Source of the DNA: Lachnospiraceae bacterium
Lineage (GTDB): Bacteria; Bacillota; Clostridia; Lachnospirales; Lachnospiraceae
Assembly: GCA_024696005.1 (NCBI GenBank)
Contig: JAILHF010000043.1
Span: 1 to 41,866, forward strand
DNA length: 41,866 nucleotides
Direction: 5' to 3'
The notes under the pieces are model-generated. The model had not been told where the DNA came from and made no database searches. It was given only the letters and a program-made list of their open reading frames with translations. Of the stretch, positions 1 to 41,866 are shown one piece after another (the first letter of the stretch is position 1; every line of letters begins with the position of its first letter). A program made the position numbers and the translations under genes.

Positions 1-349
1 AGAGGATGTAAAAGACTGCCGCGTAGGCGGCCAGACCGCTGCCCGTGAGTGCGGGCGGCGCCGAGAATACCAGATACAATACCACCGCATTGGTGATGGT
101 CCCGATCAGCAGCCAGGGCCGGAAGCGCCCCCACTTTGTCCGGGTCTTTGCCACGATCATGCCCATGATCGGGTCGTTAAATGCGTCAAACACGCGGGCC
201 GCCATCATGATCGCGCCCATGACCGTTCCCGCGATGCCCAACAGATCCTGATAATAATACAGGATGTAGCTTGCCGAAAGCATGTACACCATGTCCTTGC
301 CCACGGCCCCCAGACCGTAGGCTGCCTTCTCCTTGCCCGATAACCTCAT
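1..349 (-). CDS. GPH-family sugar:cation symporter (partial, N-terminal part)
   Basis: The frame starts at ATG 349 after a GAGGAGG ribosome site and stays open to the left edge, so only about 116 N-terminal residues are visible. The translation contains DAFNDPIMGMIVAKTRT followed by KWGRFRPWLLIG. This is the cytoplasmic loop typical of the glycoside-pentoside-hexuronide (MelB/XynB/UidB-like) branch of the major facilitator superfamily, with the conserved Asp-Pro, Arg-Thr and WG-RPW positions. Hydrophobic segments flank the loop. Members import mono- or oligosaccharides with Na+ or H+. The substrate cannot be told from this part, and the gene's downstream neighbours lie outside the window. The family call is firm. 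Confidence 0.88.
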   Translation of the reverse strand, partial: MRLSGKEKAAYGLGAVGKDMVYMLSASYILYYYQDLLGIAGTVMGAIMMAARVFDAFNDPIMGMIVAKTRTKWGRFRPWLLIGTITNAVVLYLVFSAPPALTGSGLAAYAAVFYIL

Positions 350-421
350 ATGCAACCTCCTCAAGTCAGAAACACGTAATCCCCAATCCCCTGCCGTGCC
401 GGATGCCGCACGGACACTTTG

Positions 422-450
422 AGTTTACCATATATCGCGCTTTCTGACAA
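422..450 (-). promoter_or_regulatory. Probable sigma-A promoter for the GPH transporter
   Basis: The minus strand has TTGTCA (450-445), a 17-bp spacer and TAAACT (427-422), about 70 bp upstream of the transporter start. The rest of 350-519 holds no gene and no clear terminator for the membrane protein that ends at 520. Confidence 0.6.
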
Positions 451-519
451 TGAGGAGGGAGGTGAAACAGGACAAATACCTCGCCTTCTTTAGTGTTTGG
501 AAATCCCTGGATCTTTCAA

Positions 520-1995
520 TTATTGTTTCTCTCTTCTAAACAATTTTTTAAGCGGATTGATCAGCTTTGCAATAAAAGCACCGATCACATCCTCTCCCCG
601 AGCCATGGCCTGCAAAGGACTTTTGTAAATCTCGTCAGAAAACAACGAGGACAGAAAATTCGCAACATAACAAAACAGGAATAAAACAATGCCATTCAAC
701 GAGTTGTAGTTTATCGCAAACAGCCCGTCAAAGAAGAGGACAATAAACAAAAAGACTAAACCGGATGTCATGGCCTCCGTAATTACCATCCACCCCGCAA
801 TGGCAACAAACAATAGTGCGGCAGGTATGATCATGGCCAACAGAAAAAGAAGAATAACCACTATCATCTGAAGGACGCCACTGGAAACATTATCGCCAAA
901 ATCAACCAACGCGACCAGCGGATCTGCCAACAAGGCCTTTGCTGATTCCATGTACTCCATAGTATAAATTTTCATGAAAGCGTCAACGCACAGATCCAAA
1001 AGAAGGACGCTGAAAATAATCTGGCATAATGAGGAAAAAAGGTTTGTTATCGGGCTTTCGCCACCACCTCCCGAGACCTTTGTAATAACTGCTGCCAGGA
1101 TTTTTCCAAACAGAGCGCTAAGAAACATCGTCATGAGAAACGAGATCAAACTCATGCCACTGCTCACCCCGCTTGCCGTCTCTAAAGTCTCAAGGAAATC
1201 ATTTGACAGAAACGATCCCATCACTTCACTCCATGACGGTATTTTCCCGATAATCAGGAGGATCAGAACAGCGCCGGCAGCAATTGCCAAAGCGATCATC
1301 ATTCCTTTACCAGATCTCTCTTCATCAGATTCGTCATAATCTTCAACTCTCAACGACAATTCTTCCAGCTTCTCCTTGATCCTGGTATCCACCAAAAACA
1401 TGCCGATAATCTCCACAACGATGGTGAGGATGATGAAATAAAGCATCGCTGCCAAATTCGTGTTCAGAGCAGAAAACTCCAGAATCATATAGCCGATACA
1501 GATCAAAAAATAAAAAATCTCACGCATGAAAAACGGCAACAGAGACAGAAAAAGCATGAGAAGGATCAGAATCCAAAGCAAAATGCTGGATTCCTTGATC
1601 ATGACCATCCAGCCGGACAATCGGTCAGCCGCACGTACAAAAGCCAGAAAGAATCTGTTCTCGTCCAAAATCCCGACGTCATAGCATATGACATGAAAGA
1701 TGATCAGGCCGGATCCCAGGAGGTGGATGATGATTGATAAAACCCGCTCCATGCCCTCTTCATCTTCCCCCTCCGCAGACAGAAATTTACATATCATGAT
1801 CCAAAATGTATTGCATAGCATCATGATAAAAGAGACAGAAAGAATCTGTTCATCATCCATGAAGTATTGCCGCATGGAAAGGATCTTCGGCATCAATCCA
1901 ATGGCAGATATCAAAAGGATCAGCAAAAAGACTGCCAGGATCCCCAACTTGATCCATCGTTTTTTGCCATTCCACAATTCAATTATCTTTTCCAT
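520..1995 (-). CDS. Polytopic membrane protein of unknown function, downstream of the secreted protease
   Basis: 491 residues from ATG 1995, preceded by a GGGGGA ribosome site; a GTG one codon earlier is possible. I do not recognise the family. About 11-12 hydrophobic segments are visible. There are two groups of them: five or six in the first ~200 residues, then an acidic linker (RVEDYDESDEERSGK), then the rest. The protein ends in a basic tail (KKLFRREKQ). It starts 19 bp after the stop of the C1 protease gene, so the two are probably co-transcribed. A role in secreting, anchoring or regulating the protease is an inference from position only. No transporter signature, ATP-binding motif or catalytic motif was seen. 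Confidence 0.75.
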   Translation of the reverse strand: MEKIIELWNGKKRWIKLGILAVFLLILLISAIGLMPKILSMRQYFMDDEQILSVSFIMMLCNTFWIMICKFLSAEGEDEEGMERVLSIIIHLLGSGLIIFHVICYDVGILDENRFFLAFVRAADRLSGWMVMIKESSILLWILILLMLFLSLLPFFMREIFYFLICIGYMILEFSALNTNLAAMLYFIILTIVVEIIGMFLVDTRIKEKLEELSLRVEDYDESDEERSGKGMMIALAIAAGAVLILLIIGKIPSWSEVMGSFLSNDFLETLETASGVSSGMSLISFLMTMFLSALFGKILAAVITKVSGGGGESPITNLFSSLCQIIFSVLLLDLCVDAFMKIYTMEYMESAKALLADPLVALVDFGDNVSSGVLQMIVVILLFLLAMIIPAALLFVAIAGWMVITEAMTSGLVFLFIVLFFDGLFAINYNSLNGIVLFLFCYVANFLSSLFSDEIYKSPLQAMARGEDVIGAFIAKLINPLKKLFRREKQ

Positions 1996-2014
1996 CACAT
2001 ATCCCCCGGAAACA

Positions 2015-5000
2015 TTATCTTACCGTAACCGTGATCGTGATCGTTTTGCCATTCAGCTTAGTGGTGATCTTGGTCTTTCCGGTGCTCCTTGCGTGAAGGA
2101 CGCCGTTTTCGTCCACAAATGCCACATTCGGCTTGGAACTCTTGTAAATGAGCTGCTGATAGATCATTCCATAGTATCCGTCATCATTTATGATGTTCGT
2201 TTCTTCATTTGGACTCATGAAAGCTTCGTAAGCATAGTCACTTCTGTGGGTAAGACCTTCTGCAAGCAGATACGGCTTTTCTACATATACGGTCGTTATG
2301 TAGGTAAACCCTGCGTTATCCACATTACAAGGATTGTATTCGCAGATGACATTTGCAACGCCGGTTCCGCTTGTGGTGACTTTTCCTGCTCCGTCAACTC
2401 TTACTGCTGTGCCTGAGACATTCTCTACTCTCCATTTTGCGTTCTTACTTGTCACACCAGTGTAGGAGATCGCCTTGCTCTTTCCGCTTGTAAGGTAGAG
2501 ACTCTTGTTGATCGGAGCATTTACGGTTATGGTCAGTTCCACACCGTTGGAACCCTTTACCGTGGTCGTTCCGACACCGATCGCCGTGAGTTTTCCGTCT
2601 GCCGTGATGTAGACCACATCGTCTGCGTAATCGGTCTTTTTGCCGTTCTGATATACTTTCATCTCTCTTGTGGAAGTCCAGGTCAGGTTCTTGAACTTGT
2701 AACCACTCAGTTTCAGAGTGATGTTCTGCATCGGGCTCATGGTCAGGGAATCCATCCTCTTCGTGACCTTTACCTTATCCGTATCATTAACCTTTACCTT
2801 GCAGTTGTAAGACTTTCCGTTCACGGTCGCCGTGATGGTCGCATTACCCTTTGCCATTGCGTAGATGTTGCCGTCATATACGGTAGCCACTGCGAGGTTA
2901 TTGCTCGACCAGTAGACCGGGTAGTTCTCGCTGCAATTTACACCCTGTACAAGAATGGAGATCGAGATGCTCTTGTTCTCCCCTGCGATCATGGTGATGC
3001 TCTTGCTGCTCAGTTCGGGAGTTGCCACGCGGACGTTATAGGTGATCCCGTTGCCGTTCAGTGTTGCCGTTCCGGCTTTCTTTGCACTCACAACACCCTT
3101 TTTGCTTACCGCTACCACACTCTTGTTGCTTGTCGTCCATCCGCTTGCGGGCGTCAGGGTGAAGCTCTGTCCCTTTACAAGGAACATTTCCATCTCTTCG
3201 GTATCCGGTTCCGGGTCGAATGCGGAACGACTGCCATCGGATTCGAACTTTGCATACAGCGTCAGGTTCTTTTCAATGATACCAGTGCTATCCCAAGCGG
3301 TCTTGCTGCCGGATTCAAACCATCCGAGGAACTCACCTTCCGGATCTTCCGGAAGTGTGTTCAGTGCCGTTCCCTTTTCCACCTTGGTACTGTAGTAGAG
3401 GCTTCCCTTTACATAGAAGTCTACCTTGCAGGATATCAGCTTGGCATCTACGGTCACCGGGATCTCCACGATGGAACCCTCACATTCTGCCGTGATCGTT
3501 GCGTTTCCATTACTGATGGAAGTTACCAGACCACTTTCCGTTACGGTTGCTACCGTTTCGTCAGAAGAAGCATAGGTTACGACCATGCCTGTCAGAACTA
3601 TTCCGTTTCCGTCCTTTACGGTAGGATTCAGCTGAACGGTATCGTTTTTCTTGATAAACCCAATGTAGGAAGGCTCAACTGTCAGATGACGTTCCCGTTC
3701 CGGATGGTCAAGCACGACCTCAAACTTGCAACTGTCAGACTTGGTCACACCATTTTCGAAAGTGTATTCTGCCGTGATATTTGCGGTTCCGTCATCGAGT
3801 GCTTCCACAAAAGCGATCCACTCTCCGTTGACATCATTCTTCTGTGTCAGACCCACAACTTTTTCATTATCATTTTTCCAAGCCACTACCGGCTTTTCCA
3901 TGAGCTGTCCGTCTACATCCCATACAGTTGCATACACTTCAAATGTTCTGTTTGCGGTTGTCAGCTGTACTTCACGGATACTTACATTCACCATGGAATT
4001 GTCGCTTACCGTCCATGCATGGGATACCGTGTTGCTGTTTTCAAATCCCTCTTCCGATGCATACAGATACAGGGTGAACTCCTTGCCGGCGTCTTTCTTC
4101 TTGATCATGATCGGTGTTTCGTACTTTGTAAACTCTGCGTTATCATAAGAGTAATAGATGTCTGCCGTGCTCTGTCCGCAGGTCAGCTCAATAGTGTCTC
4201 CGATCTGAAGGGTATCTGCATTTCTTGCGGTGATGGTGGGATCCTGGACCTTTTCTACCGGAAGATCCCAATCGTAAGCATTATCACCGGTACAAAAAAT
4301 GTTTACATTTCCATAATGTGATGTCAAGGTCGTAGTATCTAACCATTCTTTGCCGTTATATACGAAAGACTGTCCTTTTTGTGCTCTGGAATATTCATCA
4401 GAACCTTCCAGACCGATTGCATATAGACTGTTTGCATATATCACGATCGAAAAATATTCACTATTTTTTACATAAACAGGATCTTTCAGATAGAGCGTCG
4501 TGGAACCCGGAAGATGAACCGTGCCACTGAGTTTCTGTTTCAAAATGCCGGAAGTGGGCCCTTTTTCGGGATCAACATGTGTATAGATCTCTAAATTATA
4601 ATCCGTAGGATGTGTCGAATCAAAAGTAATGGATCTTAACACGGTATGATCGCCTGCATCAAAAGATCTGCTACCACTTGCATGCATTGCATCCCGGAAG
4701 ATATTTGCGTATGCCGTGGCGTAGGGATAAGTCGCATTACCATTCTCACGCCCCTCATTCATGTAAGAGAAACGTTTTCCCGGATGACCATCTGATTCAT
4801 CTATCGTGTTTAATGCACCTATGATCCAAAGACTGGTATGTTCATAAGAGATCCATGCATACGACTGGTGGCTGAATGTCTTGCGGTCATAATTCCAACT
4901 GTTTCGGATCAGCCATCCACCATCACTTTCCGGCGCATTTCCATTCTTGTCAGCAAAATACTCTTTTGGAATGCTGTCATCCCATCCCACGATCAGAATG

Positions 5001-6193
5001 GCATGATCGGAATCGTCCATTCCCTTAGAAGGATCATAAAGATAAGTATTATAGTTTTTGTTATACTTATCACACTGAAGGTTGATGTATACAGAACCGG
5101 TCTCCTGAATTACCTTCTTGATAAAGCTCTGATATTTTTTCTGTGTCTGATTGTGATTTTTTTCTGGCGATATGGTAAACAGTTTCATGGTTTCCGGATA
5201 AATTTCTATCCATCCATATTCATTATCATATTTGCTGTAACAGGTCAATCTATTTAAGAACGGATTATAAAAATCCTGCATGTTTCCACCGGAATGTGTC
5301 GTGTCCTTTTCATGTGCGGTCAGGTCGCCGGACGGATCTGCGTTGTTTTCTCCTGATCCTTCCCAAAAATAACATGCAGTTTCATGAACATCATTAAGAT
5401 TTTCTGGCTCCCATGACCATTCTGACCGATCTTCTACCATTCTATCTTCTGTCAGGTCGATTCCTCTTTTGATGGCATTGATCTTCATCATGCCGTAGAA
5501 TGCCTCTGCCCAGCAGATGCCTTTTGTACCCTGGCAATAGCAAGGGGGATAATTTGTTTCCAGATAAACCTTGAGGGGGTCATCATCTGTCATTTCTGCC
5601 GGCAGGGTATAAGCTGCAGGATAGGCTGCAGGGACATCGTAGGTTTCGTTCTTGTCATAATCCGTATAGGGGATCGTGATGTCATTGAAACATGAAGAAT
5701 AGAAATTATTCTGTGCCGTAACAGAAACCGTTCCGAGCTCCTTGAATTCTGCATCCACTGTATCGTTGAAGTAATCATAAAATTCATCCTCTGTGGGGAT
5801 GTCAAAATCCTGGTATTTTTCCAACCCATCTGTGATGGAAGGATTTACCGTTATCTCGAACGGAGCACCTTCTTCGGCGGAGATGATCCCGTCTCCATCC
5901 GGATCGTAAGGGTCATACTCGGGTTCTACTGTAAGTGCCGGGGTGGTGATGTCGTTATCACTTACGGCATCTTCACCCTCTCCGTCTCCATTGATGGCGG
6001 AAACAAGGTCATCAAACGAGACCGGAAGCACCGGCTCTACCCTTGATTCCACATCATTATCGGATACTTCTTCTCCCGGCTGCTCACCCGGATCCTCTTC
6101 CAGTTCCCACGCAAATGCGGGAAGCGTTTCACCTGCAAGCATCGAGAAACTCAATGCGGCAGAAAGGATTTTTACTAACATTCTTTTTTTCAT
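2015..6193 (-). CDS. Secreted papain-family (C1) cysteine protease with lectin-like, Big_2 and InlB-type repeats
   Basis: 1392 residues from ATG 6193, chosen because AAGGAGGG lies just upstream and a signal peptide (MKKRMLVKIL to AFA, about residues 1-28) follows at once. In-frame Met codons upstream have no ribosome site. Domains in order: an acidic region with two VSDND motifs; a calcium-loop-like DPDGDGIISAEE near residue 97; a C1 protease with Gln221 and Cys227 (QGTKGICWAE), His397 (DHAILIVGWD) and Asn431 (IRNSWN); a lectin-like beta domain near 490-620; several Big_2-like Ig domains (for example ATVTESGLVTSISNGNATITAE); one Listeria-Bacteroides repeat (EFLGWFES); then more Big_2 domains to the end. 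The catalytic set is complete. There is no LPxTG or obvious anchor, so it is secreted or held by its repeats. The role is probably extracellular proteolysis or adhesion. Confidence 0.9.
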   Translation of the reverse strand: MKKRMLVKILSAALSFSMLAGETLPAFAWELEEDPGEQPGEEVSDNDVESRVEPVLPVSFDDLVSAINGDGEGEDAVSDNDITTPALTVEPEYDPYDPDGDGIISAEEGAPFEITVNPSITDGLEKYQDFDIPTEDEFYDYFNDTVDAEFKELGTVSVTAQNNFYSSCFNDITIPYTDYDKNETYDVPAAYPAAYTLPAEMTDDDPLKVYLETNYPPCYCQGTKGICWAEAFYGMMKINAIKRGIDLTEDRMVEDRSEWSWEPENLNDVHETACYFWEGSGENNADPSGDLTAHEKDTTHSGGNMQDFYNPFLNRLTCYSKYDNEYGWIEIYPETMKLFTISPEKNHNQTQKKYQSFIKKVIQETGSVYINLQCDKYNKNYNTYLYDPSKGMDDSDHAILIVGWDDSIPKEYFADKNGNAPESDGGWLIRNSWNYDRKTFSHQSYAWISYEHTSLWIIGALNTIDESDGHPGKRFSYMNEGRENGNATYPYATAYANIFRDAMHASGSRSFDAGDHTVLRSITFDSTHPTDYNLEIYTHVDPEKGPTSGILKQKLSGTVHLPGSTTLYLKDPVYVKNSEYFSIVIYANSLYAIGLEGSDEYSRAQKGQSFVYNGKEWLDTTTLTSHYGNVNIFCTGDNAYDWDLPVEKVQDPTITARNADTLQIGDTIELTCGQSTADIYYSYDNAEFTKYETPIMIKKKDAGKEFTLYLYASEEGFENSNTVSHAWTVSDNSMVNVSIREVQLTTANRTFEVYATVWDVDGQLMEKPVVAWKNDNEKVVGLTQKNDVNGEWIAFVEALDDGTANITAEYTFENGVTKSDSCKFEVVLDHPERERHLTVEPSYIGFIKKNDTVQLNPTVKDGNGIVLTGMVVTYASSDETVATVTESGLVTSISNGNATITAECEGSIVEIPVTVDAKLISCKVDFYVKGSLYYSTKVEKGTALNTLPEDPEGEFLGWFESGSKTAWDSTGIIEKNLTLYAKFESDGSRSAFDPEPDTEEMEMFLVKGQSFTLTPASGWTTSNKSVVAVSKKGVVSAKKAGTATLNGNGITYNVRVATPELSSKSITMIAGENKSISISILVQGVNCSENYPVYWSSNNLAVATVYDGNIYAMAKGNATITATVNGKSYNCKVKVNDTDKVKVTKRMDSLTMSPMQNITLKLSGYKFKNLTWTSTREMKVYQNGKKTDYADDVVYITADGKLTAIGVGTTTVKGSNGVELTITVNAPINKSLYLTSGKSKAISYTGVTSKNAKWRVENVSGTAVRVDGAGKVTTSGTGVANVICEYNPCNVDNAGFTYITTVYVEKPYLLAEGLTHRSDYAYEAFMSPNEETNIINDDGYYGMIYQQLIYKSSKPNVAFVDENGVLHARSTGKTKITTKLNGKTITITVTVR

Positions 6194-6235
6194 AAGGTTG
6201 CCCTCCTTGATGCACCACTTGCTATAACGCAAATA

Positions 6236-6261
6236 GAGCATGCAAATCAATCTGCATGCTC
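6236..6261 (-). repeat. Perfect inverted repeat in the protease leader
   Basis: GAGCATGCA (6236-6244) and TGCATGCTC (6253-6261) are perfect 9-bp arms around an 8-nt loop, 43 nt upstream of the protease start. No T-run follows, so it is not a normal terminator. It could be an operator or an mRNA stem affecting stability or translation. Confidence 0.6.
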
Positions 6262-6300
6262 ATACCAGTGTTCTCATATAGAAATATAGGGAATTATTTA

Positions 6301-6343
<43 letters not shown>

Positions 6344-6348
6344 AACAG

Positions 6349-6377
6349 ATTATCCCCTTTTTTATCCTCTCAGTCAA
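6349..6377 (-). promoter_or_regulatory. Proximal promoter (P2) of the protease operon
   Basis: The minus strand reads TTGACT (6377-6372), 17 bp, GATAAT (6354-6349). Transcription would start near 6342, at the first bases of the CAGG tract. Confidence 0.65.
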
Positions 6378-6461
6378 TACCATTCTATGCTTTAACCTTG
6401 CTTCAAACGTTTACTCGACGCCCCGCTCCGTTTTCGCCTTTCCAGCGGATCAGTTAAGCAT

Positions 6462-6490
6462 ATTTTAGCACTTTCAGCGGCTCATGGCAA
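6462..6490 (-). promoter_or_regulatory. Distal promoter (P1) of the protease operon
   Basis: The minus strand reads TTGCCA (6490-6485), 17 bp, TAAAAT (6467-6462), immediately after the stop codon of the Rpn-like gene. It would give a leader of about 260 nt that includes P2, the CAGG tract and the inverted repeat. Confidence 0.55.
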
Positions 6491-6494
6491 GGAT

Positions 6495-7451
6495 TCACCC
6501 CTGCCCTTTCTCCATTCCTGCCTGAAAAGCAGCCTCAGTGATGCCGGCACGGGCAGCCGCATCCTTCATGCTCAGAACGCCGTCTTTGACCAGATCATAA
6601 AGGATACGCAGGGCCTCTCTCTTTTCCCCTCTCTTTTCCGCTTCCTCTACCATCTCCCTGATTGCCTTACACATGCTATATCCCTCTCTTTCCTCACCGC
6701 TTAAATATCGCTTCCTTCTTTTCCAGATTGTCGGAGTATCCAAAAGTACCGATGCTGTTTCAAAGGTATCTTCCCCCAGGTGCTCAAAGCGTTCATCTTT
6801 ATCAACCAATCGGAACAATTCTTCTTTATCATTCCTCTTCCCAAGAAGTTCCAGTAAAAGACGCAGTTCCGTTTGGAAGTTCGCGTAATCCTTAATTTCA
6901 TTGATACAAAGGAGACGCGGCTCAAAAAATACCGACAGATCCAAATCTTCCGAACCGTTTGCATGCAACATTTCCTGAAAGTTCCTCGGCCCATCCCATG
7001 CTCTTTCTCCATGATAGACCCACAGGATATGGAGCGGGATCAGTCTTTCTCCCTTTCGCATCCCGCTGGAACGTTCCGCAAAATCCGCATAATCATCCGC
7101 TTCATCGTGGTGTTTCTTTATCTTTTCATACTGCTTATGATACCCTGCCGCCAGATAATCCAGATTCCGCAGCGGCAGCACATAGCTTACGCTGTTCTGC
7201 GCCTCACTGATCAGGATCCGGTAGATCTGCCCGTCCTCATAACGCATCGTGATATCATTTCGACGTTCCCGGCGCTTGGGCGCTTTTCCCGCATCTCGTT
7301 GTTCCAGATCCTCATAGGTCGTTCCGGATATCTCTGTCAGCCTTTCCGGGTCCAACACCTGCTTCCCACCATACAGCACGGCATTAAAGAGATCCGCAAA
7401 CCTCCTTTTGTCCGAAAGATAATGATTGATCGCATTGTTGGCCTTCCCCAT
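6495..7451 (-). CDS. Rpn/YhgA-like family protein (PD-(D/E)XK nuclease-related)
   Basis: 318 residues from ATG 7451, placed 6 nt after a GGGGAGGG ribosome site; the longer frame to 7499 has none. It resembles the Rpn family of recombination-promoting nucleases (the YhgA-like, transposase_31 group) that is abundant in Lachnospiraceae. Features are the N-terminal FADLFNAVLYGG segment, and a middle region TMRYEDGQIYRILISEAQN that fits the D...(D/E)xK core, with E in ISEAQN but Q-N where a Lys is often found. The C-terminal region is helical (RIL-YDLVKDGVLSMKDAAARAG). Family members nick or cut DNA and occur as variable, recombining gene sets. A remnant of a related gene lies next door on the opposite strand. 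Whether this copy is active is uncertain. Confidence 0.7.
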   Translation of the reverse strand: MGKANNAINHYLSDKRRFADLFNAVLYGGKQVLDPERLTEISGTTYEDLEQRDAGKAPKRRERRNDITMRYEDGQIYRILISEAQNSVSYVLPLRNLDYLAAGYHKQYEKIKKHHDEADDYADFAERSSGMRKGERLIPLHILWVYHGERAWDGPRNFQEMLHANGSEDLDLSVFFEPRLLCINEIKDYANFQTELRLLLELLGKRNDKEELFRLVDKDERFEHLGEDTFETASVLLDTPTIWKRRKRYLSGEEREGYSMCKAIREMVEEAEKRGEKREALRILYDLVKDGVLSMKDAAARAGITEAAFQAGMEKGQG

Positions 7452-7564
7452 ATGCATCCCTCCCCAACTTCGTTTTCGAGGAAATGCCAAAGGCAACACG
7501 ATCCGTGTTTGTCCGGCACAGCCTCCTATATTTTTGCAATCCGTGAATAAGAGGCGAACTGCCT

Positions 7565-8029
7565 GTGATGTGCTTTTCAGGGAAGCACAAGATATCCACC
7601 AGCTATGCTTTGATAAGAATTGTAGCGAAGGCAGGCGGAACTGTCAATAAAAAAATCATCGGTGTGGTTGATCCGACACATGTCAATCTTGCAACCCTCG
7701 AGGATCGTCGATATAATATAGACAAATGGGCGAAACTCTTCAAAGCGCAAACATGGGAGGATATAAAAATGCTTGCTGCACAGGATATCAATATCAGCGC
7801 TGCTGCTACAACTTTATACCAGCTCTCTGAAGATGAACGCATTCAGCAGGAATGTGAAGCCCGTGAAGACTATCTGCTTCGCGAGCAGGATCTGGCTGAC
7901 CGCATTGCAGAAAGAGAACAGATCATTGCAGAAAGAGAACAGACCATTGCGGAACAACAACAGGCTCTTGCCGACAAAGACAATGAGATCGCGCGGCTGA
8001 AAGAGTTACTTGCCGAAAAAGCGAAATAA
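7565..8029 (+). pseudogene. C-terminal remnant of a second Rpn/YhgA-like protein
   Basis: The open frame gives 154 residues from GTG 7565 or ATG 7568, but only the part from about 7650 (NKKIIGVVDPTHVNL onward) looks like the family. It holds the conserved tail seen at the C-terminus of Rpn-like proteins (WAKLFKAQTWEDIKML, then YQLSEDERIQQECEAREDY) and a coiled coil made of seven-residue repeats (RIAEREQ, IIAEREQ, TIAEQQQ). Two of these are 21-bp DNA repeats (7902-7943). The N-terminal nuclease domain is missing, the first ~28 codons look unrelated, and AGAGG lies too far upstream to be a convincing ribosome site. I read it as a truncated gene; a short expressed coiled-coil protein is the alternative. 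Confidence 0.6.
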
Positions 8030-8062
8030 ATGCGTTTCAAACAGGATACACTCTGCAACAAC

Positions 8063-8098
8063 AAAAAACGGCAGCCACGGGGCTGCCGCTTTCGTTTT
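8063..8098. terminator. Bidirectional intrinsic terminator
   Basis: An 8-bp stem, CGGCAGCC (8069-8076) and GGCTGCCG (8081-8088), has AAAAAA on its left and CTTTCGTTTT on its right. It can end transcription from the Rpn remnant (plus) and from the cyclodeaminase gene (minus). Confidence 0.85.
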
Positions 8099-8106
8099 AT
8101 TCTTGC

Positions 8107-8736
8107 TTAGCGTAACTCTTTCATCACACGCTCAAACACCGCTTCGGCGCGGGGGCCGTATTCGTTCAGCATCCCGTCCGCCTCCGCATCCAGGCTCTGC
8201 GCAAGCTCCCGGTCTTTCATCAGTTTCGTATTGATGAAGACATTGAGGGAAGCGCCGAAGAGCGCGCTCTTTGCAAAGGCCGCTCCCACGCCGGCATCGG
8301 AAAGAGCGATCCGGCTGCCCTTCTCCGCGAATTCTTCCAGGAGTTCGATCACCTCACAACAGGCATGCATGATGGCAAGAGGCACTTTGGAAGCCTCGTG
8401 GAGCGCCACCGCCATGACCTCTTCCCTGTGCTGCTTCTCATCTTCCGTCTCCTTAGGAAGACCATATGCCTGTGACAGCGGCTCAAAGGCTTTTGCGTCC
8501 TCCGCCACCAGGTTCAAAAGCCGCGTCTGCAGCGCATCCGCCTTTTCCTTCAAAGCGATGATGTCATCCTGCACATCCGCGTACTTCTTCTTTCCGATGG
8601 TAAGGCTGCCCACCATGTTTCCCAGGGCGCAGCCCAAAGCACCCACCAGGGCACTGGCTCCGCCGCCGCCGGGGACCGGCTCCTTGCTCGATAAGATCTG
8701 CGTGAATTCCTCGCAGCTCAGTTTTGTAAAGTCCAT
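8107..8736 (-). CDS. fchA: Cyclodeaminase/cyclohydrolase family protein (FTCD_C/FchA-like)
   Basis: 209 residues, the usual length for the stand-alone family. These all-helical enzymes act on folate one-carbon units: formimido-THF cyclodeaminase, or methenyl-THF cyclohydrolase (FchA) in clostridia. The signature PVPGGGGASALVGALGCALGNMV is at residues 21-43. It is followed by the KKYADV segment and long helices with AEDAKAF and ALHEASKVPLAIM, as in the family. The start is ATG 8736, with a purine-rich ribosome site (GGAGAAAAC). It is monocistronic between its own promoter and a terminator, and divergent from galK. No formiminotransferase or formate-THF ligase gene is adjacent, so the choice between the two activities is open. 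Confidence 0.85.
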   Translation of the reverse strand: MDFTKLSCEEFTQILSSKEPVPGGGGASALVGALGCALGNMVGSLTIGKKKYADVQDDIIALKEKADALQTRLLNLVAEDAKAFEPLSQAYGLPKETEDEKQHREEVMAVALHEASKVPLAIMHACCEVIELLEEFAEKGSRIALSDAGVGAAFAKSALFGASLNVFINTKLMKDRELAQSLDAEADGMLNEYGPRAEAVFERVMKELR

Positions 8737-8819
8737 TGTTTTCTCCTTTCCCGTCGATCACGGATACGTCCCCATGATCTTCGACCGGGCTCTGTGGCCA
8801 TGAAGCCCCTGCCGTTATG

Positions 8820-8848
8820 ATTTTACTATGCGCCGATGCGGAAAACAA
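8820..8848 (-). promoter_or_regulatory. Probable promoter of the cyclodeaminase gene
   Basis: The minus strand has TTGTTT (8848-8843), 17 bp, TAAAAT (8825-8820), 84 bp upstream of the start codon. Confidence 0.55.
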
Positions 8849-8914
8849 GCGCGAATTGCTGCGCTCAGGCGAAGCAAAGTGCTCCAAAAACAGAATGCCG
8901 TGGGAAATCTTCTG

Positions 8915-8943
8915 ATGACGAAAACACGGCTATCTGCTAAAAT
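8915..8943 (+). promoter_or_regulatory. Probable promoter of galK
   Basis: The plus strand has ATGACG (8915-8920), 17 bp, TAAAAT (8938-8943), about 43 bp upstream of the galK start. The -35 match is only moderate. Confidence 0.45.
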
Positions 8944-8985
8944 GATAGAAGCAACGGGGAAACAGAACAACGGAGGAACGGGATC

Positions 8986-10257
8986 ATGAACATGACAGAG
9001 CTGAAACAGCAACTGGAAAGCGGGAATTATCCCGCGATCTTTTCGGATATCTATGCCGGTGAAGAAAAGGATCAGGCCAAGCGTTATGCAAAAGCGCTTG
9101 ATGCCTTCCGCGAAGCCTTCGGCGGCGGAGAGGTGCTCGTCTTCTCCGCTCCCGGCCGAAGCGAGATCGCAGGAAACCACACGGACCACCAGCACGGCGA
9201 AGTGCTGGCCGCCTCCATCGATCTGGATGCCATCGGCATCGTGCGAAAAAAGGATGACGGGAAAGTGAACCTGATCTCGGAAGGCTTTCCCATGGTCACC
9301 ATCGACTGTGCCGATCTTTCCGTTCGCTCGGAGGAGGAGGGGACCACCGCCGGCCTGATCCGCGGCGTCCTGGCCGGTCTTTCGGAACGCGGCCACCTTG
9401 TGGGCGGCTTTGATGCATACGTTACCAGCAAGGTGCTGATCGGCGCAGGCCTTTCCTCCTCCGCCGCCTTTGAGACCCTGGTGGGGACCATCGAATCGGG
9501 CCTCTACAACGAAGGCCTCATCTCCGCCACCACGATCGCCATGATCGGCCAGTATGCGGAAAACGTTTATTTCGGCAAGCCCTGCGGCCTGATGGACCAG
9601 ATGGCCTGCTCCGTGGGCAGTCTGGTACACATCGACTTTGCGGATCCTTCCGATCCGAAGACCGAGCAGGTCCTCTTCGATTTCAGCGCCGCAGGCTACC
9701 GCCTGTGCATCACCGATACCAAGGGATCACACGCGGACCTCACACCCGACTACGCTGCCGTGCCCGCCGAGATGAAGGCCGTGGCCGCCTGCTTCGGGAA
9801 AGAGGTGTTACGTGATGTTGACGAGAACGAGCTGATGGCGGATCTTCCGGCCATCCGGGAAAAATGCGGAGACCGGGCGGTCCTTCGCGCCATGCATTTT
9901 TATGAGGAGAACCGCAGGGTACAGCAGGATGTGCAAGCCCTGCGCGCGGGGGACATGGAAGCCTTCCTTTCCGGCGTGCGCGCCTCGGGTGCTTCCTCCT
10001 TCCAATATCTGCAGAATGTCTATACCAGCCATGACGTGCAGCACCAGAATGTTTCCCTTGCCCTCTGTGTGGCGGAAAAGCTTCTTTCGGGCCGCGGTGC
10101 CTGCCGCGTGCACGGCGGCGGCTTTGCCGGCACCATGCAGGCCTGGGTTCCCGAGGAGCTGGTGCGTGCCTATCAGAAGGGCATGGATGCCGTCTTCGGG
10201 GATGGCGCCTGCGCGGTGCTGCGCGTCCGTTCCCGTGGAGGCGTACGCGTGATCTGA
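8986..10257 (+). CDS. galK: Galactokinase (GHMP kinase family)
   Basis: 423 residues from ATG 8986 after a GGAGGAACGGG ribosome site. It phosphorylates galactose (or a related sugar) with ATP in the cytoplasm. GHMP motifs in order: APGRSEIAGNHTDHQHG (about residues 58-74), the phosphate-binding loop IGAGLSSSAAFE near 150, and HGGGFAGTMQAW near the C-terminus. Motif 1 reads GNHTDH where the enteric enzyme has GEHTDY. This variant is common in clostridial galactokinase-like proteins, so a related sugar substrate is possible. No galT, galE or transporter gene is adjacent, and the gene is flanked by its own promoter and terminator. Confidence 0.9.
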   Translation: MNMTELKQQLESGNYPAIFSDIYAGEEKDQAKRYAKALDAFREAFGGGEVLVFSAPGRSEIAGNHTDHQHGEVLAASIDLDAIGIVRKKDDGKVNLISEGFPMVTIDCADLSVRSEEEGTTAGLIRGVLAGLSERGHLVGGFDAYVTSKVLIGAGLSSSAAFETLVGTIESGLYNEGLISATTIAMIGQYAENVYFGKPCGLMDQMACSVGSLVHIDFADPSDPKTEQVLFDFSAAGYRLCITDTKGSHADLTPDYAAVPAEMKAVAACFGKEVLRDVDENELMADLPAIREKCGDRAVLRAMHFYEENRRVQQDVQALRAGDMEAFLSGVRASGASSFQYLQNVYTSHDVQHQNVSLALCVAEKLLSGRGACRVHGGGFAGTMQAWVPEELVRAYQKGMDAVFGDGACAVLRVRSRGGVRVI

Positions 10258-10300
10258 ATGCAAAGGCGCTCTCCTCGGTACCGCGAAAGAGCGCTTATCA

Positions 10301-10343
10301 AAAAAGAAAGACCGGGCATCCTGTGCCCGGTCCTTTTGTTCTT
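10301..10343. terminator. Bidirectional intrinsic terminator between galK and the ABC exporter
   Basis: A 9-bp GC-rich stem (10310-10318 GACCGGGCA, 10324-10332 TGCCCGGTC) has an A-rich stretch on the left and CTTTTGTTCTT on the right. It serves galK (plus) and the exporter operon (minus). A second weaker stem, GCGCTCT/AGAGCGC, lies just upstream at 10266-10294. Confidence 0.85.
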
Positions 10344-10390
10344 CATGATCGGATACCGGCTTCACGCCGCATCGCGCTGCTGTTTCGAGC

Positions 10391-12157
10391 TCAGCCCTGG
10401 GCCGTGTAAAGTTTGTAGTAGTAGCCCTTTTGGGCCATCAGCTCATCGTGGCTGCCGCTTTCCATGATGCCGCCGTTATCGATGTAGAGGATGCGGTCGC
10501 AGTTGCGGATCGTGCTCAGACGATGGGCAATGATGAAGGAGGTTCGGCCCTTCAGCATCGCGTTCAGTCCCTGCTGGAGGGCTCTTTCCGTCTGAACGTC
10601 GATGCTCGAGGTTGCTTCGTCCAGGATCAGGATCGCAGGATCGGACAAAAGCGTGCGCGCGAACGAGATCAGCTGCTTCTGGCCTTCACTCAGGGAGGAG
10701 CCGTGCTCGCGCACCTCGGTGCGGTAACCGTCCTTCATCTGCCGGATGAACGCATCCGCGCATACCACCTTGCCGGCCGCCCGCACTTCCTTGGAGCTCG
10801 CGTCCAGGCGGCCGTATCGGATATTATCCTCGATATTGCCCGAAAAGATCACCGAATCCTGCATCATGATACCCATCTGGGAACGCAGGCTCTTCAGGGT
10901 CACGTCATAGATGTTCTTTCCGTCAATGCGGATCTCGCCTTCCTGTGCGTCATAGAAACGCGAAAGGAGATTGACGATGGTGCTCTTGCCGGCACCGGTG
11001 GGTCCCACCAGGGCGATGCTCTGCCCGGGTTCCACCGTGAAGGAAACATCGTGCAGCACTTCCTCTTCCCCATCATAGGAGAAGCGCACGTGATCGAACT
11101 CCACCTTTCCCTTGATGGGCGGCAGGTCCGTGGCCCCTTCCTTGTCCTTGATGGTCACCGGCTCGTCGATGGTCTCGAAAATACGCTCCAGGTAAGCGAT
11201 GTTATTGATGAAGTTGTTAAAGATGTTCCCCAGGTTCATGATGGGCTGCCAGAAGAAGGAAGCATAGCTCGTGATGGCCACGATTGTTCCCAGGCTCTTC
11301 TCGCCCTGTCCGAACATGTAGATGCCGAAGAGGAAGATCGCCGCGCGCACGCAGACCGAGATCGCATCGATCCCCGGCCACAGCAGGTTGGAGTAACGTA
11401 CGGCCGTCATCCAGGTCTTGCGGCAGTCATCCGATAGCTTCGCAAAGGTCTCCGCGTTCTCGTCCTCTCTCGCAAAGATCTGGGTGATGCGGGCACCCAC
11501 GATGTTCTCCTGCAGATAGGCGTTCAGGTTGGAACTCTTGTTGGACACCGCCTGCCAGGCCTTGCGCATCTTGTTCTTGATCCAGAACATGAACACCGCA
11601 AGCACGGGCACGCCGCACATGACCACCAGGGCCAGCTGCACATCCACGATGAACATGAACACGGTGATGAAGATCAGGTTAAAGCTCTCCAGCACGATGC
11701 TGATCAGTCCGTTCGTGAGCATGTCCGAAACCGAGTTGACGTAGTTTACCACACGGATCAGGATCTTGCCCTGCGGCCTGTCGTCGTAGTAGGCAAAGGG
11801 CAGCTTCTGCAGATGCGCGAAGAGGTCCTTGCGGATATCATAGATGATATTCTGGCTGGCGCTGATCATGAGGCCGCTTCGGATGCGGTTAAAGACCACG
11901 CTTGCGGCGTATACTGCCACCAGGATCCCGGCCAGGGTAAACAGCAGGCGGTAGTCCGCATTGGGAACGGCCACATCCAGGGCTTTTCGTATGATCATGG
12001 GAGCCAGATAACCGAAGGCTCCGCCCAGACCGCTCAGAAACAGCGCGGTGAGCATCAGTTTCGCATATTTTTTGATATAGGAAGAGGCTCTGAGGATATG
12101 TTTGATGTTAAACGCTTCCTGCAGCTGTTCGTCTTCCCGGAAGGTATTTCTTGCCAT
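10391..12157 (-). CDS. ABC exporter half-transporter with canonical Walker B (heterodimer subunit)
   Basis: 588 residues: a six-helix membrane domain (about 30-320) fused to an ATPase domain. Walker A is GPTGAGKST (385-393). The signature is LSEGQ (489-493), which departs from LSGGQ. Walker B with the catalytic Glu is LILDE (510-514), and the switch His is His545 (IIAHR). The gene starts 2 bp after the stop codon of the 592-residue partner, whose last codons carry its AGGGGGG ribosome site, so the two are translationally linked. The pair matches the BmrCD/LmrCD/TM287-288 type of heterodimeric exporter. Substrates of that group are drugs, lipids or peptides, and nothing here narrows the choice. 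Confidence 0.92.
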   Translation of the reverse strand: MARNTFREDEQLQEAFNIKHILRASSYIKKYAKLMLTALFLSGLGGAFGYLAPMIIRKALDVAVPNADYRLLFTLAGILVAVYAASVVFNRIRSGLMISASQNIIYDIRKDLFAHLQKLPFAYYDDRPQGKILIRVVNYVNSVSDMLTNGLISIVLESFNLIFITVFMFIVDVQLALVVMCGVPVLAVFMFWIKNKMRKAWQAVSNKSSNLNAYLQENIVGARITQIFAREDENAETFAKLSDDCRKTWMTAVRYSNLLWPGIDAISVCVRAAIFLFGIYMFGQGEKSLGTIVAITSYASFFWQPIMNLGNIFNNFINNIAYLERIFETIDEPVTIKDKEGATDLPPIKGKVEFDHVRFSYDGEEEVLHDVSFTVEPGQSIALVGPTGAGKSTIVNLLSRFYDAQEGEIRIDGKNIYDVTLKSLRSQMGIMMQDSVIFSGNIEDNIRYGRLDASSKEVRAAGKVVCADAFIRQMKDGYRTEVREHGSSLSEGQKQLISFARTLLSDPAILILDEATSSIDVQTERALQQGLNAMLKGRTSFIIAHRLSTIRNCDRILYIDNGGIMESGSHDELMAQKGYYYKLYTAQG

Positions 12158-12158
12158 C

Positions 12159-13937
12159 TCAGATCCCCCCTTCCTGCAGCTTTACCAGCTCGCTGTAATA
12201 TCCCCCCAGGGCGACCAGTTCGTCATGGGAACCCGACTCCACGATATGGCCGTCGCGCATCATGATAATGCGGTCCGCAGTCTTTGCTGTGGATACGCGC
12301 TGTGCGATGATCAGTTTGGTGGAGGAAAAATCGAGATTCTGCAGGGAATGCTGGATCTCTTTTTCCGTCTCCATGTCCACCGCCGAGGTGGTATCGTCCA
12401 GGATCAGGATCGAGGGCCGGACCGCCAGGGCCCTTGCCAGCGAGATCCTCTGCTTCTGTCCTCCGGAGAGGCCCACGCCCCGCTCACCCACGATCGTATC
12501 GTAACCGTCGGGCATGCGGGAGATGAAATCGGCTGCCGCGGAATACTTTGCAAATTTCACCACTTCCTCCGGCTTGATGTTTCCCGCACCGTAGGAAATG
12601 TTGCCTTCGATGGTATCGGAATAGAGGAGCACATCCTGGCTGGCCAGCCCGATGTTCTTCCGCAGGCTGTGGAGCTTGTAATCCTGGACCGGCACGTCAT
12701 CGATCAGGATCTCCCCGGCACTCACCTCGTGAAAACGGGGGATCAGGTTGATCAGTGTGGTCTTGCCGCAGCCGGTCTCGCCCATGAGTGCCACGGTCTG
12801 TCCGGGCTCGATCACAAAGGAGATGTCGTGCAGGACCGGCATGTTCCCGTCCTCGTACTGGAAGGAAACGTTGCGGAATTCGATCTTGCCGGAAAAGGCT
12901 TCCTCGTGCTCAATGGCATCGGGCAGGTCGCGGATCTTTGCTTCGGAATAGTAGATCTCCATGACCTTTCTGGAAGCCGCCGAGAAACGCTGGAATTCGT
13001 TCAGGATGTTTCCCAGCATGCGCATGGGATTGGCCACGGCCCAGATCAGTCCCGAGATGGTCACATATTCACCCATAGTGATGCTGCCGCGGATCATGAA
13101 GATGCCGCCGACCACCAGCATGACCACGGGCATCAGGTTGGCGCAGGCTTCCACGATGGGCTGGAAGTGCACCCAGACCATGCTGGTCTCCTGCGCGGTA
13201 TCCCGGTAATCGCGGTTGGCGCGGTCAAACTTTTCCTCCTCGTAATCCTCACGGGTAAAAGCCTTGACCACACGGTTTCCGGCGATGTTCTCCTGGGCAT
13301 AGGTGTTCATCTGGGCAAACTTTTCACGGAGCTTCGCATGCATCGGCGCCACCCGTTTGCGGAAAACAAAGATCGTCACAAAGACGAAGGGTGCGATGGC
13401 CAGGATCGCCAGCGCCATGCGCCAGTCCGTCACGAAAAAGCAGATGGCCGCCGCCGAAAAGAGCGAGATGGCTTCGATCAGGGCGCGGACCACCCAGGCG
13501 ATCATATGGCGGAGCGCGTCCAGGTCGCCCGTCACGCGGGTCATCAGATCACCGGTGCGGTAGGTGCTGTAAAACGTCATGTCCTGACGCTGGATCTTGT
13601 CGTAAAGATAATTCCGGACACGGTAAAGTACGCGCTGGGAAACGCGTTCATAAGCCATGCAGTCCAGATATACGATGATCGTGCGCAGAATGGTGAACCC
13701 CACCATCGCGATCAGAAGCTGATAAAACAGGTCCGTTTTCGTGCGGATGTTTTCGGCCGCATCCGGACCGCTTAAGAACAGATCGACGATGCGCCCCGAA
13801 AAATAAGGAACCACGAGCTGCATCGCATTATAGACGACCGTCCCGAACATTGCCACGAAATAGAGGCCGCGCCTCCCTTTCATGTTCTCCCATAACCAGG
13901 AGACACCCGATCTTTCCTCCTGCCTTTCCCCCTGCAT
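12159..13937 (-). CDS. ABC exporter half-transporter with degenerate ATP site (heterodimer subunit)
   Basis: 592 residues from ATG 13937, 7 nt after GGAGGG; the GTG at 13952 overlaps that site. A six-helix membrane domain is followed by an ATPase domain. Walker A is GETGCGKTT (386-394) and the signature is a normal LSGGQ (490-494). Walker B reads LILDD (511-515), so the catalytic Glu is Asp515, and the switch His is replaced by Gln546 (IIAQR). Together with the LSEGQ of its partner this makes exactly one non-canonical site per heterodimer, as known for TM287/288-type exporters. It is the first gene of a two-gene operon. No clear promoter was found in the 133 bp separating it from the zinc operon's last gene. 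Confidence 0.92.
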   Translation of the reverse strand: MQGERQEERSGVSWLWENMKGRRGLYFVAMFGTVVYNAMQLVVPYFSGRIVDLFLSGPDAAENIRTKTDLFYQLLIAMVGFTILRTIIVYLDCMAYERVSQRVLYRVRNYLYDKIQRQDMTFYSTYRTGDLMTRVTGDLDALRHMIAWVVRALIEAISLFSAAAICFFVTDWRMALAILAIAPFVFVTIFVFRKRVAPMHAKLREKFAQMNTYAQENIAGNRVVKAFTREDYEEEKFDRANRDYRDTAQETSMVWVHFQPIVEACANLMPVVMLVVGGIFMIRGSITMGEYVTISGLIWAVANPMRMLGNILNEFQRFSAASRKVMEIYYSEAKIRDLPDAIEHEEAFSGKIEFRNVSFQYEDGNMPVLHDISFVIEPGQTVALMGETGCGKTTLINLIPRFHEVSAGEILIDDVPVQDYKLHSLRKNIGLASQDVLLYSDTIEGNISYGAGNIKPEEVVKFAKYSAAADFISRMPDGYDTIVGERGVGLSGGQKQRISLARALAVRPSILILDDTTSAVDMETEKEIQHSLQNLDFSSTKLIIAQRVSTAKTADRIIMMRDGHIVESGSHDELVALGGYYSELVKLQEGGI

Positions 13938-14070
13938 CTTAATTCCCTCCACGTAAAACAGGCATCATAAGGAGACCTTACAACAGATCGGGCCGGTCAG
14001 CTACTCTTTTTTTGTGTACTCACTTCTCAATTTTTGACGCGCTGCGGCTGACCGCAGCAGAAAGAACGCT

Positions 14071-14709
14071 TCAGAGAACCTGCGCGTTCCGCAGGGTGAT
14101 GTAGCCGTAATCATCCTCGAAGTAGATATCAAAGGTTCCCACCACGGTAACGGACTCCCCCAAAACCGGGCAGGCCTCGGGATTATTGGGCACAAACTCC
14201 AGTCCCTGGGAGCAGCAGGCCGTCGCATCCTTGATGATGCAGGCATGATATTCCACACCCTTGGATTCATCGGCCATGTAGGAATACTGCCCCTCCATCT
14301 TCACGATCTTGCCGAGATAGTTTTCCGGCACGCTCATCATGTCATAAACCTCGGCGTATACCATCGTGGAAGAAAGGATGGTCAGATCGATGTCGATCCC
14401 TTCCGTGGTGCTGAGCACCGCATTCTCATCCGGCTTGTCGGGCTCGGAAGGCCACCCTCCGTCTTCCACCGGAGCGGGGGTAGGCGTCGGCGTGGAAGTA
14501 GGGTCCGGCGTGGAGATGCTCGTCTTCTGCTGCTCCTCCAGCCCGGCCTGCAGCAGGTCGTTTACCGTGGCCGTGGAATTCTGCGTCCTGGCTCCCATCG
14601 TAACGCCTCCGTCACTGTCGCCGCAGGCCGCAAGACTGAACGCAGCAAATGCGCAAAGCAGTGCGATGCTTTTATTTCCATGATGTACGCGGTTGTTTAT
14701 CTTCTTCAT
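14071..14709 (-). CDS. Lipoprotein with C-terminal OB-like domain, last gene of the zinc operon
   Basis: 212 residues from ATG 14709, preceded by AAAGGAAAAG. There is a lipoprotein signal peptide with lipobox LAAC (FSLAAC), then a Thr/Pro-rich linker (STPDPTSTPTPTPAP), then a globular domain of about 110 residues. That domain has alternating strands (YLGKIVKMEGQYSYM, ESVTVVGTFDIYFE) and a CC pair in DATACCSQGLEFV. The strand pattern suggests an OB fold, which is an inference. It lies 120 bp downstream of znuB in the same direction with no terminator seen. A cell-surface role connected to zinc is likely from position. I do not know a named family. Confidence 0.72.
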   Translation of the reverse strand: MKKINNRVHHGNKSIALLCAFAAFSLAACGDSDGGVTMGARTQNSTATVNDLLQAGLEEQQKTSISTPDPTSTPTPTPAPVEDGGWPSEPDKPDENAVLSTTEGIDIDLTILSSTMVYAEVYDMMSVPENYLGKIVKMEGQYSYMADESKGVEYHACIIKDATACCSQGLEFVPNNPEACPVLGESVTVVGTFDIYFEDDYGYITLRNAQVL

Positions 14710-14829
14710 TGTCTTTTCCTTTCCCTCAAAACCATCGATGATGGGACTCCACTCTCTTTCCATGCCGCTCTTCCATTCCCGGGAGCGCGCTCCCATCGTT
14801 TTTGTTATCCCAAGCTCCGTACAGGCAGT

Positions 14830-15669
14830 TCATTTCTTCGCCCCCAGCCCTTCCCCTACGATCCAGCAGATCAGGAAACCTGCGGCATCCGTGGCCACGA
14901 TGGTGGAGCCGACCGGCGTTCCCGTAAGGATCGAGATCAGGATGCCCACCAGCGCGCAGATGAGGGAAAGCACTGCCGAGCAGATCGTGACCGACTTAAA
15001 GCTCTTGAAAAGCCGCATGGCGGAAAGCGCCGGAAAGATGATCAGCGCCGAGATCAAAAGCGACCCGACCAGGTTCATGGCAAGCACGATGATCACGGCA
15101 GTGATCACGGCGATGATCAGATTGTATAGCCCGGCCTTTACCCCGCTGGCTCTCGCAAAGCCTTCGTCAAAGGTCACCGCAAAGATCTTGTTGTAAAACA
15201 GGATGAAGCTGACCACTACCACGATGGACAATATGATGCAGACCAGCACTTCCTTCTTTGAAATGGTCAGGATCGATGTTGACCCGAAAAGGGTGCTGCA
15301 TACATCCCCGCTCAGATTGCCCGAGGTGGAAAAAATATTCATGAGCAGATAACCGAATGCAAGCGCGCCCACCGAGATCATCGCAATGGCAGCGTCACCC
15401 TTGATCTTCGTATTCTGTCCGGTGCGCAGCAGGAGTACTGCGCAGAGTATCGTAAGCGGCATCACCAGCAGCATGTCGTTGCTCAGGCGCAGCACGGCAG
15501 CGATGGCCATGATCCCGAATGCCACATGGGAAAGGCCGTCACCGATAAAGGAGAAACGCTTCAGCACCAGTGTGACCCCGAGAAGCGATGAGCACAGGGC
15601 GATCAGCACCCCCGCGATCAGCGCGTGCTGCACAAAGGGGATCTGAAGGTATTCCGCAAGCTTATCCAT
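14830..15669 (-). CDS. znuB: Zinc ABC transporter permease
   Basis: 279 residues from ATG 15669 (GGAGGTGCGTAAAA before it). It is a polytopic ABC-3 family membrane protein with about eight hydrophobic segments and the family motifs LLGVTLVLKRFSFIGDGLSHVAFG near the N-terminus and NLVGSLLISALIIFPALSAM near the C-terminus. It forms the channel for Zn(II), possibly Mn(II), with ZnuC and ZnuA. Its start overlaps the znuC stop by 8 bp, which implies translational coupling. Confidence 0.92.
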   Translation of the reverse strand: MDKLAEYLQIPFVQHALIAGVLIALCSSLLGVTLVLKRFSFIGDGLSHVAFGIMAIAAVLRLSNDMLLVMPLTILCAVLLLRTGQNTKIKGDAAIAMISVGALAFGYLLMNIFSTSGNLSGDVCSTLFGSTSILTISKKEVLVCIILSIVVVVSFILFYNKIFAVTFDEGFARASGVKAGLYNLIIAVITAVIIVLAMNLVGSLLISALIIFPALSAMRLFKSFKSVTICSAVLSLICALVGILISILTGTPVGSTIVATDAAGFLICWIVGEGLGAKK

Positions 15670-16375
15670 TTTTACGCACCTCCATCCTCTGCAGGAAGAA
15701 GCTTCCCTCATCGCTCTCCATGTATTCTTCACGCGTTCCGAAAAAGATCCGGTTCCCGAAGTGCAGGATGTGGCTGGCATAGCGGAGCGCCGCTTCGATA
15801 TCGTGCGTGATCATGATAACGGTCGTGCCGCTTTTGTTCAGCTCCCGGATCAGTTCGTACATTTCGATCGTCACCTTCGGATCCAGGCCGGAAACCGGCT
15901 CGTCCAGAAGGATCAGTTTCTGTGTTGCGCAGAGCGCCCTCGCCAGGAGGACGCGCTGCTGCTGCCCGCCGGAAAGCTCCCGGTAGCAGCGGTCTTTCAA
16001 AGGAAGAATGGCCAGGCGTTCCATATGCGCGAGTGCTTCCTGTTTCTCTTCCTTTGTGTAGAACGGGCGCCAGCCGCAGCGCGCCTGAAAGCCCGACATA
16101 ACGATCTCTGTCACCGATGCGGGGAAATCCCGCTGGACCTGCGTCTGCTGCGGAAGGTAGCCGATCTCGTTCTTCTTCAGGCCGTCCCCGAAGAGGATCT
16201 CTCCCGAAATCGATTCCACCAGATTCAGAAGGGTTTTCATCAGAGTCGACTTGCCGGAGCCGTTCTCTCCCACAATGCAGAGATAGTCTCCCTTTCCGAC
16301 CTCAAAGCTGATGTCTTCCTCCACGGCTTTTCCTTCGTAGCCCACAGACAGATTTTTAACGGTGATCAGACTCAT
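15662..16375 (-). CDS. znuC: Zinc ABC transporter ATP-binding protein
   Basis: 237 residues. Walker A is GENGSGKST (36-44), the signature is LSGGQQQRVLLARAL, and Walker B is KLILLDEPVSGLD followed by the switch His in MITHD. This is a complete single ABC domain of normal length. It powers metal uptake through ZnuB. It starts 19 bp after znuA and overlaps znuB by 8 bp. Confidence 0.93.
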   Translation of the reverse strand: MSLITVKNLSVGYEGKAVEEDISFEVGKGDYLCIVGENGSGKSTLMKTLLNLVESISGEILFGDGLKKNEIGYLPQQTQVQRDFPASVTEIVMSGFQARCGWRPFYTKEEKQEALAHMERLAILPLKDRCYRELSGGQQQRVLLARALCATQKLILLDEPVSGLDPKVTIEMYELIRELNKSGTTVIMITHDIEAALRYASHILHFGNRIFFGTREEYMESDEGSFFLQRMEVRKNG

Positions 16376-16394
16376 AATTCTTTCCTTTTGTTTT

Positions 16395-17513
16395 TTACTG
16401 CAATGCTTCCTTTAATACTTCCAGATTGCTCTGCATCACAGACAGATAAGTTGTTCCTGCCTTCACATCCTCGGAGGTGACGGACTGCAGGGAATCCAGG
16501 GTCAGGATCTTCTGATCCTTGGATGCCGTATTATCCCTCACGGTTTCCGCGATGCGGTGCGTCTTGCCCTCGATCGTCATGATAGCCGGAAGCTTCAGTT
16601 CATCTGTCTTTTCCGCAAGGAAGACAATGGTCTCGAAGCTGGCCTCGGATTCCGCGGAACAGCCTGCAAATGCCGCATAATAGCTAAGGCCGTAATCATC
16701 CACCAGATAACGGAAGGGGAAACGGTCGCCGAAAAGCAGGGTGTCAACGGAAGAGGCTTCCACTGCTGCACGATACTGCCCGTCCAGTTCCGATAACTTT
16801 TCTTTATAAGCGCTCACATTTGCCGCATAACTGTCTGCATGCTCCGGATCCAGAGTCTTAAGCTGCTCCGCGATCACGTCGCAGAGGAAGGAGGCATTAT
16901 TCAGGGAGAGCCATACATGCTCGTCCATCTCTTCCTCATGTTCGTGATCATGATCTTCGTCATGCTCATCCGCTTCTTCATGGTCATGGTCGCCGTCATG
17001 CTCATCCGCTTCTTCGTGATCATGATCCCCGTCATGCTCGTCCGCTTCTTCGTGATCATGATCCCCGTCATGCTCGTCCGCATCATGATCGTGGTCATGC
17101 TCATGCTCCATACCTTCCACGATCTCTTCCGCCTTCACACGATCGCCAAGAGAATCCAGCAGATTTATCACGACCATATCCTTATTCGTTGCCTCCGCAA
17201 GGGCATCCTCCACCCACTCATCGGACTCTCCTCCGACATAGATGAACATGTCACAGGCGGAGATCTTCAGGATATCCTGGGCCGTAGGCTGAAAACTGTG
17301 CAGATCCACGCCGTTATCCAGAAGCATGGTGATCTCCGCATCGTTCGTTCCCACGATTTCCCTTACCCAGTCATACTCCGGAAAGATCGTCGTCACGATG
17401 CTGAGCTTCTCCGAAGCCTTCTCTTCCGTTCCCGCAGCCTTTGCATTGCTGCAGCCCGCCAGGCAGCACAGGGCCGCCATCACCACAAACATTAAAATGC
17501 TTTTCTTTTTCAT
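16395..17513 (-). CDS. znuA: Zinc-binding lipoprotein of ABC transporter, with long His/Asp-rich loop
   Basis: 372 residues from ATG 17513 (GGAG 6 nt before). The signal peptide has lipobox LAGC (Cys21). It is an A-1 cluster metal-binding protein with His72 (DLHSFQPT) and His199 (DEHVWLS) as likely ligands. Residues 137-199 are a His/Asp/Glu loop, mostly 12-residue repeats (ADEHDGDHDHEE), encoded by 36-bp tandem DNA repeats. At the place where E. coli ZnuA has its third His the sequence reads FGDRFPFRYL (near residue 264), so that ligand seems to be missing or replaced. It captures Zn(II) outside the membrane and delivers it to ZnuB. Confidence 0.92.
   Translation of the reverse strand: MKKKSILMFVVMAALCCLAGCSNAKAAGTEEKASEKLSIVTTIFPEYDWVREIVGTNDAEITMLLDNGVDLHSFQPTAQDILKISACDMFIYVGGESDEWVEDALAEATNKDMVVINLLDSLGDRVKAEEIVEGMEHEHDHDHDADEHDGDHDHEEADEHDGDHDHEEADEHDGDHDHEEADEHDEDHDHEHEEEMDEHVWLSLNNASFLCDVIAEQLKTLDPEHADSYAANVSAYKEKLSELDGQYRAAVEASSVDTLLFGDRFPFRYLVDDYGLSYYAAFAGCSAESEASFETIVFLAEKTDELKLPAIMTIEGKTHRIAETVRDNTASKDQKILTLDSLQSVTSEDVKAGTTYLSVMQSNLEVLKEALQ
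16960..17103 (-). repeat. 36-bp tandem repeat encoding the His-rich loop of ZnuA
   Basis: Units begin near 16960, 16996, 17032 and 17068, three nearly identical and the last degenerate. Each encodes 12 residues of the ADEHDGDHDHEE type. Near-identity at DNA level suggests recent duplication, so copy number may vary between strains. Confidence 0.88.
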
Positions 17514-17675
17514 GATATTCTCCAATCCATGTCTGATCCGGAGCTTTACGCGCTGTTTAACCGCAGACGCAAAACGTCTCCGGTGCTTTCTCCGGATGTA
17601 TTCTATTCTTACTGGAACGATGCGCAGGCTGTCTGAAAACGCCCGCCGCTTTCTCTCGCGATATGCGAAGATCCT

Positions 17676-17984
17676 TCAATTATTCAGTCGCACCTTGCAG
17701 GCGACCGGGGTCATGGATGTATATCCCCCGGAAACAGACTGCATGACGATAAATACGATCAATGCCAAAAACGGCACGACCACCGAAGCCACCGCTCCGC
17801 CGCCAAGCTGCCGGAGCTGATCGCGGCACAGCTGCAGGCAGGCACAGATCGCGCAATCATCATCGTCGCACTGATGCCCCGCCTCAACGCACAAAAAAGC
17901 AAGAGAAAAGAGCACGGCAAAAAGCAGCACGAATGCCGCAAGTCTCTTTATGCAGTTTTCGATCCTGCGATCCTTTGCCTTCAC
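17676..17984 (-). CDS. Small Cys-rich membrane protein in the zinc operon
   Basis: 102 residues from GTG 17984, which has GGAG 8 nt upstream and starts 20 bp after the zur stop; an ATG at 18044 would overlap zur by 40 bp. Layout: a basic N-terminus, a hydrophobic helix (LAAFVLLFAVLFSLAFLCV), a metal-ligand cluster HQCDDDDCAICACLQLC, a second helix (VVVPFLALIVFIVMQ), and a short tail. One His and five Cys within 17 residues, beside zur and znuA, suggest binding or sensing of zinc at the membrane. This is an inference; I know no named family. 162 bp separate it from znuA, with no terminator seen. Confidence 0.75.
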   Translation of the reverse strand: MKAKDRRIENCIKRLAAFVLLFAVLFSLAFLCVEAGHQCDDDDCAICACLQLCRDQLRQLGGGAVASVVVPFLALIVFIVMQSVSGGYTSMTPVACKVRLNN

Positions 17985-18004
17985 TTTTCTTTCTCCAAAC
18001 ACTG

Positions 18005-18448
18005 CTACGACAGCAATTCCTTTTCTTTTCTTTCCTTTGCGCAATCATCACACAATCCGAAGAATACCGTACGTCTTACATCCAGCACAAAGGCATGATC
18101 CCGGTACAGATGATCCCGGATCGCCATCATCTCGTCGCAATGCAGATGGATCAGCTTTCCGCAGCCCTCGCATTTGCAATGATAGCAATGCTCCACATCT
18201 TCACAGGCACCGGTTCCCACATATTCAAAACAGGCCGGGCTTCCTGCGTCGATCGTATACTTTTTCAGGATCCCTTCGTCCACAAGGCTCTCCAGATGAC
18301 GGTAGATCGTGGACTGACCGATGCCGTCCCCACGGGAACGGAAATACTCGCACACATCATTCGCTGTGATGTGCACGCCGGATACCCCCTCCAGATAACT
18401 CAGGAGGATCTCTCTCTGCTTTGTTTTATACTTCGGACGTGAACTCAT
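18005..18448 (-). CDS. zur: Fur-family metalloregulator, probably Zur
   Basis: 147 residues from ATG 18448 (GTGGAGGAAGA before it), the normal Fur length. The N-terminal winged helix contains ITANDVCEYFRSRGDGIGQSTIYRHLESLVDEG. The C-terminal dimer domain has the structural zinc site C93-EG-C96 and C133-DD-C136, plus His/Cys ligands in EHCYHCKC (87-93) and HLHCDE. Being first in an operon with znuABC argues for zinc rather than iron. Three 7-1-7 inverted repeats around its promoter suggest that it represses its own operon when zinc is sufficient. PerR or Fur is less likely. Confidence 0.9.
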   Translation of the reverse strand: MSSRPKYKTKQREILLSYLEGVSGVHITANDVCEYFRSRGDGIGQSTIYRHLESLVDEGILKKYTIDAGSPACFEYVGTGACEDVEHCYHCKCEGCGKLIHLHCDEMMAIRDHLYRDHAFVLDVRRTVFFGLCDDCAKERKEKELLS

Positions 18449-18471
18449 TCTTCCTCCACCCTCAAATAAAA

Positions 18472-18486
18472 CGGGAACGATTCCCG
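18472..18486. promoter_or_regulatory. Predicted Zur box 1
   Basis: CGGGAACGATTCCCG, a 7-1-7 repeat with one mismatch, in the leader between the zur promoter and the start codon. Its centre is 24 bp from that of box 2. Confidence 0.75.
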
Positions 18487-18495
18487 CTTTTAATC

Positions 18496-18510
18496 CGGGA
18501 ACCGTTCCCA
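18496..18510. promoter_or_regulatory. Predicted Zur box 2, at the transcription start
   Basis: CGGGAACCGTTCCCA, 7-1-7 with only the outermost pair mismatched. It begins directly after the -10 box and so covers the expected start point near 18504. Confidence 0.78.
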
Positions 18511-18539
18511 ATTATAGACATCACTCCTTTTTTTGTCAA
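18511..18539 (-). promoter_or_regulatory. Consensus sigma-A promoter of the zur-znu operon
   Basis: A perfect TTGACA (18539-18534), 17 bp and TATAAT (18516-18511) on the minus strand. Such a strong promoter needs repression, which fits the three flanking boxes. Confidence 0.92.
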
Positions 18540-18545
18540 GGAAAT

Positions 18546-18560
18546 CGGGAATCATTCCCG
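18546..18560. promoter_or_regulatory. Predicted Zur box 3, upstream of the -35
   Basis: CGGGAATCATTCCCG is a perfect 7-1-7 inverted repeat, 6 bp upstream of the -35 box. Its core GAATNATTC is shared with known Fur/PerR-family sites. Its centre is 50 bp from box 2. Confidence 0.8.
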
Positions 18561-18578
18561 AAAAAGTTTTTTCTTTTT

Positions 18579-19508
18579 TCATAGCCGGGTAATAAGCGCC
18601 ACGCAGGGCATCGTAGCAACCGACAGCAGGGTCGTAAGGGCAACGCCTTTGGAAGCCAGATCGTATTCCCCGTCATACTGCTGGGCCAGCATGGCCGTCA
18701 TGCTTCCCACCGGAGTCGCCAGCATGACCATGCATACCGCCCTGGTTCTGTCATCCAGCCCTAACAGGCCCAGAAGAAACACCCCGGCCACCGGGATCAG
18801 GAGCTGCTTGATCAGTGAAAACAGCAGGATCTTCTTATCCGTAAGCAATTCCCGGATCTTCATTTTTGCCAGGGAATCCCCGATCACGATCATGGACAGC
18901 GGAGCCGTCAGAGCGCTCAGGGAGCTGACCGTACTTTCCAGAAATCCCGGCACGCGGATCCTGCCAAGGTAGAGGATGATCGTAAGGATACAGGCGATCA
19001 CACCGATGTTAAAGATCTTGCCGATGCTCAGCTTTTCCCTCTCTCCGTCTCCCTGTTTATCTCCTTTTTTCATCAAGGCGATCCCCCAGGTATAGATCAG
19101 CACATTATAGGGGATCACAAAGAAGGACGCATACAGGAGCGCTTCGCTGCCGTATACCGCCGAGATCAGCGGGAAGCCCATAAAGCCGATATTAGAAAAG
19201 ACCGTCATCACCCGGAAGGTTCCGTACTCGTGCTTTTTCAGACGCAGGATCCTGACAAAAGGCCAGGAGATCAGGATCAGGAAGACATACATTCCCAGCG
19301 ATACGGCTGCCAGCGTCAGCAAGTCTCTGCCTTCCACGACCGTCGCCTTGTTCATTCCGGCTGACAGGATCAGCGCCGGGTTGGAGACATTGACCACGAT
19401 CTTCGACAGCACACTGCTGCCCTCGTCCGTGATCAAGCCCCTTTTCCGGCAGATGAGGCCGATCAGCATGATCAGAAACAGGATTGTCATTTGCTGTAAC
19501 AGGATCAT
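18579..19508 (-). CDS. AEC-family transporter (auxin efflux carrier/malate permease type)
   Basis: 309 residues, usual length. About ten hydrophobic segments are arranged as two five-helix halves split by a hydrophilic loop (MKKGDKQGDGEREKLS). Motifs typical of the family are NVSNPALILS in the first half and ATPVGSMTAMLAQQYDGE in the second. Bacterial members move dicarboxylates or other organic acids. It is the last gene of the long operon, starting 9 bp after the FAD oxidase-like gene. It may export an acidic end product or import a co-substrate; this is an inference. Confidence 0.85.
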   Translation of the reverse strand: MILLQQMTILFLIMLIGLICRKRGLITDEGSSVLSKIVVNVSNPALILSAGMNKATVVEGRDLLTLAAVSLGMYVFLILISWPFVRILRLKKHEYGTFRVMTVFSNIGFMGFPLISAVYGSEALLYASFFVIPYNVLIYTWGIALMKKGDKQGDGEREKLSIGKIFNIGVIACILTIILYLGRIRVPGFLESTVSSLSALTAPLSMIVIGDSLAKMKIRELLTDKKILLFSLIKQLLIPVAGVFLLGLLGLDDRTRAVCMVMLATPVGSMTAMLAQQYDGEYDLASKGVALTTLLSVATMPCVALITRL

Positions 19509-19517
19509 GATCTGTTC

Positions 19518-20702
19518 TCACTTTGCAAAACGTGCGAAATCCAGACTGCTGATATCAAAATCGGTATCCTCGCCCAGAACGATGTGCGCCATCTGCTTTC
19601 CGGTGAAAGGCGAGAAGCAGATCCCGTCCCCTTCATGACCGGCACAGATATAAAAGCCCGGAACCGAATCCACATCCGAAACGATGGGAAGATGATCCAC
19701 CACAAAAGGCCGCACGCCCGAATAGGTCCGGATACACTTGATATCCGCAAGCTCGGGGTAGAAACGCATCGCTCTTTCGCAGATCGCCTTAACGGTCTCG
19801 ATCTCGGTCCGTGTGTCAAAGCCCCTGAACAAACGGTTGCCGCCCACCAGCAGGTTGCAGGCCTTCGTATACTCCAGGTTAAAGGCGATATTCTGGTCCT
19901 CCACAAGTTTGCTCACATTCCGCTTAAAATTGATCCCGTCAAACTTGGACATCATATAGCCGTATTCCAGGATCTTGTTATTGCAGAGACGCTCGCTCTT
20001 TTCAGAAACAAGGTTAGTCCCCTTTCTCGGTTCGATGGGAATATCCAGCCCCACCAGCTTCCCGATCTCCGGAGCCCATACTCCGGCGCAGTTGATGATC
20101 CGTTTCGTCTTAATAGTCCCGTGATCCGTTTCGATGGAGCTCACGGCATTTGTCTTCGGATCCAGATCGATCTTTTTGATATCACAGTAGGTGATCACAT
20201 CCAGTCCCAGTTTTTTTCCTTCCTCCACAAAGGCAAAGCATACCTTGTAGGGGCTCACCGCGATACAGCCCGAGGGCGGCGTATAGAGCGCGCCGTAGAT
20301 ATCCCTGGAGATATGGGGCTCCATCTCACACAATTCCTTATTCTCCACCATCCTGAGCGGATAACCGTCTGCGTTCTGCTTTCGCATATACTCCGATGCC
20401 GCCTCAAATTCCGGCTCGGTCTCACATACATAGAGGCAGCCCTTGCGTTCAAACTCAAAATCAAAATCGAATTTCTTTGCAAGCTCCTCGTAATAATCGA
20501 TACTGTACTGTCCCATTTTGGTATCGATACCGGGCTGCTTATCGCAGATCAGTCCCACCGCATCACAATGGCTGGAGGAACCGCTTGCGATATCGCCTTT
20601 TTCCAGTAACATGGTCTTCAGGCCTCTTTCGGCAAGGTGATAGGCGACAGAAGTGCCTATGGCCCCGGCACCGATCACAACCGCATCATATTCTACAGAC
20701 AT
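19518..20702 (-). CDS. FAD-dependent amine/D-amino-acid dehydrogenase, DAO-family subunit
   Basis: 394 residues. Rossmann motif GAGAIGTSVAYHL at 11-23, followed by LLEKGDIASGSSSH. It is a DAO-family flavoprotein like the beta subunits of D-hydroxyproline dehydrogenase (LhpB), HcnC, opine oxidase OoxB, and heterotetrameric proline/sarcosine dehydrogenases. The C-terminus has the typical SGVRPFVVDHLPIV and CAGHEGDGICFSP segments. In such complexes this subunit oxidises a secondary or D-amine to an imine and passes electrons to the Fe-S/FAD subunits, here encoded by the next four genes upstream. It starts 12 bp after the BFD-domain gene. The substrate is unknown. Confidence 0.88.
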   Translation of the reverse strand: MSVEYDAVVIGAGAIGTSVAYHLAERGLKTMLLEKGDIASGSSSHCDAVGLICDKQPGIDTKMGQYSIDYYEELAKKFDFDFEFERKGCLYVCETEPEFEAASEYMRKQNADGYPLRMVENKELCEMEPHISRDIYGALYTPPSGCIAVSPYKVCFAFVEEGKKLGLDVITYCDIKKIDLDPKTNAVSSIETDHGTIKTKRIINCAGVWAPEIGKLVGLDIPIEPRKGTNLVSEKSERLCNNKILEYGYMMSKFDGINFKRNVSKLVEDQNIAFNLEYTKACNLLVGGNRLFRGFDTRTEIETVKAICERAMRFYPELADIKCIRTYSGVRPFVVDHLPIVSDVDSVPGFYICAGHEGDGICFSPFTGKQMAHIVLGEDTDFDISSLDFARFAK

Positions 20703-20714
20703 ATCTCATACCTC

Positions 20715-20999
20715 CTATTCCACACTGCCCTTCGCCAGATCGCCGAAAGCGATCGGCCTGATGGGGGGTCTGGCGGAAGATGTTCCGGTCTCCCAGGGCT
20801 TCACTCCCAGTTCCTGGGCCAGGATCTGCTGAACCATCTTTTCGCATGTTCTGCCCTGACACAAGCCCATTCCGGCTCTTACCCGCCGTTTCACGCCGAC
20901 CACATCCCGTGCGCCCTGACGGATCGCTTCTTTAATCTCCGCCACTGTCACTTCCTCACAACGACAAACGATCATATCATCACTGAAAAACTCTCCCAT
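20715..20999 (-). CDS. BFD-like [2Fe-2S] protein, split-off domain of an amine dehydrogenase alpha subunit
   Basis: 94 residues with the BFD-type cluster pattern Cys12-x-Cys14 (VCRCEEV) and Cys47-x4-Cys52 (GLCQGRTC), plus the helical EIKEAIRQGARDVVGVKRRVRAGMG region. In HcnB, OoxA and LhpE-type subunits this domain is normally fused to the C-terminus of the FAD subunit; here it is a separate gene. It follows the ferredoxin-like gene with 1 bp between them, which points to tight coupling. Role: electron transfer within the dehydrogenase. Confidence 0.87.
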   Translation of the reverse strand: MGEFFSDDMIVCRCEEVTVAEIKEAIRQGARDVVGVKRRVRAGMGLCQGRTCEKMVQQILAQELGVKPWETGTSSARPPIRPIAFGDLAKGSVE

Positions 21000-21000
21000 A

Positions 21001-21507
21001 TCAATCCGCCTCCTGTAAACGCCGGATGCTTCTCACATCATCCGCGTATTCTTTGGGTATCTCAACCGTTACTACCGGCGTATGATCAAACGCGGCAGGG
21101 TTCAGGACCTTTACAACCTTTGCCTCGCATACCGGCTCCCCTTTCCGGTTCACCGCCGTTACCGCCATGTCCTGCTCCGGAACAGGCATGTACTCGTAAG
21201 GAAAGGAAACGGTCGCCGTAGTTTCCGAGTACGCTTTATTCACAACGAATATGGCAAGTCCCGGACACTTCGACACGCACACACCGCAGCCGGTGCATTT
21301 TTCATGCGAGCACTGCGGAAGATTCGTGATCGGATCCCCGATACGGATCGCCCCGAAACGGCATGCCGCTTCACAGGGATTGCAGGGGATCTCCTGGACA
21401 CATTCGATCACGGCAACCGGCCCTTTTTGATAACGTTCCTCCGAAGGCAGCTTTTGAAGCTCGCGTAATTCCTCCGGTTCCAGATAACCTGTATTGATCA
21501 ATGACAT
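21001..21507 (-). CDS. Ferredoxin-like protein with two [4Fe-4S] motifs
   Basis: 168 residues. Nine Cys lie between 36 and 81: Cys36, IPC42-NPC45-EAAC49, then C66-x4-C71-TGC74-GVC77-VSKC81-PG. The second set is a classical [4Fe-4S] motif and the first is a plausible second cluster. The C-terminal half has no cofactor motif. The protein sits between the NAD/FAD subunit and the BFD protein. It probably extends the electron chain of the dehydrogenase towards a ferredoxin or NAD. The LhpBEF complexes I know of lack such an extra subunit. Confidence 0.87.
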   Translation of the reverse strand: MSLINTGYLEPEELRELQKLPSEERYQKGPVAVIECVQEIPCNPCEAACRFGAIRIGDPITNLPQCSHEKCTGCGVCVSKCPGLAIFVVNKAYSETTATVSFPYEYMPVPEQDMAVTAVNRKGEPVCEAKVVKVLNPAAFDHTPVVTVEIPKEYADDVRSIRRLQEAD

Positions 21508-21519
21508 TTGGCATCCCTC

Positions 21520-22656
21520 CTACTCCATCTCAACCGCGGTTCCGATCTTTTCTTCATATTCCGCCAGGATATTATTTTTCTCGATCTGTCTTCTTTCCCC
21601 GAAGGGTCCCATCCGCAATGCTTCCAGACGGCCCCAGATCTCGATACGCTTCTTTTCCGCTTCGCTCTCCCCGATCAGGCCGAGGGATTCCACCGCCGAT
21701 ATCCCGGCAATCCTTCCCTCCTCCAATGCGGTGTTGGCCTCCTCGACTCCCGTCGCATCACCTGCCACATATACACCTGCCCTGGAGGTTTCCATACGGT
21801 CATTATGCAGGGGGATGAATCCGCCAAAGGGGCCGTTAAAGGTAAGCTGACACTTCTCCAGCTTCACCATATCCGTTGCAGGTTTCAAGCCTGCTCCGAT
21901 GGTCACGGTATCGGCTTCGATCTCCTGCTCGGTTCCCGGAATGGGTTGGAAATGATCATCCACTTTGGCGATCACCACCTTACATACCGTTCCGTCTTCC
22001 CCCGGGACTGCCTCCACTACCGTATGCTGTGTATAGATCGGTACACCTGCCCTGCGGATCTTTGCTGCATGAACCGCGTAGCCGCCGATCTTCGGAGCCG
22101 CTTCGACCAGCGCCACCACATCGCAGCCCGCCTGCATCAGCTGATAGGAAACGATCAGTCCCACATTTCCGGATCCCACCATAACGATCTTTTTTCCGGG
22201 CTTTACATGATTCACATTGATCATGGTCTGTGCCGCTCCGGCTCCCATCACGCCCGGTGTGGTCCAGCCCTTGAATCTCACCACATTCTCACTGGCACCC
22301 GTGGCGATGATCAGCTTTTTAGCCCTCATGGTGATCACTTCCTTATTCCCGCCATCCGTGCCCTTTTCGATGGCGATCAGATTTCCCGGGAATGCACCGA
22401 TCACCGTGCTCTGCAGCCAGATCTCCACGCCAGCCTCTTCCGCTTCCGCAAGAAGCATCTTTCCGATCTCAAAGCCCCGGGTACCCGAACGGTGTGCGCT
22501 TGATCCGAAGAACTTATGGATCTGCTTAAACAACTGTCCGCCGGGCTTCATGTTCAGGTCCACCAGCAACACATCGGCTCCCGCCTTTGCCGCTTCAATG
22601 GAAGCTGCAAGTCCCGCCGGCCCTGCTCCTACTACTACCACATCTCTTTCCAACAT
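21520..22656 (-). CDS. FAD/NAD-dependent oxidoreductase, alpha-type subunit of amine dehydrogenase (no BFD tail)
   Basis: 378 residues from ATG 22656; GGAG lies 10 nt upstream, and GTG 22665 is too close to it. Two Rossmann folds are seen: GAGPAGLAASIEAAKAG near the N-terminus and VGSGNVGLIVSYQLMQAG in the middle. An FAD-binding segment GVYVAGDATGVEEANTALEEG is near the end. It resembles the HcnB/OoxA/LhpE and sarcosine oxidase alpha-like proteins, but stops where their BFD-like [2Fe-2S] domain would begin; that domain is encoded separately at 20715-20999. It probably transfers electrons from the substrate-oxidising subunit to NAD(P) or another carrier. Confidence 0.87.
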   Translation of the reverse strand: MLERDVVVVGAGPAGLAASIEAAKAGADVLLVDLNMKPGGQLFKQIHKFFGSSAHRSGTRGFEIGKMLLAEAEEAGVEIWLQSTVIGAFPGNLIAIEKGTDGGNKEVITMRAKKLIIATGASENVVRFKGWTTPGVMGAGAAQTMINVNHVKPGKKIVMVGSGNVGLIVSYQLMQAGCDVVALVEAAPKIGGYAVHAAKIRRAGVPIYTQHTVVEAVPGEDGTVCKVVIAKVDDHFQPIPGTEQEIEADTVTIGAGLKPATDMVKLEKCQLTFNGPFGGFIPLHNDRMETSRAGVYVAGDATGVEEANTALEEGRIAGISAVESLGLIGESEAEKKRIEIWGRLEALRMGPFGERRQIEKNNILAEYEEKIGTAVEME

Positions 22657-22682
22657 ATTGATCACGCTCCAATCCGATACTG

Positions 22683-22988
22683 TTATTTAAGACCATCCTG
22701 CGTCTTGATCACCATTCCCTCTTTTACCGGGGTGATACAGGTCCTTACATTTGCCTTACCGTCTACTACCATGGAGCAGTCCGAGCACTGTCCGATACCG
22801 CAAAACAATCCTCTCGGTTCATGCTTCTTCACCGTATACCGGTTGATCTTTATCCCGCTCGCCAATAAAGCGGAAAGGATCGGCTCCCCTTCATAAGCCT
22901 CGATCTCTTTATCGTCTACCGTTATCTTTACCGTCCTTCCGGTCTTTTTCACATCAAGAATACAATGTTGATCCACTCTGTCGGACAT
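22683..22988 (-). CDS. [2Fe-2S] ferredoxin-like small subunit (Fer2_4, HcnA/LhpF type)
   Basis: 101 residues from ATG 22988 (GGAGGTGCTGGT before it). Plant-type cluster ligands are Cys63, Cys68, Cys71 and Cys84 (LFCGIGQCSDC...RTC), within the Fer2_4 pattern found in the gamma subunits of hydroxyproline dehydrogenase and in HcnA. It lies 26 bp before the FAD/NAD subunit gene and probably forms one complex with it. Confidence 0.88.
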   Translation of the reverse strand: MSDRVDQHCILDVKKTGRTVKITVDDKEIEAYEGEPILSALLASGIKINRYTVKKHEPRGLFCGIGQCSDCSMVVDGKANVRTCITPVKEGMVIKTQDGLK

Positions 22989-23000
22989 ACCAGCACCTCC

Positions 23001-23089
23001 CTTTTGCAATAACAGCCCGGGTCAGCCGACCCCTTTGCCGGCTGTAGCCCGGGCCGGAAAACAACTGTTCCTTTATGCAAGAACAGCCG
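23001..23089. repeat. Inverted repeat flanked by short direct repeats, between RidA and the Fer2 gene
   Basis: CCCGGG-T-CAGCC (23016-23027) pairs with GGCTG-TAG-CCCGGG (23040-23053). Similar sequences of about 18 bp (cttttgcaataacagccc at 23001 and ctttatgcaagaacagccg at 23071) flank it as direct repeats. This is the only sizeable gap inside the operon. It could be an RNA stem that adjusts downstream expression, or an old insertion scar. Confidence 0.5.
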
Positions 23090-23453
23090 TAAATTCCATC
23101 TCAACAAGACATCCGTCCACCATCTTTACACACTGGGTGCAGCAACGGGCCGGGAAATTTCCCTCTTCAAAATAGGTCCGGTATACGGCGTTCATCTCCG
23201 GGATCAGGTTGATATCGGAAATATAGATCGTGACTCTCGCCACATCCGCCATGGAGGCACCTGCCGCTTCCAGAACTGCCTTGGCATTCTCCATCGTAGC
23301 TTTGGTCTGCTCGGTCATACCGCCGGGAACCATCTCCCCGCTCACATCCGTTCCGATCTGTGTAGTAAAGACCATATTACCGATCTTGACACCCAGGGCA
23401 TACGGCCCGTGGCACTCTCCGCACTTTTCACTTGTGATCTGTGTTCTTCCCAT
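23073..23453 (-). CDS. RidA/YjgF/YER057c-family enamine/imine deaminase
   Basis: 126 residues, normal length. Family segments GPYALGVKIGNMVFTTQIG, TKATMENAKAVLEAAGASMADVARVTIYISD and FPARCCTQCVKMVDGCLVEMEF are present, with the substrate-binding Arg in PAR. RidA proteins hydrolyse reactive enamines/imines released by PLP enzymes or amine oxidases. Placement beside an amine dehydrogenase and an aminotransferase fits that role. Confidence 0.9.
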   Translation of the reverse strand: MGRTQITSEKCGECHGPYALGVKIGNMVFTTQIGTDVSGEMVPGGMTEQTKATMENAKAVLEAAGASMADVARVTIYISDINLIPEMNAVYRTYFEEGNFPARCCTQCVKMVDGCLVEMEFTAVLA

Positions 23454-23479
23454 AACTTTATCCTCCTTGTTTTTGAATG

Positions 23480-24472
23480 CTAAAAGATGATATTCACATC
23501 TTTGTTAACCAATGTACTGGGTACCGTTTTCTTTGAGAAACGCTGTACAAGCTGGTCCAGCGCTCTCTTCCTTCCGTCATAGAACGAGTCTTCGGAAACA
23601 AATGCCGCATGGGGCGTGATCACCACATTTTCCAGGCCGAAGAGCTCCGAGGTTTCGTTCGTCTCGTCTTCGATCACATCGATGCCGGCTCCTTTGATCG
23701 TTCCCGCCTTCAGGGCTGCGACCAGCGCTGCTTCATCTACTACGGATCCTCTGGCCGTATTGATCAGGAAAGCCTCTTTCTTCATCATAGCCAGTTCCTT
23801 TTCCCCGATCAGGTGATAGGTAACATCCTTGATCAACGGGCAGTGGAGGGAAACAAAATCCGACTCCTTCAAAAGTTCCTCCAGACTTTCCGCTTTTTCA
23901 CAACCGTACTCCGCCAGATACTCTTTCGTCTTAGTGGGAGCATATACCAGGATCTTCAGACCGAAGGCTTTCAATAAGGGAACCATCTTTTTGGGTATCT
24001 CTCCGAAGAAGACCATACCAAAGGTCTTACCCGTGATCCGGTAGGTTTTGTAGCCCAGCAGCGGATCCCACTTACCGGCACGGACGCTCCGGTCCAGGAA
24101 GGTGATCTTTCTGACCAGATCGATCATCATTCCCACGGCATGCACGGATACTTCCTCCGCACAGAAGCCCGGGATATTGGTCACGGAGATTCCCTTTTCC
24201 GTAGCTGCCGTGATATCCACATTGTTGTAACCGATGGACTGCAGGGAAACCTGTTTCAGGGAAGGACAGGCATCCATCACTTCCCTTGTAACGGATTCGT
24301 ACTCCACAACCAGACCTTCCGCCTGTACCTCATTGATATGGGATACAAAATTCTTCGTCCCTTCCGGATCCTTGATCTCGATCAATTCGATATCCGTGAT
24401 CCCCCATTCCTTCAGCATCCTGTTTTCATAATCCAGGTTATCGTCGATGTTGTAGTACAATACCTTTGTCAT
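23480..24472 (-). CDS. D-2-hydroxyacid dehydrogenase family protein with unusual nucleotide-binding loop
   Basis: 330 residues from ATG 24472 (GAGGTGAAGATC before it). The catalytic set is visible: Arg241 (INTARGSVVDE), acidic residue near 268-270 (DVIEDE) and His288 (ITPHAAF). At the dinucleotide fold, where the family has GxGxxG, the sequence reads GMVFFGEIPKKM (152-163), so two of the three glycines are missing. NAD binding may be altered. The family reduces 2-oxo acids (glyoxylate, hydroxypyruvate, pyruvate) to D-2-hydroxy acids. It begins 10 bp after the aminotransferase gene and might reduce a keto acid made by this pathway. Confidence 0.85.
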   Translation of the reverse strand: MTKVLYYNIDDNLDYENRMLKEWGITDIELIEIKDPEGTKNFVSHINEVQAEGLVVEYESVTREVMDACPSLKQVSLQSIGYNNVDITAATEKGISVTNIPGFCAEEVSVHAVGMMIDLVRKITFLDRSVRAGKWDPLLGYKTYRITGKTFGMVFFGEIPKKMVPLLKAFGLKILVYAPTKTKEYLAEYGCEKAESLEELLKESDFVSLHCPLIKDVTYHLIGEKELAMMKKEAFLINTARGSVVDEAALVAALKAGTIKGAGIDVIEDETNETSELFGLENVVITPHAAFVSEDSFYDGRKRALDQLVQRFSKKTVPSTLVNKDVNIIF

Positions 24473-24482
24473 GATCTTCACC

Positions 24483-25775
24483 TCACTTTCCGTAGATCTC
24501 CGCCAGGGATTCTTCCAGGATCCGCAGGCCCTCATCGATCTCTTCCTTCTTTACGTTCAGGGGCGTTGCAAAACGCATCCCGTTTCCGTGAACTCCGCAA
24601 TTGAGCGTAAGCATGTGGCGCTTAAAGCATCCCGCCTTCACCTTTGCCCAGACCTCCGGGGCGGGAGTCCCGTCCTCGTATGCGAATTCGATTGCAGTCA
24701 TCAGTCCCAGGCCGCGCACATCATAGATGATCGGATATTTCGCACGGATCTTCTTCAGTTCGCTTCTGAGATACTCTCCCATTTCGTTTACATTTTTCAG
24801 TAGGCTTCCGTCCTTGAACTGATCCAGCACCACGCAGCCGGCTGCCGCTGCAACGGGGTTTCCTCCGAAGGTGGTTCCATGGGTACCTACCGGCCATTTT
24901 TCCGCGATATCCGGTCTCGTGATCACGGCACTCATGGGCAGTCCGCCCGCAATGGCCTTGCCGCAGGTCATGATATCCGGGATCACATCAAAGTTCTGGG
25001 AAGCCCACATCTTTCCCGTCCTGCCGAAACCTGCCTGGATCTCGTCATAGATCAGAAGGATGCCGTTCTCGTCACAGATCTTGCGCACTTCCTGCATGAA
25101 GGCCTTGGGCGGGACCACATAACCGCCTTCTCCCATGACCGGTTCCATATAGATATAGGCGACATCTTCCGGACATACGATATAACGGAGCAGTTTCTTC
25201 AGTTCAAACAGGGAATACTCTCCCCGCTTTTCCCCGGGTATCTCGGGCGGGCACAGATCCCGGCCCGGATACGGTGCAAAATACACATTTCCCATCAGCC
25301 CTTCGTAATGCTTCCGGTATTTGGAATTGGAGCCGGTGATCGAGGTGGCACCGCAGGTACGGCCGTGAAAAGATCCCATAAAGGCGATACCCGCAGATCT
25401 GCCGGTGTAGGACATTGCCAGCTTCAGCGCCGAATCCGTGGCCTCGGCTCCGCCGTTGGAGAAGAATACGGAAGTGAGCCCCTCAGGCGCTGCCTCTGCA
25501 AGCTTCTTCGCCAGCATCAGGGTCGATTCATAGTTCACCAGATTAAAGGAAGCATTCACCAGATCATCGGCCTGGGCCTTGATCGCTTCCACAATGGGCT
25601 CATAGTTATGCCCCATGGCATTTACGGCGATCCCCTGTACAAAATCCAGATACTTCTCTCCGTTCACATCCCAGAGATAGCAGCCCTTTGCTTTCTTCGC
25701 GATCAGATCCGTGTGCTTATAGAACACCGGATTCAGATATTGCTTAAAGTCCTCGAATTTCATTACTTCTGCCAT
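24483..25775 (-). CDS. Class III PLP-dependent aminotransferase
   Basis: 430 residues, typical length. Motifs: FFSNGGAEATDSALKLA (phosphate/dimer region), GSFHGRTCGATS, DEIQAGFGRTG around Asp244-Glu245, and the PLP-binding Lys273 in TCGKAIAGGLP. The class includes GABA, ornithine, acetylornithine, 5-aminovalerate and lysine-epsilon aminotransferases, which act on terminal amines and give a semialdehyde. The next gene upstream is an iron alcohol dehydrogenase, which could reduce that semialdehyde to an omega-hydroxy acid. The exact substrate is not deducible. Confidence 0.92.
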   Translation of the reverse strand: MAEVMKFEDFKQYLNPVFYKHTDLIAKKAKGCYLWDVNGEKYLDFVQGIAVNAMGHNYEPIVEAIKAQADDLVNASFNLVNYESTLMLAKKLAEAAPEGLTSVFFSNGGAEATDSALKLAMSYTGRSAGIAFMGSFHGRTCGATSITGSNSKYRKHYEGLMGNVYFAPYPGRDLCPPEIPGEKRGEYSLFELKKLLRYIVCPEDVAYIYMEPVMGEGGYVVPPKAFMQEVRKICDENGILLIYDEIQAGFGRTGKMWASQNFDVIPDIMTCGKAIAGGLPMSAVITRPDIAEKWPVGTHGTTFGGNPVAAAAGCVVLDQFKDGSLLKNVNEMGEYLRSELKKIRAKYPIIYDVRGLGLMTAIEFAYEDGTPAPEVWAKVKAGCFKRHMLTLNCGVHGNGMRFATPLNVKKEEIDEGLRILEESLAEIYGK

Positions 25776-25795
25776 AATCTTGTTCCTCCTTTTAT

Positions 25796-26962
25796 TTAGT
25801 GATCCGCTTTCTTAAGGATTTCATAAACATCTTCCCTTCTTACCTTCACCGGATTCACCGCCAGCAGACGGTAAGCCATCGTCCCATCCACGATGGTATC
25901 GAACATATCGGGGGTGACCGGGATCTTCAGATCCTTGAGGGAATCCGGGATCCGGAGGTCGGAAGCCATCTTCCGTACCGCCTTCACTGCAAGGGCTGCC
26001 GCATCCGTATCGGAAAGACCCGTGATATTCTCCCCAAGCAGCTCCGCGATCCTGGCAAACTTCTTCGGATTACCGGCCACATTCATCTCCATCACATAAG
26101 GCAGCAAGAGCGAATTCCCGATGCCGTGCGGGGTATGTGCGATGCCGCCCATAGCCTGGGAGATCCCGTGTACCGCTCCGAGCCCTGCATTTACCATTGC
26201 TGCCGCTCCCAATATGGAAGCGATGGCCATCCGGCTTCTTGCCTCGATATTCGTCGGATCGTACATCGCCGTGCGGATGTTCTCCCCGATCATCGAAATG
26301 CATTTCTCGGCGTACATATCGCTTAAAGGTTCCGCGTTTAAGGAAACATAAGCTTCAATGGCATGAGTCAGTGCATCCATGCCGGTACTGGCTGTGATCA
26401 TGGGCGGCATCCCGATATGCATCAGCGGATCGACGATGGCTGCCAGGGGCATCAGGTATTCGTGGGTTACCGACAGCTTGATATTATTCTGCTCATCGGT
26501 GATCACGGATGCTGCCGTCACTTCCGAACCGGAGCCTGCCGTAGTGGGCACCGCCAGGAGCGGAAGAGGCCGCTTTGTTACGGTTTTGGTACCGCCGAAG
26601 AGATAATCCCTGACCGAACCCTCATTGGTCGCCAGCATGCACATGGCCTTTGCCGTATCGATGGAGCTTCCTCCGCCTACCGCGATCACACCGTCGGCCC
26701 CCGACTGAAGCAATACCTCTCTTGCCGCATCCACCTCCTCGATCGGAGGATCGGCTACTGCCGAATCAAAGAGACAATAGTCAACATTCTGCGCTTTCAG
26801 TCCGGCCAGCAGATCTTGAAAGCCTTTGGTCCCCGCGATCCCCTGGTCCGTTACCACCATCACCTTTTTGATGCCGTACTGTTCCAGTACCGGTTTCAGA
26901 TCCAGTGACGAACCCGTTCCGAAAATGATCTTAGTCGGCAGCTTAAAGATAAAATCCTTCAT
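25796..26962 (-). CDS. Iron-containing (group III) alcohol dehydrogenase
   Basis: 388 residues. NAD-binding GGGSSIDTAKAM near residue 97, PTTAGSGSEVT, and the metal-binding His set in GMDALTHAIEAYVS, GAVHGISQAMGG and HTPHGIGNSLLLPYVM are all present. Members reduce aldehydes, including 4-hydroxybutyrate and 5-hydroxyvalerate dehydrogenases. It sits 24 bp after proC and 20 bp before the aminotransferase. Together with that enzyme it could convert an omega-amino acid to an omega-hydroxy acid. Confidence 0.92.
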   Translation of the reverse strand: MKDFIFKLPTKIIFGTGSSLDLKPVLEQYGIKKVMVVTDQGIAGTKGFQDLLAGLKAQNVDYCLFDSAVADPPIEEVDAAREVLLQSGADGVIAVGGGSSIDTAKAMCMLATNEGSVRDYLFGGTKTVTKRPLPLLAVPTTAGSGSEVTAASVITDEQNNIKLSVTHEYLMPLAAIVDPLMHIGMPPMITASTGMDALTHAIEAYVSLNAEPLSDMYAEKCISMIGENIRTAMYDPTNIEARSRMAIASILGAAAMVNAGLGAVHGISQAMGGIAHTPHGIGNSLLLPYVMEMNVAGNPKKFARIAELLGENITGLSDTDAAALAVKAVRKMASDLRIPDSLKDLKIPVTPDMFDTIVDGTMAYRLLAVNPVKVRREDVYEILKKADH

Positions 26963-26986
26963 ATCCTTTCTCCTCCCTGCTTTCTG

Positions 26987-27790
26987 CTATTTCACAGAAG
27001 CCTTTGTTTTCTCATATGCCGCGATCACGGCGTCCATCGCCGCTCCGCTGAATGCCCGTTCTTCCAGTACCCGTACTCCCTGTATCGTGGTGCCGCCGGG
27101 GGAACATACCTCTTCTTTCAACGCCCCCGGATTCCTGCCGGACAGAAGGGTGAGTTTTGCGCTACCGATCAGCATCTGCGCTGCCAGAAGTGTTGCCTCC
27201 TTCCGGGGTACTCCGCAGGCCAGCGCTCCGTCCGCAAGCCCGCCGATAAACATCTGGACGAATGCGGGACCGCAACCCGTAAGGGCGGTGGCTGCATCGA
27301 TCTGTTCTTCCTGCATCTCCATACACAGGCCGGCAGCCTCCAATACATTTATGAGCTGCTCTGTTTCCTTCGGTCCTGCCCTATCACCACAGGCGTACAG
27401 GATCACGCCTTCCCCTACCGAAACCGGTGTATTCGGCATGATACGGACCACCGGAACATTTCCGCCTGCCATCTCCCCGATCTCCCCGATCGTAAGTGAC
27501 GCCGCCATGGACACGAGTAGCGGGGCTTTCTTCCGTTCCTGCAGGAAGGGGCGGATATCGGCAAGAAGCTTCTCCATAGCCTGAGGGATCACTCCCAGAA
27601 AAATACAGTCACATTCCTTTGCGATGGACACCCTGTCCGAAACATTTGCATGAAGTTCCATAGCCAGCTTTTCCGCTTTATCCGGATCTCTGTTTGAAAG
27701 ATAAAGCTGTTTTACATCTATCCTGCGGCAAATCGCTCTTGCCAGAGCCGATCCCATATTCCCGCAGCCGATAAATCCGTAGCTCTTCAT
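26987..27790 (-). CDS. proC: Pyrroline-5-carboxylate reductase family protein
   Basis: 267 residues, usual length. N-terminal NAD(P)-binding motif GFIGCGNMGSALARAI; C-terminal helical domain with VRIMPNTPVSVGEG, ALTGCGPAFVQMFIGGLADGA and SPGGTTIQGVRVLEE, which are ProC signatures. It reduces 1-pyrroline-5-carboxylate to L-proline. Its place inside a catabolic operon, away from proAB, suggests it may handle a cyclic imine made by the pathway, or reduce a related ring imine. It lies 12 bp downstream of livF. Confidence 0.9.
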   Translation of the reverse strand: MKSYGFIGCGNMGSALARAICRRIDVKQLYLSNRDPDKAEKLAMELHANVSDRVSIAKECDCIFLGVIPQAMEKLLADIRPFLQERKKAPLLVSMAASLTIGEIGEMAGGNVPVVRIMPNTPVSVGEGVILYACGDRAGPKETEQLINVLEAAGLCMEMQEEQIDAATALTGCGPAFVQMFIGGLADGALACGVPRKEATLLAAQMLIGSAKLTLLSGRNPGALKEEVCSPGGTTIQGVRVLEERAFSGAAMDAVIAAYEKTKASVK

Positions 27791-27802
27791 CGTGATCCTC
27801 CT

Positions 27803-28519
27803 CTACAGTCCCAGATAGGATTTCCGGATCTCATCATCCCGCATCAGATCTTTTGCAAGGCCTTCCCTTACGATCTGTCCCACCTCGATGATGTAGGCCC
27901 GCTTTGCTGCCGTAAGAGCCATCTGTGCATTCTGCTCCACAAGCAGGATCGTAGTATGCTGTTCTTTATTGATCTGCCGTATGATATGGAAAACATCCTC
28001 CACGATCACGGGAGCCAGCCCCATTGACGGCTCATCCAAAAGCAGCAATTTGGGATTGGCCATCAGTGCCCTTGCCATGGCAAGCATCTGAAGCTCGCCT
28101 CCCGATAAAGTACCGCTGATCTGTTTCATTCTTTCCTTCAGGCGCGGGAACAGACTGTATACCCATTCCTTATCCTTTTTGATCCCTTCCTTATCATTCC
28201 GTATAAAAGCCCCGATATCGATATTCTCCGCCACCGTAAGGGTGGGAAAGATCCCTCTTCCTTCCGGCACCTGGGAAATGCCGTCTGTCACCAGTCTGTG
28301 CGCTTCGGTACCGACGATATTCTTTCCGCAGTACAGGATCTCGCCGCCCACAGGCTTTAACAGACCGGAGATCGTATGCATGGTCGTAGTCTTTCCGGCT
28401 CCGTTCGGTCCGATCAGGGCAACGGTCTCACCTTCGTCCACATGAAAGGAGATCTCCTTCAATGCGGGTACGATCCCGTAACTGACTGACAGATTTTTAA
28501 CCTCAAGTATGCCGCTCAT
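27803..28519 (-). CDS. livF: Branched-chain/other amino-acid ABC transporter, ATP-binding protein LivF-like
   Basis: 238 residues from ATG 28519 (GGAGG 6 nt upstream). Walker A GPNGAGKTT, signature LSGGELQMLAMARAL, Walker B LLLLDEPSMGLAPVIVEDVF, which is the LivF hallmark. It energises uptake with LivG. Transporters of this type also import other amino acids, so the name does not fix the substrate. Confidence 0.92.
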   Translation of the reverse strand: MSGILEVKNLSVSYGIVPALKEISFHVDEGETVALIGPNGAGKTTTMHTISGLLKPVGGEILYCGKNIVGTEAHRLVTDGISQVPEGRGIFPTLTVAENIDIGAFIRNDKEGIKKDKEWVYSLFPRLKERMKQISGTLSGGELQMLAMARALMANPKLLLLDEPSMGLAPVIVEDVFHIIRQINKEQHTTILLVEQNAQMALTAAKRAYIIEVGQIVREGLAKDLMRDDEIRKSYLGL

Positions 28520-28536
28520 ACACACCCTCCTATCCT

Positions 28537-29325
28537 TTACGCTTCTTCCTCATCCTTAAACTCGCCCGAACCGAGATAGGCTTCGATCACCCTGGGATTC
28601 GTCTGGATCTCTTCCGGCTTTCCTTCTGCGATCTTCTGTCCGTGATCGAGAACGATGATACGGTCGGAGATCCCCATCACGAATTTCATATCATGTTCGA
28701 TGATCAGCACCGTCACCTTCATCTTCTCTGTGATATAATGGATCACATTTGTCAGTTCCTCTTTCTCGATACCGTTCATTCCTGCTCCGGGTTCATCCAG
28801 AAGAAGGAGCTGCGGCTTTGTCGCAAGACCGCGGGCGATCTCCAGCAGACGCTGTTTTCCGTAAGGTAATGAGGTGGCCATCTCCGCTTCCATCTCCTTC
28901 AGGCCAACGATATCCAGAAGTTCCAGACATTCTTCCACGACCTGTCTTCTTTTTCCGGCGGTCCTTCCCATTCCGAACAGTGCACCCAGGAGTCCCTCCC
29001 GGTTACACTCGGGATGGGCGATCAGAACATTTTCCAAAACCGTCATGCTTTTTACGAGCCGGATATTCTGAAAAGTTCTCGCGATCCCAAGCTTCGTTCT
29101 CTCATGCGCCTTTACGTTTGTGATATTCTTATAGTCGAAGAATATATTTCCCGAGGTGCAATGGTATACTCCTGTCAGGAGATTGAATAAGGTTGTCTTT
29201 CCGGCTCCGTTCGGTCCGATCAGCGACAGGACCTCGCCTCTTCTCTGAACCAGATTGACACTGTCCACCGCAACCAGTCCTCCGAACCGGATCGTTACTT
29301 CTTTTGTTTCAATGATCTTATTCAT
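28537..29325 (-). CDS. livG: Amino-acid ABC transporter, ATP-binding protein LivG-like
   Basis: 262 residues. Walker A GPNGAGKTTLFNLLTG, LivG-type TFQNIRLVKSMTVLENVLIA, a signature region LPYGKQRLLEIARGLA with the LivG-like degenerate motif, Walker B LLLLDEPGAGMN, and EHDMKFVM switch region. It starts 24 bp after livM and ends 17 bp before livF. Confidence 0.92.
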   Translation of the reverse strand: MNKIIETKEVTIRFGGLVAVDSVNLVQRRGEVLSLIGPNGAGKTTLFNLLTGVYHCTSGNIFFDYKNITNVKAHERTKLGIARTFQNIRLVKSMTVLENVLIAHPECNREGLLGALFGMGRTAGKRRQVVEECLELLDIVGLKEMEAEMATSLPYGKQRLLEIARGLATKPQLLLLDEPGAGMNGIEKEELTNVIHYITEKMKVTVLIIEHDMKFVMGISDRIIVLDHGQKIAEGKPEEIQTNPRVIEAYLGSGEFKDEEEA

Positions 29326-29349
29326 ACAGGATCGCCTCCCCTGATCTTT

Positions 29350-30357
29350 TTACTTCTTAACACTCTCAAATGCTCTGATCTTATACTCATTCAGCATTCT
29401 GTTGGATCTCGCCCAGATGCCTTCGGGACGGAAGATCATCATGATCACCATCAGTGCACCGTACACCACCATGCGGTATTCCGAAAAGGAACGGAGCACC
29501 TCCGGCAATGCTGTCAGCAATACTGCTCCCAGGACGGATCCGGGAATGGAGCCCATGCCTCCGAGCACCACCATGGATACCATTTTGATCGACTCCGCAT
29601 AGGCAAAGGATGTGGGGGAGATCATGCCCATATAGACTGCATAAAAGCTGCCGATCATCGCTGCCATCCCTCCGCCGATCACAAAGCCCCAAAGCTTGTA
29701 TTTGACTACATTGATCCCCAGTGCGGTTGCGGCTATGTCATCCTCGTTCACCACCATCATCGCCATTCCGAAACCGGAATTGTTGAAGCGCTTCATAAAA
29801 AAGAGGAATACCGCTACCACGATGGCGATAAAGTAAAAGTATGCCTGCTTGCTGCTGATCTCAAATCCGAACAGTACCGGATCCGGAATATTGGGGATCC
29901 CGGCGGGGCCCTTGGTCAGATCCACGGCATTGGTCAGAAACAGCCGGAACACTTCCCCAAAACCAAGTGTGATCACTGCCAGGTAATCTCCCCGAAGCTT
30001 CAGGGTCGGCAGACAGAGCAGCATCGCGAAAATACTTGTCAGGAGCGTACTTAAGAGCGTCGCCTGGAAGAAGCCCATATTCTGCTGGGTGATCAGCAGT
30101 GTGGTGATATAAGCCCCCATACCGTAGAAGCACACATGCCCCAGAGAGAACTGGCCGGACCATCCGATGATCAGGTTCAGGGACAGGGTCAGGCAAACAT
30201 ATATCCCGCAGAGGATCAGGATGTGGAGCACATAATTGTCTTCGATGATATAAGGTGCAGAGATTACGATACCCGCAAGTACGATGATAAGAAGTATCCT
30301 CTGCCACCTGTTCAGGCGGATGTCTTTCAATTTTGAAAAGAATGCTTTCATTTTCAT
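29350..30357 (-). CDS. livM: Amino-acid ABC transporter permease LivM-like
   Basis: 335 residues, polytopic, with the LivM segments LSLNLIIGWSGQFSLGHVCFYGMGAY, LRGDYLAVITLGFGEVFRLFL and SIKMVSMVVLGGMGSIPGSVLGA. It starts at ATG 30357 after GGAGCTCT. It pairs with LivH to form the membrane channel. Confidence 0.92.
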   Translation of the reverse strand: MKMKAFFSKLKDIRLNRWQRILLIIVLAGIVISAPYIIEDNYVLHILILCGIYVCLTLSLNLIIGWSGQFSLGHVCFYGMGAYITTLLITQQNMGFFQATLLSTLLTSIFAMLLCLPTLKLRGDYLAVITLGFGEVFRLFLTNAVDLTKGPAGIPNIPDPVLFGFEISSKQAYFYFIAIVVAVFLFFMKRFNNSGFGMAMMVVNEDDIAATALGINVVKYKLWGFVIGGGMAAMIGSFYAVYMGMISPTSFAYAESIKMVSMVVLGGMGSIPGSVLGAVLLTALPEVLRSFSEYRMVVYGALMVIMMIFRPEGIWARSNRMLNEYKIRAFESVKK

Positions 30358-30368
30358 AGAGCTCCTCC

Positions 30369-31241
30369 TTACACCTTATCGATCCGTTTTGCTCCCATCA
30401 GGCCGGACGGCCGGATGACCAGGATCACGATCATGACCAGGAAGGCAAATGCATCGCGATACGCCGGTGATATGTAGCCTGCACCGAGGCATTCGATGAT
30501 ACCGATGATAAAGCCTCCCAGTACTGAACCCATTATGGATCCAATCCCGCCCAGGATAGCGGCGGCAAAGGCTTTCATTCCCAGCAGATATCCCATGGTC
30601 GGATAAACCGCGCTGTAGTAAACCCCGATCAGGATACCGGCCACACCTGCCATAAATGCACCGATGGCAAAGGTTCCGGATATGATCAGGTTTGTATTGA
30701 TGCCCATAAGCTTTGCATTGTTGACGCTTACGGAACAGGCTCTCATCGCCACCCCGACCTTCGTCTTGTAGACCAGGATATACAGGATCAGCAGCATAAT
30801 GGCCGTTACCACCAGGATCAGGATCTGAAGGTTACTGATCGACAGACCGCCCACCATGTAGGTTTTTGATTCGATGGCCTTAAACTGTCTGGTAGTGCTT
30901 CCGAAGATCAGCTGTGCCAGGTTCTGCAGAAAAGTGGACATTCCGAGTGCACTGACCAGCACCGCCATCTTTCTGTTTCCCGATTTGATCGGCCGGTACG
31001 CCACCCGTTCCACACTCATTCCCAGGATCGCCGCAAACGCCGCTGCCAGGATGATCATCACCAGAACCGGCATATTCAGCTTTGTTGCAAGAATGAGTCC
31101 GATAAAGGTCGCAAACATCAAAACATCCGCGTGTGCCCAGTTAACGATCTGAAGGACTCCGTATACCATCGAATATCCAAGGGCAACCATAGCGTAGATC
31201 CCGCCTACGATGATCCCGTTTATCAGATGTTGAAAAAACAT
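30369..31241 (-). CDS. livH: Amino-acid ABC transporter permease LivH-like
   Basis: 290 residues. LivH signatures: NGIIVGGIYAMVALGYSMVYGVLQIVNWAHADVLM at the N-terminus, and KAFAAAILGGIGSIMGSVLGGFIIGIIE near the C-terminus. Eight or so hydrophobic segments. It starts 12 bp after the cytidylate-kinase-like gene and lies 11 bp before livM. Confidence 0.92.
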   Translation of the reverse strand: MFFQHLINGIIVGGIYAMVALGYSMVYGVLQIVNWAHADVLMFATFIGLILATKLNMPVLVMIILAAAFAAILGMSVERVAYRPIKSGNRKMAVLVSALGMSTFLQNLAQLIFGSTTRQFKAIESKTYMVGGLSISNLQILILVVTAIMLLILYILVYKTKVGVAMRACSVSVNNAKLMGINTNLIISGTFAIGAFMAGVAGILIGVYYSAVYPTMGYLLGMKAFAAAILGGIGSIMGSVLGGFIIGIIECLGAGYISPAYRDAFAFLVMIVILVIRPSGLMGAKRIDKV

Positions 31242-31253
31242 AGGTATCCCTCC

Positions 31254-31880
31254 TTACATGGCTTTTCGTTCCTCATAAAGCTGTTTCAGGATCGAAACAC
31301 ATTTTGCCCGCCCCCAGGAAGCCGAATTCAGGCAGATATCGTAATAAACCGGGTCTCCCCACTTCCTTCCGCCCGTATAGTAGCGGTAATAATCCGAACG
31401 GTACTTATTGGTCTTGTTGATCATCCGGATCGCTTCCATTTCTTCCACTCCCATCCGATCTACGATGGAAACGATACAGGCGGACATCGGTGCATCGATA
31501 TACACTCTGATCACACTCTTTTTGTCCTTCAGAACATAATCCGCGCATTTTCCGATGATGATGCAGCTTTCCGTCTTTGCCAGTTCCTCGATCACTTCAC
31601 TCTGTATATGAAACAGATTGTTGTCATGCGTAAACTTCCTGTCCGATGCTTCCACCTTATAGTTTCTCGGAACCGAACCGAGCATTTTCCTGAGGAAAGA
31701 ACTTTTCAGCTTCTCATCCGTTTCTTCAAACAGTGCTTTGCTGATCCCACTCTTATCGGAAGCCATATTCAGGATCTCCTTTTCATAACAGGGTATCCCC
31801 AGCTCTTCCGCCAGTATCACACCGATCTCTTTTCCGCCGCTGCCGAATCCACGGGCGATCGTGATCACTACATTTTTCAT
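31254..31880 (-). CDS. Cytidylate kinase-like family protein
   Basis: 208 residues from ATG 31880 (AAGGAGGTGGCGCTT before it). An N-terminal P-loop-like sequence ITIARGFGSGGKEIG is followed by LAEELGIPCYEKEIL, as in the cytidylate-kinase-like (CK2) family frequent in gut Firmicutes. YYTGGRKWGDPVYYDICLNSA is the conserved C-terminal family segment. The family is annotated as nucleotide kinase-like but its true substrate is not established. Its place between a racemase and the importer genes is unusual; it may be a regulatory or substrate-phosphorylating kinase. Confidence 0.82.
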   Translation of the reverse strand: MKNVVITIARGFGSGGKEIGVILAEELGIPCYEKEILNMASDKSGISKALFEETDEKLKSSFLRKMLGSVPRNYKVEASDRKFTHDNNLFHIQSEVIEELAKTESCIIIGKCADYVLKDKKSVIRVYIDAPMSACIVSIVDRMGVEEMEAIRMINKTNKYRSDYYRYYTGGRKWGDPVYYDICLNSASWGRAKCVSILKQLYEERKAM

Positions 31881-31893
31881 AAGCGCCACCTCC

Positions 31894-32679
31894 TTATATA
31901 AATCCTTCATAAGGTCTCTGAGCTACGGAAGAATGGAGCCATTTGATCAGGGTGATAAAGTCAAATACCGGAAGTCCCGTCTCTCTCTGAACCGCTGCCG
32001 CATAAGGCGGCATATCGCTGCATTCCAGGAGGATCGCACCTATCTCCTCTGCTCCGCTCACCGCTTCCACGGCTTTACCCACAACATCCTTTCTTGCAAG
32101 ATCATTATCCCAGTCGCCCCGGTTTTTGATCACGCAGGAGAAATGTTCTGATGTCGCGAGGTCTTTGATCACCAGCCTTTCCTTCATCCCTTCCGTGATG
32201 TCGCAGTTATCAAGCAGTCTTTCCGTAATGGATTTTGCATCAGCCGTAAGGATCGCCAGTTTCTGCGTGGGCTTTAAGGTTGCCAGCACCCAGGGCACCT
32301 GTACCAGACTGGAAAGCGCTACCGGCACGCTGCACAGCTCCGCTATTTCCTTCTGGTAGTTTCCGAAAAAACCGCATGCACCGCTGATGGCTCTCACTCC
32401 TTCCTTCATAAGTGTCATGCAGGCTTCCCGGATCGCGGCCCCAACCTTTTCATCACAGGCAAAGAGTTCGTCACAGTCAATCCCTTTCACCGGGATCATC
32501 CTTACGGGAAAGGGATAGGTTCCGGCATTCACTACGTTTCCCGGCATGATCGGATAGAAGACATTTTCGATATAGACCACTCCGATCGGATAACCCGCTA
32601 TGTTCTGCCCTTTTCCCATCCTCACATATACGCCGTCATTCGTTTCATTCAGTAAGCCGTACTGATATCCCTTTTCCAT
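31894..32679 (-). CDS. Aspartate/glutamate/hydantoin racemase-family protein
   Basis: 261 residues. The family uses two Cys as acid/base pair; candidates are the Cys in SGACGFFGNYQ and the Cys in LLECSDMPPYA, both in the expected context. It is a cofactor-independent racemase or isomerase of amino or related acids. As the first enzyme gene after the binding protein, it could invert the imported substrate before the FAD-dependent dehydrogenase acts. It lies 23 bp after livK. Confidence 0.82.
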   Translation of the reverse strand: MEKGYQYGLLNETNDGVYVRMGKGQNIAGYPIGVVYIENVFYPIMPGNVVNAGTYPFPVRMIPVKGIDCDELFACDEKVGAAIREACMTLMKEGVRAISGACGFFGNYQKEIAELCSVPVALSSLVQVPWVLATLKPTQKLAILTADAKSITERLLDNCDITEGMKERLVIKDLATSEHFSCVIKNRGDWDNDLARKDVVGKAVEAVSGAEEIGAILLECSDMPPYAAAVQRETGLPVFDFITLIKWLHSSVAQRPYEGFI

Positions 32680-32702
32680 AAGACGCTCCCTTTCTTTTCA
32701 GA

Positions 32703-33821
32703 TTACTTCATAAGAGTGAAAATTCCGTTTTCAACCCTGAACATCAGCTCTTTCTTGGAACTGTTGCAATTTACAAAGGAATAGGTTCCGCAAACTCCTT
32801 CATATGTGATCTTGGAGATCTGCTCGTTGATGCTCTCTCTCGTAAGCTCACCGCTGCAGTTCTTCATAGCCTGGATGACGATGCATGCCGCATCATATGA
32901 CGAAGCTGCCCAGTTACCGGGTTCGTATCCGTATTCCGCCTTAAACTCTTCCACAAAGGTCTTGGCCTTTTCGGACAGTTCCTTATCAAATTCACCCTGT
33001 ACATAAACGCCTTCGGTATCGTAGTCCAGAAGTGCCGGAGCATATCCTCCGTTCCCGCAAAGGATGACCATATCCTTGCATCCGTAATCATCTCTCTGTT
33101 CACAGATCAGGCCCTGCTCCGTCACACATCCTGCGATAAAGATCGCTTCCGCCCCGGATGCACCGGTAGCCGTAAGCTGTGTGGAATAGTCTACCGTTTC
33201 GCCGTAAACATAGGTCTGTACCGTAACGATCTCCACTCCGAGTTCCTCGCACTTTGCCGTAAATGCATCGGCAATCCCCAGGCCGTAATCATCATTCTCA
33301 TAAAAGAGCGCTACCTTTGAGATCCCCTGGCTTTCGAAAAACTCTGCTGCATAGGATCCGCAGTCCGAATCATTCGGTGCCGTGCGGTAGAAATAATCAC
33401 TGCAGCCGGTGAGGGCCGGGGTGGTTGCTACCGGGCTGATTGCCGGAAGATGTCCTCCTTTATAGGTATCCACCTGCGCCAGCATACAGGAACTGTTATA
33501 GGAAGAAACCACCGCCAGGATATCGCTCTTGTCCACAAACTTGTTTGCGATTGAGGCTGCGGAAGTAGGAGAACCTTCATCATCTTCCTGTACCAGCGTG
33601 ATCGTTTTTCCTCCGATCCCTCCCTTCTCATTTTCCTGCTTCACCGCCAGATTGACGGCATCCACACAGGTCTTTCCGTCTGCTGCGATGGTTCCGGTCA
33701 GTGGAAAGGATGCTCCGATCGAAATGGATTTACTTTCCGCCGCTCCTCCGCAGCCCGTTGTCAGTGTCGCCATCGTTGTCATAAGTGCCATCGTCAACAT
33801 GATCCCTTTTCTCTTTTTCAT
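32703..33821 (-). CDS. livK: Amino-acid ABC transporter substrate-binding lipoprotein, LivK-like
   Basis: 372 residues from ATG 33821 after AAGGAGGATAGATT. Lipoprotein signal MKKRKGIMLTMALMTT with lipobox TTGC (Cys24). Type I periplasmic-binding fold of the Leu/Ile/Val receptor family: SIGASFPLTGTIAADGKTCVDAVNLAVKQ, then VVSSYNSSCMLAQ and FYENDDYGLGIADAF. It delivers its ligand to LivHMGF. It is the first gene of the long operon. The ligand is not known. Confidence 0.92.
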   Translation of the reverse strand: MKKRKGIMLTMALMTTMATLTTGCGGAAESKSISIGASFPLTGTIAADGKTCVDAVNLAVKQENEKGGIGGKTITLVQEDDEGSPTSAASIANKFVDKSDILAVVSSYNSSCMLAQVDTYKGGHLPAISPVATTPALTGCSDYFYRTAPNDSDCGSYAAEFFESQGISKVALFYENDDYGLGIADAFTAKCEELGVEIVTVQTYVYGETVDYSTQLTATGASGAEAIFIAGCVTEQGLICEQRDDYGCKDMVILCGNGGYAPALLDYDTEGVYVQGEFDKELSEKAKTFVEEFKAEYGYEPGNWAASSYDAACIVIQAMKNCSGELTRESINEQISKITYEGVCGTYSFVNCNSSKKELMFRVENGIFTLMK

Positions 33822-33860
33822 AATCTATCCTCCTTCTATGTACCCATCCGGTACTATTTT

Positions 33861-33909
33861 ATAAAAGCAAAGGCACATTCCCCGACCTCAGCCTGGAATG
33901 CGCCTTTGC
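33861..33909 (-). terminator. Terminator-like hairpin in the livK leader (possible attenuator)
   Basis: A 15-bp stem with one wobble pair (GGAATGCGCCTTTGC 33895-33909 with GCAAAGGCACATTCC 33867-33881) and a 13-nt loop is followed on the minus strand by TTTTAT. It lies about +40 to +80 of the livK transcript and 46 nt upstream of the start codon. Confidence 0.62.
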
Positions 33910-33954
33910 AATTATTTCTCTCTGTTCCTGTTTTCCTCTTCTTAAGATAGTTGC

Positions 33955-33983
33955 ATTTTACATTCTTTGTTGCCATTTGTAAA
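33955..33983 (-). promoter_or_regulatory. Predicted promoter of the livK operon
   Basis: The minus strand has TTTACA (33983-33978), 17 bp, TAAAAT (33960-33955). These boxes lie within an inverted repeat (ATTTTACA 33955-33962 and TGTAAAAT 33978-33985) that also overlaps the lysR promoter, a plausible regulator site. Confidence 0.6.
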
Positions 33984-33998
33984 ATTTTGAATTATAAT
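33970..33998 (+). promoter_or_regulatory. Predicted promoter of the lysR gene
   Basis: The plus strand has TTGCCA (33970-33975), 17 bp, TATAAT (33993-33998). Its -35 lies between the arms of the ATTTTACA/TGTAAAAT inverted repeat, so one bound regulator could affect both divergent promoters. Confidence 0.75.
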
Positions 33999-34095
33999 AT
34001 ATCCATAAATTTTTGTTATGGTTTCAAAAAGCTTATTTTTCATACTGTTCCGGGATCTCATCACAAGCGAATCCCCATATACAAAGGAGCCTATT

Positions 34096-34971
34096 ATGCT
34101 GGATTATAAGAAATGCGAAGTATTCGCAACGATCGCCGAAGAAAAGAATCTGACAAAAGCAGCGGAAATCCTGGGCTACACGCAGCCCGGCATCAGTAAC
34201 ATCTTAAGGAGCATGGAAGAGGAAACCGGTTTTCCGCTGTTTATCCGTCATCACAGCGGTATGACCCTGACAAAAGACGCCGAAGTCCTTTTACCCCGGG
34301 TCCTGGCGATCTTAGCCGCCTTCCGTTCCGCGGATCAGACGATCGACAGTATCAACGGCATCAACGAAGGACATATCAGCGTCGGGTCCTACAGCAGTAT
34401 GTCCATATCCTTCTTAACGAAATGGATCGAAGGCTTTTCCCAGGAATTTCCGAACATCACTTTCTCCATTATCGAAGGAGGCTATAAAGAACTGGAAAAT
34501 GCGCTGGACTCCTATACCATCGATCTGGCTTTGATGAGCCGTCAGCCCTGGCATAACTATGACTGGACACACATCATGAACGATCCTATGCTCGCGGTTC
34601 TTCCTGCTGACAGCAACTTTAAGAAAAACTATGTGAACCTGAAAGACTTTCATAACAAACCGCTGATCAGCCACAGTGAAGGATCCGATCCCGATGCGGA
34701 GAAGATCTTTGAAGAATTCCGGGAAATGAATATCGAACCGATCTGTCAATACCGTATCTTTTTTGACCGGACCATGATGTCGATGATCGAGCATCACCTG
34801 GGCTTCGGGATCATACCCGAACTGGTGACCCGGCATTATAACGGAGAACTGAAACGTCTTCCTTTCCGTCCGGCTCTGTCCCGGGAACTGGGGATCGCAA
34901 CTTTGCCCAATGTAACGCAGTCGCCGGTGGTGAAGCTGTTCATAAAGTATTGCGTGGAGCATATAGAATAA
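34096..34971 (+). CDS. LysR-family transcriptional regulator of the adjacent catabolic operon
   Basis: 291 residues from ATG 34096 (AAAGGAGC before it), typical LysR length; the longer frame from 34018 lacks a ribosome site. The N-terminal helix-turn-helix is FATIAEEKNLTKAAEILGYTQPGISNILRSMEEETGFPLFIRH. A substrate-binding domain with HISVGSYSSMSISFLTKW and FGIIPELVTRHYNG follows. It is divergent from livK with 274 bp between, the usual arrangement for a LysR regulator of the neighbouring operon. The inducer is probably the imported substrate or a product. It has no partner gene downstream. Confidence 0.9.
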   Translation: MLDYKKCEVFATIAEEKNLTKAAEILGYTQPGISNILRSMEEETGFPLFIRHHSGMTLTKDAEVLLPRVLAILAAFRSADQTIDSINGINEGHISVGSYSSMSISFLTKWIEGFSQEFPNITFSIIEGGYKELENALDSYTIDLALMSRQPWHNYDWTHIMNDPMLAVLPADSNFKKNYVNLKDFHNKPLISHSEGSDPDAEKIFEEFREMNIEPICQYRIFFDRTMMSMIEHHLGFGIIPELVTRHYNGELKRLPFRPALSRELGIATLPNVTQSPVVKLFIKYCVEHIE

Positions 34972-35071
34972 AATTCACGGTTCTGCGGGCGAATTCACTA
35001 AACTGGGTTTTGTCGTTTTGTTCCGTTTGCATGCATCTGCTTAGGGCGGGGATGTTTTTTGAGCGTCACCG

Positions 35072-35280
35072 CGGATATAAGTCCCCGGCGCTGATTCCGT
35101 CGCCTGGCAGCTCTGATGAAGCTGCGTAAGCTTTTCGCCGCAGTCCGGGACCGCTCTTCGACGGCACATCCATGTGCCGCTCGAGCTTTCGGCGCCGTCC
35201 GGGCGCCTCATCCCTGTTTGGTTCAGCGCAGCTTCAAGAGCATGCCGGCTCCTCCATAATGCGCCGGATCCTTATATCCG
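35072..35280. repeat. Foldback A: nested imperfect inverted repeats
   Basis: Outer arms 35072-35091 and 35261-35280 (perfect CGGATATAAG/CTTATATCCG plus CCGGCGC/GCGCCGG), then 35110-35126 with 35227-35241 (AGCTGCG/CGCAGCT type), and an innermost CGGCACAT (35162-35169) with ATGTGCCG (35172-35179). Confidence 0.7.
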
Positions 35281-35322
35281 TCGGTTGACGCTTCGAAAAC
35301 GATTGAACCGCCCTGCGCATCT

Positions 35323-35399
35323 GAGGCTCACTCCACCCCTACTTGTAGAGGATAGGCGAGCATCTCGCTTAGCCTCTACAAGTAGGGGCGGAGTGAGCC
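35323..35399. repeat. Foldback P: 77-bp near-perfect palindrome
   Basis: Arms 35323-35350 and 35372-35399 are 28 bp with one mismatch. The 21-bp centre contains a further AGGCGAG/CTCGCTT stem with one wobble. The arms start with AGGCTCACTCC. Confidence 0.92.
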
Positions 35400-35431
35400 T
35401 AGGGAAACGCGGGACGGATTTGAATTTGTGG

Positions 35432-35716
35432 GTGCGGAACCGGGGACAGAAGCCGAAAGAAGAAAGCTTTATGCCGCGCGAGGAGATCATCCCTGTTTGA
35501 GCCCATTCACGGAGCGCCTTTAGCGGCAGGCGGAATCCAGCGCCTACAGCCGTGTGACAGGCGGTGCAGGGCTGCGAGACGGCGTGCCGACTCGCATGTG
35601 CCGGCTGTCCACGGGCTGTTGGCGATTAGTCCGCCGAGAGCGTTGCGACGGGGCGCAAACAGGGATGTCTCCGGGAGCAGCAAAACATAATCCCGGCTTC
35701 TGTCCCCGGTTCCGCA
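35432..35716. repeat. Foldback B: 285-bp nested inverted repeat with perfect 23-bp ends
   Basis: 35432-35454 and 35694-35716 are perfect 23-bp inverted repeats. Nested inside are CATCCCTGTTTG (35487-35498) with CAAACAGGGATG (35656-35667), CGCCTACAGCCGTG (35541-35554) with a near-complement at 35610-35624, GACAGGCGGTGCA (35556-35568) with 35597-35609, and a TGCGAG/CTCGCA core. CATCCCTGTTTG also occurs at 35209-35220 in foldback A. Confidence 0.85.
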
Positions 35717-35831
35717 GAAAAATCTCCTCCGTCCTGCGGAGCCGTCATGCGAACGTAACAGAACGATAAACCCCAGTTTTGCAAAATCAACCGAAGAACC
35801 GTCCCCCTGATTGAATCGGAGAACCAGAAAT

Positions 35832-35859
35832 AAAAAAGCTCCCGGGAAATCCCGGGAGC
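35832..35859 (-). terminator. Second intrinsic terminator downstream of tuf
   Basis: GCTCCCGGG (35838-35846) and CCCGGGAGC (35851-35859) form a 9-bp stem. On the minus strand it is followed by six T (35837-35832). Confidence 0.8.
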
Positions 35860-35890
35860 CTGATATTACTTGGGTTGGGCTGTAACTCCA

Positions 35891-35948
35891 CAATAGAATC
35901 CCCGCTTCGCAGGGATTCTATTGCGGGCGTGGCAGTCGCCACACCCGC
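35891..35948. repeat. Two stem-loops between the tuf terminators
   Basis: CAATAGAATCCC (35891-35902) and GGGATTCTATTG (35912-35923) form a perfect 12-bp stem. GCGGGCGTGGC (35923-35933) and GCCACACCCGC (35938-35948) form another with one mismatch. Neither has a T-run. Confidence 0.7.
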
Positions 35949-35959
35949 ACGAAAGCATG

Positions 35960-35996
35960 AAAAAAGACCCGGTCAGAAGCAAGCTTCTGCCGGGCC
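35960..35996 (-). terminator. Intrinsic terminator of tuf
   Basis: A GC-rich stem (35966-35979 with 35984-35996, CAGAAG/CTTCTG core and CCCGG outer part) is followed on the minus strand by six T (35965-35960), about 40 bp after the tuf stop codon. Flanking bases (GAAAGCATGAAA/TTTCACGCTTTC) extend the stem. Confidence 0.88.
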
Positions 35997-36038
35997 TTCT
36001 TTCACGCTTTCGCGGAGTTATTTCTCGTTGCTGTCACT

Positions 36039-37226
36039 TTATTCAACAATCGTAGCCACACGGCCGGATCCTACGGTACGGCCACCTTCACGGATAGCGA
36101 AGGTAAGACCCTGCTCCATAGCGATGGGGTGGATCAGCTCGATGCTCATCTCAACGTTATCGCCGGGCATGCACATCTCGGTACCCTCGGGCAGGTTGCA
36201 GACACCCGTGATATCGGTTGTACGGAAGTAGAACTGAGGACGATAGTTGTTGAAGAAAGGAGTGTGACGGCCACCTTCATCCTTGGTCAGAACGTACACC
36301 TGAGCGGTGAACTTCTTGTGGCACTTAACACTGCCGGGCTTAGCAAGAACCTGTCCGCGCTCGATGTCGGTACGGTTCACACCACGAAGCAGAGCACCGA
36401 TGTTGTCACCTGCCTGAGCTTCGTCAAGCAACTTGTGGAACATCTCGATACCGGTAACAACGGTCTTGCGGCTCTCTTCACGAACACCGACGATCTCGAC
36501 TTCCTCGTTCAGCTTCAGAGTACCACGCTCTACACGGCCGGTAGCAACAGTACCACGACCGGAGATGGTGAATACGTCCTCGACAGGCATAAGGAAAGGC
36601 TTGTCGGTATCACGCTGAGGATCGGGGATGTAGCTGTCCACGGTATCCATCAGCTCCATGATCTTGTCGCCCCACTCGCTGCTGGGATCTTCCAGAGCCT
36701 TCAGAGCGGAACCCTTAACGATAGGGCAATCATTGAACTCATACTCAGCCAGCTGATCGGTAACTTCCATCTCAACCAGCTCAATGAGCTCGGGATCGTC
36801 AACCATATCGCACTTGTTCAGGAATACTACGATGTAAGGCACACCGACCTGACGGGACAGAAGGATGTGCTCCTTGGTCTGAGCCATAACACCGTCGGTA
36901 GCTGCAACCACCAGGATAGCGCCGTCCATCTGAGCGGCACCGGTGATCATGTTCTTAACGTAGTCGGCATGGCCCGGGCAGTCAACGTGTGCATAGTGTC
37001 TCTTCTCGGTCTCGTACTCAACGTGAGCGGTAGAGATGGTGATACCACGCTCTCTCTCCTCGGGAGCCTTATCGATGTTCTCGAAATCGGTAGCGGTGTT
37101 ACCTGCAACTCTCTCTGCCAGAACCTTGGTGATAGCTGCGGTCAGAGTGGTCTTACCATGGTCAACGTGACCGATGGTACCGATGTTACAGTGGGGTTTG
37201 GATCTGTTAAATTTCTCCTTAGCCAT
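36039..37226 (-). CDS. tuf: Translation elongation factor Tu
   Basis: 395 residues, standard length. GTP-binding motifs GHVDHGKTT (P-loop), [12 protein letters not shown] and NKCDMVD are present, and the C-terminal domains are complete up to [17 protein letters not shown]-Tu carries aminoacyl-tRNA to the ribosome A site. It is last in the str cluster, has its own promoter upstream and two terminators downstream, so it can be transcribed separately at high level. Confidence 0.98.
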
Positions 37227-37279
37227 TTTGTACTTTTCCTCCTCTTAGGTAAAATGGTTCTAAAAAATCACTGTTGTAC

Positions 37280-37308
37280 ATTATATGCGATATCCTGTGA
37301 TTTTTCAA
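37280..37308 (-). promoter_or_regulatory. Promoter of tuf
   Basis: TTGAAA (37308-37303), 17 bp, TATAAT (37285-37280) on the minus strand, 53 bp before the tuf start. A GC-rich stem with a short T-run (about 37325-37350) lies between this promoter and the fusA stop and may act as a weak terminator. Confidence 0.82.
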
Positions 37309-37362
37309 GTGTTTTTCTCTGAAAACCCCGCCGCCCGAAAGCGGCAGGGAAGGTCACGTTAC

Positions 37363-39480
37363 TCAGTTGCCTTTTGCAGCCAGTACTTTCTCCTGGATGT
37401 TCTTCGGTACCTGCTCGTACTTCTCGAAGAACATGGAGTAGTTGCCGCGGCCCTGCGTCTTGGAACGCAGATCGGTGGAGTAACCGAACATCTCGGCCAG
37501 GGGCACATAACCGCGGACGATCTTGCCGCCGCCCAGGTCATCCATACCTTCGATGCGTCCGCGACGGCTGTTGATATCACCGATCACGTCGCCCATGTAC
37601 TCTTCGGGCATGGTAACTTCCACCTTCATGATAGGCTCGAGCAGAACCGCTCCGCCCTTCTGCATGGCTTCCTTGAAGGCCATGGAACCGGCGATGTGGA
37701 ATGCCATTTCGGAGGAGTCGACTTCATGGTAAGAACCGTCGTACACATTTGCATGCACGCCCAGAACGGGGAACCCGCCCAGGATACCGGCCTTAGCAGC
37801 CTCTTCAATGCCTTCGCCGACCGCAGGGATGTATTCCTTGGGAATAGCACCGCCGACAACGGTAGACTCAAACTTGAAGGTCTCCTCGCCGTTGGGATCC
37901 ATCGGCTCGAACTTAACCTTACAGTGACCGTACTGACCACGACCACCGGACTGCTTTGCGTACTTGGAATCCACATCCACGGGCTTCGTGAATGCTTCCT
38001 TGTATGCAACCTGAGGCGCACCAACGTTTGCCTCGACCTTGAACTCACGCAGCAGACGGTCTACGATGATCTCCAGATGCAGCTCACCCATACCGGCGAT
38101 GATCGTCTGACCGGTCTCGGTATTGGTGTGTGCACGGAAAGTAGGATCTTCTTCCGCCAGCTTTGCAAGAGCTTCGCCCATCTTGCCCTGACCTGCTTTG
38201 GTCTTGGGCTCGATCGCCAGCTCGATGACCGGCTCGGGGAACTCCATGCTCTCAAGGATGACCGGATGCTGCTCGTCGCAGATCGTATCACCGGTCGTGG
38301 TAAACTTGAAGCCTACCGCGGCAGCGATATCACCGGAATAAACCTTGTCCAGCTCGGCACGCTTGTTTGCATGCATCTGCAGCAGACGTCCCACACGCTC
38401 CTTCTTGTCCTTGGTCGCATTCAGGATGTAGGAACCGGAATTCAGGGTTCCGGAATACACACGGATGAAGGACAGCTTACCAACGAAGGGATCGGTCATG
38501 ATCTTGAACGCCAATGCAGAGAAAGGCTCCGCATCGGAGCTGTGACGCTCCACCTCGTTACCGTCCAGATCCACACCCTTGATGGCGGGGATGTCGGTAG
38601 GTGCGGGCATGTACTCCAGGATCGCATCCAGAAGCTTCTGCACGCCCTTGTTACGATAAGCGGATCCGCAGCATACGGGAACCGCACGGCATTCGCAGGT
38701 TGCCTTGCGCAGTACCGCTTTCATGTCTTCGACAGAGGGTACCTTGTCTTCCAGGAACTGCTCCATCAGATCGTCATCCAGCTCGCAGACCTTCTCGATC
38801 AGCTCGCTGCGATACAGCTCCGCATCGTCCTTCATGTCATCGGGAACGTCTACGATGCTGATATCATCACCTTTGTCGTCATTGTAGATATATGCCTTGT
38901 TTTCAAACAGGTCGATGATGCCCTTGAACTCATCCTCCTTGCCGATCGGCAGCTGCAGGATGATGGCATTCTTGCCCAGCCTGTTACGGATCTGGTCTAC
39001 GGCACCGTAGAAGTTCGCGCCCATGATATCCATCTTGTTGATGAATGCCATACGGGGAACATTGTAGGTGTCCGCCTGACGCCAGACGTTTTCGGACTGG
39101 GGCTCAACACCGCCCTTCGCGCAGAAAACACCAACGGCACCGTCCAGTACTCGGAGTGAACGCTCCACCTCTACCGTGAAGTCGACGTGGCCCGGAGTGT
39201 CGATGATGTTGATACGATGCTCCAGAGCGCCGGCCTTGGGCTTGCAGTTTTCCTGCATGGTCCAGTGGCAGGTGGTAGCGGCTGAGGTGATGGTGATTCC
39301 ACGCTCTGCTTCCTGCTCCATCCAGTCCATGGTAGCAGTACCGTCGTGGGTGTCACCGATCTTGTAGTTAACGCCGGTGTAGTACAGGATACGCTCGGTC
39401 AGCGTGGTCTTACCGGCATCGATGTGAGCCATGATACCGATATTCCTGGTACGCTCCAAAGGGTATTCTCTTTCAGCCAC
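37363..39480 (-). CDS. fusA: Translation elongation factor G
   Basis: 705 residues, full length. P-loop [13 protein letters not shown], effector region [32 protein letters not shown] and NKMD motifs are present, and domains II-V follow to the end ([16 protein letters not shown]-like terminal segment, here GRGNYSMF). It drives ribosomal translocation. It lies 18 bp after rpsG in the str operon. Confidence 0.98.
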
Positions 39481-39498
39481 TTTGTTTCCCTCCTTTCC

Positions 39499-39969
39499 TT
39501 AGAATCTGTAATGTGCAAACGCCTTGTTAGCCTCAGCCATGCGGTGCATCTCTTCCTTACGCTTTACAGCGGCACCGGTAGCGTTTGCGGCGTCCAGGAT
39601 CTCTCCTGCCAGCTTGTCCTCCATGGTCTTCTCACTGCGCTTTCTTGCAAACATCGTGAGCCAGCGGAGTGCCAGGGCCTGACGCCTGTCGGGACGAACT
39701 TCGATAGGTACCTGATAGGTAGCACCACCGATACGTCTCGCCTTTACTTCCAGAAGCGGCATGATGTTGTTCATGGCCTCGCCGAATACTTCCAGCGCAG
39801 GCTTGCCGCTCTTCTCTTCCACTTTGGCAAATGCATGATATACAATGCGCTGAGCAACACCCTTCTTGCCGTCGAGCATGATGTTGTTGACCAGCTTGGT
39901 TACGACCTTGTCATTGTATAAAGGATCTGCCAAAACGTCTCTCTTTTGAATGTGTCCTTTACGTGGCAC
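39499..39969 (-). CDS. rpsG: 30S ribosomal protein S7
   Basis: 156 residues when started at GTG 39969, which follows GGAGGG by 7 nt and gives the canonical [10 protein letters not shown] start and standard length. The ATG at 39990 overlaps the ribosome site and would add seven non-family residues. Conserved segments [20 protein letters not shown] and [16 protein letters not shown] are present. It binds 16S rRNA in the small-subunit head. Confidence 0.97.
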
Positions 39970-39998
39970 GGTTCTTCCCTCCTTAATCATTTCTTACC

Positions 39999-40063
39999 GC
40001 CGCCCGTATGCCGTACGCCGCGCAAGTATACGCGGCCGGCCGCTCATCACGAAATGGGGCGGC
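39999..40063 (-). other. Structured leader between rpsL and rpsG
   Basis: GCCGCCC (39999-40005) and GGGCGGC (40057-40063) enclose further GC-rich inverted pieces around GGCCGGCCG, just upstream of the rpsG start. S7 is known to autoregulate str genes in enterics through an intercistronic RNA structure; whether this stem does so is an inference. The rest of the 217-bp gap has no gene. Confidence 0.4.
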
Positions 40064-40186
40064 ATGACTAGATCATCGGTACTCACATCTGAATCAAAAA
40101 TGTGTTCGCGCTGTATTCCTCCCTGAAAAGATGAATCAGAACTCCAACATTTAATTCTTCATATGATACCCAGGTCTTTTTACAAC

Positions 40187-40606
40187 TTACTTCTTGTCCT
40201 TAGGACGCTTTGCGCCGTACTTGGAACGCGCCTGCTTCCTGTTGGCAACACCTGCGGTATCAAGCGTACCACGGATCACGTGATATCTGGTACCGGGCAG
40301 ATCCTTTACACGGCCGCCACGGACGAGAACCACGCTGTGCTCCTGCAGATTGTGACCTTCCCCGGGGATGTAGCTCGTTACTTCGATCCCGTTGGAAAGA
40401 CGTACTCTGGCGATCTTACGAAGTGCAGAGTTAGGCTTCTTGGGGGTAGCGGTCTTCACTGCGGTGCAAACGCCTCTCTTCTGCGGCGATTCGGTATCGA
40501 TCGCGCGCTTGTGCAGAGAATTGTAGCCCTTGAGGAGCGCCGGTGCGGTAGACTTCTTTACGGAAGTCTCACGACCCTTTCTTACCAGCTGATTAAATGT
40601 CGGCAT
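40187..40606 (-). CDS. rpsL: 30S ribosomal protein S12
   Basis: 139 residues from ATG 40606 (GGAGGTGAACAGG before it), giving the canonical [12 protein letters not shown] start. Conserved [17 protein letters not shown] and [24 protein letters not shown] are present. The Lys residues in PKKPNS and RVKDLP, where streptomycin-resistance substitutions occur in other bacteria, have the wild-type identity. It is the first gene of the str operon. Confidence 0.97.
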
Positions 40607-40658
40607 CCTGTTCACCTCCTGTCTGAATTAACATAAGCTGTACGACCTACTTGCACAC

Positions 40659-40692
40659 AAAAAAACAGAGCGTTCGAAATCGCACGCTCTGT
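40659..40692 (-). terminator. Intrinsic terminator overlapping the str promoter start site
   Basis: ACAGAGCGT (minus, 40692-40684) and ACGCTCTGT (40673-40665) form a 9-bp stem with a 10-nt loop, followed by seven T counting the last base of the stem. It probably ends transcription from the gene at 40871. The str transcript likely starts inside its 5' arm. Confidence 0.8.
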
Positions 40693-40693
40693 C

Positions 40694-40722
40694 ATTATAC
40701 GTTTCGCCCCTGCCACTGTCAA
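40694..40722 (-). promoter_or_regulatory. Consensus promoter of the str operon
   Basis: Perfect TTGACA (40722-40717), 17 bp and TATAAT (40699-40694) on the minus strand, about 90 bp before rpsL. The predicted start point is near 40687. Confidence 0.9.
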
Positions 40723-40764
40723 GGATTATTTTCACTTAGGCGGCAAGGATTTTCCGTCCCGGGT

Positions 40765-40834
40765 CACGCACTCCGCTGCGTGGCTGCGGGCGGTATTTCG
40801 CCCGGCAGACCTGCCGCCCATCGGCGATGCCGAT
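40765..40834. repeat. Chain of four short perfect stem-loops
   Basis: CACGCA/TGCGTG (40765-40782), CGGGCG/CGCCCG (40787-40804), CGGCAG/CTGCCG (40803-40816) and ATCGGC/GCCGAT (40820-40834) follow one another between the stop of the right-end gene and the str promoter. None has a T-run. Confidence 0.7.
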
Positions 40835-40870
40835 CCTGCATGGCGGCCCGCTCCCCGGTTTCCCGGCCGC

Positions 40871-41866
40871 TCAAGGCGTATAGGGTTCGTACATTGCCGT
40901 CACCTTGTCGTTCTCATCCAGAAGCAGCCACATGAGCCGCACGAAGGGCGGCTCCGAAGGCTCGGCACAGATCACGTCCACCGGGGTGAGACGCTTAAAG
41001 ATGTTTTCCGGAAAACGCAGATAGACCGCGCAGTCCGGCAGCACTTCATAAGTACGGTAGTTCCCATCCGCCGCGCCGATGGCGTAATCATCATACACCT
41101 CATTGGGATCGATCCCGTACTGTGCAAGCGTCGCCAGGTCGTCCCCGTTGATAAAGACCACATCGTCTCCGTAGATGCCGTGATCCCCGTCCCCGCCGTT
41201 CGTTTCGACGAGCTGCCAGTGATCACCGACGTACTCGGAAGCGCTGGAGAGCCCCTCATAGGAGCCGCTCTTTTCTATGGAATGCAGGCAGTTTTCGAGA
41301 TACTCGGCCCGTCCGAGCACACCACCCTCATCCGCCTTCATTACATACATCTGGACATTTCCATTTGCCGCTCCCACACTGCCGGCTTCGTAATTGTAGC
41401 AGAAGATCCCACGGCAATAGCGCTCACCCTCCTCCCAGAAAGCAAACAGCGCCGGTTCGCCGTTGATGTGGCACAACGCCGGATCATAGGAATCATCCAT
41501 CAGCACCAGGCCGTCGACCGTTCCGCTGTCCGGAAGCAGTTTTATGCACTTGCTGACAAAGGCTTCCGGATTGTTGGTCGCATTCGGAAACGAGCTGTCC
41601 AGCCGGTACGCCGCTGCCTGGACGATCAGGCTCTCCTCCGCATCCGAATCTTCGCAATAATAGGTCCCGTCCGCATTGATCGTGAGCTCACGGTTCACCA
41701 GGCCCGGGATCTTCGCCTCGTTCTTGAGGCACATCTTGTTATGCCCGGGGGCCGGCATGGCATAGAAGCCGTATCCCGCCGGATTGAATATGCCGCAGAA
41801 CGGCAGTTCCGCCGGCGTGTCATCGTATATGCCGTCCTGCGTGTAAACGCTGAAGTTCAGCATGTG
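40871..41866 (-). CDS. Hypothetical protein (partial; start lies beyond the right edge or at the very edge)
   Basis: At least 330 residues ending at 40871. The frame is open to the window end; a Met at 41863 has no visible ribosome site, so the protein probably starts further upstream. No family was recognised. The protein is acidic, rich in Tyr/Asp/Gly, with soluble mixed alpha/beta character and no membrane segments in the visible part. Segments such as VVFINGDDLATLAQYGIDPNEVYDDYAIG and the C-terminal RLMWLLLDENDKVTAMYEPYTP suggest a folded extracellular or cytoplasmic domain. It is separated from the str operon by its terminator. Confidence 0.7.
   Translation of the reverse strand, partial: HMLNFSVYTQDGIYDDTPAELPFCGIFNPAGYGFYAMPAPGHNKMCLKNEAKIPGLVNRELTINADGTYYCEDSDAEESLIVQAAAYRLDSSFPNATNNPEAFVSKCIKLLPDSGTVDGLVLMDDSYDPALCHINGEPALFAFWEEGERYCRGIFCYNYEAGSVGAANGNVQMYVMKADEGGVLGRAEYLENCLHSIEKSGSYEGLSSASEYVGDHWQLVETNGGDGDHGIYGDDVVFINGDDLATLAQYGIDPNEVYDDYAIGAADGNYRTYEVLPDCAVYLRFPENIFKRLTPVDVICAEPSEPPFVRLMWLLLDENDKVTAMYEPYTP

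Follow-up and report, generated by a model that had tools for sequence, protein, structure and literature searches.

A gene-less foldback block between lysR and tuf in a Lachnospiraceae genome holds two structured RNA cores in head-to-head repeat elements

Introduction

What is a strongly self-complementary block of about 780 bp, without a recognisable gene, doing between a LysR-type regulator gene and tuf? We address this question for positions 35000-35779 of a 41,866-nucleotide stretch of DNA (contig JAILHF010000043.1, assembly GCA_024696005.1) from a Lachnospiraceae bacterium, the whole of which stretch we call the window. An earlier note on this DNA had described a multibranched foldback, recognised in it no named element or RNA class, and kept two readings side by side, a structured plus-strand RNA and a mobile foldback or MITE.

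Structured repeats of this general kind have precedents. In the Bacillus cereus group, the repeats bcr1-bcr18 are described as dispersed, 100-400 bp long and bearing features of mobile elements, some of them being transcribed and having conserved RNA structure (PMC6542083, PMC3446304).

Results

A foldback block with two modules

The block lies between the gene of the LysR-type regulator (34018-34971) and tuf, which encodes EF-Tu (36039-37226, minus strand). Its features are as follows.

35000..35779, no strand assigned: the full composite, in which two homologous shells, each with an RNA core of its own, face each other head to head
35000..35033, no strand assigned: left outer arm
35000..35362, minus strand: left element, running from the 5' shell at the central palindrome through the TwoAYGGAY core to the 3' shell at the outer arm
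35072..35280, minus strand: closing stem of the TwoAYGGAY module, with 20-nt arms (35072-35091 / 35261-35280)
35092..35259, minus strand: TwoAYGGAY RNA (RF01731), Rfam match over positions 1-168 of 168
35324..35400, no strand assigned: central palindrome where the two 5' shells join, with arms of 37 bp (92%)
35363..35779, plus strand: right element, with 5' shell, new RNA core and 3' shell to the outer arm
35433..35716, plus strand: closing stem of the new RNA module, with 23-nt arms (35433-35455 / 35694-35716)
35499..35656, plus strand: new RNA core, a long bulged hairpin of ~160 nt (model R1)
35746..35779, no strand assigned: right outer arm

Of the 34 positions in the outer ends (35000-35033 and 35746-35779), 29 pair, confirming the 34-bp inverted ends of the earlier note, and self-BLAST extends the outer stem to ~106 positions at 72% (34977-35081 against 35697-35802). 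On the plus strand, G-U accounts for three of the five end mismatches and the other two are of other kinds; with three pairs only, the suggestion that they reflect selection on RNA pairing is not supported. Between the ends lie three foldbacks, with arms of 20 nt (85%), 37 nt (92%; 35324-35360/35364-35400, the central palindrome) and 23 nt (100%). The three tandem foldbacks and the 23-bp arms of the earlier description thus stand, while the arms it gave as 28 bp are the 37-bp arms of the palindrome and its single three-arm interior resolves into two modules and a junction.

Folded as plus-strand RNA, the block reaches -463.8 kcal/mol, against -307 +/- 7.7 for 20 shuffles (z -20.3); the minus strand gives z -20.4 (20 shuffles). 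Four short open reading frames of 71-128 aa overlap the block and Pfam matches none of them at E 0.1, so we reject a protein-coding reading and agree with the earlier note that this is a gene-less foldback. A scan of 34950-36050 with a sigma-70 pattern returned 0 promoters (shuffles, 0.5). A terminator-like hairpin with 11 pairs and a T-rich tail (35836-35861, minus strand) sits downstream of tuf, in the interval that separates this gene from the block.

The left element carries a TwoAYGGAY RNA

A named RNA class is in fact present: the left core matches the covariance model of TwoAYGGAY RNA (RF01731) over its full length at 62.3 bits, above the curated cut-off of 43. Members of the family are expected to have AYGGAY in two hairpin loops; in the window one loop reads AUGGAU and the other CGGAC. 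In the same genome 24 copies exceed the cut-off and two further, partial matches fall short of it, and the RNA is present in 26 of 35 genomes of the genus (this one included) at 0-24 copies per genome. With many copies in its own genome and presence-absence between relatives, TwoAYGGAY behaves as a dispersed repeat. Sorted by eye among the matches listed, 22 of the 24 copies form two subfamilies of 11 each, about 310 bp and 212-223 bp long in copies with ends that could be set; the window copy and one other fall outside both.

Two other Rfam RNAs occur beside or inside TwoAYGGAY copies in the genus, but belong to separate Rfam families. At the first bases of two contigs of the own genome (loci L241 and L242, contigs C12 and C21; positions 28-112, minus strand), a GA-cis RNA (RF02987, 62.4 bits) lies inside a partial TwoAYGGAY copy, the overlap being seen at two contig ends; a nested repeat or a swapped RNA arm may account for it. 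In a relative (G007, locus L035), two Clostridiales-1 RNAs (RF01699; 1895-2077 and 2361-2529, minus strand) lie ~1 kb or less from a same-strand TwoAYGGAY, and are perhaps a mobile RNA repeat of like kind.

The right element carries an RNA core unmatched in Rfam

Neither in the window nor in any relative scanned did a model of Rfam 15 (4227 models at their own cut-offs) match the right core, and Rfam likewise gave no match to the new core in 20 loci from 11 genera of the family. Matches of miRNA models (mir-3160, mir-7563, MIR9783 and others) were rejected as far below their cut-offs and as reflecting the long hairpin only. BLAST located dispersed relatives of the core in genomes G003, G009 and G014, and an alignment of 11 sequences, that of the window among them, folds into a long bulged hairpin in which 26 of 57 pairs are compensated, with the conserved stretches TTAGC, ATCC, TAG and GCGTT. 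The covariance model built from this alignment (R1) gives the window core, itself one of the 11 sequences, 137.6 bits.

A search with this model found the core in 10 of the 35 genomes of the genus, again counting its own, where it is single-copy. Once antisense echoes are excluded, it occupies 13 places in G009, 8 in G014, 6 in G003 and 14 in G043, one of the last being weak and some lying at contig ends. Under stricter filters, 14 of 299 genomes sampled from the family carry it, namely its own and 13 of the 298 others, each of these 13 labelled a different genus. A sequence pattern for the core retrieved 23 stretches, all in Lachnospiraceae records, including a rumen metagenome genome and strain AB2028, which has TwoAYGGAY, new-core and core-less elements, and two exact patterns had 0 matches in viral contigs. 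Across 44 aligned copies, 52 of the 57 pairs show at least two Watson-Crick types and the four conserved stretches hold at 90% or more. The closest relative seen for the right element is in G044 (75% over 295 positions).

Some new-core elements (L037/L180, L048/L163, L050/L181 and L179) have extra long hairpins inserted either into one arm or into the terminal loop, with CATGTATGG, CCATACATG or similar at the apex.

Two homologous shells meet head to head

When the left half is reversed, the 5' shells of the two halves are alike (score 79, shuffled maximum 37), as are their 3' shells (76, shuffled maximum 35), whereas the cores are not (42, within the shuffled maximum of 53). AGTGAGCC is common to both 5' shells at the central palindrome. 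Since the halves share both shells, the 37-bp palindrome is two 5' shells meeting and the 34-bp ends belong to the two 3' shells; the two RNA cores point in opposite directions, away from the palindrome.

Only the window's right 3' shell is clearly like one copy of the first TwoAYGGAY subfamily (42, shuffled maximum 33), and the other three shell sides score 22, 25 and 23 against that copy, inside the shuffled range. The order of short motifs is no more than suggestive. Head-to-head arrangements recur elsewhere: among the matches listed, TwoAYGGAY neighbours within ~600 bp form 9 divergent, 2 tandem and 0 convergent pairs, in G044 a new core on the plus strand comes after two TwoAYGGAY copies on the minus strand, and G070 has a minus/plus pair of new cores.

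Both RNAs are carried by MITE-type elements in sister species

In four sister-species genomes (G003, G009, G040 and G043), CTAAAACTTCCCAC ends bound many copies of the new core, other copies having different or unrecognised ends, and the same ends bound TwoAYGGAY as well. The end pattern matched 69 times in G003, 21 in G009, 16 in G040 and 113 in G043, against 3, 1, 1 and 1 for the reversed pattern used as a control. TwoAYGGAY was found in 10 of 20 end-bearing loci scanned, its elements being mostly about 264 bp where both ends are in view. The sister-species copies come mostly from metagenome assemblies, in which hairpins can be mis-assembled.

Exact 7-bp target duplications flank 11 of the 27 end pairs in the loci retrieved, and six of seven positions match in 3 more; in 2000 shuffles, exact duplications averaged 0.64 with a maximum of 5. 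The 11 elements hold the new core (4), TwoAYGGAY (4), no core (2) or a masked interior (1). A cruder earlier test had given exact duplications in 3 of 14 new-core elements.

A candidate parent is also present. G043 has a 1,584-bp element, beginning at a contig edge, with exact CTAAAACTTCCCAC ends and an IS4-family transposase of 460 aa that scores 560 bits against NF049925 (cut-off 250) and has Pfam DDE domains; the right end of this insertion sequence is identical to a MITE end over 18 bp. NF049925 exceeds its cut-off in two of the 35 genomes of the genus, G043 and G045. The G045 transposase is related to that of G043 (64% identical), and its IS4-family element has similar ends, with no 7-bp duplication seen in its sequence. 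G003 and G040 have no NF049925 match despite their elements with matching ends, and G009 has a fragment only, at a contig end.

One orthologous intergenic site was read by eye in 20 loci, of 32 matching genomes. It holds a new-core element in G009 (L213) and in G003 (L214), in opposite orientations that reflect either in-place inversion or independent insertion, a core-less remnant in G043 and a different hairpin element in G040; no element was seen in the remaining 16 loci. This is the pattern of lineage-specific insertion in relatives.

The window's own copy

The window block is a member of TwoAYGGAY and of the new RNA family, and shows dispersed-repeat behaviour. No target duplication is visible at 35000/35779, and none rises above shuffles in the two own-genome TwoAYGGAY subfamilies (11 and 10 copies). 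The ends of the block (AAACTGGG...) differ from CTAAAACTTCCCAC and so do not share the terminal repeat of the IS4-family MITEs, and NF049925 has 0 matches in this genome. An IS4-driven move of the window copy is therefore put forward by analogy only: it may have moved as the sister-species elements did. A search of the remaining 34 genus genomes for a LysR ortholog at E 1e-60 gave none. Dispersed copies with target duplications, which the earlier note had expected of a mobile element, are found as to the copies (24 of TwoAYGGAY), with duplications in sister species and none in the own genome.

Integron attC sites and REP/RAYT repeats, which the strand-specific hairpin brings to mind, were set aside on grounds of length, the absence of arrays and the IS4-type ends.

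Host regulatory roles

The Rfam type label of TwoAYGGAY would make these RNAs cis-regulatory leaders or terminators. By crude ORF calling, 23 of 24 TwoAYGGAY copies and 59 of 60 new-core copies do lie outside long open reading frames, as such a role would have it. The same calling gives mixed orientations to the neighbouring genes for both RNAs: (+,+) 8, (-,-) 5, (+,-) 4, (-,+) 2 and 5 that could not be called for TwoAYGGAY, and (+,+) 11, (-,-) 18, (+,-) 13, (-,+) 8 and 10 that could not be called for the new core. With 19 of 24 and 50 of 60 copies, respectively, scored on both sides, this mixture argues against a leader role, and we regard a cis-regulatory reading as unlikely.

TwoAYGGAY RNAs could instead be small RNAs that sequester CsrA, the block then being a host regulatory locus. 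CsrA binding has been predicted from motif matches (PMC4333381), and in agreement with it GGA is kept in the second hairpin loop of all 24 aligned copies and in the first loop of 21. Over the 35 genomes, however, the RNA and CsrA are not associated (both in 21, RNA only in 5, CsrA only in 8, neither in 1; Fisher p 1.0, one CsrA match being a 20-residue fragment), and two genomes that lack CsrA, with completeness ratings of 99 and 100%, have 9 and 11 copies of the RNA. TwoAYGGAY could still bind CsrA where CsrA exists; as an account of the block, sequestration seems to us quite unlikely.

Selection on RNA or on a DNA palindrome

The cores might also be DNA-level foldbacks only, persisting through self-templating of palindromes with no selection on RNA. 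Palindromic DNA would compensate its pairs just as well, so we took strand asymmetry as the test. In the 44 new-core copies, the RNA strand has 118 G-U against 14 A-C cells, and 66 against 11 if only columns whose most frequent pair is Watson-Crick are taken; the structure here was an RNAalifold prediction to which the alignment had been fitted with G-U as a pair, and this favours G-U in the count. Independently of the alignment, though with RNA energies that reward G-U, 53 of the 55 new-core copies give a better fold on the RNA strand than on the complement. The p-values of this folding test overstate the case because the copies are related.

For TwoAYGGAY, the better fold is that of the RNA strand in all 24 copies of the own genome and in 11 of 20 copies elsewhere (35 of 44 overall), and alignment A3 has only about 12 G-U against 6 A-C. 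A bias present in the own genome and gone elsewhere may be local; the strand evidence for TwoAYGGAY is clear in the window's genome only, and its absence outside speaks for the palindrome reading. So do core-less short elements of about 110-125 bp with exact target duplications, which show that the core is not required for movement. Against that reading stand the one-strand wobble bias and the conserved unpaired stretches of the new core, seen in several genera. By these alignment and folding models, selection on the new core acts on the RNA of one strand, and pure DNA foldback appears distinctly improbable.

Finally, a single ~780-nt multibranched plus-strand RNA closed by the 34-bp ends, akin to other large bacterial ncRNAs and one of the readings left open in the earlier note, would suit the very stable fold and the closing outer stem but is highly improbable and not supported, since the two conserved cores read oppositely, so that any one transcript is antisense to one of them, since both strands fold equally well, and since BLAST in 40 genomes (its own and 39 others) matched parts only, the relatives conserving halves and the window alone having the whole layout.

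Discussion

We consider it probable that two non-autonomous elements make up the block as an inverted dimer, sharing one shell but differing in their RNA cores, and that these cores are MITE-type cargo in relatives. What is directly seen is how the block is built, the RNA families to which it is assigned, the number of copies and their patchy distribution, the covariation and the strand bias and, for the sister species, target duplications and a matching insertion sequence. Two repeat elements with homologous 5' and 3' arms would have been joined head to head, through insertion of palindromic copies or template switching between them. The minus-strand TwoAYGGAY and the plus-strand RNA unmatched in Rfam would be alternative cargoes of MITE-type elements in relatives, moved in trans by a transposase, which in the sister species with matchable ends would be of the IS4 family. 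Since their copies face the adjacent genes in no constant way, both RNAs are presumably transcribed as small units of their own, and their most likely role would be that of the element's own small RNA. Each of the two readings in the earlier note was partly right: both modules are RNAs with structure, which relatives carry as cargo of dispersed MITE-type elements.

The nearest described kind are the bcr repeats, which are likewise mobile repeats, some with structured RNA; in the published descriptions they differ in their hosts and in a mobility tied to a TTTAT motif, the likeness being drawn from their descriptions. Compared with them, the sister-species elements have IS4-type ends, 7-bp duplications and a traceable IS4-type parent, and one shell is common to two unrelated RNA cores, one of these unmatched in Rfam. 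With IS4-family MITEs the sister-species elements share short length, lack of genes, terminal repeats identical over 18 bp to those of an IS4-family element and target duplications; they differ in having a conserved RNA fold as cargo, and the window copy differs further in having neither such ends nor a duplication. Passages of the literature that treat TwoAYGGAY present it as a listed candidate RNA or with predicted CsrA binding, and those under open licence contained no report of it as cargo of IS4-type MITEs or in head-to-head twins. Searches on Clostridiales-1 RNA, on GA-cis RNA, on REP or MITE in Lachnospiraceae, and on MITE with structured RNA, riboswitch or IS4 returned nothing relevant.

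TwoAYGGAY, a catalogued RNA, thereby gains a concrete biology, as cargo of a short transposable element with a traceable parent insertion sequence in some species, and our results speak against a CsrA sponge as its general role. Alongside it we describe an RNA family that is unmatched in Rfam 15 and has strong covariation. Because both RNAs ride small transposable elements in sister species, what was taken for regulatory RNA looks like cargo of jumping DNA. This raises the question of why a MITE keeps a strand-specific RNA fold if core-less shells also move. More tentatively, and with somewhat more doubt than conviction, a class of transposable elements across the Lachnospiraceae may consist of a shell and an interchangeable RNA core, with at least two unrelated folds, TwoAYGGAY and the new bulged hairpin, swapped between the same inverted-repeat shells and kept by selection at the RNA level, perhaps for the element's own benefit through control of transposition or of host tolerance, and with head-to-head twins as a recurrent form. 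Dispersed RNA motifs that emerge from covariation screens may often be the cargo of mobile elements.
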